Part shown: positions 1-64,000 of the stretch, piece after piece | Position numbering within the stretch: position 1 is the first letter of the stretch | Layout: each line of letters starts with the position of its first letter | NCBI GenBank assembly: GCA_001600175.1 | Contig: BCJC01000006.1 | Location: 1,899,781-1,963,780, forward strand | Source: Erythrobasidium yunnanense | Taxonomy: Eukaryota; Basidiomycota; Cystobasidiomycetes; Erythrobasidiales; Erythrobasidiaceae | Direction of reading: 5' to 3' | DNA: 64,000 bases | Program-made: the position numbers and the translations under genes | The notes under the pieces: model-generated | The model's database searches: none | What the model was told of the DNA's origin: nothing | The model's input: only the letters and a program-made list of their open reading frames with translations

Positions 1-927
1 CCCTTCGCTAATTCTGGAAGGGTCGAGCTGCCATGGTGCCGGCGAAATATGCTTCATCTTCGGACCAAGGAATGACTGCATTCGTTGTAGAGAGGTAACG
101 TTCTCATCATCAACAGGTGAGAGGCAGACGGAAGACGAGTATGAACCCTGCGAGGATCTCCGCCTGGCATGAGATGCCTCTGTGATGGTTGCTATGTGTG
201 CAGGGACAGCGGAGAGAGGGGCGGAAGGGAAGGATGTGTCGATCGGCGTGGTGACAGGTGGTGCTTGTGAAGGCGGAAGCGAGCGTGAAGTAAGTGGTAG
301 GTCGAGGTGAGCATATCGGCTTCGCGCTGGATCGGGAGTAGCGGAGCGATGCTCTCCTGGCTGATAGAGCTGTTGAGGAGGGTTCTGTGTATTGATAGCG
401 AGGTTGCGAGCGTTGAGGACGCGCTTTACAGCTAGATTGGCTGTGGTCGGATCGCTTCGCTCCTGCTCTTCCGGCTGACCTGCATTCTTGTATATACCGC
501 CTTTGAGCATGTCTATACTGCCTCTACGCGCCTTGACTGTGCTATATGCCATCGGTACGTTCCCACCTTCTCCGTTCGCGCTGGGCACACGTGACACGAT
601 ACGGACGGAAGCGACACTCAGTGAAGGAGAGTAGTCTGAGTCCTCAGTAGGATCTGGTGATGGAGGAGGGATGAAGTGCGTCTGAGGGTGATGGTCGTCC
701 TCGAGGTCACCGCCGCTGCTCTCCATTGAAGGGCTCCAGAGGCCATTGCTGGCTTCTTCCGCCATAGCTCTTCTCGCAGATTCAGAGATGTCGGCTGGCA
801 GATGCGTGCTTGTATCGAGTTGGTTGTTGATGGTAGTGTGCGTCGTCAATGTGCTGTAGATGGATAGCGTCTGAGCTTTGCTGCGAGCGGAGAGCAGGTC
901 TTCAATAGACGGCGACTGCGTATACAT
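1..927 (-). CDS. Hypothetical disordered protein, N-terminal part (runs off the window)
   Basis: An open frame runs on the minus strand from an ATG at 927 to the window edge, 309 codons without a stop or an evident intron. The product begins MYTQSPSIEDLLSARS and is rich in Ser, Pro, Thr and Gln, with short acidic stretches (EDDHHPQTH near residue 80). It has no signal peptide, membrane segment or domain I recognise. The low complexity suggests a largely disordered cytosolic or nuclear regulator, but function is unknown and the C-terminal part, where a domain might sit, lies outside the window. The length of uninterrupted frame and the amino-acid bias support a real exon. The start is the first ATG in the frame after upstream stops. 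Confidence 0.7.
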   Translation of the reverse strand, partial: MYTQSPSIEDLLSARSKAQTLSIYSTLTTHTTINNQLDTSTHLPADISESARRAMAEEASNGLWSPSMESSGGDLEDDHHPQTHFIPPPSPDPTEDSDYSPSLSVASVRIVSRVPSANGEGGNVPMAYSTVKARRGSIDMLKGGIYKNAGQPEEQERSDPTTANLAVKRVLNARNLAINTQNPPQQLYQPGEHRSATPDPARSRYAHLDLPLTSRSLPPSQAPPVTTPIDTSFPSAPLSAVPAHIATITEASHARRRSSQGSYSSSVCLSPVDDENVTSLQRMQSFLGPKMKHISPAPWQLDPSRISEG

Positions 928-2293
928 CTCGATTGAAACAGGTTGATACTTTGAATCAATGAGAGTGGAAAACAAAGCAAACAAGCAAGCAGAGCTGTCG
1001 CGCTCGCACGCTTGTCTGCCTAGCCTGTCTATTGCGGGTCCAGTCTTGGCTAGGAATTCCTCGATGTTTGCAGCCAGACCAGGTTGGGAATGCTTTGATG
1101 GATGCGATCCAAGTGTTGAATGAGCGTGGAAATGTGACGAAGGTCTCGAATGAATGTGCTGGCGGTCCAGAAATGAGCTGAGCTGAAAAAGCAACGAGCT
1201 CTTCACGCGACACGCGAGGTGGTGTTGAGTCCAGCAGTAGTGGTTCAGGTAGTTGTCAGAAGATAGCGACCATGTCAATAGTGGTAGAATAACAGACACA
1301 AGCTGCTACGTGTCAGGGATTACTGCTGCGTCCATCATGCCGCATGCCTTCGAGCTATTGAAAGCTGAAAGACTCAAGTTGCCGGGTAATCAGGTACTGG
1401 CATGCAATGCCGAAACTGTTCTCGCTAGCACGATTGTTGATAGTACCTGTCACTCGGTAGTAGAAGTTCAGCATTAGGTCTCGCGGTACGCGCTCTTTCA
1501 GAAGCTTTGTTTGGTGTGTTTTGTCCGCGCATGTTGAACATTGAGCGTTAATGTCATATGTGTGTGTTTCCAGTGCTGCCGGGTAACCGAAGCAGTCTTC
1601 ACACTGGGTGTCGGTATTATGAAGGCATCAGCGGAGACGGTCAGACAGGACGTTGACAGATCAAAGAGGGCTGTCGACAGAATCAGTATAGACGATAAGA
1701 ATGAAAGCTCAGCGCCGGCTTGTGACATCGGTGGTACTGGCTTTGGCTAGTTTGGGGGAATAGAGAGGGAAGCTAACATTACAATACAATTGGTAGACTA
1801 GACTAAACACGATGACGAACGAGAGATGTGGTAGAAGGAGGGAGAAGAGGAAAGAATGTAAGAGTGTCCAGGCAGCAGGTCAAGGGCTTCATTATGGCAT
1901 CGTAAAAAACTGACTTAGCATGAGAAAATAGAAGCACCCGCCCTTTCCCTCTGTTAAAGCCCCAACATCTGCCACCTGCACTCTAAACCCCTCTCCACAG
2001 CATAAGTCCCCATAGACAACCTTCGTAACCAAAAGACGCTTCCAAGGAGAGGAAGATAAAGAGATAGACAAGTTTTCGTTTCTTTGCATGATTGAAGAGC
2101 GGTACTATCGAGTAGGCCAACGTCGCACGATGAGGAGGTTTGGTATATGCGATAAAGTGAGGGAAAGGGGGGAAAGGGAAAGAAAGAATGAGGTTGTCCA
2201 TTTCCAGGTGAGCCGAAGGGAAGATGCAATTTCCCATAACGTCCCGTTATAAGAGTATCTCCGTAGCGTTTTCGTACACATATCGCTCCTCAT
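928..2293. other. Intergenic region with no gene seen
   Basis: About 1.37 kb between the start of the partial gene and the stop of the PP1 gene, both on the minus strand. It should hold the PP1 3' UTR and the promoter of the partial gene. Short open frames exist on both strands, but none shows domain-like composition or splice sites that chain into a longer product. A purine-rich stretch lies around 2157-2190. Confidence 0.5.
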
Positions 2294-3829
<1,536 letters not shown>

Positions 3830-5042
3830 GTTTCTAGATATGCCGCTTCTTCTGTAGGCTACTTTGCACTATCTTCTGCAGTCCTGCTGCTCTTTTGCTG
3901 CTCGTTGTCGGCGGTCCTTTCGCTGGCAGCACCGCAGGCAGGTCGCTCGCTCGAAAGTCTCGCTGGCGACTGAATGAAGCGCGATAGCTTGATGAGATAT
4001 TTGATGTGACTACTTCGTACGTTTGGCGTCTGTCGTTTCGTATCGTCTGCGATAAAACAAGGCGTGGAATGCGCGGGCCAAGGGTCAGCCTTGCGCCCTT
4101 CGAGCGGTGAGGCAGGACCTGCTACACGACCACGAAGCCGACACTACAACAGCTCTTGTTTGCTGCTGCTTCGTGCTCGTTCTCGCTGTTCGTTTCGTCG
4201 CTGTTTTTGCTCACGCCAATTCACCTTTTCTCGAGATTCGCTGACTTTTCCCGCTAACTTCTAGCTGAGATGACTGATTTCTCGCTCTTCCCTCGTCGTT
4301 TCAGCAGGCCGTCGAAAAGAACTGCAAGCTTTTCAGCGCGGAAGTGTCGAGTTTAAAGGGAGCGAAGAAGCCTTGTTGGACCAAGGATCCCGAATCATAA
4401 ACAACGCAATATTCGAAGCAAGACTTTGCGTAACGCTTATATATGCCTATTACTCCCTGCCAATCAATCTGTCACTCTATAATCTGGTTCTGAGGCTTTC
4501 CTGGGGGCTCAGCTGACCTTCCGTAATGCCAGACCGTGCCAGATCTACCTCCCTCAAAACGTTCTGAGGACATAACGAAGTCTCAGCAGACCTCTCCGTG
4601 ACCACCGGTTCAGAATGTAAAGCGTAAGGGCGGACACGCTTGCCGAAAGGCCTTTCGCGGTTATCAGAACTATGATCAATCTCTGGGGTCATACTCTTTG
4701 AATCTGGAAATGCGAAGTCCGTAAGACATCTTGCCGTACAACCTTTGACTTCGCTTCGGGTGTCTAAGTTCCTTCTCTGTCCCGCAGACAACAGGATAAT
4801 AGGCGATATCGTCATTATACAAGCATATGGCGCCAACTATCTGTCATTATCACGACTGCCAGCAGCTTGTTGCCATATGAAGGGCTCAATGACCCTTGAA
4901 GTGGCCTTTCCTTCAAGTATCGCCTTTGTCGACGCCTCAGCGGATTTTGCAAGAGTCAGACTCGACAGACCGTCAAGCGAAGCAGAGACTCTCCAGACGA
5001 CCCAGAGAAGCCTACTTCCAGTCCAAGAGGAAATCATACAGG
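3830..5042. other. Intergenic region, divergent promoters
   Basis: 1.2 kb between the PP1 start (minus) and the first PPxY-protein start (plus). A C/T-rich tract lies about 4150-4310. Open frames on both strands (for example 4477-4836 minus) have no domain-like composition and are treated as chance. The frame of the downstream gene stays open back to about 4896 without an ATG, so a short upstream exon cannot be excluded. Confidence 0.45.
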
Positions 5043-5666
5043 ATGTCAATTCAGAAACTCCAATCAGCCAGTGGGTCTATGCGCAATGCGGCCGGAGGTG
5101 CAGGCCCTACAACGCTCAGGTCGTGCCGTCCAAGCAGTCAATCGCAATCTGTAGCGCCCAGAGATCCAGAGAAGTCCGCGGCCTATACCTCCAGGGCGTC
5201 TAGCATCCCTTCACATGCTGCGGGTCCTCAGTCGGCCCCGACCAAGGCAGGTACAACTAGACAACCTTCGTACAGCAAAGAAGTCACATCATCTCCGCCT
5301 ACATACGATGAAGTCCTGCAAGCGAAACGCAATGAAACGCCAAATTGGGCACAAGGTCAAGCATCGGGTCTGGGCGGCCGAATGACCGCTGGCCTTGTGT
5401 CTGAGAAATCAGTCAACTCCCAAAAAAGCCCAGAAGCTCGTAGTAACGCAGGCAACATTGCACTTCCAAGCGCAACGAACTCAAGACGTCCGACTCGAAG
5501 ACCGCCACTCTGGCGATCAGGCAGCAGCTCGAGCTCATGCGGATCAGTCTTGGGTATAGGCATCACTGAGATGGTCGAAGACGCGCTAGATCTGGTAGAG
5601 GAGGCTCATACTTCTACACAACGCTATCGAAGACGTCAAAATCCCGATCCTTGCGCTATGATGTAA
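5043..5666 (+). CDS. Small PPxY-motif protein with C-terminal CaaX box (CAMM)
   Basis: A 207-residue frame from the ATG at 5043. The protein is Ser/Arg/Pro-rich and probably disordered. Two motifs stand out. One is a PPxY motif in the context SSPPTYDEVLQAKR, the type of site bound by WW domains of Nedd4/Rsp5 ubiquitin ligases. The other is a C-terminal Cys-Ala-Met-Met, which fits a CaaX prenylation box; a terminal Met favours farnesylation by the usual rule. A membrane-anchored, Rsp5-recruiting adaptor is a reasonable inference but not shown. The next gene downstream on the same strand has the same motif arrangement (PPPSYEQVL and a terminal Cys), so the two look like an old tandem duplication. 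No transmembrane helix is present. The ATG is the first in the frame; the frame itself is open further upstream. Confidence 0.6.
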   Translation: MSIQKLQSASGSMRNAAGGAGPTTLRSCRPSSQSQSVAPRDPEKSAAYTSRASSIPSHAAGPQSAPTKAGTTRQPSYSKEVTSSPPTYDEVLQAKRNETPNWAQGQASGLGGRMTAGLVSEKSVNSQKSPEARSNAGNIALPSATNSRRPTRRPPLWRSGSSSSSCGSVLGIGITEMVEDALDLVEEAHTSTQRYRRRQNPDPCAMM

Positions 5667-6133
5667 TGCATGCGGCGTTGTGCTTGCCTGAATGGCCGTT
5701 CCCTGGCTATGTCCGACCTCGACCACCGCACTCTCTAAGACGGCCGGCTAACGACGGCAGCTGATCTGTCACTAAGCGGGCAGATGTCACAATCCTCTGC
5801 GAAGTCCTCTATAAGCCGCATATCTACAGCTGTAGCATACTGTACTAGCGGCTGGTCATCACAGGGCTTCTATATTATGGGGGGCTAAAGCACCAGGCAA
5901 ACCCGCAGGGAAATGTGAGCCTGCGTTGCTCACTTTTGAGCTACAAGGGACGACAAAAGTCACGAAAGGGCCTTTTTCTAATCTACCTTTCGACCTGATC
6001 AGCATGCAAGGGCCTTGCTGTTTAAAGGGTAAGTTCTACAAAGGTCGCCTTGCTGGAACGCTGAGGTACCTCCCACGCGCTACTGGGCTCTCCTCCGCTT
6101 TCACCAACAGAACGACAAGTCAATTGATCACAC
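5667..6133. other. Intergenic region between the two PPxY genes
   Basis: 467 bp separating two same-strand genes. It should contain the 3' end of the first and the promoter of the second. I see no further gene or repeat. Confidence 0.5.
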
Positions 6134-6709
6134 ATGCCAACCCAGACACCGAACACAAAAGCTGGATCTCAACAAGGCAAGAGACATGAGCAAGCTACCG
6201 GAGGCCAGCCGCAGCGTCGAAGATCGTCACAAGATCTGAAGAAGTCAGCTGGTAAAGACTCGAGATCAAGCAGTGTCGTAAGTAACTCGCACGCCAGGTC
6301 TGGCAGCGTTTCTACATCGGCTAGCGAAGAAGATGATATGCTGGAGAAGTCCAAGACATACAGCTCGAGGATCTCGCTGCGGACACCGGTACCTGAATTG
6401 CCTCCACCCTCTTACGAACAAGTACTTAAACAAGATAAGGTTAGGCGACTACAGCAGACACGAGCAACTCCTCGACCATCTCAAGCATCCACCTCTGCAG
6501 TGAGGGTTCCAAGAATGGGCAGACCAGACGGCATGACTCACCTTGGAGATGGGTCGTGGGCGCGAGTAGTGTACGTTCCGGTCTTCACCACAAGGGACAT
6601 GAATAACGGCTACGGCACACATCGCACCCAAAGGCGTGCGAGTACATATCGCAACCCAAGGCGTGCGAGTACATCGTCGAGAGCCGACTCATGCGCATCA
6701 GGATGTTGA
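6134..6709 (+). CDS. Second small PPxY-motif protein with terminal cysteines
   Basis: A 191-residue frame starting at the ATG at 6134. Ser, Arg and Gln rich, with an acidic patch (SEEDDMLEK). It carries a PPxY motif in the context LPPPSYEQVLKQDK, closely matching the PPTYDEVLQAKR of the upstream neighbour. The C-terminus reads SCASGC, so a free Cys sits at the last position and another five residues back. That is not a standard CaaX box but resembles C-x-C or CC-type lipid-modified tails. The shared PPxY-x-x-V-L core, size, order on the strand and terminal cysteines argue that the two genes are paralogues. A 27-bp direct repeat near the 3' end duplicates a RRAST-containing segment. Function unknown; WW-domain binding is the best testable guess. 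Confidence 0.6.
   Translation: MPTQTPNTKAGSQQGKRHEQATGGQPQRRRSSQDLKKSAGKDSRSSSVVSNSHARSGSVSTSASEEDDMLEKSKTYSSRISLRTPVPELPPPSYEQVLKQDKVRRLQQTRATPRPSQASTSAVRVPRMGRPDGMTHLGDGSWARVVYVPVFTTRDMNNGYGTHRTQRRASTYRNPRRASTSSRADSCASGC
6621..6674 (+). repeat. 27-bp tandem direct repeat inside the second PPxY gene
   Basis: Two near-identical 27-bp units (6621-6647 and 6648-6674), each beginning ATCGCA and ending GAGTACAT. The duplication stays in frame and gives two copies of an xxRRAST segment, a possible basophilic kinase site. Confidence 0.8.
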
Positions 6710-7042
6710 TGACGACAATAAGTAGCAGCCCCAAAGGAAGTGCCACTGACTAGGCACCTGGAATGTTATGGAGTGCTTTAGCGATTGTCAGCGATACTGA
6801 TGATGATGTACCTGTACCGGCCTGCCCCTGGACTCGTGACTCTAAAGGCAGCACTGATTGTGCCTTTGCTTTCCTGCCTGCTTTGCCCTGCTAGATACGC
6901 TCCCTTGCCTCTGCTTCCAATATCGCCTGACAAGCTGCAGTGATGGAGGAACTAGCTAAGCAGACGAGTATCCTACGCTACGCTCTATTATAAGGAATGA
7001 TACAGGAAGCCACGTCTTACGTGTTACAACATGTTGCGGGGT
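6710..7042. other. Intergenic region, convergent gene ends
   Basis: 333 bp between the stop of the second PPxY gene (plus) and the stop of the membrane-protein gene (minus). Only 3' UTR sequence is expected and nothing else is seen. Confidence 0.5.
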
Positions 7043-8508
7043 TTATTTATTGAGGGTCTCGTAGAGCTGCAAATAGGATCCGAGCAAGAAAGCCCAGGAG
7101 CCCCAGTATGCTGTGGGGAAAAAATTGGTGTCTCAGCAATGGTACGCGGTATGCATTCAATTGCACTTACTAGATAAGGCGGTACCTATTCATTCCATTT
7201 GCTAAGAATTAAAAGACTCGGGGAAATTATGCGGATGAGAAGTTTTCACTTACCCCAGTACTGCGACTTATTGCTACCGCCCGTCTCTCTGAGCACCCCA
7301 AATATGCCACAGAACCAGAATCCCCATCCACCTATGAAATTCCAGAATCCGATGTGCCAGCCCAGTGTAAAAGGGGCAGGCAACCACCATTTCTTCTGAC
7401 ATTCTATGCAAAACATCGCCCCGCTTATCACGAAGCAGGGTGCACCGATGATTTGTGGAACCCAGTAGAAGACCTCCCATAGAGCTATACTGCGCCCGGG
7501 TATGCCAGATGCATCGGAAGCACCGCTCAGGGGTAGTATACCTGGGAGACCGCAGAGTGTCGAGATCCAGCTGCAAAAAAAACCCCCGATGCCACGTATA
7601 TAAGCTGTTCTTTGCTTGCTTGTCAGGGAAAAAGGCAAGCTGCTTACAAGATACTGGCGCCAAAGAGCTGAATAGCATTGGCGACGAATCCAATACTGTA
7701 CCAGTCACTTCCCCACCATCTCCATTCTGGCAGATCACCGCTATCCTCGCTTTTGCCAGGCGCATGCAAACCAGCTGCAGCACGATGTTTTCCGAAATGA
7801 TTCCTTGATCTGCCAAGAGAACCAGAAGAGGTGTCTCGCTTGCGTACGAGTGTATGCGCTTCTTCATCTACTGTGTAGCCAAAATCGGTGTCCCTGCTTG
7901 GGTTGAGACTTTCCACGAAACCTGTACAATATGATATGATAGTTCCAGTTCAGTCATTGGCATACAGCTTATGCGTATGTGAAACCGTACTCAGGTATGC
8001 TCCGACAATAAACCATGATCCACCCAAGAATGCAATTGCCGATTCTGCATTGAGGATGGACTCCGCTTCGTCGTAGAAGAAGTTGAAGTCCATGACACCG
8101 TTCACGCACCTGTATATCAATGCGTCATAGAATTGGCACGTCTTTCAGCTTCGATACACCCAACCATTCATTCTTGTAATTTAAGGCTTACCACCAGACA
8201 GAGCCGACAAGGAAGAGCATTGCAACATGCCAACTGATATCTTGGACGTCAAATCCAATCAGTCTAGGGAACTTGAACTTCTTCTTATTCCATTTCGCAT
8301 TGTTCGCAGTTTTGGCTTTCGGGAAACGACCTTTACGATGTTTGCGGGAATGCCACTCCAGAGTGACATCGTGCTGTGGATCATAGAATTCTACGTGTGT
8401 AGGGTTCTTGAAGCCCCCGACGTAGTGCGAGGCTCTGTGCTCCCAGTGAGATGGATGTGCGTGAGGGAAGGCAGTACTACTACTGGGTGAGATCTTGCAA
8501 TTGGACAT
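7043..8508 (-). CDS. Fungal multi-pass integral membrane protein
   Basis: Five exons on the minus strand (8192-8508, 7991-8109, 7648-7921, 7254-7570, 7043-7110) join in phase to a 364-residue protein. The N-terminal 80 residues are soluble, His/Lys-rich and include a YDP motif. Hydrophobic segments follow: HVAMLFLVGSVWW, a segment with GGSWFIVGAYLSFVESLN, a helix ending VANAIQLFGASIF, then three or four more in the C-terminal third (VFYWVPQIIGAPCFVISGAM, HIGFWNFIGGWGFWFCGIFG, WGSWAFLLGSYLQLYETLNK). The repeated pattern of a glycine-serine turn followed by an aromatic or Leu-rich helix resembles YrhK-like fungal membrane proteins, but I hold that assignment loosely. No transporter signature or catalytic motif is seen. 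Function and compartment are unknown; the plasma membrane or ER is likely. Confidence 0.75.
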
Positions 8509-8564
8509 GCTTCAGTGAGTCCCAGTCGGTATTATAGCAACAGATCAACTGCCTTGAGGGCTTC

Positions 8565-8581
8565 AACCCCTAACCCCTAAC
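8565..8581 (+). repeat. Two telomere-like CCCCTAA units in a promoter
   Basis: The sequence AACCCCTAACCCCTAAC lies 57 bp upstream of the membrane-protein start codon, inside the 338-bp divergent promoter (8509-8846) shared with the secreted-protein gene. It is two copies of a CCCCTAA-type telomeric unit. It may be a telobox-like protein-binding site or a short interstitial telomere remnant. The rest of the promoter shows nothing I can name. Confidence 0.5.
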
Positions 8582-8846
8582 AGACATAGATGGCCTAAGT
8601 ATAGTCGTGACGTTGATGGTGGTTGCAGTTCGTTCACGACCTAGTTGCCAATTCTTTGATGGGATCCAGTGAAGTGGATCACCCTACGTATACGCGTGTG
8701 ACTCGATAATACTCAATCGGGCAGGGTACCACGGATTGCGCCTGTTTGCTTTATCCCCTCCCCTACCCAAGCTTGTCCTTCAGTTCGCACAAAGACGCTG
8801 TCTAGCTTTGCACTACTACCGCGCTTGAGCTTGAGGAGCTGCAGTG

Positions 8847-10928
8847 ATGGCGCTTGGCCGTCAAGGCAGCCTGAGAGGCTCCAGGCAGTCCACCGCCAAG
8901 CCGCTTCTCACCTGGTCTACCTCGCTGCTTCTGGCCGCTTGTTTCGCTGGACATGTTCATGCACTACCAAATGAGCCAGCTCCGGTCACTGCTATCGGCG
9001 AAGCTGCCTTCTTCTCATGCAACATCACCGCATACGTTCGAGCCCCGGACCTTCAGACAGGACTCAGAGCATACGGAGAAGCCCGCCTCGTAGCTGAGGG
9101 TCCATCTTGCGAAGAGATCACGAGCTGGGATGTCGTTCTCAGCATGCGAGAGCGGTCTGTTGCTCGCCTGCCCAAGTCGGACGAAGACCTTCCGAAAGCA
9201 CCGGTCTACAACCAAACGCTTCAAGACGAATACTACAATAACAGATCTTCGGCTGCTGACGATCCATGGCGCAATATACTCTCGTTTGGACACGATGTCT
9301 GGGATGGATATAGGGATACGAGCCCTTTCGACAGGGAGACTCGCGAATACAGTAAGCTGTATAATTGAGATCAGAATGAACGATACTACCTGCTGAATGA
9401 TCCTTGTCCGTCCGGCCAGACAACCTGATGAACAACGCATCAATGTGGGACGTCCACAGTGCCGAAAGAGTCGTCTTCGAAAGTAGCGCTAGGATGTGGA
9501 CTGCAGACTCAGATTCAGCTGGTATTCCTGCTAAAACGGTCAAAAAGTTCGGTATCGCTGTACCGGATTGCATCGTAAGTACAGCGTTTTCTGCCGAGCA
9601 TCCAAAGACCGCTGGCTGATAACGGCAGGATTCAACTAGTTCCCGCCAAGTACTCACGAACTACACGTAGACAGTAGACAAGCTCTCGAGGCTGTCGTCG
9701 TCGAGACTCAACTTCTATATTCTTTCCGTTTGGGTCTCCGCAACTCCTCGACCATAGAGATTCCAGCTGGTAAGACTGTTTTCGGGTCTCAAACCCCTCC
9801 TGTCCTCGAAGAGGCAGGAACAGAAGCATCCATCCATGCGAAAATTCAGTTGGTTCGTGAAGACCTCCGACGGTGGGAGATAGATGCTTTCAACCAGGGT
9901 GCCGCCTCCGCAAAGGCAAGCGCTCAAGCAGATTCACCACCATCGTACGAGCTCGAGATTGAAGCACCAGCTTTCCTCCTGCAAGGGCGAAATACCAGTC
10001 TCAGAGTATCAATCAAGACACTGAATCAGAGCGACAACATCATGCCTTCGAAGCTTGCAATATCAGTACATACTTTGCATTCTTTTCCATGGGCGGCCAG
10101 CTTCAGCTCCTCGGAGGAAGAAAAGGAACGTGTGTTGTGGCTAGGATCTGATGGAGGACCGCTGGAAAGGCACCTGAGCTTGCAGCAGCACAAGGCAAGA
10201 ACTTTCACAGAAGATGATTTCGACGAAGAGAGAGGGTTCTCTCGAGACTTTCATCACTTTCTCTCATACGGACAGCCGCCTTCGGCTGCTCACAACATAG
10301 ACGGCTACAACGATCCAGCCCACCGATACGAGCTTCAAGTTAATGTGTGAGTTTGTTACACCTCTTCAAAGCCTCCTAGTCGCTGAGCAGGTCGAATATT
10401 GACAGGCCTGACGATATATTGCCGACACATCAGACGACTTTCGTCAACTTCGTAAGCTTCCTGTCCTTCGATCTTTACGCTCTCAACATCACTTCTGGAA
10501 AGTCTGCGGAAGAAGATGAGGAAGCATTATGGACCAGTCACGCTGTGCGCAGCTCCAAGAGATACGCCCGCTTCTCTGGACGTCTAGAGCTCCCGGTATA
10601 TACGAGTAACAGGGGTTCACAAGGTACTGCAACTGCCAGGCCATCTTATCTAGACAAAGAATGCCTTGCGCCAATGCTACTCGAACAACCCGCCTCATTT
10701 GGCGACGATATCACGTTCACACCAGTCTCCCTCGCGAAGCAGAACGAATCAGCCGCCGACCGTCTTCTGAGCCGTAAGTACGTGATCCAGTGCGAAGACA
10801 GATCATATCGTTGCGGGAGCAGGTACGAGATGGTGGGCGATGTATGGGCAATGAAGCAGTATCGCGAGGCAGTTAGGGAGAAGACGAAGCAGCGGGAGCG
10901 TAAGCAGCTAGTGCTGCAAGGTCCCTAG
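8847..10928 (+). CDS. Large secreted or ER-luminal protein of unknown family
   Basis: Four exons (8847-9351, 9420-9574, 9640-10346, 10406-10928) join in phase to 629 residues. An N-terminal hydrophobic stretch (about residues 22-40, LLTWSTSLLLAACFAGHVHA) reads as a signal peptide with cleavage after AHA/HA, or as a signal anchor. Several NxS/T sites follow. Beta-strand-rich segments include SCEEITSWDVVLSMRERS, MWDVHSAERVVFESSARM and FVNFVSFLSFDLYALNITSG. The acceptor of exon 3 (after CTAG at 9639) is the only one that leaves an open frame; the more pyrimidine-like one at 9628 does not. The repeated long beta-rich blocks could be arrestin-like or immunoglobulin-like sandwiches, but this is a guess. 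No catalytic motif is recognised. The start at 8847 follows a GTG codon and is the first ATG. Confidence 0.7.
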
Positions 10929-11078
10929 GTGGCGTCTCGGCAGGAGTGGTGTCTACGGTTTTCGAAGCGAAGTTACGTGGTATCTCAGAAATTAGTCCCC
11001 AGGAAGGATCTCCTCATTAGCGAGGTGGCTTGTAAATGTAGTCTGTCGCTCAGGGTCCCACAGATTCGCTTTCTCTAC

Positions 11079-12604
11079 TTAATCATCGTCAATATCCATA
11101 TCGGCACTGTTATTTCTACCTTTTGCCCTTCTCTTCAGGTTCTCTCTACCTTCCTTCTCCTTCACTTTGCTAATAAGCTTATCTTCAGAATCTGATCTAC
11201 CACTCAGGAGAGGAGAAGTACTATCCGTATCTGTAGTAGGCGGACTCGATGCGCCACCTAGTTTCGCTGCAGCCAGTGTGGGAGAGGGAAGAGAATCGAT
11301 AGAATCATTGCCGACTTCTCTCTCAATTGCGGTTGAGGATGTGCGGAGCGAAGATGGTTGGCCTGGAGCAGATGCAGCCGTATCTGTCGATCCAGTCATT
11401 CGCTCCCTTCGAGACGGGTTGAAAAAGCCGCATCGTGGACATGTAAATCCTACGAAGCGTGTCTATGAGTTTTGGTCCATTCAGGCGCGGAAAGAGAAGC
11501 TTACGTATATCCATCACTTCATCTTTCAGGACTAGACCGTTGTGGGCATAACATCTTTGGCATATGAGAGCATACTTAGATGCAGGAGATGCTTCGTTGT
11601 CGCCTAGTAAAGCATTGGCAGCTGCATCTGCTAGTCTGTCGAAGAAGTTCTTGGGCTGAGGAGGTCCGGCTAGCCGATATTTGTAGCACAGCTTAGCCTC
11701 GAGCCTTTTGTCAGACAGAAGACAGGAGACTTACGTGACGCCATGCCCTGAGGGTATACTTGCATATTTAGACCTTGCGGAGGTACACCTCTCTGAGGTG
11801 TCCCAGGTAGAGCTGCTCCCTTTCCTTGCTGCTGCGACATTGCCGAGTTTCTCTGTGCGGCCATGATAGCTTGCTGAGCCGGTGTAAGCTGCATCTGTTG
11901 CCCATTTTTTCCCGCAGGCGTCGAGAACGCCGATCCAGGTCTGCTCTTTCCTCCCGGCGTGCTCATACCGCCCTGCTTAATAGGTACTTGTACGATCTGC
12001 CCATGTCTCTCCAGCATCTGCGTAATCTTGTCATAGTTTGACAGTTTCTTGAGCTTGTCAATCTGGTCTTTCTGGCGTTTGCGCAGGGATGTGAGCTCCT
12101 TGTTCTCGCTCGCTTGTTTCCGCTGATACCATGCTCGTACGATGCGACGTGTAAAGAAGATGCTGCGAACGGGAAACGGGGATGACGCTTTCAGTCTTCG
12201 AGGAACACGTCAGGAGACTTGGCTTATGCGCACACGATGGGGACAGCGCCAATAGGAAGTGTCTTGACAGCTTGTTCCAGTATTCCTTGTTCTTGCTCGT
12301 CATACCCAGCTGAGCCATTCAAGGCATTCGTCGCATAATCCAGGATCCCAAAGTACCACAGTGCGATATAGGCGAGCCATGCGATGGAGGAATAAGTAGT
12401 GATGAGGACTACTCCACGCGACTCTCGATGTTTAATGAAGGCTAGCTTCTCTTCTCGCTGGCGAATGGCCTCTTCCAGCTCGTTCAGAATCGTCTCAAAG
12501 TCATCGTTCTCCCGCTAAACCGAGGTTACAATCAACTTCAATGCTTTCGAATATGATGCTGGATGTCTGCTTACCCGCCGTCTGAACGACGAAAACCAGG
12601 CCAT
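11079..12604 (-). CDS. LNP1: Lunapark, ER three-way-junction protein
   Basis: Five exons on the minus strand (12575-12604, 12234-12514, 11735-12162, 11505-11669, 11079-11449) give 424 residues. Order of features: short N-terminus MAWFSSFRRR, a coiled coil (ILNELEEAIRQREEKLAFIK), two transmembrane segments in a hairpin (VVLITTYSSIAWLAYIALWY and LPIGAVPIVVIFFTRR), a second coiled coil, a low-complexity linker rich in Gln, Gly and Pro, and the lunapark zinc ribbon with paired cysteines (YALICQRCYAHNG and FTCPRCGFFNPSRRER). The tail is acidic and basic by turns. Known family role: stabilises three-way junctions of the ER tubular network, opposing atlastin/Sey1. The C2-x-C2 ribbon is split by an intron after MDI, phase 1. 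Assignment is firm from the zinc ribbon plus hairpin. Confidence 0.95.
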
Positions 12605-13409
12605 CGCGTCGTCAATAAACAGAAGAGACGGCACAAACGTCAGGCCGGATACATCTACCAAGGCCGAGGATCTCAGCAAGAACATAATAAACTCCATCCT
12701 CTCTACGTCGTCCACCTTTTCGCATTGAGACTAAATCAAATGCTGCTATATAATCTGACCTTGAAGCAGTATCCTCTGAGACCTTCCTACATCTCATATG
12801 CGAGCTGTTCAGGAGCATTTGTCCCTCTTCTACGCTTCTGCTGCTGTGCTCAGTATGGGAGGCGTTTCCTTCAATGTCCGAATCTATTTAGACCAAGATC
12901 TTCGAGCTGATGGCCCGCGAGAAAGTGCATAGTGGGATTCTTCTGTCGATGGGCGTTACGTGCTCTCCAGGCAGACTGCAAGCATCTCATCATGCCAATG
13001 CGCTGCAGTTCCAGCCCTCTTTCCCAGTCATATCCCGCAGCGATAGTCAGATCTGCCCCGTACGATGCACCACGATCTGTATTGCAGCATGACTAATAAG
13101 AGAATTGTCTGATGTAGATACAAGAACTGCCTGGCCGAAAGTAAACGAGGCCAATACACCCGAAGTTCAGAGAAAAAAGGCGCGACAGGGAAGCTTAACA
13201 ACATTCTCTATAAGATGATGATGAGGTGGAAGAGTAAGATGTGAAGATGAAGCTGATGTGTGTAGAGTGTGCGAAAGAGACGAGCAAGCTATGCTAAGGA
13301 CGATGGCAGGATGGAAGAACGACCGAGGGTTGGGAGTGAAGTGGATGCACGGGGGCTTGATACTACCATGGAGGACACTTGGGAGAAAGGAACGAAGAGG
13401 TGTGTCTGC
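12605..13409. other. Intergenic region with no gene seen
   Basis: 805 bp between two minus-strand genes, holding the lunapark promoter and the GH16 3' UTR. A short GATGATGAGG stretch lies at about 13214. Open frames here (for example 12910-13092 plus) lack convincing composition. Confidence 0.5.
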
Positions 13410-14615
13410 TTAATTGCCCTGGAAGATCTTGACATAGTTGACTTCCCAGTATGCGTCGTCGAAATTCTTTGGGTTTGTGACTCGCTGCGCGCACGTTCCG
13501 GGACATCCACCTGACGAGTACGTCGCACCGCCCCAATCACCACAGAGCGTCGTATCGAATACGATAGTCTGATCTCCGAAGAAGTCGTTTATCGCGCAGT
13601 TTGAGGTTGAGAAGTATGCTCTTGGTTTGCCCCATGATCCTGGTTTAGGGCTGTTTGCAGTGAGGTCTGCTGGGATGTTGCCGCGTCCGAAGAACCAGAC
13701 GTAGATCCCATCGTCTTCCCATAATGTAGCGAAGACACCTCCTCCGATATTGTTGAATCCTTTTCCATACGTCTTGGTGGATGTATCTCCGATTCCACAA
13801 CCTGTGTTGGAGTTGTAGAAAGCATCACAGCTCTCCTGCTTCACATATCCTGCAAATGCATTCGTCTTGCTGATCGAGCACCCTGGGGCAGTGTGCAAAG
13901 TGTATGCATTCGTGTTTTGGTTGTTGACACCCTCGATGATGTCGATCTCGCCTCCGTACGGCCAGTTTGCACCCACTGTCCAGAAAGCAGGCCATGTCCC
14001 GCATCCGTAGGGCATGTGAATAGCATCGATCACAAGCATCTGATTCTTCTTGAAAGGCGTCTGGGATGTGATTCGAATACTGTCTCTGTACCCTCCCTCA
14101 GGCAGCCACGACCAGTTGTCGACCTTCATTATCCTGATATTTACACACGTGACCTGTCAGCTTGTTTGGTCTGCACTAAGATACGCGACGAAAACAGCGC
14201 GTAGAAATGGTGAAACAAGACGCACGCTGTACCCTGGTCTGATATGGAGATGAGGTTCTTGCCCCATGCGTCGCCTCCGCCTTGGTAGTTTACCATTCCG
14301 TTCGTCGGGTCTGGCCAGTAGAAGAAGTCCCATCCGTCAAAGAAGTTGCTGCCTGTGGACAACGAGGGTTAGCGAGTGGTGACGATATGACAATTGGAAG
14401 TATAACGCACCCTGCCAGGTCTTTGAGCACGAGAATGAGCGTCCTTTCTGCAACTTGACTTGAGGATCATCGAGATCCATGGGAATAGTCTTTCCCATCA
14501 GACCAGCTCCTGCACCAGGCAGGCCCATCTCTCCTCCAATGTTGCCTGCGAGTGCATGCTGGGCTGCAGCCAGTAGAAGCGACGCGGCTGCTGCTGCGGT
14601 GACTCTTCGAGGCAT
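13410..14615 (-). CDS. Secreted GH16 family beta-glucanase-like glycoside hydrolase
   Basis: Three exons on the minus strand (14411-14615, 14226-14352, 13410-14133) give 351 residues. The N-terminus MPRRVTAAAAASLLLAAAQHALA is a clear signal peptide. The GH16 catalytic signature reads GGEIDIIEG with the two glutamates at about residues 173 and 178 and the helper Asp between them. Around it are typical sheet residues: WPAFWTVGANWP before and the HTAPGCS segment after. Several cysteines suggest disulphides, in keeping with secretion. The family acts on beta-1,3- or mixed beta-1,3/1,4-glucans by a retaining mechanism. The wall or extracellular space is the expected site; which glucan cannot be read from sequence. 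An in-frame TTG lies upstream, but the ATG at 14615 gives the signal peptide directly. Confidence 0.93.
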
Positions 14616-16481
14616 CTTCAAAGAATTGGATGGAGTGAAGGAAAGGAAAGAGAGTCGAGCTGCTTCTTGATTCTTGAATGTTAACTTCAATAATGACCTC
14701 TGCCCAGAGCTGCTCCCAAGATATTAATGAGAGACTATGAACGAGCGGAGTTCGCAGCTGGGCAAATGGCTTGAAAGGTGACGAGAAGCGAGGGAGAAGC
14801 CAAGCGACGACGACAACGTCGATGAAGATACGAACAACGATGCAGCAATCCTCAAAGCTACCACTACTATCGATGTTTTTGGCAACACGCCAATCCCAAG
14901 CCACGCGAGCGCGTTGCCTGTTTCAGCGGCAGACGAATGGGCTGGATCGCTGTAGATATGCTGCGTCTACATCTATCGTGGCTAGCCTACCTCGTGGCAT
15001 GGCGCAGAGCTTGAAGCTACCGCTTTTGTAGGTACGCTGGCTGAGCTCGCTGTGCCTGCTTGATGTTCCTGGTGCTCGCAGTCTGCGATTCATTGCAGAG
15101 GCGTGAGTGCGCTGTACACTACTGTCATGTAACACATGTACATACAACTTGCATCTTATTGCTTACTTCGTTCTGCTCCTGCCTGTTCCCTCTCACTCCG
15201 CCTTCCCTCGTCGCTCTGCTTTGCTCAACTCGCATCGAAAATCGTCAAGAATTTCAAGGGTAAGTTGCATTTGCATTATACATCTATCACACCACTCTAC
15301 CCTCTGCGATGACAACATTCACGTATCATATCAAACTAGAGTCTCCGAGCTACTCAAACAGCGCCGTCGATTCGTACATCGAATAGACACAGCTGGGCAA
15401 CGAGCGAGAACTTTCATTAATCTTCTCTCTGATCCATATCACATCGAAGCAGAGAGTGTAGCACAATCTTGGAGTGCTTCATGCTGACTCTTCTGCGCTG
15501 TTTTCAGGTTTCTCGAAAATGGTGAGCTGAAATTTCCAAGGCCAACACATACTCCATCACACTACACACTCTACTGCAATGATGAATATGCACAAAATAT
15601 AGTACAACAACAACTACTAATGGAAGTAAGTAGCCTGATCCCTCGTTCTTCTGCTGTCTGTGCGACCGATTCTGACTTTGGTACTTTCCCAGTTACCGTC
15701 TCATGCCGCAAGGCGATGACAGAGTTCACGGCGCAAATATCTGATATGCATACACACCCTCACTTCTCACCATTCTCGCGCGAAAGGGAACGTCGAGCTT
15801 AGCATTTCTGACTCTTTTGTTCCGGATGCTCTGCTTCAGGCCGACCGTCGACAGTCGAATGTAGCATAATCTCCCAAGGTAAGCTATACTCTCCCTTCTC
15901 TACACCTACAAACACTGCTCCTCTCCATACTCCCACCCAAACGATGAGTAATCAAAGTTTTCACGACGGTCAACGGACATACTCCATGGCGAAACTGCCT
16001 GCCACTAAACCATATTTATCAGGCCTTATTCTGAGCATATCACACATACACACATCACTACTTCCTCTGCCCTTCCTTCCCGCGCTTCAGCTGCAGAGGT
16101 GAAGCAGGACGCTGACTTGCTCTCCGTCCCTTCACTTCAGAACAAAAAGCGTAAGCTGCGTGCAAGCGAGCTGCGGTCATGTAATAACAGAGCAGTGTGC
16201 TATTCACGAGAGCCGTAATGTAGCTATAATCAATACAATATCAGATCCCATACTAGCCTGCACCAATGCTATCTTTCTCTGCTATTTGACTATGTCCTTT
16301 CCTTTGTTTCGTGTATCGATATGACTATGATAACGGATGATGCTACAATGACACTATGGCTACTTCTAAGACTGAAAGACTGAAAGACAATAAGTATGAA
16401 TGGAAGACTTGATAAGCAGAGCAGAAGATCTTAGATAGTACAATGGATCTGGTCAGAATGTTCAATTTGACAAGTCTTGCA
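14616..16481 (+). other. Gene-poor interval with a chain of splice-like sites; possible spliced non-coding RNA
   Basis: 1.87 kb with no long coding frame. On the plus strand there are good donor sequences at 15260 (GTAAGT), 15522 (GTGAGC directly after an ATG), 15626 (GTAAGT), 15879 (GTAAGC) and 16151 (GTAAGC). Pyrimidine-rich acceptors end at 15507 (TTTTCAG), 15692 (TTTCCCAG), 15839 (GCTTCAG) and 16140 (CTTCAG). Chained, they give mini-exons of about 10-50 nt, and every reading frame tried from the ATG at 15519 closes within about 10 codons. This looks like a spliced non-coding transcript, perhaps an intronic snoRNA host: a C-box-like ATGATGA at 15579 and a CTGA at 15635 lie inside one predicted intron. 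This is weak evidence only. Confidence 0.3.
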
Positions 16482-19400
16482 TCACTTCCTGCCATTCTTC
16501 TTGTTCTTCTTCCTATTTCCCGATCCCGCTGAGCCCGTCGATGCGGGACTGACGCCAAGTGAAGCTGCAGAAGCAGGTCTAGAAGGCTGTAGCATGCCTC
16601 CAGCTTCGTACGATGAGGCGTTAGAAGAAGACGAAGGTGAGACACCTAGCAAGAGTTCGGCTTTGGTCAGCGGTATGGTCCGTTCTTGCAGCTGATCGAT
16701 TTCCTTGCTGGCCTCGATAACTGATGGAACGGCTAGTGGAAGGTTTGTTGATATCAGAGTCTTGCTGACTTCGATAGAAGGCTGTAAGGCGTCTTCCTCG
16801 TCAATGCCATCGAGCTTCCACGCTTCCCATTCGTCCCTTCCTTCCATTACTGCATGCTGCTCGTCGCACTGCATGCCCTCTCCTTGCTCATTCGTGTGAG
16901 AGGCAGAATGAACTTCTGGACTCAGGTCCGCAGTACCTCTCTGATTATCACTGCATACGACGGCGCTCCTCGACTCGGCAGAAGAGCCTGCATCGATAGA
17001 TAGAGGAGGAACGGAAGATGAGCCATAAGCCGTCTCGTTCTCAGCCACATCGTACAGCTCTTTCGAAAGTGCGAATGATCCTCTTCTCTTGCCCTCCACA
17101 TATGATGCTTGAGCAGGAAGTGCGAACACCGCATCCTCATCTTCGAACGACAGGCTTGTAGCTTGTTGCCGATCAGATCTGGTAGACGCAGATAGTCGAG
17201 GCGAGGGGCTACTGCTTGACGTGCCTGAGAAATGCTTCGACATTCTCTCCATTGATCGGGTGAGGCTTTGCGTAGTAGCTTTAATCGGTATGCCTCGAGG
17301 CAGAATAGGGATGGGAAGGGCAAGCGGTACTCCCCATCCCCTATTCCCAGCACTGTTCGACAGAGAAGATGGAGAAGAAGTCTTTCCATACCCATTCGGG
17401 AAAGCAGGTGAACTCGAAGGATCAGTGTCCAAGAAAGCATCATCTGGATCTGATGAAATCTGATCTGTGACCCGCTTTTTTGGAGGGGTAGTGTACGAAT
17501 CCAAGATCGTATGCATGGCTGAGCGGAGTTCTTCACCTTCTGCAGTTTCCGAGAGAGGGTAGCGGTGAGTATGGTAGACTTCTGTACGGACTACTAGACG
17601 CTTCCATGACGATGGTAGCGAGAAATTGCCCAGTGAGAAGGCCTTCATGAGTGGATGAGGAGTGCTGGAGCTAGCGTTTGGAGGGTAGTGGTGGAAAGTG
17701 AATGACGGAGAAAGGTAAATAGATCTTGGAAGGACCGCTCGAGAGCGTGAGAAGGTTTCTATTTCCGCCTGATGAGCGGAGGTTCTGCAAGAACGAACGA
17801 GTCATCAGCGTCTGTATCGGACAGCTCGTCGCAATGTGATACCCACGCTTTCCTGACAAGGGCTGGTCTACCGGATGAAAGTTGGCTAACATCGAGCAAG
17901 ACGTCTTTCCAGTCTTCTCCCCTTCCAAGCGGATAATAAGCCACTTTGCTCTCTCTAGCTAGTAATTGCTCGCTCTCGAAGGTAGTGGGTGGACTTCCTC
18001 CAGATCGCATCATCTGCGTGATCCCACTTGCAGCTTGTGAGGTGACGCGATTCGTGAGAGGTGCGCTCGCTGGGGCAGTCTTGGGACTTGATGAGAGTAA
18101 TACACGGGAATAGACGAGATTTGAGAGATGAGGATAGAAAGCGAAGACGTTTACTGAATACGAAGACTTGGAGGAAGTCGATCGAAGGGAATGAAGGATA
18201 TCGCCAGATGGCATGAAGAGGATCGAAGGTGGCTCAGCGGGTCGGACAGAAGCCTTCGCCTCCTCGTCCCCATTTCGAGTATCTGTGTCTGTGCTTGTGC
18301 CAGCTCCAGAAGGATCAGGTAGCGGCTGAGGCGGCTTGATACGTACAAGCGCAGTGACAGACACGCTGAGCGGTATCAACTTAGTCATGTTGACGAATTT
18401 GTCCGAAAGGTGTGTCTCGATACTGGGTTTCCCTCCTCCAGGCAGCAGCGGAAAGATATGAGCTGTCCCTCTTGACGTAGTGACGCTGACGAAGCGCGAG
18501 TCTGCTGACCAGACGGCTTGTACAGCATCTGCAGGTGTCAGACCGCGGTTGAGGCGATACCGGTGCCATACTTTACTATCTTCTCCGTGGGAAGTGGAAG
18601 ATGGGACTCGCGAAGAACCGACGAAGGAGGAAGGACGAAGTTCAAAGATGTGGAAAGCGTGGCCTTCGCTTGAAGAAGTCAAGACTTGCGTTCCGGAAGG
18701 ATTGAATGATAAAAGTGTGATAGGATGGGACTTGGAAGGCTTGAAGTGGGCTATTCGTCGCAGTTGGCTATTGTTGCGAGCTGAGCTGGAGGTAGTCCGC
18801 TGCTTCTGACTTGAAGACAGGAGATCTACTACTATGACTGTGCTTGGAGATCGCTGGCCCTTCAACCCAGTGTATGGAGGCTGATAATCCCTATGACTAG
18901 AATCGCTCTGCCTTCCAGGTTGAGAAGGCTTCGGTGCCGACCTGGAGAAGCGTGTGCCTCCGCTATTCGGGCTTAGTCCACCATGCGAAGTTGGTGAGCT
19001 CCCTTTACTCGAGCGATATCTCGCATATCCATAATCGGTAATGGCTTTCATCCCGCTCAACATCCCTTCTCCCACTTTCCGAGCCGTCTCAGCGGATATC
19101 TGGATAGGTATCGATGAAGGGCGATGGGAAGTCGAGTCGGAGGAAGGGCCATCCCGCCTTGAAGACGCCCCGGCGCTGCTATTCGAGTGCGATTGGGCGG
19201 ATATGATGCCATTGCCTGAGTTCTCGGGCGGGCTTGATGTGCTTGCATAGGCGAGCAGACGCGATCGCGATAATGTATAGACAGGTATCCCTGTCTTGGG
19301 ATGTACGGCTACATCCGATATTGGCGAGCAGGGCTCTTCAGCGAGTGTGAGAAGCGAGTAGACACGTAGAGCTGGGGGATTTGCTGTGGCCTGTGTGACA

Positions 19401-20369
19401 AAGCACATTAGAATCGTTGGTCGGCGGTGCGGGGTTTAGTGGATACGTACAGTTAACAGATATGCCTCATTGAGCTGTATGTCCACTACATTGCCCGGTA
19501 TACGAAGGGATCTGACTATCTTATGGCTTGACAGCGAGTAGAAGCTGATCACGGAATCGCTCGTCCTGGTCAGATTACCAATTAGCCGTTTTCCCAAGCA
19601 GGAAGGCGAGGGCGACTCACAGGATCGCAAGCAGTGGAAAGTCCTTCAGTACGCTTGATTGCGTCGTATCTCTGTTCCGCAAGCTGGGTACTACTCTTGC
19701 ACACGTGACGTGTCCGCTGTTAACCGGCGAACGTGACAGGTTGAAGATTTCCTTTGCCTCGTTTGCATCTTGTATATCCCAGATGCTCAGACCAGCAGTA
19801 TACACTGCAATCAAGACTCTTCTGCCTCCGGTGTCGCCTGGATGCCCGGTAACAGTGGCGGAGTTTGGTAGTACGTCCCATGATGACCAGACGAGATTGT
19901 TTGCTCCGTCTTTGGATATAGAGCCACTGGGATTACCAGCTATACTGGCTGCGAGGTCTGGCTGGCCCGTGCGACCGACGTTGTCATCTCCCGGTTCGCT
20001 ATCGCTATCATGCGTGTCCACATCAGGAAGCTGGGCTGGCGAAGAGGTCTGACCAGCTTGTGAAGCAGTATAAGATGTATTCCGAGCATTTGCCAGGTAG
20101 CTGATGCCTTCCGAGATGCGTCGGTACTGTTGTTCGATACGGCGCGTCGACCCGGCAGCGAGCGGTCTGATGGTAGCGACTATGCTTTCGACGGCGCTTG
20201 ATTCGCTGTGGACATCGTATAGATAGTATACAATGCTTCAGCTTTTTTGCGCATTCAGACCTCAATTGAGACACCCTGACGGCTCTCTGACTCACCGGAG
20301 CAAGACTGGCTGCACGGCATGTCCATCGCTATGTTGTTGCTGATGTCCATGGTGTTGCTTGCTGAGCAT
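16482..20369 (-). CDS. BCAS3: BCAS3-like WD40 beta-propeller protein
   Basis: Five exons on the minus strand (20296-20369, 19621-20235, 19451-19565, 17843-19390, 16482-17768) join in phase to about 1212 residues. After a His/Gln-rich start come WD40-like blades: RRVLIAVYTAGLSIWDI, SDSVISFYSLSSHKIVRSL, LRVYSLLTLAEEPCSPISDVAVHP, SHPITLLSFNPSGTQVLTSS with EGHAFHIFEL, and a signature block KVWHRYRLNRGLTPADAVQAVWSADSRFVSVTTSRGTAHIF (given here in pieces: HRYRLNRGLT, SADSRFVSV, SRGTAHIF). The BCAS3 C-terminal region follows (WAEIETFSRSRAVLP, IYLSPSFTFHHYP), split by the last intron. The final 300 residues are Ser-rich and disordered. In animals BCAS3 with PHAF1/C16orf70 binds phosphoinositides at autophagosome formation sites; a similar role here is inferred. 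The first short exon rests on a less typical GAAG acceptor. Confidence 0.85.
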
Positions 20370-20656
20370 AAAATGAGAATCTGATACCAATGTTGCACCA
20401 GCACGCTCCCTTGGGCTACCGGCTATCGTAAGGCTGGCTGCTTGGACGCGCTCTGAAGCGGTGTAGACTTGGACCGGTACGCTGGTAGATTGATGTTAGA
20501 TGGGTGTATAAGGGTGTGTTAGGGCGAGTCTTGAATTGGATTCAAAGGATCGAAGACCAATCCTTATCGTCGCCAGCTCAAGCTTGGTCCGCTTGTCATC
20601 AGCCCGACCTATCCAGGAAACAAAGGTCAACAAATAGGACACTACGTATCACTACA

Positions 20657-21204
20657 ATGCCGCCAAATGGACAGTCGACATCATCGGCGAACAAGGAATC
20701 AGTTCTCAGCCTGCTGCAGGGATTCCTGCGGCAACAAGAAACGAGAACGGCCATCGTGAACGAGCTGCAGACTGCTTTTGACGAAGCTGGAATCATAGAT
20801 CAAGCACTCGCACGAGTCGTAGAGATCAGTGGAGCCGGCTTGCTCGAAGTCAAAGCCAAAATCGATGCAGTTCTGGACAGCTTGCAAGCGCAAGGAGCCA
20901 CGAGTGAGAAGCAGTTGTGTCTGGATGTGGAGAATAAAGAGAAGGAAAGGATCACGGAAGCTACGAGAAGACAGCAGATCCAGAGAATTATTGCGCTGAA
21001 CAAGGAGGATTTAAACAACGTCCGCGAAATTCAAGCTGCTCTTACAGAGTCGGATCGCAAGTGAGTTATTCACGTCTATCACAGACAGAAATAAGTACTG
21101 ATGCATCTGATTGCGGCAGATTGCGAACTATCCTCGAATCGCTCAACGAGGCCTTGCAAGAAATCCGAGCCGTCATGACAGACCTGGCAGCCGAAGAAGA
21201 GTAA
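20657..21204 (+). CDS. Hypothetical small coiled-coil protein
   Basis: Two exons (20657-21060, 21120-21204) join in phase to 162 residues. The N-terminal 15 residues are polar; the rest is strongly helical with heptad-like spacing, for example SLLQGFLRQQETRTAIVNEL, then KEKERITEATRRQQIQRII, and the acidic end TDLAAEEE. There is no signal peptide or membrane segment. The size and composition fit a small subunit of a larger assembly, but I do not recognise the family. The gene is divergent from BCAS3 with 287 bp between start codons. The splice (GTGAGT to GGCAG) gives a continuous helix across the join, which supports it. Confidence 0.65.
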
Positions 21205-21880
21205 TACTGCCCAAGGAGACAGCTCTCTTTCCAAGAGGTCGGCCCATACCTCCTCAGCCGCGGATTAGATTGTGCTGCAGCAAAGGGAATCCACATTTCC
21301 AACTGGCCGAAGTCTCTCCCATTAGAGCAGCATCTACACCCTTCTGCTCGCATTGGACATTTGGTGTCGAGTCTCCTGGGCGCTCAGATGCCTGTCAGCT
21401 GCAAAGACCTGAGGAGCTCTACCAGATCCAGATTTGTTACGGGCCCTGCAGGTTACAATGCGAAGCGGATGGTCACATTCGATGCAAGCTCGAGCTGCTA
21501 TCACTTCCACACTAGAAGGGAGTTGTCTCGGCGCATCACAAAGACCTGTCTGAAGCTGTCCCTCTGGAAGGCACGTCGAAGCATCGCGGGAGATGCGTGA
21601 GCCGTCCCAGCTCAAAGCACGATAATCGAGGGGATCTAACTCCTGGATAGTCAGTCTGCAATGGACAAGAATTCGAGACACAGCAGTGTTGGCGATACCT
21701 TGGAGAGACAACTTGTATGAGCAGAACCTGATTGGACTGGCTAAAGCGGACTTGCATGTGACTACTTAGTATACAAACTTCTCTTAGGTCTGTCATAGTC
21801 ATATTTCTCGTTGTTGCAAAGCGCCACTTTCCACCTCTCTTACTTTACTCGATCCACAATTTCTCGTCTTCTTATCTGTG
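21205..21880. other. Intergenic region, unresolved
   Basis: 676 bp between two plus-strand genes. Minus-strand frames (21334-21711 and 21536-21802) have mixed composition and could be parts of a small spliced gene, but no combination of splice sites I tried gave a convincing product. Confidence 0.35.
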
Positions 21881-22451
21881 ATGTCTTCTCCTCTGGATCC
21901 CCTCATGAACAAGCTTTTCTCTCGGAGTTCTTTGCCTCCTCTGCGACCAAGTCGGCCATATGACGATGCCCTTACGCAAGAAATCCAGAAAGCTGATGCT
22001 GGAGCTGTTCTTCAAGCCAGTGTGTTTCTAACTCACCTAAAAAATCCTCCGACAAGCTATCTAACTGCTCGCTAGCTCTGCACCTGCTCAATGATGACAT
22101 CTCTCGAGCGCACGATCTCGCACAAGCGCACGAAGAGAGCATGACGGCCAATCTCACGCACGCAATACTTCATCGAAGGGAAGGAGATTACTGGAATAGC
22201 GTACGCCCACCCGCTCTCGCTGTCAGCCTGCGACCTGATATTGGAATCGATAGAAATGGTGGTTAAGCAGGATATCTCATCCGCTGTTACAAGATATACA
22301 TCAAGGTACAAAAGGAGCAAAGAAGTTTGTAGATGAATGCGAAAAGGCGCATAGCAGTAAATCGCAAATCGAGTTGGAGCGCCTTCAACAGATACAGTGG
22401 AAAGAGTTGAAAGCTCTAGTCGAGTATGCTGCTAATGAGGAGAGTAGGTAA
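21881..22451 (+). CDS. Conserved-looking small fungal protein of unknown function
   Basis: Three exons (21881-22019, 22076-22200, 22254-22451) join in phase to 153 residues. The middle carries a distinctive block: LHLLNDDISRAHDLAQAHEE, then NLTHAILHRREGDYWNSKWW followed by LSRISHP. The pattern LHLLNDD, AHDLAQ, HAILHRREGDYWN and KWW looks like a helical repeat of the kind seen in a widespread but uncharacterised fungal family. No signal peptide or membrane helix is present, so the product is likely soluble. Both introns fall in phases that keep the block intact (the second splits NS|KWW). The ATG at 21881 is preceded by an in-frame GTG. No function is claimed. Confidence 0.75.
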
Positions 22452-22752
22452 AGTCGATACTTATCAAGCGCGAAAGTCAAGCTCTGCTGCCGTCATGTAA
22501 CCTATAACCAGGTAGCTTTTCCCGCGCCTCAAGCTTGAGGACGCTTTCTACAATGTAGCTTCTACATACGATCTTACTCTATCGTTGTTACTCAGACTAC
22601 ACGAATCCCATCAGATGTTCCTGCCTTTCGGTCATTTACACGTGACGCCTCTTGCTTCCGGCCTACTCACAGCCTACTAATCTACTTACAAGCTGCTTCC
22701 AAAACTACTAACTTTTCTCGGAGCTACCCTTTCTACCGTATTTAATTCTTCG
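22452..22752. other. Intergenic region
   Basis: About 300 bp between two plus-strand genes. A short duplicated-looking CTACTAA/CTTACAAG stretch lies near 22675, just upstream of the methyltransferase start. No gene is seen. Confidence 0.4.
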
Positions 22753-23777
22753 ATGGCCTGGAGATGTTCTGGATCCACGAATGCTCAGCTCGTCGATAAC
22801 CTCTTTCATGCCGGGATTATCAAGAGTCCAAGGATCGTAGATGCTATGAAAGCTACTGACCGTAAAGTATGTCGCGTTAACTGTCCTCGCCCGTGCAATC
22901 GGAGCTCCACCGACCCCGCGTATTCCGATATCGTAGTTCTACGTTCGGCAGGAAGACACAGCATACGAAGACTCGCCGCAGCCTATTGGTCATGCTGCCA
23001 CCATCTCAGCTCCCCATATGTGCGCTAATCCTCGTCTGTCAGGCTTAGCCGAGCTAATCGACGTCTGCGCAATCCCAGGCATGCACACGCTCTGGAGTAT
23101 CTCCTTCCGTACTTGAAGCCTGGAGCAAGAGTGCTAGACGTAGGATGCGGGAGCGGAGTCCGTCTAATCCACCGATATGCCTGGAGCATCGCTGACTACG
23201 GATGCAGTACCTGGTAGGCATACTTCACGAGCTCGTGCAGCCAGGAGGCACAGTGTATGCTTGATTCCATACTCGTATGCACACATTGATGACCCAACCT
23301 AGAATCGGAATCGACCACATCATGGCTCTGACCGATCTCAGCGAAGCAAATCTACGCAAAGACAAGCACAGCTCGACGCTTGACAGTGGAGATGTCAAGA
23401 TTGTGACCGGTGATGGACGCAAAGGATGGCCAGCCGAAGCACCTTACGACGTCATTCACGTCGGAGCTGCTGCGCCAAAAATGCCACAACCCCTTGTGGA
23501 TCAGCTTAAACAGCCTGGGCGGATGTTCATTCCTGTAGGAACAGATGTGCAGGATGTTTGGTGCGTCGACAAAGATGATAATGGTAACATCCAGCAGGAA
23601 AAACTCTTCGGGTGGGCAGTTCTTCTCAAATCTCCCATGTGAAGCTCACTCTATTTGCGCTATTCTGCGTCACATTGCAAAGTGTACGCTACGGTAAGCG
23701 GGATGCCGAAGTTCCCCAAACAACGCTAAGCTGAAGAAACTGAACTTACAACAGTGCCGCTGACTGATGCACCGTGA
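22753..23777 (+). CDS. PCMT1: Protein-L-isoaspartate O-methyltransferase, with an 11-nt microexon
   Basis: Seven exons (22753-22866, 22937-23019, 23079-23157, 23208-23254, 23303-23611, 23683-23693, 23755-23777) join in phase to 221 residues, the normal PCMT length. Motifs: N-terminal NAQLVDNLFHAGIIKSPRIV, the catalytic-region PQPIGHAATISAPHMHAHAL, SAM-binding motif I VLDVGCGSGYL, then GTVIGIDHI, YDVIHVGAAAPKMPQPL and C-terminal KLFGVRYVPLTDAP. The enzyme methylates isoaspartyl residues to start repair of aged proteins, in cytosol or nucleus. Exon 6 is only 11 nt; with it the reading frame yields the family's conserved GVRYVPL end, without it the frame breaks. Intron 3 has an unusual GTCCGT donor. 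The phase bookkeeping closes exactly at the TGA at 23775. Confidence 0.95.
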
Positions 23778-23941
23778 ACAAGGACGGGTGCTAGCAAGGT
23801 ATTGAACAAATGATTTACTCTGTGATACACGTACGTCTACCACCTGTAGCTGTATTCCTTGCAACTGCGGACTGTAGACCATAGCTTCTGAGACTATGAT
23901 GGGGATTGTGAAACAGGTATCGTGAAAGCGCAGATTAGCAG

Positions 23942-25538
23942 CTAGTCCTTGAGTAATCCTTCCTGTGCCAGCCAGCGGGCTAGCTTCTTCCCGATTTTGG
24001 CCGCGCCTTTCCTCGTAGGATGTAGGCCGTCAAACGTATCTTCTCGGCTATCCAGCCATCCTTCTGTATCTGCAAAGTGTAGCCTGGCCTTTGTGCCTTT
24101 CGCAAGCTCCGTCACAGCTGCTATGGAGCTGGGACGTACAAGGAGGGAAGGTCGAGGAGACATCATGACCGATTCAGAACCAGCAGGCATAGGCAGTCCA
24201 GACTCGTTCAGCTTGGAAGACTGTGACTGATCACGAACGAGCTTATGCAGCGATTTCGTGCTTGGTGAAGGTGATATGCGGCTGAGGGAGGGATTAGGCG
24301 AAGGAGATTCCAGCTGCATCTTGGCCAATTCGAGCATAGGAGTCGAAGGGAAATCGCCATTCTGAAAGGGATCTTCGTTCGCCCATACCTCCTGCATGCG
24401 GTGTACCATATCACGCATTTCTGGGTAATTCGTTACGTACTTCCCTTGCTCGTGCGACCAAGATCCGAAAGGCGCTAGCACGACGACATCCCCCGTTCTC
24501 CTGCCATGGGTCTCTTTGAGCATATTCAGAAAGTTCTCGTACGTCTCAATAAACTTGTTCGCTGGAGTATCATCGTTTGTGCCGAGGTTCACGAATATAT
24601 GGGTAGGTCCGCTTTCCGAGTCACGCTCAGCAAAGTCCCAGTCTGCCCCATCCTCCAGAGGATGTGTCTTGAACCATTGGCTTTCCATACCCTCCTCATC
24701 TGGCGAATCGACTAGCTTGATGCCAGGGAAGGCGATAGCGGACAGTCGCAAGTTATTGGATAGCCTCGTCTTGAGTTGAGAAGGATATGCATCGACGAAG
24801 CCGTTGTATTCTTCCTCGCGGCCACTGGTAGGCGAGCTAATGTAGCCGGAAGTAAGGGAGTCACCGATGAAGAGAAGAGTCGGCAGGTTTGAGATGCCTT
24901 CAGGGAAAGTGGGAGAGATGGTATATCCTGCTAGGGTCTGTATGGATCTGACTTGCAAAAGACTGCCCCAGTCAAGCAGGGTTATCTCGACAGTCTTGGT
25001 TTCTGGCGGTCCTCCGTCCGAGCTGGAAGCGATAGGAAGGCCATCCTGCGATATCGATACACCTTCGAGACCAGGTGATGCCAGAGGTTCAATGGTCGTT
25101 CCCTCAGGCGGCCAGAGCCGTATCGACACGTTGGACCTGACGCGCGCAGTATAATAGCTCTTGCCGTCAACGCTCCATCCAATCGTAGGGAACTCGGTAG
25201 CGACAGTCTTGTCGCCTGGCTGCAGGAAGAGAAGGGGTCCAGAGAAGTCGAAGCGCAGACTCGAGCCAGCCCTGCAATTCATCGGTACGGCATCATCAGC
25301 AGACTGACGCATAGGGGCTCTTTCTGTTACGAAACAGCCGCAAGCTGAAAAGGACAGGGTCAGCTCACCAGCCTGCAGTCTTGGATTCATCCCATCGTCC
25401 GATGTAGTCTATCGCTGGGTGCGACGCGGGGAACGAGTTTAGAAGGGGCTGATCTTGCAGGCCTGCAAGAACCGCCGACAGACGCGCTGGATTGCGCAGC
25501 TTGTTGCTGGGCCCATCCAGCACCGGCGAAGCAATCAT
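23942..25538 (-). CDS. SGNH/GDSL-type esterase (carbohydrate-esterase-like)
   Basis: Two exons on the minus strand (25369-25538, 23942-25271) give 499 residues. The N-terminal domain has the jelly-roll pattern of CE2-like enzymes (IDYIGRWDESKTAGWAGSSL then LRFDFSG). The SGNH domain follows: block I LLFIGDSLTSGY with the nucleophile Ser, block III FVNLGTNDD with the oxyanion Asn, and block V DGLHPTRKGAAKIG with the Asp and His of the triad. An insert of about 80 residues, Ser/Pro rich (SPSPNPSLSRISPSPSTKS), sits between blocks III and V and looks disordered. No clear signal peptide, so the site of action is uncertain. Likely an acetyl or other acyl esterase on carbohydrate; the substrate cannot be read. 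Confidence 0.88.
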
Positions 25539-26268
25539 AAAGCTCGATGATGGCCAACGTCGACTATGTATCGACCAAAGCGAGACCGACCCTTTTCACA
25601 GGCTTTTGAAGGCGTAAAATAGCGCTGCCGTGTCGAATCGCCAGCTTCTACTTGCGAATCAAACATTGGCATAAGCGATCGACCGCTCGCAAAGGAATAC
25701 ATCTCTGAGCCCTCTCCGACCTCGAAGTCTTGTTCAATGTTCACGAAGCTGGCACAAATCCGCCAAAGGACCTCGAAATCCCGAAGAAGATCGTGTATCA
25801 AGCAAGAAGTGGTCTCTTCATACTTTCATCAAGCTACATGCAGTCGCCGGGCCCCCTTCTACATCTGTAGACGGCCGATCGATGCAAAGTATCCCCTCTT
25901 ATCTACACGTATTATCAGTATACGTAAGGGGATGCTGTCGCGCATGGCCATTCCGCATCCTATGTCGTACCCCACATCGCCTTCAGGTCTCCCTTCAGAG
26001 GCACCCAACTGCCTGGGCATTCAGACTCACTATCACATCGTATCTGCAACCCCTATGCACTCGCGAAGAGCCAGGTACGTGGACAAGACTCATAATGAGA
26101 GGTGATCGCTGAGCTTGTTTCACCAGTCTCTCGAGTCACTCGTCGAACGGAGCTGGGCTGCGCACACGCTCCCGACAGGGATCCAGGACATCCACACCGT
26201 CAGTCTCTAGGTGAGGACAGCTCCTGAGAAGTGCGTTCCGATGTCACTGGCTGACTCGGGGCCTGTAG
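25539..26268. other. Intergenic region with possible 5' remains of a hydrolase copy
   Basis: About 730 bp upstream of both the esterase (minus) and the degenerate hydrolase copy (plus). The right end (about 26115-26210) may be the degenerate first exon of the hydrolase pseudogene, with a GTGAGG donor at 26210 and a TGTAG acceptor at 26268 in the place where the intact copy has an intron. Nothing else is recognised. Confidence 0.4.
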
Positions 26269-27159
26269 ACGGTCGTCGTCCGCGACAAAGGACCCTAGCT
26301 GGCCCGTCATTGCTGAAGATCTACGCGGTGATCCGAGAACTAGACAGGTTCGCCTGAAAGATGGTAGAGCCCTAGGCTACGGGCTCTTTGGCGAACTGCG
26401 GCACTACCAGCACACAATCATCTTCATACACGGCGTATGGAGCTCAAAACTAGCTGCCTTACACTTTGAAAACGTTGCTAAATCTCTAAGCATCAGAATA
26501 ATTAGCGTTGACCGGCCAGGCTACGGACATTCGTCCTCATATCCACAAGACAATAAGGCTTCGGACAAGATAACGTCATTCCCGGCAGACTTGGCGGCTC
26601 TTCTATCGTATCTCAAGGTCAGCAAGAGTCATCTGATTGGCAATTCTGCAGGGGCCCCATATGCTCTATACTCGTCAAGAGGACTTCCTCGTCTTCTGCC
26701 CGGTTTCATCGTCCAGAGCGTCGCTCCTGTAGCTGGCGTTTGTCCGCCCGAGCTCGACACGCGAGAGAACCTAGAGGCACGCAAGCTCGGCTGTGATCGC
26801 GCTCGAAACTTCAGGAGAAGAATGAGCCGTTGAAGCTGTCTACAGAACCTATACTGCGGGAACGGGTGCTATCTTCCTTCAAGCCGAATAGCATCGAAAG
26901 AGATGCATCTCTGCTGAATTCAGGTCGGGGCTTCAAGTTACAGGATGTGACCGCTCGACCCATACGCATCTTCCACGGCTTGGCCGATACTACGATACCT
27001 ATAGCGTGCGCTCACGTCAATCAGAAAAACCTAGCCAGATCGATCTTCTACGGGTATCCCAATGAGGATCACCGCTCAATATGTCGATCTAAAGCTGCCA
27101 CGATCCTGGCTATCGTGGTTGAACGCGGCCCCGAGGAAAAGCAGCCGTCGTTTCGATGA
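26269..27159 (+). pseudogene. Frameshifted alpha/beta hydrolase, upstream tandem copy
   Basis: Conceptual translation across two frames matches the intact neighbour at 27341-28444 along its whole length: WPVIAEDLR, DGRALGYGLFGE, IIFIHGVWSS, SVDRPGYGHSS, SHLIGNSAGAPYALY, AGVCPPELD, then in the next frame FHGLADTTIPIA and NEDHRSI. The frame breaks by one missing nucleotide at about 26816-26820; the next in-frame stop is at 26831. The nucleophile Ser, acid Asp and His are all still present on the two sides of the break, so the decay is recent or the indel is an assembly error. No clear start codon for the first exon was found. Type and orientation are the same as the downstream gene, so this is a tandem duplicate. 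Confidence 0.75.
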
Positions 27160-27340
27160 TAGCATGATCCTTGCATGGCTGTTGCACTTGTCAGGCAGTC
27201 CTACGTATCTGACACTTATACTGCAAGAGGCGATCGCAAGTTTGACCTCCCTTTGAGGGCCGTCGGATACATTGCTTCTGAGTCTGCAGCATGAACCCTT
27301 CGATGACTTGGCTTACTCACAAAACTTAGTCACAACAAAC

Positions 27341-28444
27341 ATGGCTGCACGAAGAACAAGGTATGCACTCAAGAGTACTAGACGCGGGGCGCCCTACTCA
27401 GCTTGTTACGACAGCACATCCAGCGGATCAACCCACTCGAAGACAGGCTCGTTCACGAGGTCAAGGCAGAACTCCAGCATTTCTATCGTCCCTAACTCTC
27501 GGTATGCAGTGACTCGAATGAGCGCTGCTGTGGCTGACCCGGCTGACCATGCCTGCAGACGATCGTCCATGGCAATAAAGGAACACAATTGGCCCGTTAT
27601 CGCGGAAGACCTGCGCGCTGACCCAAGATTCAAGCAAATACCACTACAAGATGGTCGAGCTTTTGGCTACGGTCTCTTTGGCGCTATACGAGACTACAAG
27701 GATACAGTCATCTTCATACACGGAGTGCGGAGCTCCAACTTGGGAGCCTTACATATCGAGGAGGCCGCCAAACTTCAGGCTATCAGGGTTATCAGCATCG
27801 ATAGGCCAGGCTATGGTCATTCCTCGCCGTACCCGCCCGAAAACAAGCACTTAGACACAATACGAAGCTTTCCCGCTGACTTAGCGGCCCTTCTAGTACA
27901 CTTAAAAGTCAGAGAGGCTCATCTCATTGGCTACTCTGGAGGTACACCGTACGCTCTGTTCTCTGCTGGAAAGCTGCCCCGCCTAGTGCCAGGGTTCAGG
28001 GTTCAAAGCGTCGCAATTATAGCCGGTGTGTGTCCACCAGAGCTGGCTCGTCCGGAGAACCTCGATATTCTGCGCTCGGGCGCCGCAGCGGCTCGGGAAC
28101 GGTACAGCAAGACAGTCCCTCAGGCAACATTCAAGGATCCCGTAGCACGAGAGCGAGATCTATCTGCCTGGAGACCAGACAGTAGCGATCGAGATGTGTC
28201 CTTGCTGACCTCAAATTGGGGCTTCAGACTAAAGGACATCTATGCTCAACCTATCCGCATCTTTCATGGCCTGGCCGATACCACTGTACCAATCGCTTCT
28301 GCCCGCGCCAACAAGGCCAACCTAGCTGGATCAAGGATCTACGAATACCCGACAGAGGACCACCGCACGATCTGCAGTCCCAAAGGAGCCGAGATCTTGA
28401 GCATCATGTGCGGGAGCGGAAATTGGGCAGAGCGAGGGATGTGA
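27341..28444 (+). CDS. Alpha/beta hydrolase fold protein, intact tandem copy
   Basis: A frame of 367 residues from the ATG at 27341. Features: oxyanion-hole motif FIHGVRSS, SIDRPGYGHSSPYPPENK, nucleophile elbow LIGYSGGTPYAL (Gly-Tyr-Ser-Gly-Gly), acid in FHGLADTTVPIA and catalytic His in TEDHRTIC. The closest style is the proline-iminopeptidase/haloperoxidase-like group of alpha/beta hydrolases; substrate unknown. A 57-nt segment (27502-27558, GTATGC to CCTGCAG with a CTGAC branch-like site) is in frame and may be an intron, giving 348 residues. The degenerate copy upstream has intron-like boundaries at the same point, which supports splicing. The N-terminal 60 residues are basic and Ser-rich, possibly a targeting region. 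Confidence 0.85.
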   Translation: MAARRTRYALKSTRRGAPYSACYDSTSSGSTHSKTGSFTRSRQNSSISIVPNSRYAVTRMSAAVADPADHACRRSSMAIKEHNWPVIAEDLRADPRFKQIPLQDGRAFGYGLFGAIRDYKDTVIFIHGVRSSNLGALHIEEAAKLQAIRVISIDRPGYGHSSPYPPENKHLDTIRSFPADLAALLVHLKVREAHLIGYSGGTPYALFSAGKLPRLVPGFRVQSVAIIAGVCPPELARPENLDILRSGAAAARERYSKTVPQATFKDPVARERDLSAWRPDSSDRDVSLLTSNWGFRLKDIYAQPIRIFHGLADTTVPIASARANKANLAGSRIYEYPTEDHRTICSPKGAEILSIMCGSGNWAERGM

Positions 28445-28701
28445 CCGATACGCTAGGCCCTTTCGTGTCAGGTCTCACCATTTTGTTTCTCTGCGATGCA
28501 ACGCGACATCCCTCCGCTCTCTGCTACATTCAGAGAAAAAGCTTGCTTTAAGACCTACGTACGAGCTACATACGAGTGAAACAAACGCGTAAAGCAGAGG
28601 GTACCAACATAATAGCACAAAGATAGTCGTAACGGAAAGAGCAGTCGACTGCGCGCGCTTGACGTCCCTTGCTCTCAAGCAGACGATTCCCAACAAGGCG
28701 T

Positions 28702-29274
28702 TCACATCTTTGCTTTCGCATGCTTAAAGAAGAGCTGAACCTTCTCCTTGAAGGTCCAATGGTTCTTATGGGATTGAGGTACAGGCTCGCTGTCGCTGAG
28801 GACGCTTGTTCTAGTGGTCGCTCTCGACAGAGCTGCACTGGTCGGTCTATTGCGCGAAACAACGGGCATCCAAGCAATCAGCCGGCTTGCTAGCTCGCTG
28901 GACATAGCAAGACTCGACTTACTGTGCAATGTTCTCTTGGGGAATGTCCGATTGAAAGGCTTTGGGCGCTAGCCAGTGTCTCCAGCAATAGACATCAGGG
29001 TCCTTCCTCCTCCAATGGCAGCCTTTCGTGATGCCTATTCGATGCGCGCCCAAATTGTCAGGTGTCAGCAACCGCGAAGTACTGACGTCCAGCCTGACTC
29101 ACATCGGTCTGAATGCACAAGAATCAGCAAGTACAGTCACCAGTCAAAAGAATCGTCCCACTCACGGCTCTCGCAAAACAACTCTCCCGTGTTTGGCTTG
29201 ACAGAGCAGACTCTGCTGATCTCGTGCGAGTTGTCTGGGCGAAGGGTTGCTTCACATGTCTGGTGTTCTACCAT
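28702..29274 (-). CDS. Small Cys/His-rich (CxxHxC-type) protein with a 6-nt microexon
   Basis: Four exons on the minus strand (29166-29274, 29103-29108, 28923-29034, 28702-28846) give 123 residues. Exon 2 is six nucleotides (ACCGAT) flanked by CAG and GTGAGT. With it, the protein reads LFCESHRCITKGCHWRRKD then VYCWRHW, a regular C-x2-H-x-C-x4-C ... C-x2-H pattern like the small zinc-binding repeats of some fungal proteins. Skipping it stays in frame but loses the His of the first CxxH and the next Cys. Two more cysteines lie upstream (residues 7 and 22). The C-terminus is basic and amphipathic (WTFKEKVQLFFKHAKAKM). Phases add up exactly. Family unknown; metal binding is inferred from spacing only. 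Confidence 0.65.
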
Positions 29275-31183
29275 CTTGGTTTCGCTGTTCTTAGTTGGTG
29301 ACAGTGAGGAGCAGAGGCAAGCACGACGACAGCAGCAGCAAGCTGCTCGCCAAACGTTTTGTCACCCTTTGGCGCGCTGCCTTACCGTTCTACCCTTTCA
29401 CCCCTTTCTTCTTCGGACTTGGGCCTCCTATTCTTCATGCACGATAAGACTTGCAAGGAAACACAATCTCGCTTGCTTGAGTTGCGCTGAGATTGAGGTA
29501 GAAGAGGGCGAGAGGATCTAGTGCTTCTTCATTTGTCGCATCCATTCGGCACGTCGTGTCAGCTGTTGTATCGAGTCGTCTTGCTTCATACGGTGAGGAT
29601 AGGCGCCTGCAGCAGGCATCAGTTGTGGGATCTTTAGATGTATAGAGGTACGATTGTCTTGCTATTGGTTTCTTGGTTTCAAGAGAAGCTGTTTGCGCAG
29701 CGTAAGACGGTCAGACCTGATTTACTCCTGTTGATTCAGCATAAAATAACATCAGCTAGCAGCTTCGAGTCTGCAATATACCGACACCTTGTCAGTAGCG
29801 ATAACGACGCAAGCGGTTCAGGTCAGAGAAGTAAAACTCGTCAAGCGGCGTACTCGATCCAGCACTTTAAAGCCATAGTGCCGCGACATCCATTGAGGGT
29901 CGACTGAGCTTCGTTGATGTTCGTCTCCAACGTACACGAGAAGCGGAACGAAAGGGTCGACCACCTCTGCTGGGAACTTGGCTGCACTCTCGCAATCCAG
30001 TCGCGCGGCCAAGGAAAGCGCAAGAATCTGCAAGAGCTCGTCGAGACTGCGATCGTGTTCTCTTCTAGGACATCGCGACTTCCGCCGTCGCTGTGCTATT
30101 CAAATCTTTGCGCATAAGGCCACGTCGTTTGGGGAAAGTGAACGGGCGAGGCAGAGCCATTGATCGCATCGATAAGCAAGTTGCAAGGGCAGTGCGACGG
30201 ATATCTGAACTTAACGAACAAGCACAATGAAAGCGCACAACAAGCTACCCAACTCAACTCATCCCAACTCAGGTCTTGGCCCGGGTTTCCTGCTGCCTGT
30301 CAGAGCGATGCAGTTTACCGCGATGAGAACATCACTACTATACTCTTCTGGTGTGATAAGTTGCACACGTCCATGCAATACTATCTTCTGCTGGCATACA
30401 GTTCCCGCTTCCAGTCTCGTTCTGGACTCAACACGCGTAGGCTCGCGCTACTAGCGAGAGCAGCAAGATCGATCAGGACTGCTTCCTGAGTATAGAAACG
30501 GACTTTCTTTGCCTTCCTTCGTAGCTATTGGGATGGCCCATGGTTATTTCGTCGATTATCAATCACCTTCAGTATCCGCCCTCAATCTCGCCTTCGAAGC
30601 TTTCACAGCCCAATTCATCTCTTGTCTGTACGAACTGTACAACTAGTCATGCTATGGCATCGTATAGAGCGAGCTTTCTGACTATGCATGCGACAGAAAC
30701 GCTTTTCCGAGTTCTGATTGGCATAGAATCAAGCCAGGCCGCCAACACAGATCGACCTCCGCATCTGCTGAACAGGAAAGTGTATAACAGCTTATACTAT
30801 TGACGCACAAGTCGATCCGTACTGCCAGAGAGGCCTCACTGCAAGAATGGACCCAAGCCTTCTTCCTTCGACACATCGACTGCCAACCTCGGGGACGGCT
30901 CTTGGCAGCTTCCTGCGTACTTGCTTAACTCTGGCATTCCTGCTCTGACACGTCCCTGTCATCCCGCTGCCGTCCGAACAAGGCGCACGTGATCGCAGAT
31001 CCTCGACTTGCCGTGCCGCGCTGTCGATCCTGAGGTCGACCGAAATAGCGCAGGCTGCAAAAATCCTGTTCGTCATATTACGAGAGCAGCAAGAGGCAAA
31101 AGAGATGAGGGCTGACGCTATTTCCTGTCTTTCTCTCCCCTACCTTCATTTCATTTCACTGTAAGTTCAGACGAAAAGCCAAG
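29275..31183. other. Gene-poor interval
   Basis: 1.9 kb between the small Cys/His gene (minus) and the formate/nitrite transporter (plus), so a divergent regulatory region. CAG-rich and CTTCTT-rich patches lie around 29320-29420. Several frames of 60-180 codons exist on the plus strand but show no domain composition. The 5' UTR of the transporter probably includes an intron, given a GTAAGT at 31161. Confidence 0.4.
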
Positions 31184-32606
31184 ATGGAAGGAGTCCGTGC
31201 CTCAGGCCAAGATCAGCAAGGCAAAGCAAATGCAAAGTCTCCTCAAGATTCTGGTCAGCCGATGCCGGCGATGCCTCAGACCTTGAGTCCCAAACAGGGT
31301 GCTGAAGCTATGGTGGAGTGCGTTTTTGTTCCACTAGATCCTCACTTGCTGCGCTGACAGAGCAGTATTCTTGCAGATCTGGCGTCAACAGACATGCACA
31401 ACGTATCGATGTGCTATTCTTGAAAGCTGTAAGCGTTTTCATCAGGCTCTGTATTTAGGGTCTAGACTGACAAGGAGATCTTAGATCTGGGGTGGTATCT
31501 TCCTGTCCTATGGAGGCATGCTCGAGTCAATAGCAGGAGGCAACTCGGCCTATGTCAACCAGACGTACCCTGGCTTCCAGCGTGTCATCGAAGGATTGGT
31601 CTTCCCAGTCGGTCTGGCCATGATTGTCCTCAGCGGGACAGAACTTCTCACTTCAGACATGATGTTCTTCTTCCTTGCTGCGCTGAAAGGCAAGATTCCT
31701 TGGTGGAGCGTACCGTACTCGGTGGGTTTACATGTATCGCGAGATCGCGCTCGAGCTGACGCTCTTGCCAATACTTAGTACCTCGTGGTCTTCTTCGGTA
31801 ATTTGGTTGGCTCTCTGTTTTTCTGCGGCATCCTCGTCAAATGTAAGGAGATCTGATTGGCGCTCATTCAACATGTAGCTTATGTTCACTTCCTCCCAGA
31901 CTCCGCTCTGATCAGTTCCGATGCCATCTCGAACTTCATCACCAATGCCGCTCACACTCGAGTTGTCGAACTTGAGTGGCACAATCTACTATGCCGCGGT
32001 ATCGGCTGCAACATCATGGTCTGCATGTCCGTCTACCTGGCTTCGATGGCGTCCGACCTTACTGGAAAAGTCATCGGTATCTGGATACCGCTGAGCACTT
32101 TCGTCGTGCTGCAATTCGAGCACGTCGTTGCCGATATGTTCACTGTATGTCCAGCTGTTCTATGCTGGTATTGCTAGGCTAATTCGTATTGACAGATCCC
32201 AATGGCCATCATTTTGCGCGCTCCTGGCATTACGCCTGGCTTCTACATTTGGAAGTGAGTGACAGCTATCTCTTGTCTTTTGAAAACGAATACCCAGCTG
32301 ATTCTCGTTTCAAGGACACTGCTTCCGGCTCTGATTGGAAATATTATCGGCGCTCTCCTCCTCGGACTATCCTTCTACTGGATGTACTTGCACGATACAT
32401 CATCACCGCTTGTACCGCACAGCCACCACAACAGCCGCGATGAAGAGATGACCGTCAATGGCGAGGCGCCTCACCAGGAGAAGACAGGACCTCTTGGACG
32501 AGGCTTCTTCGGACGCCCTACAAAGATCCAGGATGTCCTCAGCCCCAAGCATCATGGTATGCATGAAGGATTCAAGAATGCAGGCTACGATCGCAGTCAC
32601 TTCTAA
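31184..32606 (+). CDS. Formate/nitrite transporter (FNT) family channel
   Basis: Seven exons (31184-31317, 31377-31428, 31485-31721, 31779-31842, 31900-32144, 32196-32254, 32315-32606) join in phase to 360 residues. The FNT fold is clear: LFLKAIWGGIFLSYGGML, then VFPVGLAMIVLSGTELLTSD (the conserved GxELxTxxM region), PWWSVPYSYLVVFFGNLVGS, HNLLCRGIGCNIMVCMSVYL (the NxLVCLAV-type site), GIWIPLSTFVVLQFEHVVADMF and LLPALIGNIIGALLLG. Six helices and a pentameric channel are expected from the family; the permeant ion is formate, nitrite or another small monovalent anion. The C-terminal 80 residues are hydrophilic with a HSHHNSRDE patch. Location is probably the plasma membrane. The next gene is an MFS transporter on the same strand. 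Confidence 0.95.
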
Positions 32607-32927
32607 GTGGAGTTGTGGTGCTCTTCCTACTACTTCGATTTTACATTCTTTACATCTACATACAATAATCTGCTAAGCATCCAGCATAATAGTCTCAGTT
32701 ACAGCCGTGCGTTCAATCCTCTGTATCCGATTCAAGTAGCTTTCTCTACATCGTGTGAACCGAGCAGTCATGCACACATGATCAGCCGTGCCCAGTTTCA
32801 GATTGAGGTGCTCTTGCGAATGCTTCCTTGCATCGTCCTTGCCTCTCCCTCACGATATACCAGAACATAGCACTCTGAGCTTCTTTGTCATCTCAGCGGA
32901 CTCTTTCTTGTCTTTCCGCTCAACTGG
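32607..32927. other. Intergenic region between two transporter genes
   Basis: 321 bp holding the FNT 3' UTR and the MFS promoter. No repeat or gene is seen. Confidence 0.5.
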
Positions 32928-34897
32928 ATGGCTTCTACGCACGATGAGATTCTGGATGAGCGTACACCCCTTCTAGATCCTACATATGCTACAGAAAATA
33001 ACAACAATGAAAAGACTGTCCTGGTCCGGTTCAAGTTCTGGCTTCTCACAGCTTCATACTCGAGCATAGTCTTGTAGGTCGCTACAGCTCGGCTAGCCTT
33101 CAAGAAATGGACGTTGACGACTTCCCTGTTTATGAATAAGTCTAAGCGCTGCGAATGCTACCGGCCTGTCACCAATTCTGGGAGCCGTGGCAGACAGCCT
33201 GCATGGTTACGGAGATGCAGCGACCTGGTTTAACGCGAGCTACATGGTATGCTTAAGCTTCCATGCGTTGTCTGACCAGGGCTGAGATGACTGTCTGCTA
33301 CAGATCGCTTCTTCCTGTACGAATCCGAGCATAGGACGCCTCGCGACTATCTTCAGCCCAGTCTACCTTTTCCTTTCCTGCACTGCTGCTTTCACTATCG
33401 GTAGTGTGGTATCAGGCTTTGCGCAGAACTCCGTTACGTTCTGTATAGGGCGGGCTATCACTGGCTGTGGAGCAGGAGGTAAGGCTTTCTTAAATAGCTT
33501 CGTGAGGAGGATCATGGCTGAGTTTGTCCGTCATCAGGCATCTTCACGACTGCAACGGTCTTACTGGTCGATGCTGCACCGGTCAAGCGACGAGGTTTAC
33601 TTGTCGGTCTAGTGAACAGTCTCATCACTACCGGAAGCAGTCTGGGAGGTGTGATCAGTGGTGCATTCGCGGCCTCAAAATGGGGATGGGTGAGCAAGAT
33701 CTGCTCGGCTTGTGCCGCAGTATAAGCTGAGTCTTAGATCAGCGGCCAGCATTCGTCTTCCAAGCACCGATATGCCTACTGGCTTCGCTTTGCATACTCA
33801 TCATTTCACCACCTAGTCAGCCAAAGCTTCACAAACTGAGCACAAGGCAGAAGTTTGCTCAAATAGATTACCTGGGCATTGCGACCTTGGTGAGCAGACT
33901 TTCGTCATGCACAATAGCTAGAGCTGACCGGGCGCTCTTCTTCAGAGCGTCGCACTGGTCTTCCTTCTCATGGCAGCAATGGCCGAAAGCTTTACGATAC
34001 TTCCCATCGTAATCGGCTGTATAGCGCTGGTCATCTTCGTCATCGTCGAATACAGATTTGCGGATCTACCCATGATCCCAATGCCTGTTCTTCTTCACTC
34101 TTCTACCTTCCTCGGATGTCTCGCAACGATGTGTACGATGGCTGCACGCTGGACAGTCCTTTTCTATGCGCCTATCTGGAGTATAGCTGTTCTTGGCTAT
34201 CATCCAGCAAGCGCAGGAGCAAGTCTGATTCCCACTTCCTTTGGCTTTGCTCTGGGCGGGCTTATAGTCGGAGCTCTGTTCGTACGGCATGGTGGCGGGT
34301 ATTACTGGTGAGCTGGCCTTCGCGTCACAGCAGTCTCTTTGCTGATCTCCTTTCAGGCAATCTATCCTGTCTATCCTGGCGTTGATGAGCTCTTACTTGA
34401 TCTTTAACGCGCTCAGATTGCCGTCCTTTCTTCCGGTCTATCTGTTTCTTCTCGTCTTGAACGGTATTGCAACTGGAGCGACACTCAACTTCACACTCGG
34501 TCATATCCTTTCGACAACATCCGAGAAAGCTATCGTGACTGGCTTATACGCGACCTTCCGAGGCTTGGCTCCTTCAGCGGGGGCTGGTCTAGCTGGAGGC
34601 ATACTCCAGAGGACGCTCGACAGAAGTCTACGGAGACTGTTTCAGGCATATCATCGAGGAGAGGAACTGGACGATGCGAGTTTACAGCTCATTCATCGAT
34701 TGAAGGGCTCGCCGAATCTGGTCTGGCAGCTTGAAGGCTGGCAACGGAAGGCTGGTATATTAGCATACGAAGAAGCCATCAAACGTGTCTTTTGGCTCGC
34801 GATTGGCGCTGCAGCAGTAGGGGCCGTTCTACAAGCCTTGACGCGCTTTGGACAGAATAACGCCAGCAAGGAAGATCAGCAGATAGAGCAGGAGTAG
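32928..34897 (+). CDS. MFS transporter, DHA2/Vba-Fnx type
   Basis: Seven exons (32928-33073, about 33141-33246, 33304-33478, 33538-33689, 33743-33889, 33946-34307, 34357-34897) join in phase to about 542 residues. The second exon could start at 33141 or 33147; both keep frame. A hydrophilic N-terminus (ERTPLLDPTYATENNNN), with a dileucine-like LL typical of vacuolar relatives, precedes the helices. The central signature VGLVNSLITTGSSLGGVISG and GRAITGCGAGGIFTT matches the motif C region of DHA2-type drug or amino-acid H+ antiporters. Later helices read LPVYLFLLVLNGIATGATLN and GLAPSAGAGLAGGILQRTL. Twelve to fourteen helices are expected. Substrate unknown: basic amino acids at the vacuole or drugs at the plasma membrane are both family roles. 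Confidence 0.9.
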
Positions 34898-34989
34898 AGT
34901 ATAATGTAGCATTATCGCATAGCGTGCATAGCCAGTCGTTGTATCCTTCTGCATTGACGCTCGGGCCGCTTCCGAGCGCTCCGATCTCT

Positions 34990-35143
34990 TCCTTCCCCTT
35001 TTTCCCATTCCTCTCTTTTCTTCTTCCTCTCTTCTCTTCTCTTCTCTTTCTCTCTTTCCTTCCTATCGACTCTCTGACTTGACTTGTCTTCCAGCAGTAA
35101 GCTCACACCGATTAGCCATAGCTTTATGCTGATGTTACGGCAG
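34990..35143 (+). promoter_or_regulatory. Polypyrimidine tract ahead of the first paralogue
   Basis: A C/T-only run with repeats of TCTTCTTCC and CTCTTCT (about 34993-35065) precedes the start codon by about 80-150 bp. CT-rich tracts in this place mark transcription start regions of strongly expressed fungal genes. Similar tracts precede the two other paralogues. Confidence 0.5.
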
Positions 35144-36267
35144 ATGTCGAGCGCATCCAAGCTAGCCTTTGGATTTGCCAACTGCAGCCGCGAGATTGAG
35201 AAAGCAGTACTCGATGCCCTTGTCAACGACGACAAGCATCCTCAAGCCAGTCCTCGATTCGGAACTCACTTTTTGGCTTTCCCTCTGCTGCACGTCAACC
35301 GCTATTTGCGACAGCAGGCGTAAGAAGGGTTCACTGCTGCGCCAGGACAGCGCTGATTATCTGTTGCAGAGCCAAGCTACTCTACAAGATCGCCTTCGAG
35401 ACCAAGCGACAAAGCATCTACTATCCCAACGTCATGCCCATCAAGTGTGACCAATTGATCTTCGGAGTGTCCGCAATCTGCTATCAGGATGGTCTAAGAG
35501 AAGACAACGATCCACGCTTCGTCTTCACTAAGCGAGGCAATCAGATGCATTCTGCCGAATACATGCCATTCGAGGTTGAGCATAACTCTACCGAGCTGTT
35601 TGTCGTCTTCAAGCCCCGCCTTCTAAGATCGGGAATCGGTCATTTACCAGATCCTTGGACCGTGCAGACCGACAAGAAGGGTTTGGAGCATCCAGAAATT
35701 CCGACCTGTGTCCAGCTGCTTAGCACAGCTTGGTTCGATACTACCGACAAGCTAGCTACCAATCCTGCTTCAACGAGGCGTTCATCGTCGTATTATACGG
35801 ATGAGCTTGATTCCGAAGCGCTCAAAGAGAGAGTGGTACATCGATATGGACTCAAATCGGCTGTTCCTCTACCCATCAACTCGAATGGCATACCGTACGA
35901 TATCGACCTAGCTCCAGTACTACATCCAACTTGGGGAACAAAGGGAAAGCCGGGCCCGCACAAAAAGATCGAGAAGGTCGGCTCCGCTTGGTCAGTCTCC
36001 TACGAGTCGAAGTTCATGGATATTCGTGACTTCGTGGGAGATGATGAGGATATGATGATGATGGTAATGATGGCAGAGGCGCAGCAGAGACAGAAGGAGA
36101 TGTACGGGCAGTACGAAAGCTCATCAAGCCTCGATATCGAATACGTCAAAGTCCCACTTCTAGACGCCCTTCGACCTCCCATCGTTGCGGAGTCGCCGTA
36201 CGCTTATCTCGACGAAGAAGATCACGCAGTAAATCCCAGCGACGCTCATTTCGGCCAATTCTTCTAG
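35144..36267 (+). CDS. Unknown-family paralogue A of a tandem trio
   Basis: Two exons (35144-35319, 35370-36267) join in phase 2 to 357 residues; an ATG at 35126 would add six. N-terminal region: REIEKAVLDALVN, then HPQASPRFGTHFLAFPLLHV and NRYLRQQA ending at the intron. After the splice, AKLLYKIAFETKRQ. Middle: REDNDPRFVF, AEYMPFEVEH, STAWFD. C-terminal signature: YGLKSAVPLPI, YDIDLAPVLHPTWGTKGKPG and VPLLDALRPPI. An acidic, Met-rich insert DEDMMMMVMM is unique to this copy. There is no signal peptide or membrane helix. The same blocks recur in the next two genes with the intron at the same place, so the three are tandem duplicates. I do not recognise the family. Confidence 0.8.
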
Positions 36268-36602
36268 CGGATCGAGGAGACGAAGGGTCAACCGACAATC
36301 ATCCCAATTTATGAAATCAAGAACAAAACAGCCTCAGTATAGCACGTAACGATGTTTAGCTACTTTTGCATTGCTTAAACAACGCGACATGTGGGCATTG
36401 ACCTTCTCTATCGGGACCTCGTGCCTTGTTCGCCTCTCTATCCGAAACCCCTGTCTTACACTTCTTATACTTTTTAAGCCTTCCTCAACTTTCCTGCTCT
36501 TCCTTCTTTTCCTTCATCTCCCTCTCTGCCTCTTCCCTCTCCTACTTATCACCACCTCAAGGGGCTTCAGCTTGGGAAGGTCAGGCGGAGCGCCAGCTAA
36601 TC
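36268..36602 (+). promoter_or_regulatory. Spacer with polypyrimidine tract ahead of paralogue B
   Basis: 335 bp between paralogues A and B. A pyrimidine-rich stretch runs about 36470-36545 (CTTCCTCAACTTTCCTGCTC then CCTTCTTTTCC). No other feature is seen. Confidence 0.5.
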
Positions 36603-37738
36603 ATGATCCTTCGCTCATCGCGCTCGCAGATGGTAACATCGACCCGAATATTCGGCTCGCCAAAATGCAGTCAAGAAATCGAACAGTCTATACTGCACTA
36701 TCTGGTCAACGACAAGGACCATCCTCAGGCCAGCTCTCGCTTCGGCATACACTTTCTCGCCTTTCCTCTGCTCCATGTTAATCGTCACCTGCGACAGCAA
36801 GTGTGGGCATCTTTCAGTCTTGTGTTAATCGACATATGCTGAGAGCTCCTATCAGTGCCAAGTTGCTATACAAGATAGCTTACAAAACGGAGCGTCAGGC
36901 CCTCCTGTATCCAGCCTTGTACAGGTTGACAGGCGAAGCTATGGTCCTGGCTCCCTCGCGCATCTGCAACATAGAGGGCGTGAGTGAAAACGACGACCCT
37001 CGCCAAATTTTCAAGGACGCCCCTAGACATGTCATGGAATGTGTCGAATATCGTCCAACCTCTCTGGATCACACGTCGCCCTCTCTTCTGGTCTCCTTCG
37101 AAGCGGAGAAACAACGTGAAGCACACAGGCTGCCAGCTATGTGGGAAGTCGAGGTTGGCAAGGAGGGTCGCGAATACTGGGAATGGGACACCTGCTTGCA
37201 AGCCGTTAGCACAGCTTGGTTCGAGAGAACAGGGGAACCTATTGCTGCTCTCGATTGGGAAGGACATGCCTTCATCAAGGACGATGAACAGGAATGGGGC
37301 GCGCGCAAAGAAGCTTTCAACAAGCGCGCTCTGGGTCGTCACGGCCTGAAGTCTACTGTCCCTCTTCCTATAGATGGAAAGGGACTCACCTTCGACATCG
37401 CTCTTCCACCCATCATACATCCAAAATGGGGCACCAGAGGAAGTCCTGGTCCGCACATGGGAATCGACATGTCTCTAGACAGATGCTGTCCTGAATGGAA
37501 ATTCACCTACAAAAGTGAAGTTTTCGATCTAAAGCCTGTCCTCGGGGAGCATGGAGAGCTGCTTCCTGGTTATGATTACATCAGGAGCGAAGAAGAGAAG
37601 ATTACGAGTCTCCGTAAGGATATGAGCACTTTCGACATTCAGCTCATTCAAGTTCCTCTCCTGGATCTGCTCCGACCTCCTATTTCCCACGTATCTGTGC
37701 ATTACGAATACCAACACTGGCTCTACGATGGGTTCTAG
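36603..37738 (+). CDS. Unknown-family paralogue B of a tandem trio
   Basis: Two exons (36603-36802, 36856-37738) join to 360 residues; a second ATG at 36630 would give 351. The same blocks as paralogue A appear: SQEIEQSILHYLVN, HPQASSRFGIHFLAFPLLHV, NRHLRQQV at the intron, AKLLYKIAYKTERQ, ENDDPRQIFKDA, ECVEYRPTSLDHTSPSLLVS, STAWFERTG, HGLKSTVPLPID, FDIALPPIIHPKWGTRGSPG and VPLLDLLRPPI. The intron (53 nt) is in the same place and phase as in A and C. Closer to C than A in the middle part (TSLDxTSPSL-VS is shared by B and C). Cytosolic or nuclear from the lack of targeting signals; function unknown. Confidence 0.8.
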
Positions 37739-38111
37739 ATAAGCCGCTAGATGTATGGGATCTAGGGTCCGCACGTCTCGCAGCCGGAGACTATGTTTTT
37801 GAGGGTATGAACGATATGTAGACAGTGCTAAGCTACCATACAATGACTCAAACTCACCTGCGCGCACGAGCCTTCTCTCGAAGACGTTTCGCTTGGCCGG
37901 ATCCTTTCCAGCCGACGGTCGCCCTGTCTGACACTTGGTCGATTTTCTCCACCCCTTCTCTTGTCTCTTCTTCGCTTCTTTCCGCCTCGTTCGTCATCCT
38001 CTCCTGACTATCGCTGAGCTCCACGCTGGTCTACACCTATCCCGACGAAGGCGAGATCCATCTTCCCGTGTCTCAGGATTTAGCCTGATCTGACAAATTC
38101 TCTCATCTCAG
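37739..38111 (+). promoter_or_regulatory. Spacer with pyrimidine-rich stretch ahead of paralogue C
   Basis: 373 bp between paralogues B and C, with a C/T-rich stretch at about 37940-38010 (CTCCACCCCTTCTCTTGTC). A 5' UTR intron is possible but cannot be fixed. Confidence 0.45.
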
Positions 38112-39165
38112 ATGGCTGCGGCTGGGATAATATTATTCGGAGCGAATCGCTTTCCGGATATCGAAGACTCTATCCTCGACTACCTTGTCAACGTCATACG
38201 ACATCCTCAAGCTAGCGCGCGCTTTGCGACCCATTTCCTGGCATTTCCTCTCCTTCGTGTCAATCGTCACCTGCGACAGCTAGTGTAGGTATAGCTCAAG
38301 GTAGAACCTGCTGATATCCGTAGCTGATTCTCCTTTCAGTGCCAGGTTACTGTATAAGATAGCCTTCGAAACGGAACGGAAGCCTATTCTCTATCCAGAG
38401 GGAGAGTATTTGGAGTACGATTCCCTCGTCCTGGCTCCATCAGATGGATGCTTGCATAGGGACGCGAGGATGGACGACGATCCAAGGCGAATATTTCGCG
38501 GAGGAGCTGCAAGCGAGGTTGGATGTGCGGAATATTTTCCGACTTCACTGGACGAAACTTCGCCCTCCCTTGTCGTGTCTTTTCAGGTAGATGCCAAGCA
38601 GACCACACCGTCTAACTGGGCGATCACGACCGATGCGGAAGGCCGCGAACACCGTCACCACCCAACATATCTTCAGGCTGCCAGCACTGCGTGGTTTGAG
38701 GAAGCTTGGGTCACTCCCACAAGCTCCGTTTCGGAGATCGACCGCAGTGTCTGGGAGCCAGAAGCCTACAAGAGGACCTACAATATAATGGTCATCTGCC
38801 GTCACGGTCTCAGAGCGGTCGTGCCCACTCCAGTCACCGAAGGAGGGCTTTTCTACGACGTAGCTCTCCCGCCAACCATTCGCCCCAAGTGGGCCACTAA
38901 AGGTGATCCTGGACCTCATTGCGCATCCGATGCGTCTTTGGATCCGAAATTTCCAGGTTGGCAGTTCACGTATGAGAGTGAAGCGGTTGACATAAACGCG
39001 ATCACCACACTATATGATGGCCTGCGACTCCATGCAGGTAGGGACAGAGTGAGAGAAAAGAATGGCTTCTTCGAAGATGTCAGTAGTCTGCGGGTCCAGC
39101 TCATACAGATTTCTCTTCTCGAGCTGCTGCGGCCGCCAATTAGTCGCAAGTCTCCCTACCGTTAA
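38112..39165 (+). CDS. Unknown-family paralogue C of a tandem trio
   Basis: Two exons (38112-38284, 38340-39165) join to 332 residues, the shortest copy. The blocks repeat: MAAAGIILFGANRFPDIEDS, ILDYLVN, HPQASARFATHFLAFPLLRV, NRHLRQLV at the intron, ARLLYKIAFETERK, DDDPRRIF, CAEYFPTSLDETSPSLVVS, STAWFEE, HGLRAVVPTPV, YDVALPPTIRPKWATKGDPG and ISLLELLRPPI. Absolutely conserved positions among the three copies include the HPQAS core, LLYKIA, DDP, AEY/VEY, STAWF, HGL/YGL, the K/T-W-x-T/A-K/R-G-x-P-G-P-H box and LLRPPI. The W-and-P-rich box may be a binding surface. No enzyme motif is recognised. Confidence 0.8.
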
Positions 39166-39404
39166 AATCAGAGCTGTCCAATGTCAAGAAATTGGAGCGG
39201 CGTAGCTTGGCGGGAAAAATCCGTTCACCTGGGGAGAGGAGTGGTACATCAGAATATTGTGAAGGTCAGCGCAGGAATAACCAGGCATCGCGGGGCAATA
39301 GTCCGGATTACAGCGGTCGAGTGGACTGATTTTGTTGTTTTGCACGCTAAGCGAGGTGCTCAAAGTCTACTGTGTTGTTCCCGTCCCCTACTTGAGCCAT
39401 CTAG

Positions 39405-41288
39405 TCACTTCTCAGAAAGGGCGGCGACACCAGGCAGGTTCTGCGAGGAAAATCGTTAGCTAGGCAGCGTGACAGTTGAAACTGCACCCACCTTGCCCTC
39501 GAGCAGCTCGAGCGAAGCACCGCCTCCAGTCGAGACGTGGCTGAGCTTGTCCTCGGCGCCGTATTCTGACAGCAAGAGTTCAGCTCATCCCATATTCAGC
39601 GAGAACAGCACTTACTAGCCACGACAGTAGCGGTATCACCACCACCAACGATGACTGTTGCTCCCTTCGAGGCAGCCTCGATGCATGCATCAAGAGCTAT
39701 CTTTGAGCCTTGGGCAAAGTTGTCAAACTCGAAGACTCCAGGAGGACCGTTCCAGAGGATAGTCTTGCTAGCCAGGATAGTCTCCTTGAAGATTTCCTGG
39801 GACTTGGGTCCAATGTCGAGACCCATCAAGCCGTCCTTGATGCCTTCTGCATCGGTAGCGCTTCCGACCGTAGCGTCAGCGCCGAACTTGTCTCCGGTAA
39901 CGTAGTCAACAGGGAAGACGATCTTGACGTTGTTCTTCTTTGCCTTCTCCATGATGTCGTTGACCTTCTCGCTACCTGGCTTATCGTACAGCGAGTTCCC
40001 GATGGAAATGTCGTCGAGCGTCTTCTTGAACGTGAACGCCATTCCTCCTCCAATGATGATGGTGTTGACCTTGTCTAGCAAGTTGTCGATGAGCTGAATC
40101 TTGTCGCTGATCTTGGCTCCTCCTAGGATGGCCAGGAAAGGACGCTCTGGGTTCTCGAGGGCCCTGGTGTCGGGTTAGACAGTGTATAAAATGCTGTCTA
40201 AGGATTACTTACTTGGCAAAGAACTCGAGCTCCTTTTTCATGAGGAAGCCAGCAGCCTTCTGAGGCAGATCAACGCCGACCATGGAAGAGTGAGCTCGGT
40301 GGGCAGTACCGAAAGCGTCGTTGATGTCTTTGTAGATCATAATCAGTATAGAGACATACATTTATCTGGACGCAGCCTTACAGACATCGCCAAGAGCCTG
40401 ATAGCAAGGTCAGCCAGTTTACACAGATGTAGTGAGAGGCACGTACGGTCAAACCCTTGCGGAACTCCTCAACCTTTGCCTTGTCAGCTTTGGTCTTGTT
40501 GCCATCCTTGTCCTTGGAAGAGCCCTCCTCTTCAATGTGGAATCGCAGATTCTCCAGCAGGATCCTGTGAATTCGCATCGTCCTGAGCTAGACTTTCGAA
40601 AGTAGCAGCGCCGAAAGTACGTACACTTGACCGTTGGAAGCGCTATTGACTTTCTCTTCGACCTTCGGTCCGACGCACTCATCTACAAACTCGACTGGCT
40701 TGTTGAGAACTGGTTGAGCCAGGAACAAACCGGGATAGGGGTAGGGTCTTATCGTCAACAAAGCAGGACCATGCAGGGCTGTTTCGACATTGACATACGC
40801 GAAGAGAGCTCATCGGCTACAGGCTTGAGGCTGTACTTTGCGACGACCTTCCCGTCAGGACGGCCAAGATGCGACATGAGGATGACGGCTTTGGCTCCAG
40901 CGTCGATAGCATGCTTGATGGTAGGTAGCGCCGCGACGATACGCTGTTATATCGACATATCATAGCGCCAGGGAACCAGCCAAGAATCAGCTTCTTGAAC
41001 CATGTTCCCAGGCTCCCAGGCCCTCGAGCTCTGGATGCACGACGGGTGTGCGCACCGCATTATTTGTGATCTCTCCTTTCTGTCCAAAGGGAACGTTGAA
41101 GTCTGCTCTGTTTCCGTCCTGATTTCAGCTGCTGCCGCGAAGCTTTGGATCTGGACGACTAACCTGATGAGCACTCTTTTACCGCTCAATTGAACGTCGG
41201 AGACTGTCAGCTTCTTGGCTAGAGACTGCAGCGTCAAAGAATCTATCAGCCTAGCCTATCTACGGATGGCCGAAATATCGAATACCAT
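39405..41288 (-). CDS. PGK1: 3-phosphoglycerate kinase
   Basis: Eleven exons on the minus strand (41286-41288, 41164-41225, 41056-41107, 40799-40943, 40625-40709, 40447-40564, 40382-40397, 40213-40327, 39616-40163, 39492-39565, 39405-39440) join in phase to 417 residues, the usual PGK size. The first exon is the ATG alone, and exon 7 is only 16 nt. Motifs: [99 protein letters not shown] and the end [11 protein letters not shown]. The enzyme transfers phosphate from 1,3-bisphosphoglycerate to ADP in cytosolic glycolysis. Very intron-rich for a highly expressed enzyme. Divergent from the MFS gene at 41384. Confidence 0.97.
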
Positions 41289-41383
41289 TTTGGCCGTTTT
41301 GTGAGAAGCCGAGAAGCGAATCTTTCTGGTAGAAGAAACACATAGACTTGTTCGGGACTAGCTCTCGATCTACCGATTATACA
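41289..41383. promoter_or_regulatory. Very short bidirectional promoter (PGK1 / MFS)
   Basis: Only 95 bp separate the PGK1 start codon (minus) from the MFS start codon (plus). All core promoter and 5' UTR elements of both genes must lie in this stretch, in the flanking coding DNA, or in the intron right after the PGK1 ATG. No TATA box is obvious. Confidence 0.6.
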
Positions 41384-43195
41384 ATGGAGCTCGAAGCTAT
41401 TGCGAAGACTGCGACTATAGAGCCTCAGGTGCCGAAGCCCGAAGCTCCGACCCAAGAAGATGACTTTATCTACGATTATGGCTGGAGAGCATGGTCATGC
41501 GTGCTAGCAGCCTTCCTCCTCTATACGCTCTCAGTCGGATACTCCTTCGCGTTCGGCATCTTTCAGGCCGAGTAAGCACTCCTGACTCCGCAACGACTAG
41601 GCCTTCTGTTGATATTTTCCACGCACCCTTCTCCTTTCTACCTCTCTACTTGTCCAGATACTCGCTTGTCCAGTTCCCAGACTCCTCCGACCTCGTACGT
41701 CTTGATTTTCGAGAATTTGCGCAATGACATCTTGCTAAAGTCCTCTATGTAATTGAAGGCAATCTCCTTCATAGGTGGTGCAAATTCTGCTGCCTTAGTC
41801 ATCGCCATCTTCTTCATGGGCCGGCCATGCGAAATCTTTGGCCTACGAACCGTTACTGTAGCGGGAGGAGTCGCCATGGTTGTTTCCTGCATCTCGGCTA
41901 GCTGGTGCAGTAGCGTACCTACGCTTATAGTCACGCAAGGACTCATCGGCGGCGTAGGGGCAGGCTGTCTATTCGTCCCTGCTGCAGCGCGTGAGTCACG
42001 CTTTTACGCAGAGTAGTGTACTAGCATCGGCTGAACTAGTCAACTCCCCTGATACAGTGCCCGCACCTTACTTCAAGAAGAAGCGCTCACTTGCCATGGG
42101 GATTGCGGCCTCCGGTGCAGGAGCAGGGTGAGCCATCCGAGCCTGCTATGCGTCAACTAGGCGGCAGAGAGCTGACATCGATTCACAGTGGCATTGCATG
42201 GTCATACATCATCTCGGGGTGTATAGCAGCGCTAGACTACCGCTGGGCATTGCGAATCTCGGGTGCCATAATCGCCTTGATCATATGCGTTTCTCTGGTC
42301 TTCATGCGCAGCCCTCCGCATGTTACCAAAGCTCGAAAGGCGGGATCCTTCATCGAGAGAATACGTCTCATGACTAAGGAGAAGTGGCTATTGGTGTAAG
42401 CTGGGTCTCAGCGCATTTCCCTGACATCAAGCTGAAGAGGGCTTGTACAGTTTCTGGGTATCCTTCATGATTGCTTTATTCGGCTATATCACACCTTCCT
42501 ACTATATACCGCCCTATGTGCAGACTGAAGGACGGGCATCGGCCTCTACCGGATCTACAGCACTGGCAGTGTACAACGTCGGAGCTATGATAGGTCGCGT
42601 AGCACTTGGTTACGTTTCAGATACTAGGCTGTATGTCCAGCTTTCTCTCCAACGATACCGTCCAACTGACAGACTGCCTGGTGCAGGGGCGTCTACAACA
42701 CTTTCATCTTGAGCTTAACTTTGGCTGGAGTATCCCAGATAGCTATATGGCTACCAGCGCGAGGGAATCTACCGGCTACATTTGTTTTCTCCTTCTTATA
42801 TGGCTTTTTCGGCAGTGGAGCCATTGGTGAGTACCTCGTCCCTGCAAATAACGGCGGTCCAGATACTGATGAAGGTAACGCAAAGGTACTTCTGCGGCCG
42901 TGCTTGCCAAGCATATTGATCCCAACCTGATGGCCAGCATCAGCGGAATCTTTTACACCTCTGAAATACCTGGCTTCTTGACTGGCGCACCCATATCCGG
43001 CGCCCTTTTGAATCGCTTTGGCTATACCGCTGTCATCTCTTACAGTGGTAGCTGTATGCTGGCGGGATCAGCAATCGGTATACTTGCGAAAGTGATGCGT
43101 GAGTAGCTCCTAAACAAAGAGGCTTAGAGTGTGCCTAATGGTCTTCGTCGATAGTACAAAGAAAGCTCAAACAGCGGTTCTTCTCGACAATGTAG
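41384..43195 (+). CDS. MFS transporter, monocarboxylate (MCT/Mch) type
   Basis: Nine exons (41384-41571, 41658-41694, 41759-41990, 42058-42127, 42189-42395, 42451-42630, 42687-42826, 42886-43098, 43155-43195) join in phase to 435 residues. N-terminal helix with the MCT signature YDYGWRAWSCVLAAFLLY ([D/E]G[G/S]W-like), then FSFAFGIFQ-type segment (YSFAFGIFQAEYS). Later: GGVGAGCLFVPAAA, YFKKKRSLAMGIAASGAGAG (typical Y-F-x-K-R-R-x-L-A-x-G-x-A-x-x-G-x-x-x-G), VYNVGAMIGRVALGYVSD and GFLTGAPISGAL. The last intron is needed to reach the C-terminal QRKLKQRFFSTM; reading through it stops at once (VMRE). Family members carry monocarboxylates, riboflavin or related acids; substrate here unknown. Confidence 0.92.
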
Positions 43196-43543
43196 AACAG
43201 TATGGTATCATTCCGTCTTAACAAACAAAAACCGTAGCATAAGACCCGAATTGTGGATAAGCATTTCAACCAGCAAAGTCCAGTTGTTCGATAATCAGCA
43301 TCAGTGTGTAAAGTGTATAATAGGGTAGAGTACCGCTAGACACTGTATGCTAGGCAGTAACGAGATATCTCGAGTACAACGAAGAGCAAAAACAAACGAT
43401 AACAACAGCCCGGCACGGCTAATCGGATTGCACGAACGAGAAAGGGACCGAAAGACGAGAGAGATTGCAAAAGGCTAACGACTTCGGTGGCTTCAGCCAG
43501 TACAGGTTGCCTGGCGAGATGGCCAGTCAGGAGGGTTAACGAA
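43196..43543. other. Intergenic region, convergent gene ends
   Basis: 348 bp between the stops of the MFS gene and UBC9. 3' UTR sequence only, as far as can be seen. Confidence 0.5.
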
Positions 43544-44350
43544 TTATGTCCTGGGCGTGTTGGCCTTAGCAACCTCTCGAATCTTCTTCTCGTAGGCGAC
43601 CTTGTCCTTTCTGTAGAGTGCAGACTACGTCAGCTGGCTCCGTGCACATAGCGTACCCTGCCGCAAACACACCTGTACAGCGTGAAAGCATCCGTTTGGG
43701 CTGGATCATCGTTGTTTGGCGAGTTGAGCAGATCCTGAACACCTATACAGATCTGCTTGAGGGAGATAGCTGGCTTCCATGCTTTCTCTTCGTTAAGTAT
43801 GGAAAGGCAGATGGTGCCGGAAGGGTAGACGTTGGGGTGGAAGAGAGGAGGGTCGAATTTGCCTGTATGAGTGATCAGAAAGGATACCTGTGATCCAAGG
43901 CAAGAGCGACGAACACTTAGGAGGTTTGGCTGGGTATTCTTCTGGAAATGTCATGATGACCTTGTATATGCCGCCTTCCCAGGGTGTCTGGAGTTATTCG
44001 TATCCATCAGACTTGTTCTAGTGTCCTGTCGAATCGCACATACGCCTTCTTTGCCAGGGATACCGACTTCCCAAGTCAACAAGTCGAGAGCATCACCCTT
44101 CTTCTGCGGACGCGCGTAGAAGCCCTATGGACAGGAGATAGTTTGATGAATTCAGTGAACCTGCTATTGGTAAGCTTGCGGGTGTCGAGGCCGTACAAAA
44201 GGATGGTCTTTCCTCCACTGCTTTCGCTCCTCTGCGAGACGTAAACGACAGACTGTAATGAGCAGCAGCAAGAATAGTGCAGTCAGTATGGTTGAAGAGC
44301 TAGATGTAGGCTTTTCCAGCTGGACGTCTTCGCTCACGATTTGTCGCCAT
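43544..44350 (-). CDS. UBC9: SUMO-conjugating enzyme E2
   Basis: Six exons on the minus strand (44338-44350, 44197-44252, 44044-44124, 43915-43987, 43673-43862, 43544-43610) join in phase to 159 residues. The protein begins [20 protein letters not shown], then [48 protein letters not shown], and the active-site block [17 protein letters not shown] with Cys at residue 93, the canonical Ubc9 position. The N-terminal basic stretch and the absence of other E2-specific inserts fit Ubc9 rather than a ubiquitin E2. It transfers SUMO from the E1 to substrates, mainly in the nucleus. Intron 4 has an unusual GTTCGT donor at 43914, and the splice restores the PKCKF motif exactly. Confidence 0.96.
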
Positions 44351-44814
44351 TCTTGATGTTTCGACAATACGCGCCCGCAGTCAGAGGCGTGATATTCCGC
44401 TAGTAAGACGGGATGTAGCTAGTCTCTGCGCTGAAATAGCAACGAGAGCGCCGTGTGGTCAAGAAGCAGAATTGGCAAAAGTCAAACAAGCGTGGTGACT
44501 GTCATGGCCACCTGGTTGCAAACAAAATGTCTGGCAGTACAAAGCATAACCGTGTTATCACGACTCTCTATTCTACTTCCTAATCAGTGCGCAACTGGCC
44601 CGCTGACCTATACTTTCCCAGCTTTCACACACGAGCGAAAGTATCATGCCAGCTCCAGCAAGACCGCTGCATGTCCACATTGCTGCCTAGTAGCCCGTCT
44701 ACTGCCGCTGTCTCAGGAACACTTGCAAAATAACGAAGTATGCATTGTCTTGATTGTTGATACAACGACGAAGAGAGACTGCTATCGCGATCCAGCATAT
44801 ACCGGACCGGATGG
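44351..44814. other. Intergenic region
   Basis: 464 bp holding the UBC9 promoter and the RTR1 3' UTR, both on the minus strand. No gene is seen. Confidence 0.5.
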
Positions 44815-46069
44815 TCATGAAGGCTCTTCCGCATCTCGCATCTCTTTGAACAAGCTCCATCCTTCATCCATATACTGCTCGTAGCCCGGTGCTACATCCA
44901 TCTCCACTCTTCTTATCGCATCCACAGCCTCTTCATCGCTCTCATCTCCGGCCTGTTCATCCTGCATATCCTGATCATCTTGCCCTGGGCCGTCTTCGAA
45001 GAAGTCTTCGAAAGACACCTTTCTCCTTTCTCTCCTTTGCCGCTGCTGATCTTGCGATAGACCATTCTGCGATGCCATCAACTCCCTTCTTAGCGGAGCC
45101 ATATCAAAAGGCAGAAGTGAAGCGCCCGTATTCCTCAACTTCCCATTCCTTGGCGGTGAATATGTCTCTTCAGCAGATGTATGCAGTGTAGTCGCGTTCG
45201 GAGGAGCAGGTGGTGCGGCTGCTTCCCTCTCGATAATGGACAGTCTCGCAAGGAAGTTGTCGGCTAGTTTCGAGTACTCGTCCTGGAAGACCTGGATAGG
45301 AGGTAGGACGGCTTGTTGTGAGAGAGATGTGATGGGAGCTGGATATGCAGCTGGAGTCGTGTCCAATGCTACTGGAGGTAAAGGAGCACTAGTATTGCCA
45401 GCTTGCTCCACATCTTCGAGCAATTGCGCAACCGGGGCGGGTGAAGTGGAGGAAGAGGGAGCGTCAAATCTGTTTGATGAGAGACATACAGTCTCATACC
45501 ATGCAGACCGCCTTGCACACTCGTCCGAGCAGAATTTGGTGGAAGCAGCCGTATCGAACACTCTTTTGGCCCGGAGGTTGATGCGGTACTGTTGCTCCAT
45601 CTCAGATGTGTTAAGTAGAGTGTAAGCGAAGTGAGCTTACAACGGGCTTCTCGGCATCATATGCCCGCCTGGGCTGATTACCGCAGGGAGGGTAAGCGCA
45701 TAGATGGTTTACGTGTCTTTCAGTAAGGACGTCCTTGTATGCATGTAGCTTCATGGATGATGCCTGGGGATATGTGGAATCAGATGTGCAGGACAGGTGA
45801 TCAGACGAGATCTTGCAGTAGCGTACGGCATTTCGAAAGGTTGTTCTGTCTACAGCTCCCTCGCTGAAGCGTGTGACCCATATCAGGGCATCTCGGAGGT
45901 CTGCTTTTGCGCGCTGTCCCATAGCTGCAGAGTTGCTTGCAAAGTGCGCTCGTGTGCCAGCATCACCGGCATCATTGGAGTTTCCAGATTCGACGACTTT
46001 GAAGCGCTGCGTGAACATGGGCGTATCTGATGAGCTGCTCGCTGCTGGATCTATCGCTTCTTTGGCCAT
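44815..46069 (-). CDS. RTR1: RTR1/RPAP2-type RNA polymerase II CTD phosphatase
   Basis: Three exons on the minus strand (45827-46069, 45641-45763, 44815-45600) give 383 residues. The intron 45764-45826 is 63 nt and in frame, so an unspliced form would be 21 residues longer. Zinc-finger domain: YKDVLTERHVNHLCAYPPCG, NQPRRAYDAEKP, YRINLRAKRVFD, then KFCSDECARRSAWYE. The paired cysteines (C-x4-C and C-x3-C) and the ER-H-x-L-C context match Rtr1/RPAP2, atypical phosphatases for Ser5 of the RNA polymerase II CTD that also take part in polymerase import. The C-terminal half is low complexity with an acidic stretch (DFFEDGPGQDDQDMQDE). The Cys spacing differs slightly from the textbook C-x2-C, which is normal for the family. 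Confidence 0.88.
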
Positions 46070-46292
46070 GATGGGCGACTCAGTGCGTTCGCCAAGTTCG
46101 GTTCAACCTGGCCTGCAAAGGCAGTCAAAAACGGGCAACAGAGCTGCGCAATATACATAGAATGTACACAATAGAGTAAAGGTTGTATTGCAGAGCTATC
46201 GCTGTTCTTTGCCCTTCAAAATCGCACCTTTCTATCGCGACATTTGGCTGTTTCAGCTCTTCCGTCCTTTCCCTCATCACAAAGTATCTACA
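46070..46292. promoter_or_regulatory. Divergent promoter (RTR1 / iPGAM)
   Basis: 223 bp between the two start codons. A CTTTCTATC/CTTCCGTCC pyrimidine stretch precedes the iPGAM start. No specific site can be named. Confidence 0.5.
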
Positions 46293-48160
46293 ATGCCCGC
46301 CGTCAAGTCTAAAGTCTGTCTAATTGTGCACGATGGATGGGGTGTTGCTCGCGAGGGAGGCCTCAAAGGAAATGCCATTGAAGCTGCAGAAACGCCAGCA
46401 ATGACGGGTCTGGCTGAGGATCCCAAGAACGCCTACTGCCTGCTCGAAGCACACGGTCTGGCTGTAGGATTGAGCGATGGTTTGATGGGAAACTCGGAAG
46501 TCGGGTCAGCTCAAATCATATCTGTAGATTTGGGACAAAGCTGAGAAGTTGCGAGCTCGCAGGCACCTCAACGCTGGAGCTGGGCGTATCGTCTGGCAGG
46601 ACATCGTCAGGATTGACCAATCTATCAGAAAAGGTCAGATCTTAGAACAAGAAAATATCGTCAAATGCTTTGAACGAGCAAAGAACGGCAATGGCAGACT
46701 CCACTTCATGGGCCTGGTGAGGGCACCTTCATCCAGCGAGAGATTGAAACTAACTTTCACTGTTACATAGTGCTCTGATGGCGGTGTACACTCGCACATC
46801 CACCACCTGAAGACCCTGCTCAAATCTGCAAAAGACCAGGGCGTCCCAGAAGCCTACATCCACTTCTTTGGCGACGGCAGAGACACTGATCCAAAGTCTG
46901 GTCTGGGACACTTGAAGGACCTCCTAAGCTACACCAAAGAGATCAACTATGGCTCAGTGGTCACTATCGTCGGGAGATACTATGCTATGGACAGAGATAA
47001 GCGCTGGGAAAGAGTCAAGGTCGCTGTGGATGCTCTCGTCAAGGGAGAGGGCGAGAAGACAGAAGATCCTGTCAAGACTGTGGAGGAGAGGTACAACAAC
47101 AAGGAGACAGACGAGTTCCTCAAACCAATCATCATCAATGGCGAAAAGACCCGTCTGCAGGGTAGGTCGTGCATTTTACCCAGTCCAGCAGTCAGCTGAT
47201 ACCTTGATACAGACGACGACACCATCTTCTGCTTCAACTACCGCTCCGACCGTATGCGCGAGATTGCTTCTGTCCTCGGCACAGATCCCAAGCCTATGGA
47301 AGTGGATGTTCCCAAGAACTTAGGTCTCACGACCATGTCGACATACAATGCCCAGTTCCCCTTCGCCGTCGCGTTCCCGCCCCAGAAAATGACGAACGTT
47401 CTAGCAGAGTGGCTCGCCAAACAGGGCACAAAACAATGCCATATCGCAGAGACGGAGAAATACGCACACGTCACTTTCTTCTTCAATGGAGGTGTAGAGA
47501 AACAGTTCGATGGAGAGGATAGACATATGATCCCCTCGCCTAAAGTGCCGACATACGATCAGCAGCCGGAAATGTCAGTCCAAGGCGTTGCGGATAAAGT
47601 AGCAGAGGTAGTCAAGACAAACGACTACGACTTTGTCATGTGCAACTTTGCACCTCCTGATATGGTGGGCAGCCATCGTCCTGCTTCATGTCCGGATATC
47701 AACTGACCTCTGGGCAGGTCGGCCATACTGGAGTTTACGATGCCGCTGTGAAAGCTATCACCGCCACGGACAAAGCCGTCAAGACAGTCTACGAAGCATG
47801 CAAAGAAGCAGGCTACGTGCTCGTAAGCTGAACCACATCCAAATCCTCCGCCGGCATTAACCTGTCTTCGTTCTCTCTAGGTCGTCACGGCAGATCACGG
47901 AAACGCAGAAGTCATGATCAACGACAACGGCGGACCTCTTACTTCGCACACTACAAACCCTGTTCCGCTCATCATCGCTGGAGGGGACTACAAGCTTGCA
48001 GACGGAGTCGAAGGCGCGCTGTGCGATATCGCGCCTACATGCTTGGCTATGATGGTAGGCAATTCCTATCCTGACAGGACAGATAGAACGATACTGACTC
48101 ATTGTCGTGCAGGGACTGCCTCAACCTGAAGAAATGACTGGAAAGTCGCTCCTGAAATAG
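46293..48160 (+). CDS. 2,3-bisphosphoglycerate-independent phosphoglycerate mutase
   Basis: Seven exons (46293-46504, 46563-46716, 46771-47161, 47213-47664, 47718-47822, 47881-48054, 48113-48160) join in phase to 511 residues, the iPGAM length. Motifs: N-terminal metal site KVCLIVHDGWGVARE, phosphoserine loop GLMGNSEVGHLNIGAGR with Ser near residue 68, CSDGGVHSHIHHL, FGDGRDTDP, IVGRYYAMDRDKRW, FNYRSDRMRE, FFFNGGVEKQFDGEDR, FAPPDMVGHTGVYDAA and VVTADHGNAEVM. The enzyme interconverts 3- and 2-phosphoglycerate with two Mn ions in cytosolic glycolysis. Many filamentous fungi use this form while yeasts such as Saccharomyces use the dependent form. It lies 5 kb from PGK1, the preceding step. Confidence 0.97.
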
Positions 48161-48333
48161 AGTCTTCGTGACGATAGCACGGTCGATCAAAATTAGAGGC
48201 TTCCATGCATACGTTGAGGTTTAACTCGCTATACCACGAAAGAAAAGTAGAGTTCCATAAGTGCGCGCGACTTGTTTGGCACATTTGCCTGTGACTTCAT
48301 CTTGGGTTTGCTTCACTCTCTACAAGGATCTTA

Positions 48334-50536
48334 ATGATCCGGCCTGCCTATGTGCATCCAAGCGGCTTATCACCTACAGAACATGAAGCGTATGGATTAT
48401 GGATCAGCGAGCTCGAAGCGCAAGTCGCCAAGCTGGACCGCGGACTACGCTTTGGCGAGATGCTTGCTTTCATTCGACGCAGGACGCCCGTAGAACGAGA
48501 GACTGAGGTGTGCATCATCTATCGATCTGGCCTCAGCGGTTGAAACTGTAGAACCCTGATTTCATATGCGAACCGCTTATTCCAGATCATGCACTATTTC
48601 GGATCAATGTCGCAGCAGCAGAGCTTGGGCGTATGCGAGTTCTTAGCTATACTCAGACTGGTAAGTCAAAGCTCTTCCTAAGCTGAATTGTAGTTTGATG
48701 TCCTGACGTGGTTATCAATTTACGCCATGAAATCAGCTGGCACACGCCAGGACATGCTTGACTCTGTGTAGAGATCATATATTCATACAAGTGGGCTCTG
48801 ACTTACTATAACGACTCGACTGTAGAAGGTAACCAAGTGACCCGGCACAGACACATCCGCTAGTCCTCACTGTCCCGCTTTCACCTACACAAACTCTTTC
48901 ATCTTCTTCCAATCCCTTCTTCCGTACGCCTAAAGATGTAGACACTGCTTCTGAGCGGACCCAAGTCCCTAATATCCCGACCAATGTCTCATCATCCGCA
49001 ACTGCAGCTGCGAAGAAGAAGAAAGCGCCTTTACCTCCATTAGCGACTAGTAATGTCACACCTCAGAAACCTCCGCCTCAGCATCCGCTAAGCGCAGGAG
49101 CTAGTACAGCTACGCCCCTGAACAATCCATTCCGAGCGAAGCAATCATCTTCCCTGCTCAATCGATCCACAGAGTCGCCTGCGAATATCAGTGGCCTTCC
49201 TCCTACGCCTCCAGAATCTACCTTCACCGTCAAGTCTCCTCCATTGCCGCCTCGACCGCCTACAAGTGTGGCTTCAGCACCTCCACCTAAGCATATTTCG
49301 CAGCAGTATCAGAAGCTAGACGATAACGCAGCCGCAAGCTTGCATAGCAAACATGCCTCTGTGTCGACTACAGGGCCGGTATCGATCGACATCATTTCCT
49401 CATCGACGGTGCAGCCGCAGCATACAGGGCAGAGTACGGCTTCTTCGAGTCATCAGCCACGCGTGGGCAAGCAGAACACAGGGAATAGAAAGTCGACACT
49501 GCAGTCTGAAGCCACAGTGCGACTGCTTGGCTCATCGCATATCGGGCTGAACGCGAAGCCGTTAAGGGCAGCGCCGGCACCTGCGCTAGGTGTTAGGAAC
49601 AGCTTCTCGTCAGAAGAATATACCGTGCCGGGCAACAGGTCGGACAGCTCCTCCTCATCGGCGTCAGCTCTCAACCTCCCGCAGCCTGGCAACAGACCAG
49701 AAGGCTTATCGGTCAAAGGCTCTACCAAATCTTTAGCTTCTCAGGCCGAAGCGAACGAGGAAGATGAGGAGATTTTATCATCAGAGTTCGCGGCGCCTCC
49801 ACCTCCGCCGCGCAAAGTGTCTGATCTGACTAGATCGAAGACTGTCGGTAGCTCTGGCGGCAGGAGCAAGCCGCCTCTGCCTCCTCCGCCGCGCAGGCGG
49901 CCAGAGTCACTATATATCAGTCGAGACCCTTCGTTAGCCAGTCAGAAGCTTGTCATAACAGGAGATTCTGCATCTGGACATCCATCTTCGTATTTTGCTA
50001 CGAGCATACGATCTTCTGCTTCAAATAGCAGTAGTACGAACAAGTTCAGGACGAACTCTGCGCCTCATCATATGGCTTCGCATGGCAGATCCGCCTCAGC
50101 CTCGTCTTCTAGCCACTTCAATACAGGTCTTGCTCTGCCTTTGTCAGCTCGTTCTATATCGCATCGCCATGAACGAGAAAGCCGAAGCGAGCGGGCCAGC
50201 AGTGGATCGGCTCGACCTATCGATGCTCTGCTAAGCAAAGGCAAAGACGTTTCGCAAGAATGGCTAGAGAAGGCAAGAGCTGGCATGATAGCTGCCAACC
50301 AAGCAGCTTCCGGCTCTTCAGCATACAGGCCTGAGGAGAGGGAGTCTCTGATCGGATCGCAGATTAGAGCAGGCAGCAAAGCGGAAGACACTATAGATAG
50401 CGCACGACCGGCAGAGGAGGACGAGGCTAGCGGAAGCGATAGCGAAGTCACGCATCAGAAGACGGTGCAGGAAAGAAGACGAGAGCTCGAAAGACTGAGG
50501 ACAGACAACGAGCTCGGGTGGGCTAGATTGGAATAG
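48334..50536 (+). CDS. Proline/serine-rich protein with an EH-like N-terminus
   Basis: Four exons (48334-48507, 48586-48660, 48737-48765, 48838-50536) join in phase to 658 residues. The first 95 residues form a compact helical unit (LSPTEHEAYGLWISELEAQV, GLRFGEMLAFIRRR, IMHYFGSMSQQQ, GVCEFLAILRLLAHA) that looks like an EF-hand/EH-type domain, as in endocytic scaffolds. The remaining 560 residues are disordered, with several proline clusters suited to SH3 binding (PPLPPRPPTSV, APPPPPRKVSDL, KPPLPPPPRRRPES) and an NPF (NNPFRA), the ligand of EH domains. A C-terminal helix ends RRRELERLRTDNELG. A role in actin or endocytosis is inferred from the motifs. Exon 2 is also open in a second frame through an alternative acceptor at 48550; the one chosen joins to the long frame. 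Confidence 0.75.
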
Positions 50537-50680
50537 AAGGTTGAGCAAAGAAGGGTGTCTCGAACTATGCTGCTGAGTAACGAAGTACCTGTTGTTGTAC
50601 GCACAAGGGCTTACAAGCCACCTTCCTTGTAATTACGGTATACATATAATGCCAAATCAGCCAATTGCTCAGACCATTCG

Positions 50681-52150
50681 CTAGGCACCAGATACGATCA
50701 GTACTTCTACCTCTGGATACCTTTGCGAGGCTCTGCTTACCGATTTACGCTGTATGATTGCAGCCTGTACGCCTTCTGCTGCTCTTCGCAGCCTGAATTG
50801 GCGGCGATACTTCCTCCTCTCATAGGTGACGAAGCCAATCACCAGTATCGCAAGAGCTGCGAGACCTCCGAATACGCCTAGCCCGACAGGTAGCACTGAC
50901 AGCTTCTGACCCGGGACTACAACTGCCGCTTGTTGTTCGGCTGCATTCGCTGTAGCAGGATCTGCAACGGAAGTAGAACTGCTGGCCGCCCTAGAAGTGG
51001 TTCAGCAAATCTTCAGTGAAGAGCAACGAGCCTGACTCACTCAGATGTAGGAGATGCAGCTTCGGGCGTAGGTGTACTCTCAGGCGGGGGCGGTTCAGAA
51101 CCAGGAGCGGGAGGGTCCGAAGGAATAGAAACTGACGTCTCAGTAGGAACCGGCGGCGGGACCTCAGTGGATGGCGCAGGTACGCTGGCAGCTTCGCTAG
51201 ATGAGGACGAGGAGATGATCGAAGAACTGTTGCAGGCGCTCAGCTACCACACGACATCATAATTGTCGTGTCAGAACATACAGAGCTGCTGCGCTAACTG
51301 TTCCCTTGCCTTGGCTTTCAGCACCAATGCCAGTCTGAGTAATTGTCGCAAGCGATGTGCTCGATGCTACCGTTGAAGTGCTGTTTGCTGCAATTACGCT
51401 TGAGGATGCAGCGGAGATTGCGCTTGTACTGCTGCTTTCGCTTGTGCTAATTACGGCTGAAACGGCGCTGCTTGAAGATGTAGGTGCAGAAGATGCGACC
51501 GGGGTTGAGGTTGTGGATGAAGACGCAGAAGGGAAAGACGCCGAGTTCGAATTTGAGGGAGTTGTTGTCGAAGCTTTTGACGATGATGCGCTGTCCGCAT
51601 CCGGCTGCGTCGATCTCGCTTCGGGGGACGTCGCTGACGATGGGCTTGTCGTCGCTTCGATTCTAGTAGACGCACTAGACCCGGTGGATGAGCCGGATGA
51701 GCTTGATGGATTTGGAATAGCATCCGTTGAAAAAGCTGAAAGGACTGTGACACCGATCCCGCCCTCAATGCCTGTCGTACCGGCTGAAGTCACAGCTATA
51801 GTCGCAACCTCCTCTGTACTGAAGAACTCGCCAAAAGTGCTAGTAGCGAGAAACGCAGTCTCGCTTGAGGGTGCTGAAGCGCCTTCTTGACGCTTCTGGG
51901 CTGCTAACGCTCGATGAGCATGAGATTGGCCTTTGCCTAGCTTTGTATCGAGACGTGCTGGTCCATGTCGACGATGCTGAGCGGCCTGAGCTGGATTGAT
52001 GAGCAGAATCGAAACGAAAAGTACGAAAAACGACCAGCGTTGCGAAGCTTGCGAGAAGACCAGGGCCATCAAGGCCTGAGGGACTGCGAAAGGGATGAAA
52101 CGAGAGTACGAAGGGATTATCTTGCTATGGAGACCAGCTCCTTCTGGCAT
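50681..52150 (-). CDS. Single-pass Ser/Thr-rich glycoprotein, wall-sensor-like
   Basis: Three exons on the minus strand (51299-52150, 51041-51243, 50681-50990) give 454 residues, or 427 from the internal ATG at 52069. The region after that ATG (SFFVLFVSILLINPAQAAQ) is a signal peptide, which favours the shorter start. A short conserved-looking start (HRRHGPARLDTKLGKGQSHA) leads into about 270 residues of Ser/Thr/Ala/Pro repeats, a likely heavily O-mannosylated stalk. A transmembrane helix follows (VGLGVFGGLAALAILVIGFV) and a basic cytosolic tail of about 50 residues (TYERRKYRRQFRLRRAAEG). This is the build of Mid2/Wsc-type surface sensors, though no WSC cysteine domain is present. Role inferred from architecture only. 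Confidence 0.8.
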
Positions 52151-52692
52151 CAGAACGCAGGTCAGTCAGGATGGCCTTCTCTAGTCGATTCGTTGGTAAA
52201 TGCTGACCCAGCTGTTTTGAGGTGATACAGATTAGACGCGAAAATCGCAGTTGGTGAGCGCCCAAGAGAGTTCAAGGTCATCGATTCTGCTCACTGCGGC
52301 ATGTCGTGAAGCACCTGTCAGCTTGTCAACCAAAGCTTGGTGGCAAACCCGGAGCGGACAGCTCAATCAGGGGGAGAGCTTGTTATGTCTCGAGGCATGC
52401 ATCAGACTCGAAGTCTTCTGAAGCCGGATGTCAGCTCATGCAGTAGGTTAGGTAAGGCGGGAGAAAAGCTCGCGGACGGAGGAGGGAGAAGAGGGTGCGG
52501 CGACGAGCGAGAGGACTAAATAGCTTATCCATATGCTTAATACCTTCACACAAGTCTATCGCATAGCGAACCCCAGATTCCGACAGCGGGATGCGCTAGC
52601 CACATGTTGCGGATGGCTGCGAGAAAGGCATCATGACAATGACGCCCATTGTTGTCGCCAGCAGGCTCATCAATGAACAGATCTGTGCGACT
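52151..52692. other. Intergenic region
   Basis: 542 bp between two minus-strand genes: promoter of the surface glycoprotein and 3' UTR of the zinc-finger gene. A GGAGGGAGAAGAGGG purine stretch lies about 52478-52497. Nothing else is seen. Confidence 0.5.
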
Positions 52693-53464
52693 TTAGGAGC
52701 TGACCCGCTCCCGCTCCTCCTCACTCAGCTCCAGCAGGGGGATCTCATCGTCTTCGGCGGCTGTGGTAGACACGAGTCGCTGCCTAAAGGTATCGCAGCC
52801 CAGTTCCGGATGTGTAGCAGTCGCATGAGCTTGATACTGCTTGACTCCAGAGAAGCGCACTCCGAAGTCCTTACAGTGCTTGACTTCCTGCAGCTTTCAT
52901 TAGTTTTCACCGTGTACCAGGTAAGCGGCAGAAGCTTACGCATGTGACGCCACCTTTGATAAGCTCCTTCAGATGCTTGCGAAGAACCCTCAGAGACGGA
53001 AGGTGGTGAGGTGTTTCGGGGCAGGTGACGACCGCGCACAGAGTGAAGTTGTCCAGTGCGGTGTGCTCGGTCAGATAGTGCGTGGTGAAGGCAGATGGAG
53101 CGTCCTCGAAGATGGACACAGATTTCGGGCACTCCTTCACGAGACAGGCGTGATATTCCACCTGCTGTCTGATCTCCTCTGATGTCAAGTCTTTGATTTG
53201 GTTGATACCTCCTGCCTCGATATCATTGAAGGCGCCTCCTACATATATTGTCAACGATGAACCAGAATAAACGTGTCGACGCCCTTTTCGCTCACCTACG
53301 TCGTTCTCGGCCTCTCGCTCGTCAAGACCGATGAAGTCCACAGCAAGAAAGCGATACTTGCGAGCATCGTTGATACTGATCTTGGAGTCGCCCTTAACAT
53401 ACTCGCGGAGCATTTTGTGGAGAGGCGGTTCGCTTCCAGCTGTGGGCGACCCAAGAGGCTGCAT
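52693..53464 (-). CDS. Small protein with three C-x4-C ... H zinc-finger-like units
   Basis: Three exons on the minus strand (53296-53464, 52940-53238, 52693-52887) join in phase to 220 residues. Three units share a Cys-x4-Cys start and a following His-rich helix: CLVKECPKSV with TTHYLTEH, CAVVTCPETP with RVLRKHLKEL, and CEVKHCKDFG with YQAHATATHPEL. The first and third look like variant C2H2 fingers with four rather than two residues between the cysteines; the second has only one plausible His. The N-terminal 60 residues are charged and helical (KMLREYVKGDSKISINDARK), and the C-terminus is acidic (LLELSEEERERVSS). Nucleic-acid or protein binding is possible. I do not recognise the family. 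The third unit is completed across an intron after VTC. Confidence 0.7.
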
Positions 53465-53676
53465 GATGAGAGCGTGAGAAAAAGGGACCTAGGGAATGAG
53501 TACAGGTTGAAAGGCAAAAGTCAGACTATGCTCCTACGCAATGCAAGGGCCTCCCTACAAAATTTCACTGGGCCGTCGAACGTCTTCCGATCGTCATTGA
53601 CCAAAGTCATGACATACTCGAAATGTTGAGACGACGCTGAGGGTTCCTTCGATGCTGAAAGCTACGGTGATTTGCG

Positions 53677-54522
53677 TTACGGAGCTTCCTGAAAATCGAA
53701 AAGGGCAGGCATCCAGTATTGCAGTTCTCCGTCGGCTCCATCATCCAGCCAGACTAATCCTTCGCCCATCAAAGCTTTCTGCAATGCGTTCTCCGCTCGT
53801 GCAGTAGCCCAAGGCCGGCCTTTCTGACCTGTCCACGATTGCAGGCGCGAAGTCGTGACACAGCCCGTCCCGCTTTCAGAAGCACACTCCAGTATAGTCA
53901 TAGAGTCTGTGTCAAACTCTGCTGGGACCGTGCGAACCATCTTCTTCTGTCCGGCTTGAATAATGGAATAGCCGCATCCCAGAGGTTCCAGCGCATTGAT
54001 GGCTCTCACTACGTCGGAAGCTGTGATTGTAGCACTGAATTGACTGTCATTCCCTGATCCGAGCATGCCCTTGAACCTTGACGAAGTCGATGCAGGTGCG
54101 GCGCTGGAAGTCGATGATGATCCGCTTCGCAATCTTGCAACTCCACGAACGACTTCGTCGATTTCGATGAGACCTCCATTGCGCTCTCTACTCTGTAAGC
54201 AGACATCGACCACTTGAACAGCCAGAGCATACGTCCATTCGCCAATGCCGAGATATTCCCATATGCCTTTTCGACCACCGCTTCCTAGAGGATCGACGCC
54301 GAGCTGGTTGCACATGTCTGCGAAATGCGTACGGAACACTGGATCTGACAGTATCTTGGCTCTATGCTTGTTGGCGAAGCTTCGCAGAGCTGCTTGAAAG
54401 GTTGCCAGTTGCGCCTGAAGCGTCGAGAGCTGCTGTTCCGAGATTGTGCTAGAGAGCGACGAGTACGAAGCTAGAGTTGCAGATTGCTGTGATAACGAAG
54501 AGAGGCCGACATTGCGACGCAT
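53677..54522 (-). CDS. SNF8: ESCRT-II subunit Vps22/SNF8 (EAP30)
   Basis: A single exon of 281 residues from the ATG at 54522 to the TAA at 53677. It begins MRRNVGLSSLSQQSATLASY, matching the M-R-R-x-x-G start of EAP30. An N-terminal helical hairpin (QLSTLQAQLATFQAALRSF, then FRTHFADMCNQLGVDPLGSG) is followed by GIWEYLGIGEWTYALAVQVV and two winged-helix domains: TASDVVRAINALEPLGCGYS and ENALQKALMGEGLVWLDDG. ESCRT-II, with Vps25 and Vps36, bridges ESCRT-I to ESCRT-III in sorting ubiquitinated cargo into multivesicular bodies. It is a bit longer than usual (about 250) through a Ser/Thr-rich insert between the two parts. In-frame codons upstream of 54522 lack an ATG and are not counted. Confidence 0.95.
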   Translation of the reverse strand: MRRNVGLSSLSQQSATLASYSSLSSTISEQQLSTLQAQLATFQAALRSFANKHRAKILSDPVFRTHFADMCNQLGVDPLGSGGRKGIWEYLGIGEWTYALAVQVVDVCLQSRERNGGLIEIDEVVRGVARLRSGSSSTSSAAPASTSSRFKGMLGSGNDSQFSATITASDVVRAINALEPLGCGYSIIQAGQKKMVRTVPAEFDTDSMTILECASESGTGCVTTSRLQSWTGQKGRPWATARAENALQKALMGEGLVWLDDGADGELQYWMPALFDFQEAP

Positions 54523-56025
54523 CTTTACGCGAGTCAGCGTCGAGGTAAGGTGGGCAAGAAGGGGTATGCTAGCACAAGTATCATGTGGAAATATAGCATT
54601 CTGTTGTAGTGCACATAAATTGTAGCAGGCAGATCCACAGACAAAGTCTTGCACCCTCAAGTGCATCGATCTTCTTGTCTTCGCTCAATCCGATACCACT
54701 CGATAAAGGCTCCGGCTTCCGCATTGGTGTCTGCGCCTAGCATCCTAGCTCTAGTGGCCATACATTTCCTCTCCATAATCCTGTCCGACCCGCTATTCTT
54801 CTTCACCTCTCAGGCTCTCACCTGGTCCGAGACGATAGTAGCCGGACATCACAGAAACGAGTATGCTTGACATCTAATAGCCGCAAACGCGATGCGCTGA
54901 CTCGCACGAACTGACTCACTCAAGGCATGTTCACCATATTCGTGAAAGAAGAAACCGCGACGCCTACGTCAAAGACGACTACCTACAAAATCTTGGGGAT
55001 CACTGTCTTGCAGATATCCACCACTATATCTAGGAGTGACAATGATCTAAGGGATAATAAATCTACTGTGCCTGAGCTGAGGCCGTCAGATCGCCTAGAA
55101 AAGGACCCTGTAAAGTCAGGTCATACGCCGTCCTGAATGAAGGCATCGTACTCTCCTTTCGATGAGATCGCCTATATTCTCGACAGTGGCATCGCAGCGG
55201 CGAACACCATTGGAGCAGACAACACAATCGAAGGGCAGAAGAAAGGGGAGCTAGGAGCCCACATCGTACGGCCACCAGTACACATGGGAGGGTGATTGCA
55301 AAGGAGCAGGCTTTCTCAAACAAAGGTTTAGGAGAAGACCGTTAGTCTTCCCTCCTTGAGCTTCCACTTAGTCTCGACTACTTCACTGGACGGAACGCTG
55401 TACAATCTCGACATCACTGTGCTGGCGTCTCTGGCGTCTGGATGGCGTCCACGGCTTTGTTTATGTTGGCATCGCTGGCCGTCGTTGGGTTCGGAATATC
55501 GTAGGTGTTGGCCTGGAGAGCCTGCAGCTCGTCCGCCAAGTTGAAGTCCATGCGTGAGAGTAGTTTACACCTCTTTCTGTTTTGATTCTGATTCGGTTGG
55601 TAATTGGCAGAAACGCTCGAAGCCGGATGCTGTCAGGCCTGAATTACTTTACGCGACCGGGTCGCTGGTACGAAATATGCTACAAGAGCTTCGTATTATA
55701 TGGACTCATGTCCTTCAGCCAAGATTATACACACTAGAAAACCAGATCATGGCCATTACAGCTTCTCGGGAAGCGCGTGGTGTCAGCTGGGGAGCTCTTC
55801 GTACACAAGGCTTCGCTCTTCTTCCATACACTTACACGCTATTGTTTACCTGCACGGTAATCCGGAACGCATCCGCCTGTCAGACACCCCTATACGTCCA
55901 AAACTGCGGGGGCCCTAATTGCGACTGAGTCAAGTCCAGAATACACGAACTCTGCACCGCAAAGCCCATCAATGAAGGACATTCTGCGACCTATAAGTAT
56001 CACTTTGGAAGCGCACCAATTCATG
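54523..56025 (+). other. Gene-poor interval with a possible small spliced gene
   Basis: 1.5 kb. Plus-strand segment 54650-54870 encodes a hydrophobic stretch (SILALVAIHFLSIILSDPLF) with no ATG, followed by a GTATGC donor (54860) and an acceptor at 54924. Beyond it two frames are open: one with a 69-residue frame from the ATG at 54927, the other reading HVHHIRERRNRDAYVKDDYL. A further short frame starts at the ATG at 55137 (MKASYSPFDEIAYILDSGIA). These may be exons of one small membrane-protein gene, but no full model closes. The rest, including a 124-codon frame at 55554-55928, shows nothing recognisable. Confidence 0.25.
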
Positions 56026-56250
56026 GCAAGGGAAGAGGGAAAATGGGCTGTTGAATGGCACAATGGGTAGCTGCGCAAGCAGTAATCCGCCTTTAACAGT
56101 TCAGACTCCTGAATCGTCTATCGATTACGATGTCTGCATTGCAATCGTCTATCGGGCAAAGTGCCAGAACGTCCTCGATCGTCTATCGGTTAAGATTTCC
56201 GCTTTTCATTCTCTTGAATGCTCGCGGGAGAGCTGGGTTCGATTCCCAGT
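56026..56250 (+). repeat. Left copy of a 225-bp inverted repeat
   Basis: This segment is repeated in reverse orientation at 63776-64000, with about half a dozen differences in 225 bp. The left boundary begins GCAAGGGAAGAGGG and the right boundary falls inside the T-arm end of a tRNA-Glu-like sequence (after TTCCCAGT). The right copy runs to the window edge, so the repeat may be longer. Confidence 0.9.
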
Positions 56251-56256
56251 TTTATG
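56172..56256 (+). pseudogene. tRNA-Glu (UUC) pseudogene, acceptor stem lost
   Basis: Identical to the tRNA-Glu at 63770-63854 from the 5' end through the intron, anticodon arm and T-arm (GGTTCGATTCC), then diverges. The last seven positions read TTTTATG instead of TCGGGGA, so the 3' half of the acceptor stem cannot pair with TCCTCGA. The break matches the end of the 225-bp repeat. Confidence 0.85.
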
Positions 56257-57317
56257 ACAGGCTTCCCATCACCAAGCTCTACCCACCGGACCACCACACA
56301 CTGACGTCGTCGAATCATGGGGAGGGCGCTCCGAGATGCCGGTTTCAATCTGGCTATGATCAATGGCACCCCTGAGTGCAGTCTGGAGTTTGTACTCGCA
56401 GTGTGGTGCCCATGCCATACCTTCCCTCCCGCTCGATTGACTGCGACACCGACACAGAAGGGTTCTTCGTTCCTGTAACCCCGAGTTTTATTCCTTTGCA
56501 GCGATAGATCACGTCTAGGTGCCGAGCTTACTTCAACTGTCCTACCTAGTTGCTCGTCAGGACCCTTCGGTACGGATCAAGAGCAGAGGTGGGTGAGTTG
56601 GGAGAAGAGCGCGACTGGATACAGCGCCAGAAAAGCGACGCGTACAGTATTCGATCCTTGAGATGAGCATCGTCAAAGTAATACGCTGTCGGCTGCTGAT
56701 CCTGTCCTAGGCCTTCGATTTTGTGGGCTTCTTTGTTAGCACTTCTGGTGGTCGGTCCCGGGGAGCTGATCAGTAAGATCAGATGTGATTTTGTACAATG
56801 ATGATACATAGTGATGCTTCCCGACGAGCAAATATTTGCAATAGATATGCTGTCTCCCAGTCCTTTTTGTTCGCAACTTGAATAGAGCGAACGGCCGTGA
56901 AAGGGCTTGAATGCTATCGAGCATTATTCACCTTGTGGGCACAACAAGCAGACGTTGCTCGCTGGAACAGTCGCTGCCTTTGCCCAACCTTGCAAAATCG
57001 GACAACGCCTTTGCGTTTCAGCATACACCTCGAGACTAGCGGCTTGGACTGGCTCAGGGCGTTCGTACCACACGACTAGCACGTTGCGAAGATCAGCAAG
57101 CTCCGACAGCTGTCTTGTCCTGCTCAGATACGGAGGGCTGTCGCTCAAGAAGCCAGTACGCTCAGGTCGTTTCTGCATTAGCGAGGCGTCGCCGTCAGAC
57201 CGGAGGCACTCCTGTCCCTGCAAAGTCTCCTTCAAGCTCCAAGGGCGATCCCCGGCCATCTGTATTGCAGCTTCTCTCCCTCCTGCCTTCATTCATCGAA
57301 TATAAGCCCAAGTCGAA
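56257..57317. other. Gene-poor interval
   Basis: 1.06 kb up to the Galpha start. Small frames on both strands lack domain composition. It should hold the Galpha promoter. No repeat beyond the one ending at 56250 is seen. Confidence 0.45.
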
Positions 57318-59177
57318 ATGGGTTGCGGTCAATCGGCGCCTGTCGAGGATACGGCTGCAAAGCAACGCCATGAAGAAATAGAGAAGCAGCTCAAGAAGGC
57401 TGAGAAGGAGGTATGCAAGCTGCCATATCGCTGTATTGGCATTCGCGAAGCCAGATCGTCCGAATCTAACATGGATGTATGCGTGCTCAGGCCCGTCAAG
57501 ACATTAAGATCCTCTTTCTGGGTGCTGGAGAGTCTGGCAGTGCGTTCGCATCTTCTATAACAGTGCTGGAAACGTGCTTAGACGCTTCACCTTATTCAGA
57601 ATCGACGGTCCTAAAGCAATTCAGGCTCATGTATGACAAGGCCATGGAGCAGGCAAGTCTGCATGGTGAAGGCAGTTTCAAAGAAACTAACAGTATATGT
57701 ATCGTCCATACAGGAAGAGCGCCTGGGCTATCGCGAAATCATTCTTGCCAACAGTACGTGCAAAGCGCCTCGATTCCGCATGATCAGCACAGTGAATTGA
57801 CTGCGATTTTCGCACAGCTTTCCAATCCCTTTCTGTCGTACTGGATGCTATGGAGATGCTTGGACTTTCTTTTGCGAATCCATCAAGTTCACAACATGCT
57901 CTCGTCATTGCCGACATTGGATCGTATCCAGAGGTTCGCACAAGGCTTTCCCTCTTGGCAGTACGATCCTAACATATGCCATAATGCACAGTGGCCTGTA
58001 CCACAAAGCGTCGCCAAGTCTGTGACTAATCTATATGCGGATCAAGGCGTCAAAAAAGCGATAGGTGCGGCATATACACGGCCTGCTGCAAAAGCCTCAA
58101 TGCTGATTGTTCATTGCATCACAGCAAGGAGGAACGAATTCCAGCTGAACGACTCAGCCGAGGTGTGTCCTCCTTATTGATCGAGCCCTTATTGTTGGAT
58201 GCAAAGACTGACAATCTCGGCTGCCTCTTTGTGACTTCAACAGTACTTCTTTGAAAATGTAGAGAGGACTACACAAGGGGGCTTTGTGCCCACAGATGAT
58301 GACATCCTTCGTTGCAGAGGTACAAGCTTAAATGAAGCGGAGGCGAAAGAGGCGCATATCTGACTGTCCCTGCAGTGAAAACAACGGGAATCAACGAAAC
58401 TATACTGAAGGTCGGAGAATTGCGGTATCGTCTGCTCGATGTCGGAGGGCAACGGACGGAACGTAGGAAATGGCTGAATTGCTTCGAGGTGCGCAATAAT
58501 TCAATGCACGGCGAACCTCTCTGACCAGTCGGTTATATACAGGATGTGACTGTTCTGCTCTTCCTCGTCGCTATTCAAGAATTCGATCAGACTCTATATG
58601 AAGATGAATCCGTGAATCGGTTGCAAGAGAGCATCACCCTCTTCGAGAGTGTGGCGAATTCGCGCTACTTCAGCAGTAGCTCTATTATCCTCTTTTTAAA
58701 CAAAATCGATCTGTTCAAAGCGAAACTCGAATCCGGAGCCAAACTGGTCGATTACTGCCCAGATTACGAAGGTTCAAACGATTATGAATCTGCGTGAGTC
58801 TTCGAGGAGGGCTTGTAGATTATGTGCTTGCTGACCCTGTCTCCTGCAGCTCCCTATTCATGGCGCGGAAATTCAAAGCTCTATATCGCAGCAAGAACGA
58901 GCTATGTAGGTCATGTTGCTTTTGACAGCGCTATGGCGGGCTGATACAGCATCTGGCACACAGATTCGCACTTTACTTGCGCAACGTATGTCACCGGTCT
59001 CCTATGTCATTTCTGCAAAGGCTAACCCATTCGATCAACAGCGACACGAAACAGGTTCGCGTTGTCTTGGTCAGCGTCAACGATACTATACTACGCAAGA
59101 ACCTTGCATACTCGTGCGTCTTATTCAGATGTCATGCAGGCTGCGACTGAATTACTCTCTGCAGTGGTCTGATGTAA
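57318..59177 (+). CDS. Heterotrimeric G protein alpha subunit
   Basis: Fourteen exons (57318-57410, 57491-57539, 57600-57652, 57714-57753, 57818-57933, 57992-58064, 58125-58162, 58244-58319, 58376-58488, 58543-58793, 58850-58905, 58964-58985, 59042-59113, 59165-59177) join in phase to 354 residues, the standard Galpha length. Begins MGCGQSA, with Gly2 for myristoylation and Cys3 for palmitoylation. G boxes: GAGESGKST (42-50), Arg finger in LRCRVKTTG (Arg179), DVGGQR (201-206, catalytic Gln205), FLNKIDL (270-273) and FTCATDT. The C-terminus is AYSGLM, without the pertussis-toxin Cys. Intron 3 has a GC donor (CAG|GCAAGT) and intron 5 a GTTCGC donor. Acts downstream of GPCRs in pheromone or nutrient sensing at the plasma membrane. 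Confidence 0.96.
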
Positions 59178-59503
59178 AGAGATCTACCTCCATCTATACA
59201 AACTGTCCAGGGAGCTGTCAGCAAGATGAAATAAACGCATGTATCTGACCGCAGACTCTTCTATATTGATGAAGGTTGCAGTGAAAGTCTGTAGTGTGAT
59301 CTATCGTAGTAGCCATTTCTTACGGCGCACTTTTGGGAAGTAAAGGCTTAGTAGGTCAGTGATTGGTAGGCAAGTACCATAGTGAAGCTATGGTTGTTGT
59401 ATGTATCCTTGGGCTGTCCTCCAGCAAATATTCTGATCCGCCATTCCCCGGCTTTGCTGAGCCTGTGGTTGCCTGCGATAGAACACCTACATGCTGGCTC
59501 AGG
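59178..59503. other. Intergenic region between two plus-strand genes
   Basis: 326 bp with the Galpha 3' end and the UPF2 promoter. Nothing else is seen. Confidence 0.5.
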
Positions 59504-62500
59504 ATGGCTGATGATAGCGCTGAAGTGCAGCGGCATCAGCGACGTGCTGAACTCCGGCGTGCCAATCAAGCAGCTTGGGAGAACGGTGGAGCCGAGGCTG
59601 AAGGTTTGGCAACATCGTCGAATCCGGGTCCCGAAAGCCAGTGTAACGTTTCGCTGCAGACCTTGGATCTCTGGATGCCTCTCTGAAACGTAATACTGCC
59701 TTCATCAAGCGCCTGCGAACCTCCCTTCATGCGCAAGATTCGGTATCGGCGCTCGTCAAAGAAGTCAACGCGCTGAGCCTGGAGAAGTATACGAGCGAGC
59801 TGGTTTCTGCTGCGATAGAAGGTCTAAGTCGCTGCAAAAGCGGCGCCGAAATAGCTGGAGCTGTCGAAGTAAGCAGAAGATAGCATCAGGCTTCGGCTGG
59901 CGAAAGAGTCTCAAGTTGCGGAAGAAGAACAGCTTTCTGATCTTCGATCCTTACTGTATTCAAAGGTCGTATCCTCTCTGCATCAGCGCTTCCCTGAACT
60001 GTTCTCGGTGCCCCTTGTCGCGAATCTACAAAGCTCTCTTTCACCACCTTCGAAAAGCTCACTGGCAGCTCTGACCGCAGAACAAAGAGATAGAGACGAG
60101 GCTTCACGTATCCTGCGGCAACGTGGGCTGCTACGAATATATGCAGAACTCGAGATAACCGGTGTGCATAGGCCGGACAAGCGCATCAGCTTTGGCGATG
60201 CTACATTCAGCGTCTTTCGAGACCTTGTGAGTGATCTTGTGTATCCACCTAAGCGACCAGGCAACTGACCGTTCCGTTCTGACAGCTTACAGCCGATAAG
60301 GACCTTTTAGTGGTTTCAATCCCGTTGGCCATTGCGTTTACCAAGCATCTAGGGAGCATATTTCTGTCAGCGCCTGAAGACGAGAACCACTCAACTCCGG
60401 CGCCAGACGAGGCAAACAGGGAAGGCGTCTTGGTTCCTACCCAACAGCGCGATAAGTTCAAGAAGCTGCTGGCGGCATATTATGAAGCTCTATCGCGACG
60501 TGCCGTGAAAGAGCATACTGTAAGATTAGCCGAGTAGCCGGCTGTCTTCAGCTGACAACCCGTCTTAGCACCTGCTAGAAACCGACCGTCGCAACCACGA
60601 TGCATATATTCGCAGCGGCGAAATCTTCGAAGATAGGGCGCAAAGCTACGAAAAGCTGGTCAAGGGTTGGGACAAGCTGTGGGCAGGTCTACAAAGGTGC
60701 GAACGGCATCGGAGTACATTGTGTCACGCTTACACTATCTCCGTACAGTCTGTCGGAGGCGTTGGCTGTTCCTTTACCTACGCTTCCGCCTCTTGCTTCT
60801 AATACAGTCGTGACTGGCTCTGGCAATTCTTTGCTGAATGCATTGAGTGACGATGCAGACGGATCAGGCGGCTCGAAGGGCATTTGGAATGACGAAGAAG
60901 AAAGGCGCTTTTATACAGATCTCCTAGACCTCAGAGGCGAGGTGCCTGGATCCTTGCTGAACAGTGCAAAGGACGGAGTGGACGCGTCTGTCAAGCAATC
61001 TGAGCTCATTGGCGCCGGTGATGCGGCCGAAGGCAAAGAAATGGCAGAGTAAGCTAGACACCGAACCGACGATACAGGCCCTTCAGATGACGCATTTCTC
61101 TGCTCCCTTCAGGCCTGCCGATGCAGAAGAAGGCCTAGCACCTGCCCCGGCTGCACAGCTATCTGCCTTGCTTGCCCGACTTCCCGAAATGAGCAGCAAA
61201 GAAGCTATGGACAAAGCTGCGGTTGACTTCACATTCCTTAACTCCAAGGCAGCCCGAAAGCGCTTGATCAAGGTACATAGACTGTTTTCCTAGCTCTGCT
61301 CGTCCCGATACTGATTACAAGTCTGTACTCCAGCTGGTAGCGGGAATACCTCGTCACCGGCTAGATCTTATACCCTACTATTCGAGATTAACGGCAACGC
61401 TCCATCAATACATGCCTGATATTGGCGGAGGCGTCATTGCGTTGGTAAGTTCCGAAATATGCTATACACATCTCGTGAGACTAACTTGAATATCGATGCT
61501 AGCTTGAGGACGATTTCAAATCGCTACAAAGGCGAAGGGCACAAGATTCCGCTCGTCAAGATCTAGCGGAGCAGCGTGCCAAGGTGGGAAAGCCCTATCC
61601 TAATGCTTTTTGATTCTGATACGTCTGGCCTAGACTGTGCGCTTTCTGTCGGAGCTCGCCAAATTTGGTGTCACGCCAGTACACTCAATATTGCATGTCA
61701 TCAAGACATCCTTAGACGACTTTACAGGACCTAGTATCGAGAATATCTGCATTGTGCTGGAAACATGCGGTAGATACCTTTTGCGAAGCGAGTCTACACG
61801 CGAAACGATGGCTGCGATGGTGCGTAAGCTGAACTGGACTCCTATGCTGGAAACTGACGATTCTGCAGCTGGATACGCTCAAGCGCAAGAAGAACGTCAC
61901 GAACCTCGATCAGCGCTACATTACCATGCTCGACAACGCTTATTATCAGTGCGATCCGCCTGATCGACCTGTCGTGGTGCCGAAAGAGCGTACACCAATG
62001 CAAATCTATATACGGCATCTACTATATGATGTGCTCGTCAAGGCAACCTTGGACAGGGTAGTCAAGCTGTTGCGCAAGTTGCATTGGGAAGATCCGCAAG
62101 TCGTACGCAAATTGTACAACTCTTTCACAAAAGTATGGAAAATCAAGTTTGGCGACATCTACCTCTTTGCCATTGTGCTGCATGACCTGGCTCGCTATCA
62201 TTCGGACTTTTGCGTGTCTGTCATCGATGGCGTACTGGAGAACATTACTATCGGGATGGAGGTGTGTACTTGTGTTTATGTGCTCAAGCTCTGCTGACCG
62301 GCTTGCAGCATAACAATTTCAAGTATAATCAACAACGAGTGGCTACCGTCAAATACCTTGGCGAGATGTATACGTATCGTATGGTGGATGCGCGTCTGGT
62401 GCTCGATACATTGTGGTCTTTGGTCACGTTCGGGCATCGTAAGTTCAGATGTAGGTCACCTCACAGTCTGAGCTGAAATCCGTCGACAGCGGACGGAAGG

Positions 62501-63313
62501 CCTGTGCCAGATACAGAATCATCTATCGATACGCCTGAAGACTTCTTTCGCATAAGATTGGTCTGCACTCTGTTAGACACCTGCGGTGTTTACTTCGATC
62601 GGGGCCTTCTGCGGAAGAAGATGGACCACTTTCTGGTATTTTTCCAAATGTACATCAAGTCAAAGCATGCTCTCCCCATGGATATTGGTTTCATGGTATC
62701 CGATACTTTCGAAACCTTGCGCCCCAAAATGGCGATGTACAGTACCTTCGATGAGGCAGCTGCTGCCGTCGATGCGATCTATACGACCAATCTACAGTAT
62801 CCCGATCTTGCGGAACCAGACCTCGAAGAAGACGGGCTTCGTCCAGATGGCCTTCAGGAAAGTAGCGAAGACGAGGCAGTGGTGACAGCAGGACCCGAAT
62901 CGACGGAAGATGAGAGTGACTTTTCAGACGACGAGCTTTCGTCGTCCGAGATCTCCAGTGAAGACGAAGCACAAATGGAGGAAGATGACGAATTCGCTCG
63001 CGAACTTGCAAAGATGATGGCGGAAAACAGCGGGGACGTGAGAAGGGCTGCTACCAATAAATCAGGCCTCGGAGACGTTAATCTGCCTGCAGTCAAGCGC
63101 CAGACCACCTCGGCAGACGCGCCCGCAGCTGGCCAGATGAACTTCACCCTTCTGATGAAGAAAGGTTCCAAGCAGCAGACTCGCTCGATGGCCGTACCGA
63201 GAGAGTCTGCACTTGCGATGCAGACTATGAGTAAGCAGGAGCGGGATCGGGCGGAGCAGCAACAGCTCAAAAAGCTGGTACTTGATTACGAACGGCGGTT
63301 CGGGGGGTCGTAG
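59504..63313 (+). CDS. UPF2: Nonsense-mediated decay factor Upf2 (three MIF4G domains)
   Basis: Thirteen exons (59504-59603, 59660-59868, 59966-60226, 60286-60519, 60569-60696, 60749-61048, 61113-61272, 61334-61444, 61503-61583, 61634-61819, 61869-62261, 62309-62438, 62490-63313) join in phase to 1038 residues. MIF4G-1 begins with SLDASLKRNTAFIKRLR, then RQRGLLRIYAELEITGV; MIF4G-2 has DFTFLNSKAARKRLIK and ENICIVLETCGRYLLRSEST; MIF4G-3 has VVRKLYNSFTKVWKIKFGDI, VVRK and HNNFKYNQQRVATVKYLGEM, typical of Upf2. An acidic linker (SEDEAVVTAGPESTEDESD, SSEDEAQMEEDDEFAREL) and the C-terminal Upf1-binding region (MNFTLLMKKGSKQQ, then a helix KLVLDYERRFG) complete it. It bridges Upf1 and Upf3 in degradation of premature-stop mRNAs. 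Confidence 0.97.
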
Positions 63314-63715
63314 GATGACACTCCATTATTCTTGTGTAGCTTTATAGGCGTGGAAGCTGTTGTCATCAATGGCAGTTCGTTCGATTCTGGTTTTTCTCTC
63401 TTTTTCGACAGGCGCAAGTGGGCATGGGCTACGGCGGGCTCAGAGGTTGCATGCTGTGTCGCAGATGACCATCAAGGCAACCCTTTCAAGCAAAGGCGAT
63501 GATTGTAGGAACCGGAACGTCGCCGAGCTTTTCTTCCTTCAGGCACAGCAGCCGCATGCGACCCAAGACTTCGCATGAGGTCGCAGCATGCCGCACAGCA
63601 ATAAAAATGAAACGACAGAGAGGTGTAGAAGGCTCTAGAGTCGCGCCAACCCCTCCACGCATTTTTTCGGCCTCCCTCGCATTTTTTCGCTTTTCCTCTC
63701 AAACAGGAAGGGGGA
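63314..63715. other. Intergenic region with small direct repeats
   Basis: About 400 bp after UPF2. It contains two copies of CGCATTTTTTCG (63658-63669 and 63679-63690) close to the poly-G run. No gene is seen. Confidence 0.5.
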
Positions 63716-63738
63716 GGGGGGGGGGGGGGGGGGGGGGG
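63716..63738 (+). repeat. 23-nt poly-G run
   Basis: An uninterrupted run of 23 G, preceded by GGGGA. It lies between UPF2 and the tRNA-Glu gene, about 30 bp from the tRNA 3' end. Homopolymers of this length are prone to replication slippage and assembly error. Confidence 0.9.
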
Positions 63739-63769
63739 AGAAGATGATATGTGGATGCTGCAAAAAGCT

Positions 63770-63854
63770 TCCCCGACTGGGAATCGAACCCAGCTCTCCC
63801 GCGAGCATTCAAGAGAATGAAAAGCGGAAATCTTAACCGATAGACGATCGAGGA
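63770..63854 (-). tRNA. tRNA-Glu, anticodon UUC, with a 14-nt intron
   Basis: The minus strand folds as a tRNA: acceptor TCCTCGA pairs with TCGGGGA, D-arm GTCT...AGAT, anticodon stem TCCGC with GCGGG, loop TTTTCA+C giving anticodon TTC, T-arm CTGGG-TTCGATT-CCCAG. A 14-nt insert (TTCTCTTGAATGCT) sits one base 3' of the anticodon, the standard place of nuclear tRNA introns. Total 85 nt, 71 without the intron. The B box GGTTCGATTCC is perfect. The 5' side is unusual: two further copies of the 5' half lie upstream (see findings). Confidence 0.9.
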
Positions 63855-64000
63855 CGTTCTGGCACTGAGGCCGATAGACGATTGCAATGCAGGCATCGTA
63901 ATCGCTAGACGATTCAGGAGTCTGAACTGTTAAAGGCGGATTACTGCTTGCGCAGCTACCCATTGTGCCATTCAACAGCCCATTTTCCCTCTTCCCTTGC
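63776..64000 (-). repeat. Right copy of a 225-bp inverted repeat
   Basis: Reverse-complement partner of 56026-56250. It includes all but the last six bases of the tRNA-Glu gene, plus about 145 bp of upstream flank, and continues to the window edge. Confidence 0.9.

Follow-up and report, generated by a model that had tools for sequence, protein, structure and literature searches.

What kind of protein is encoded by three adjacent, mutually similar genes of the basidiomycete Erythrobasidium yunnanense, and how old is this small family? The genes lie on contig BCJC01000006.1 of assembly GCA_001600175.1, within a 64,000-nucleotide stretch (positions 1,899,781 to 1,963,780 of the forward strand; hereafter the window, in whose own numbering all coordinates are given). 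A sequence-only reading had described them as a tandem trio from a protein family that it could not place, and had proposed a recent local expansion.

Gene models and conserved blocks

The three genes, here designated A, B and C, were modelled from the DNA as follows:

35144..35319, + strand: gene A exon 1 (start ATG; further in-frame ATGs at 35126 and 35132)
35320..35369, + strand: gene A intron, 50 bases, phase 2
35370..36267, + strand: gene A exon 2 with stop
36603..36802, + strand: gene B exon 1 (further ATG at 36630)
36803..36855, + strand: gene B intron, 53 bases, phase 2
36856..37738, + strand: gene B exon 2 with stop
38112..38284, + strand: gene C exon 1
38285..38339, + strand: gene C intron, 55 bases, phase 2
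38340..39165, + strand: gene C exon 2 with stop

Spanning 35144-36267 (A), 36603-37738 (B) and 38112-39165 (C), all on the + strand, the genes are alike in architecture: a short first exon, a single small intron and a long second exon, with predicted products of 357, 360 and 332 amino acids, respectively. Each intron has GT...AG ends, is in phase 2, falls at an identical position in the alignment and has a CTGA-type site 16-17 bases from its 3' end. Identity over aligned codons is 41% for A/B, 39% for A/C and 49% for B/C. Judging from this 39-49% protein identity and from the three long open second exons, the relationship among the genes is not due to chance. The sequence-only reading was thus correct in reporting three consecutive, related, same-strand genes with one intron at a common position and phase.

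The conserved blocks that it had listed, separated by freely varying linkers, are also present in the alignment: HPQAS-RF, HFLAFPLL, LLYKIA, STAWF and W-T-G-PGPH occur in all three proteins. One correction is required for the last block, which reads LLRPPI in B and C but ALRPPI in A. The W-T-G-PGPH box has the following variants:

35932..35961, + strand: gene A, WGTKGKPGPH
37427..37456, + strand: gene B, WGTRGSPGPH
38890..38919, + strand: gene C, WATKGDPGPH

The best conserved part of the protein is an N-terminal block (20 invariant columns among the 25 at alignment columns 51-75), and the majority residues of this region read EIE--IL--LVN---HPQAS-RF--HFLAFPLL-VNR-LRQ--A-LLYKIA--T. The remaining C-terminal part, approximately 270 residues in length, carries the motifs STAWF, R-GL---VP-P, W-T-G-PGPH and L-RPPI. 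As had been claimed, neither a membrane helix nor a signal peptide is apparent by hydropathy (top 19-residue mean 1.03).

Known families and the F-box-like segment

A search for a named family with profile methods had been suggested as a check, and it left the family unnamed: the whole trio proteins match nothing in Pfam, NCBIfam or PHROGs at E ≤10 (after HMMER's filters), and no significant match is found among PDB sequences. A PDB glycosyltransferase (E 1.2) was dismissed, as was a bacterial peroxide regulator (E 0.21) from a PDB profile search in which no F-box chain was among the matches. With N-terminal pieces as queries, Pfam gave an XLF coiled coil (E 0.12 for B and 0.24 for a consensus-like sequence) and the E+ motif (E 0.91), both far below cut-off and both set aside. 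In viral and prokaryote collections, neither of which is meant for fungi, 0/12 and 0/208 pattern matches, respectively, encode a relative. No description of such a trio is among the literature matches listed, in a search whose scope excludes most subscription journals. By direct sequence searches, then, the trio is a three-copy family without placement.

The initial lead came from the best conserved region, which we take to resemble fungal F-box domains. The Pfam F-box models are not listed at E ≤10 (after HMMER's filters) for the trio, either as full spliced proteins or as N-terminal pieces, and a six-frame search of the genome with PF00646 and PF12937 at E ≤1 gives no place at the trio, where the intron inside the domain would hamper detection. 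Because the Pfam F-box models do not match, we do not claim membership of the F-box family for these proteins. A comparison of profiles gave a weak alignment. The reference was drawn from 20 stretches of the same genome with F-box clusters, which yielded 70 open reading frames (ORFs) of at least 250 residues, not all of them F-box genes; the profile was seeded from the 40 ORFs with an LP-x-E start and extended to 52 domains. Aligned with it, the N-terminal 105 columns of the trio reach a score of 21.3 with P 5e-4 and an HHalign probability of 30.8%. The alignment begins at the EI of helix 1, ends at LLYKIAF and spans 47 columns, which is the whole domain (a block of about 55 residues). The corresponding segments, each interrupted by the intron, are:

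35186..35403, + strand: gene A, F-box-like segment SREIE...LLYKIAFET (profile-profile alignment)
36669..36889, + strand: gene B, F-box-like segment SQEIE...LLYKIAYKT (profile-profile alignment)
38151..38373, + strand: gene C, F-box-like segment FPDIE...LLYKIAFET (profile and shuffles)

The controls bear on a rival explanation, namely that the trio is an orphan family, has its own fold and resembles the F-box only through a chance match of leucine/arginine-rich amphipathic helices. Such a coincidence would have to account for the fact that none of 200 column shuffles reaches the trio's score (mean 9.2, maximum 16.3), that none of 20 negative controls, C-terminal chunks of F-box-cluster proteins, does so either (7.3-16.0), and that the match covers the entire domain at its usual N-terminal place. 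Sliding windows along the trio alignment give 21.3 and 17.7 for the two that contain the block and 6.0-9.5 for the other seven. The orphan explanation draws its strength from the positive controls: ten F-box clusters, each represented by up to three members and left out of the reference in turn, score between 27.6 and 72.3, and the HHalign probability for the trio does not exceed 31%. Since all of these true F-box clusters score above it, the trio falls between chance and clear F-box membership. The whole-trio profile scores 22.7 against the F-box profile with an HHalign probability of 13.5%. When 18 clusters or single ORFs were aligned with the trio singly, only the largest F-box cluster exceeded 20.0 (24.2, probability 6.1%; maximum of 100 shuffles 22.5). 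Outside the N-terminal block, the trio shows no link to any of the 70 ORFs from the clusters (best E 0.1).

Single sequences behave unequally. Against two versions of an F-box HMM, none of 1000 shuffles of protein C reaches its score in either version, while the counts are 9 and 10 of 1000 for A and 8 and 13 of 1000 for B. With the HMM alone and the full proteins as targets, the alignment is confined to helices 2-3, at 6.5 bits for C, 0.2 for B and -0.2 for A. In a ranking of 152 sequences, made up of the trio and all window ORFs of at least 100 residues (the trio exons among them), C comes first, B 15th and A 23rd. That A and B barely stand out among window ORFs favours the orphan explanation, as does the absence of any significant match to a curated family; with the shuffles and negative controls set against these points, we consider it unlikely. 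The statement in the sequence-only reading that the proteins have no known motif accordingly stands with respect to curated families, but has to be qualified by the weak alignment of the N-terminal block with the F-box profile.

Helix 1 of the F-box usually starts with L-P-x-E. In the trio the helix starts with CSREIE in A, CSQEIE in B and FPDIE in C; both A and B thus lack the L-P dipeptide, and C has half of it (FP). The L-P-x-E start is discussed in the portion of a Macrophomina phaseolina F-box survey consulted here, which also reports members without L or P (PMC7991009), and so the loss of L-P is by itself no bar to an F-box origin. This loss, together with the weakness of the likeness, is compatible with another explanation, in which the family derives from F-box proteins but has ceased to bind Skp1, the helices being kept in a larger fold with some other role. 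Roles outside SCF are known for F-box proteins (PMC3814724). The block is nevertheless the best conserved part of the trio, suggesting a surface still engaged in binding, and we regard a family that has lost Skp1 binding as improbable.

A structural model adds little weight. For exon 1 (57 residues), AlphaFold2 places helices at residues 15-26 and 36-56 with a weak mean pLDDT of 57.6; the model is weakly in keeping with the first two helices of the F-box. The exon 2 model, built from a three-row alignment, was discarded (pLDDT 29.1). In 5 of 10 F-box ORFs inspected by eye, taken from four of the cluster stretches (L017-L020), helices 1 and 2 are separated by a long loop, as they are in the trio.

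A different fungal family, 2EXR/DUF7730 (PF20150 and PF24864), has an EIR--I helix and an LL-VCR-IY-E-like block, and a kinship of the trio with this family was also considered. By eye the motifs are alike, in helix 1 and in an LL--CR-like block, and the same genome contains a tandem trio of such genes on contig C7 (approximately 681.9-684.8 kb). The profile-profile score, however, is 19.3 over only 24 columns, and 200 shuffles reach 22.9; genome searches at E ≤10 list other places and none at the trio; and no C-terminal motif is common to the two families by eye. Kinship is very unlikely, and membership was rejected on the grounds that the curated models do not match the trio and that the profile score lies within the range of shuffles.

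Copy number, divergence and upstream tracts

In the 20.9-Mb genome (10 contigs), three copies of the gene were found, all of them in the tandem trio: in a search with protein C at E ≤10, six of six matches are exons of genes A, B and C, and a search with protein B at E 0.001 matched the trio exons alone. A local tandem family, as had been proposed, is therefore upheld; the proposal that its expansion was recent is not. At fourfold sites, counted where the amino acid is kept between copies, the differences are 44/66 (0.67) for A/B, 49/64 (0.77) for A/C and 54/83 (0.65) for B/C, compared with expected values of 0.75, 0.75 and 0.74, respectively, between unrelated sequences of equal composition. 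With these sites near saturation, the duplications do not look recent, and the genes appear to be long-diverged tandem copies. The dN among them is 0.46-0.63. Conserved blocks alongside silent sites that are nearly saturated suggest that selection acts on the proteins, a conclusion that we infer from the site counts.

Each gene is preceded by a pyrimidine-rich tract, in agreement with the sequence-only reading:

34975..35081, + strand: tract before gene A (best 60-base C+T 0.98; 99 bases before the ATG)
36478..36558, + strand: tract before gene B (best 60-base C+T 0.92; 64 bases before the ATG)
37939..38012, + strand: tract before gene C (best 60-base C+T 0.88; 109 bases before the ATG)

Tracts with a C+T fraction of at least 0.85 number five in the window, four on the + strand and one on the - strand; three of them lie upstream of the trio genes. 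Among the F-box-cluster ORFs, 0/68 have a tract of at least 0.85 within 350 bases upstream and 1/68 has one of at least 0.80 (two of the 70 ORFs lie too near a stretch end, and the first ATG may not be the true start). The tracts belong to the trio and are the clearest oddity of the locus. They suggest, as a guess, a common type of promoter inherited with the duplications. No 7-mer containing at least two purines occurs in all of the upstream stretches, which measured 500, 500 and 370 bases; those of A and B alone have three 9-mers in common, two of which overlap. The window ends where the contig ends, and TTAGGG/CCCTAA is absent from the last 1000 bases.

Proposed role and the F-box complement of the genome

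Of the readings considered, the likeliest, at a chance that we put just under even, is that the trio proteins begin with a degenerate F-box and would serve as SCF substrate adaptors. With the F-box domains PF00646 and PF12937 of such adaptors they share the N-terminal position and a pattern over about 55 residues (E-I--I, then V-R-------LLY), and many F-box genes of the same genome are likewise arranged in tandem. They differ from them in lacking a Pfam match and, in A and B, the L-P dipeptide, in having an intron inside the domain and a pyrimidine tract upstream, and in a C-terminal part that does not resemble its counterparts in the cluster ORFs examined. Under the adaptor reading, the EIE--IL--L helix and the FPLL-VNR-LRQ--A-LLYKIA block would make up the helices with which an F-box docks on Skp1, so placing the proteins within cullin-based ubiquitin ligases, while the C-terminal part of about 270 residues, for which no match was found, would bind or choose the substrate. 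The three long-kept copies, with their changed linkers, might serve different targets, and the choice of substrate would lead to the tagging of cell proteins for destruction. A bolder form of this proposal is doubtful: that the trio represents a novel fungal family in which a hidden F-box is joined to a STAWF / W-T-G-PGPH fold of its own for binding a substrate or ligand, kept as an old tandem trio under its own pyrimidine-tract promoter.

Were the adaptor reading true, some fungal adaptors would escape the curated F-box models, and SCF adaptors would be undercounted in compact fungal genomes; the C-terminal part would represent a substrate-binding module not described before, and the trio a minor branch alongside the genome's many ordinary F-box genes. 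Were it wrong, the trio would remain a three-copy family unnamed in the libraries searched.

These ordinary F-box genes appear to be numerous. PF12937 at E ≤1 lists 140 places in the genome, at least 84 of them over the Pfam cut-off and many in tandem, and PF00646 lists 94; places were counted in six frames and are not equivalent to genes, and for large families such counts are lower bounds. Published F-box counts are 16 in Ustilago maydis, 17 in Puccinia graminis (both from PMC7991009) and 74 proteins in Aspergillus nidulans (PMC9744329); the PF00646 row of a table in a Microbotryum paper (PMC4469406) gives 43 in the tenth column and from 3 to 18 in the other nine. Compared with these, at least 84 places over cut-off seems high, with the caution that methods differ and that places are not genes. 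Skp1 matches over cut-off are found on contigs C9 and C5, and cullin matches on contigs C1, C3 and C6.

F-box-like places across the genome

At least 84 of the 140 F-box-like places listed for the 20.9-Mb E. yunnanense genome (PF12937 matches at E 1 or less in six frames, which are places rather than genes) lie above Pfam's cut-off. Many form tandem arrays, within which the proteins are related to each other; further arrays lie elsewhere in the genome.

F-box-like arrays
Contig C1, approximately 0.47-0.54, 1.31-1.32, 2.61-2.63 and 3.27-3.31 Mb
Contig C5, approximately 0.98-1.01 Mb

The published F-box counts, as given in PMC7991009, are 16 for Ustilago maydis and 17 for Puccinia graminis; if set against these, the genome would represent a large F-box expansion.

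Pyrimidine tracts and a second tandem trio

Each gene of the F-box-like trio is preceded by a strong pyrimidine tract.

34975-35081, before gene A
36478-36558, before gene B
37939-38012, before gene C

Within 350 bases of the first ATG, no tract with a C+T fraction of 0.85 or above was found upstream of any of 68 F-box cluster ORFs; 0.83 was reached in one. Another tandem trio, of DUF7730/2EXR-type genes, is located within C7:681000-686500, and profile comparison showed no significant link between it and the F-box-like trio.

Other ORFs and the contig end

Six of ten scanned window ORFs matched ordinary families, and four had no family match.

ORF family matches
17759-19435, -, BCAS3 WD40
23942-25408, -, GDSL lipase
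27257-28444, +, alpha/beta hydrolase
31485-31778, +, formate/nitrite transporter
39596-40174, -, phosphoglycerate kinase
53677-54684, -, EAP30/Vps36

ARAGORN found no tRNA in the whole window, and the TTAGGG repeat is absent from 63600-64000. There, the contig end coincides with the window end, and a long G run and, by eye, a tRNA-like stretch are visible.
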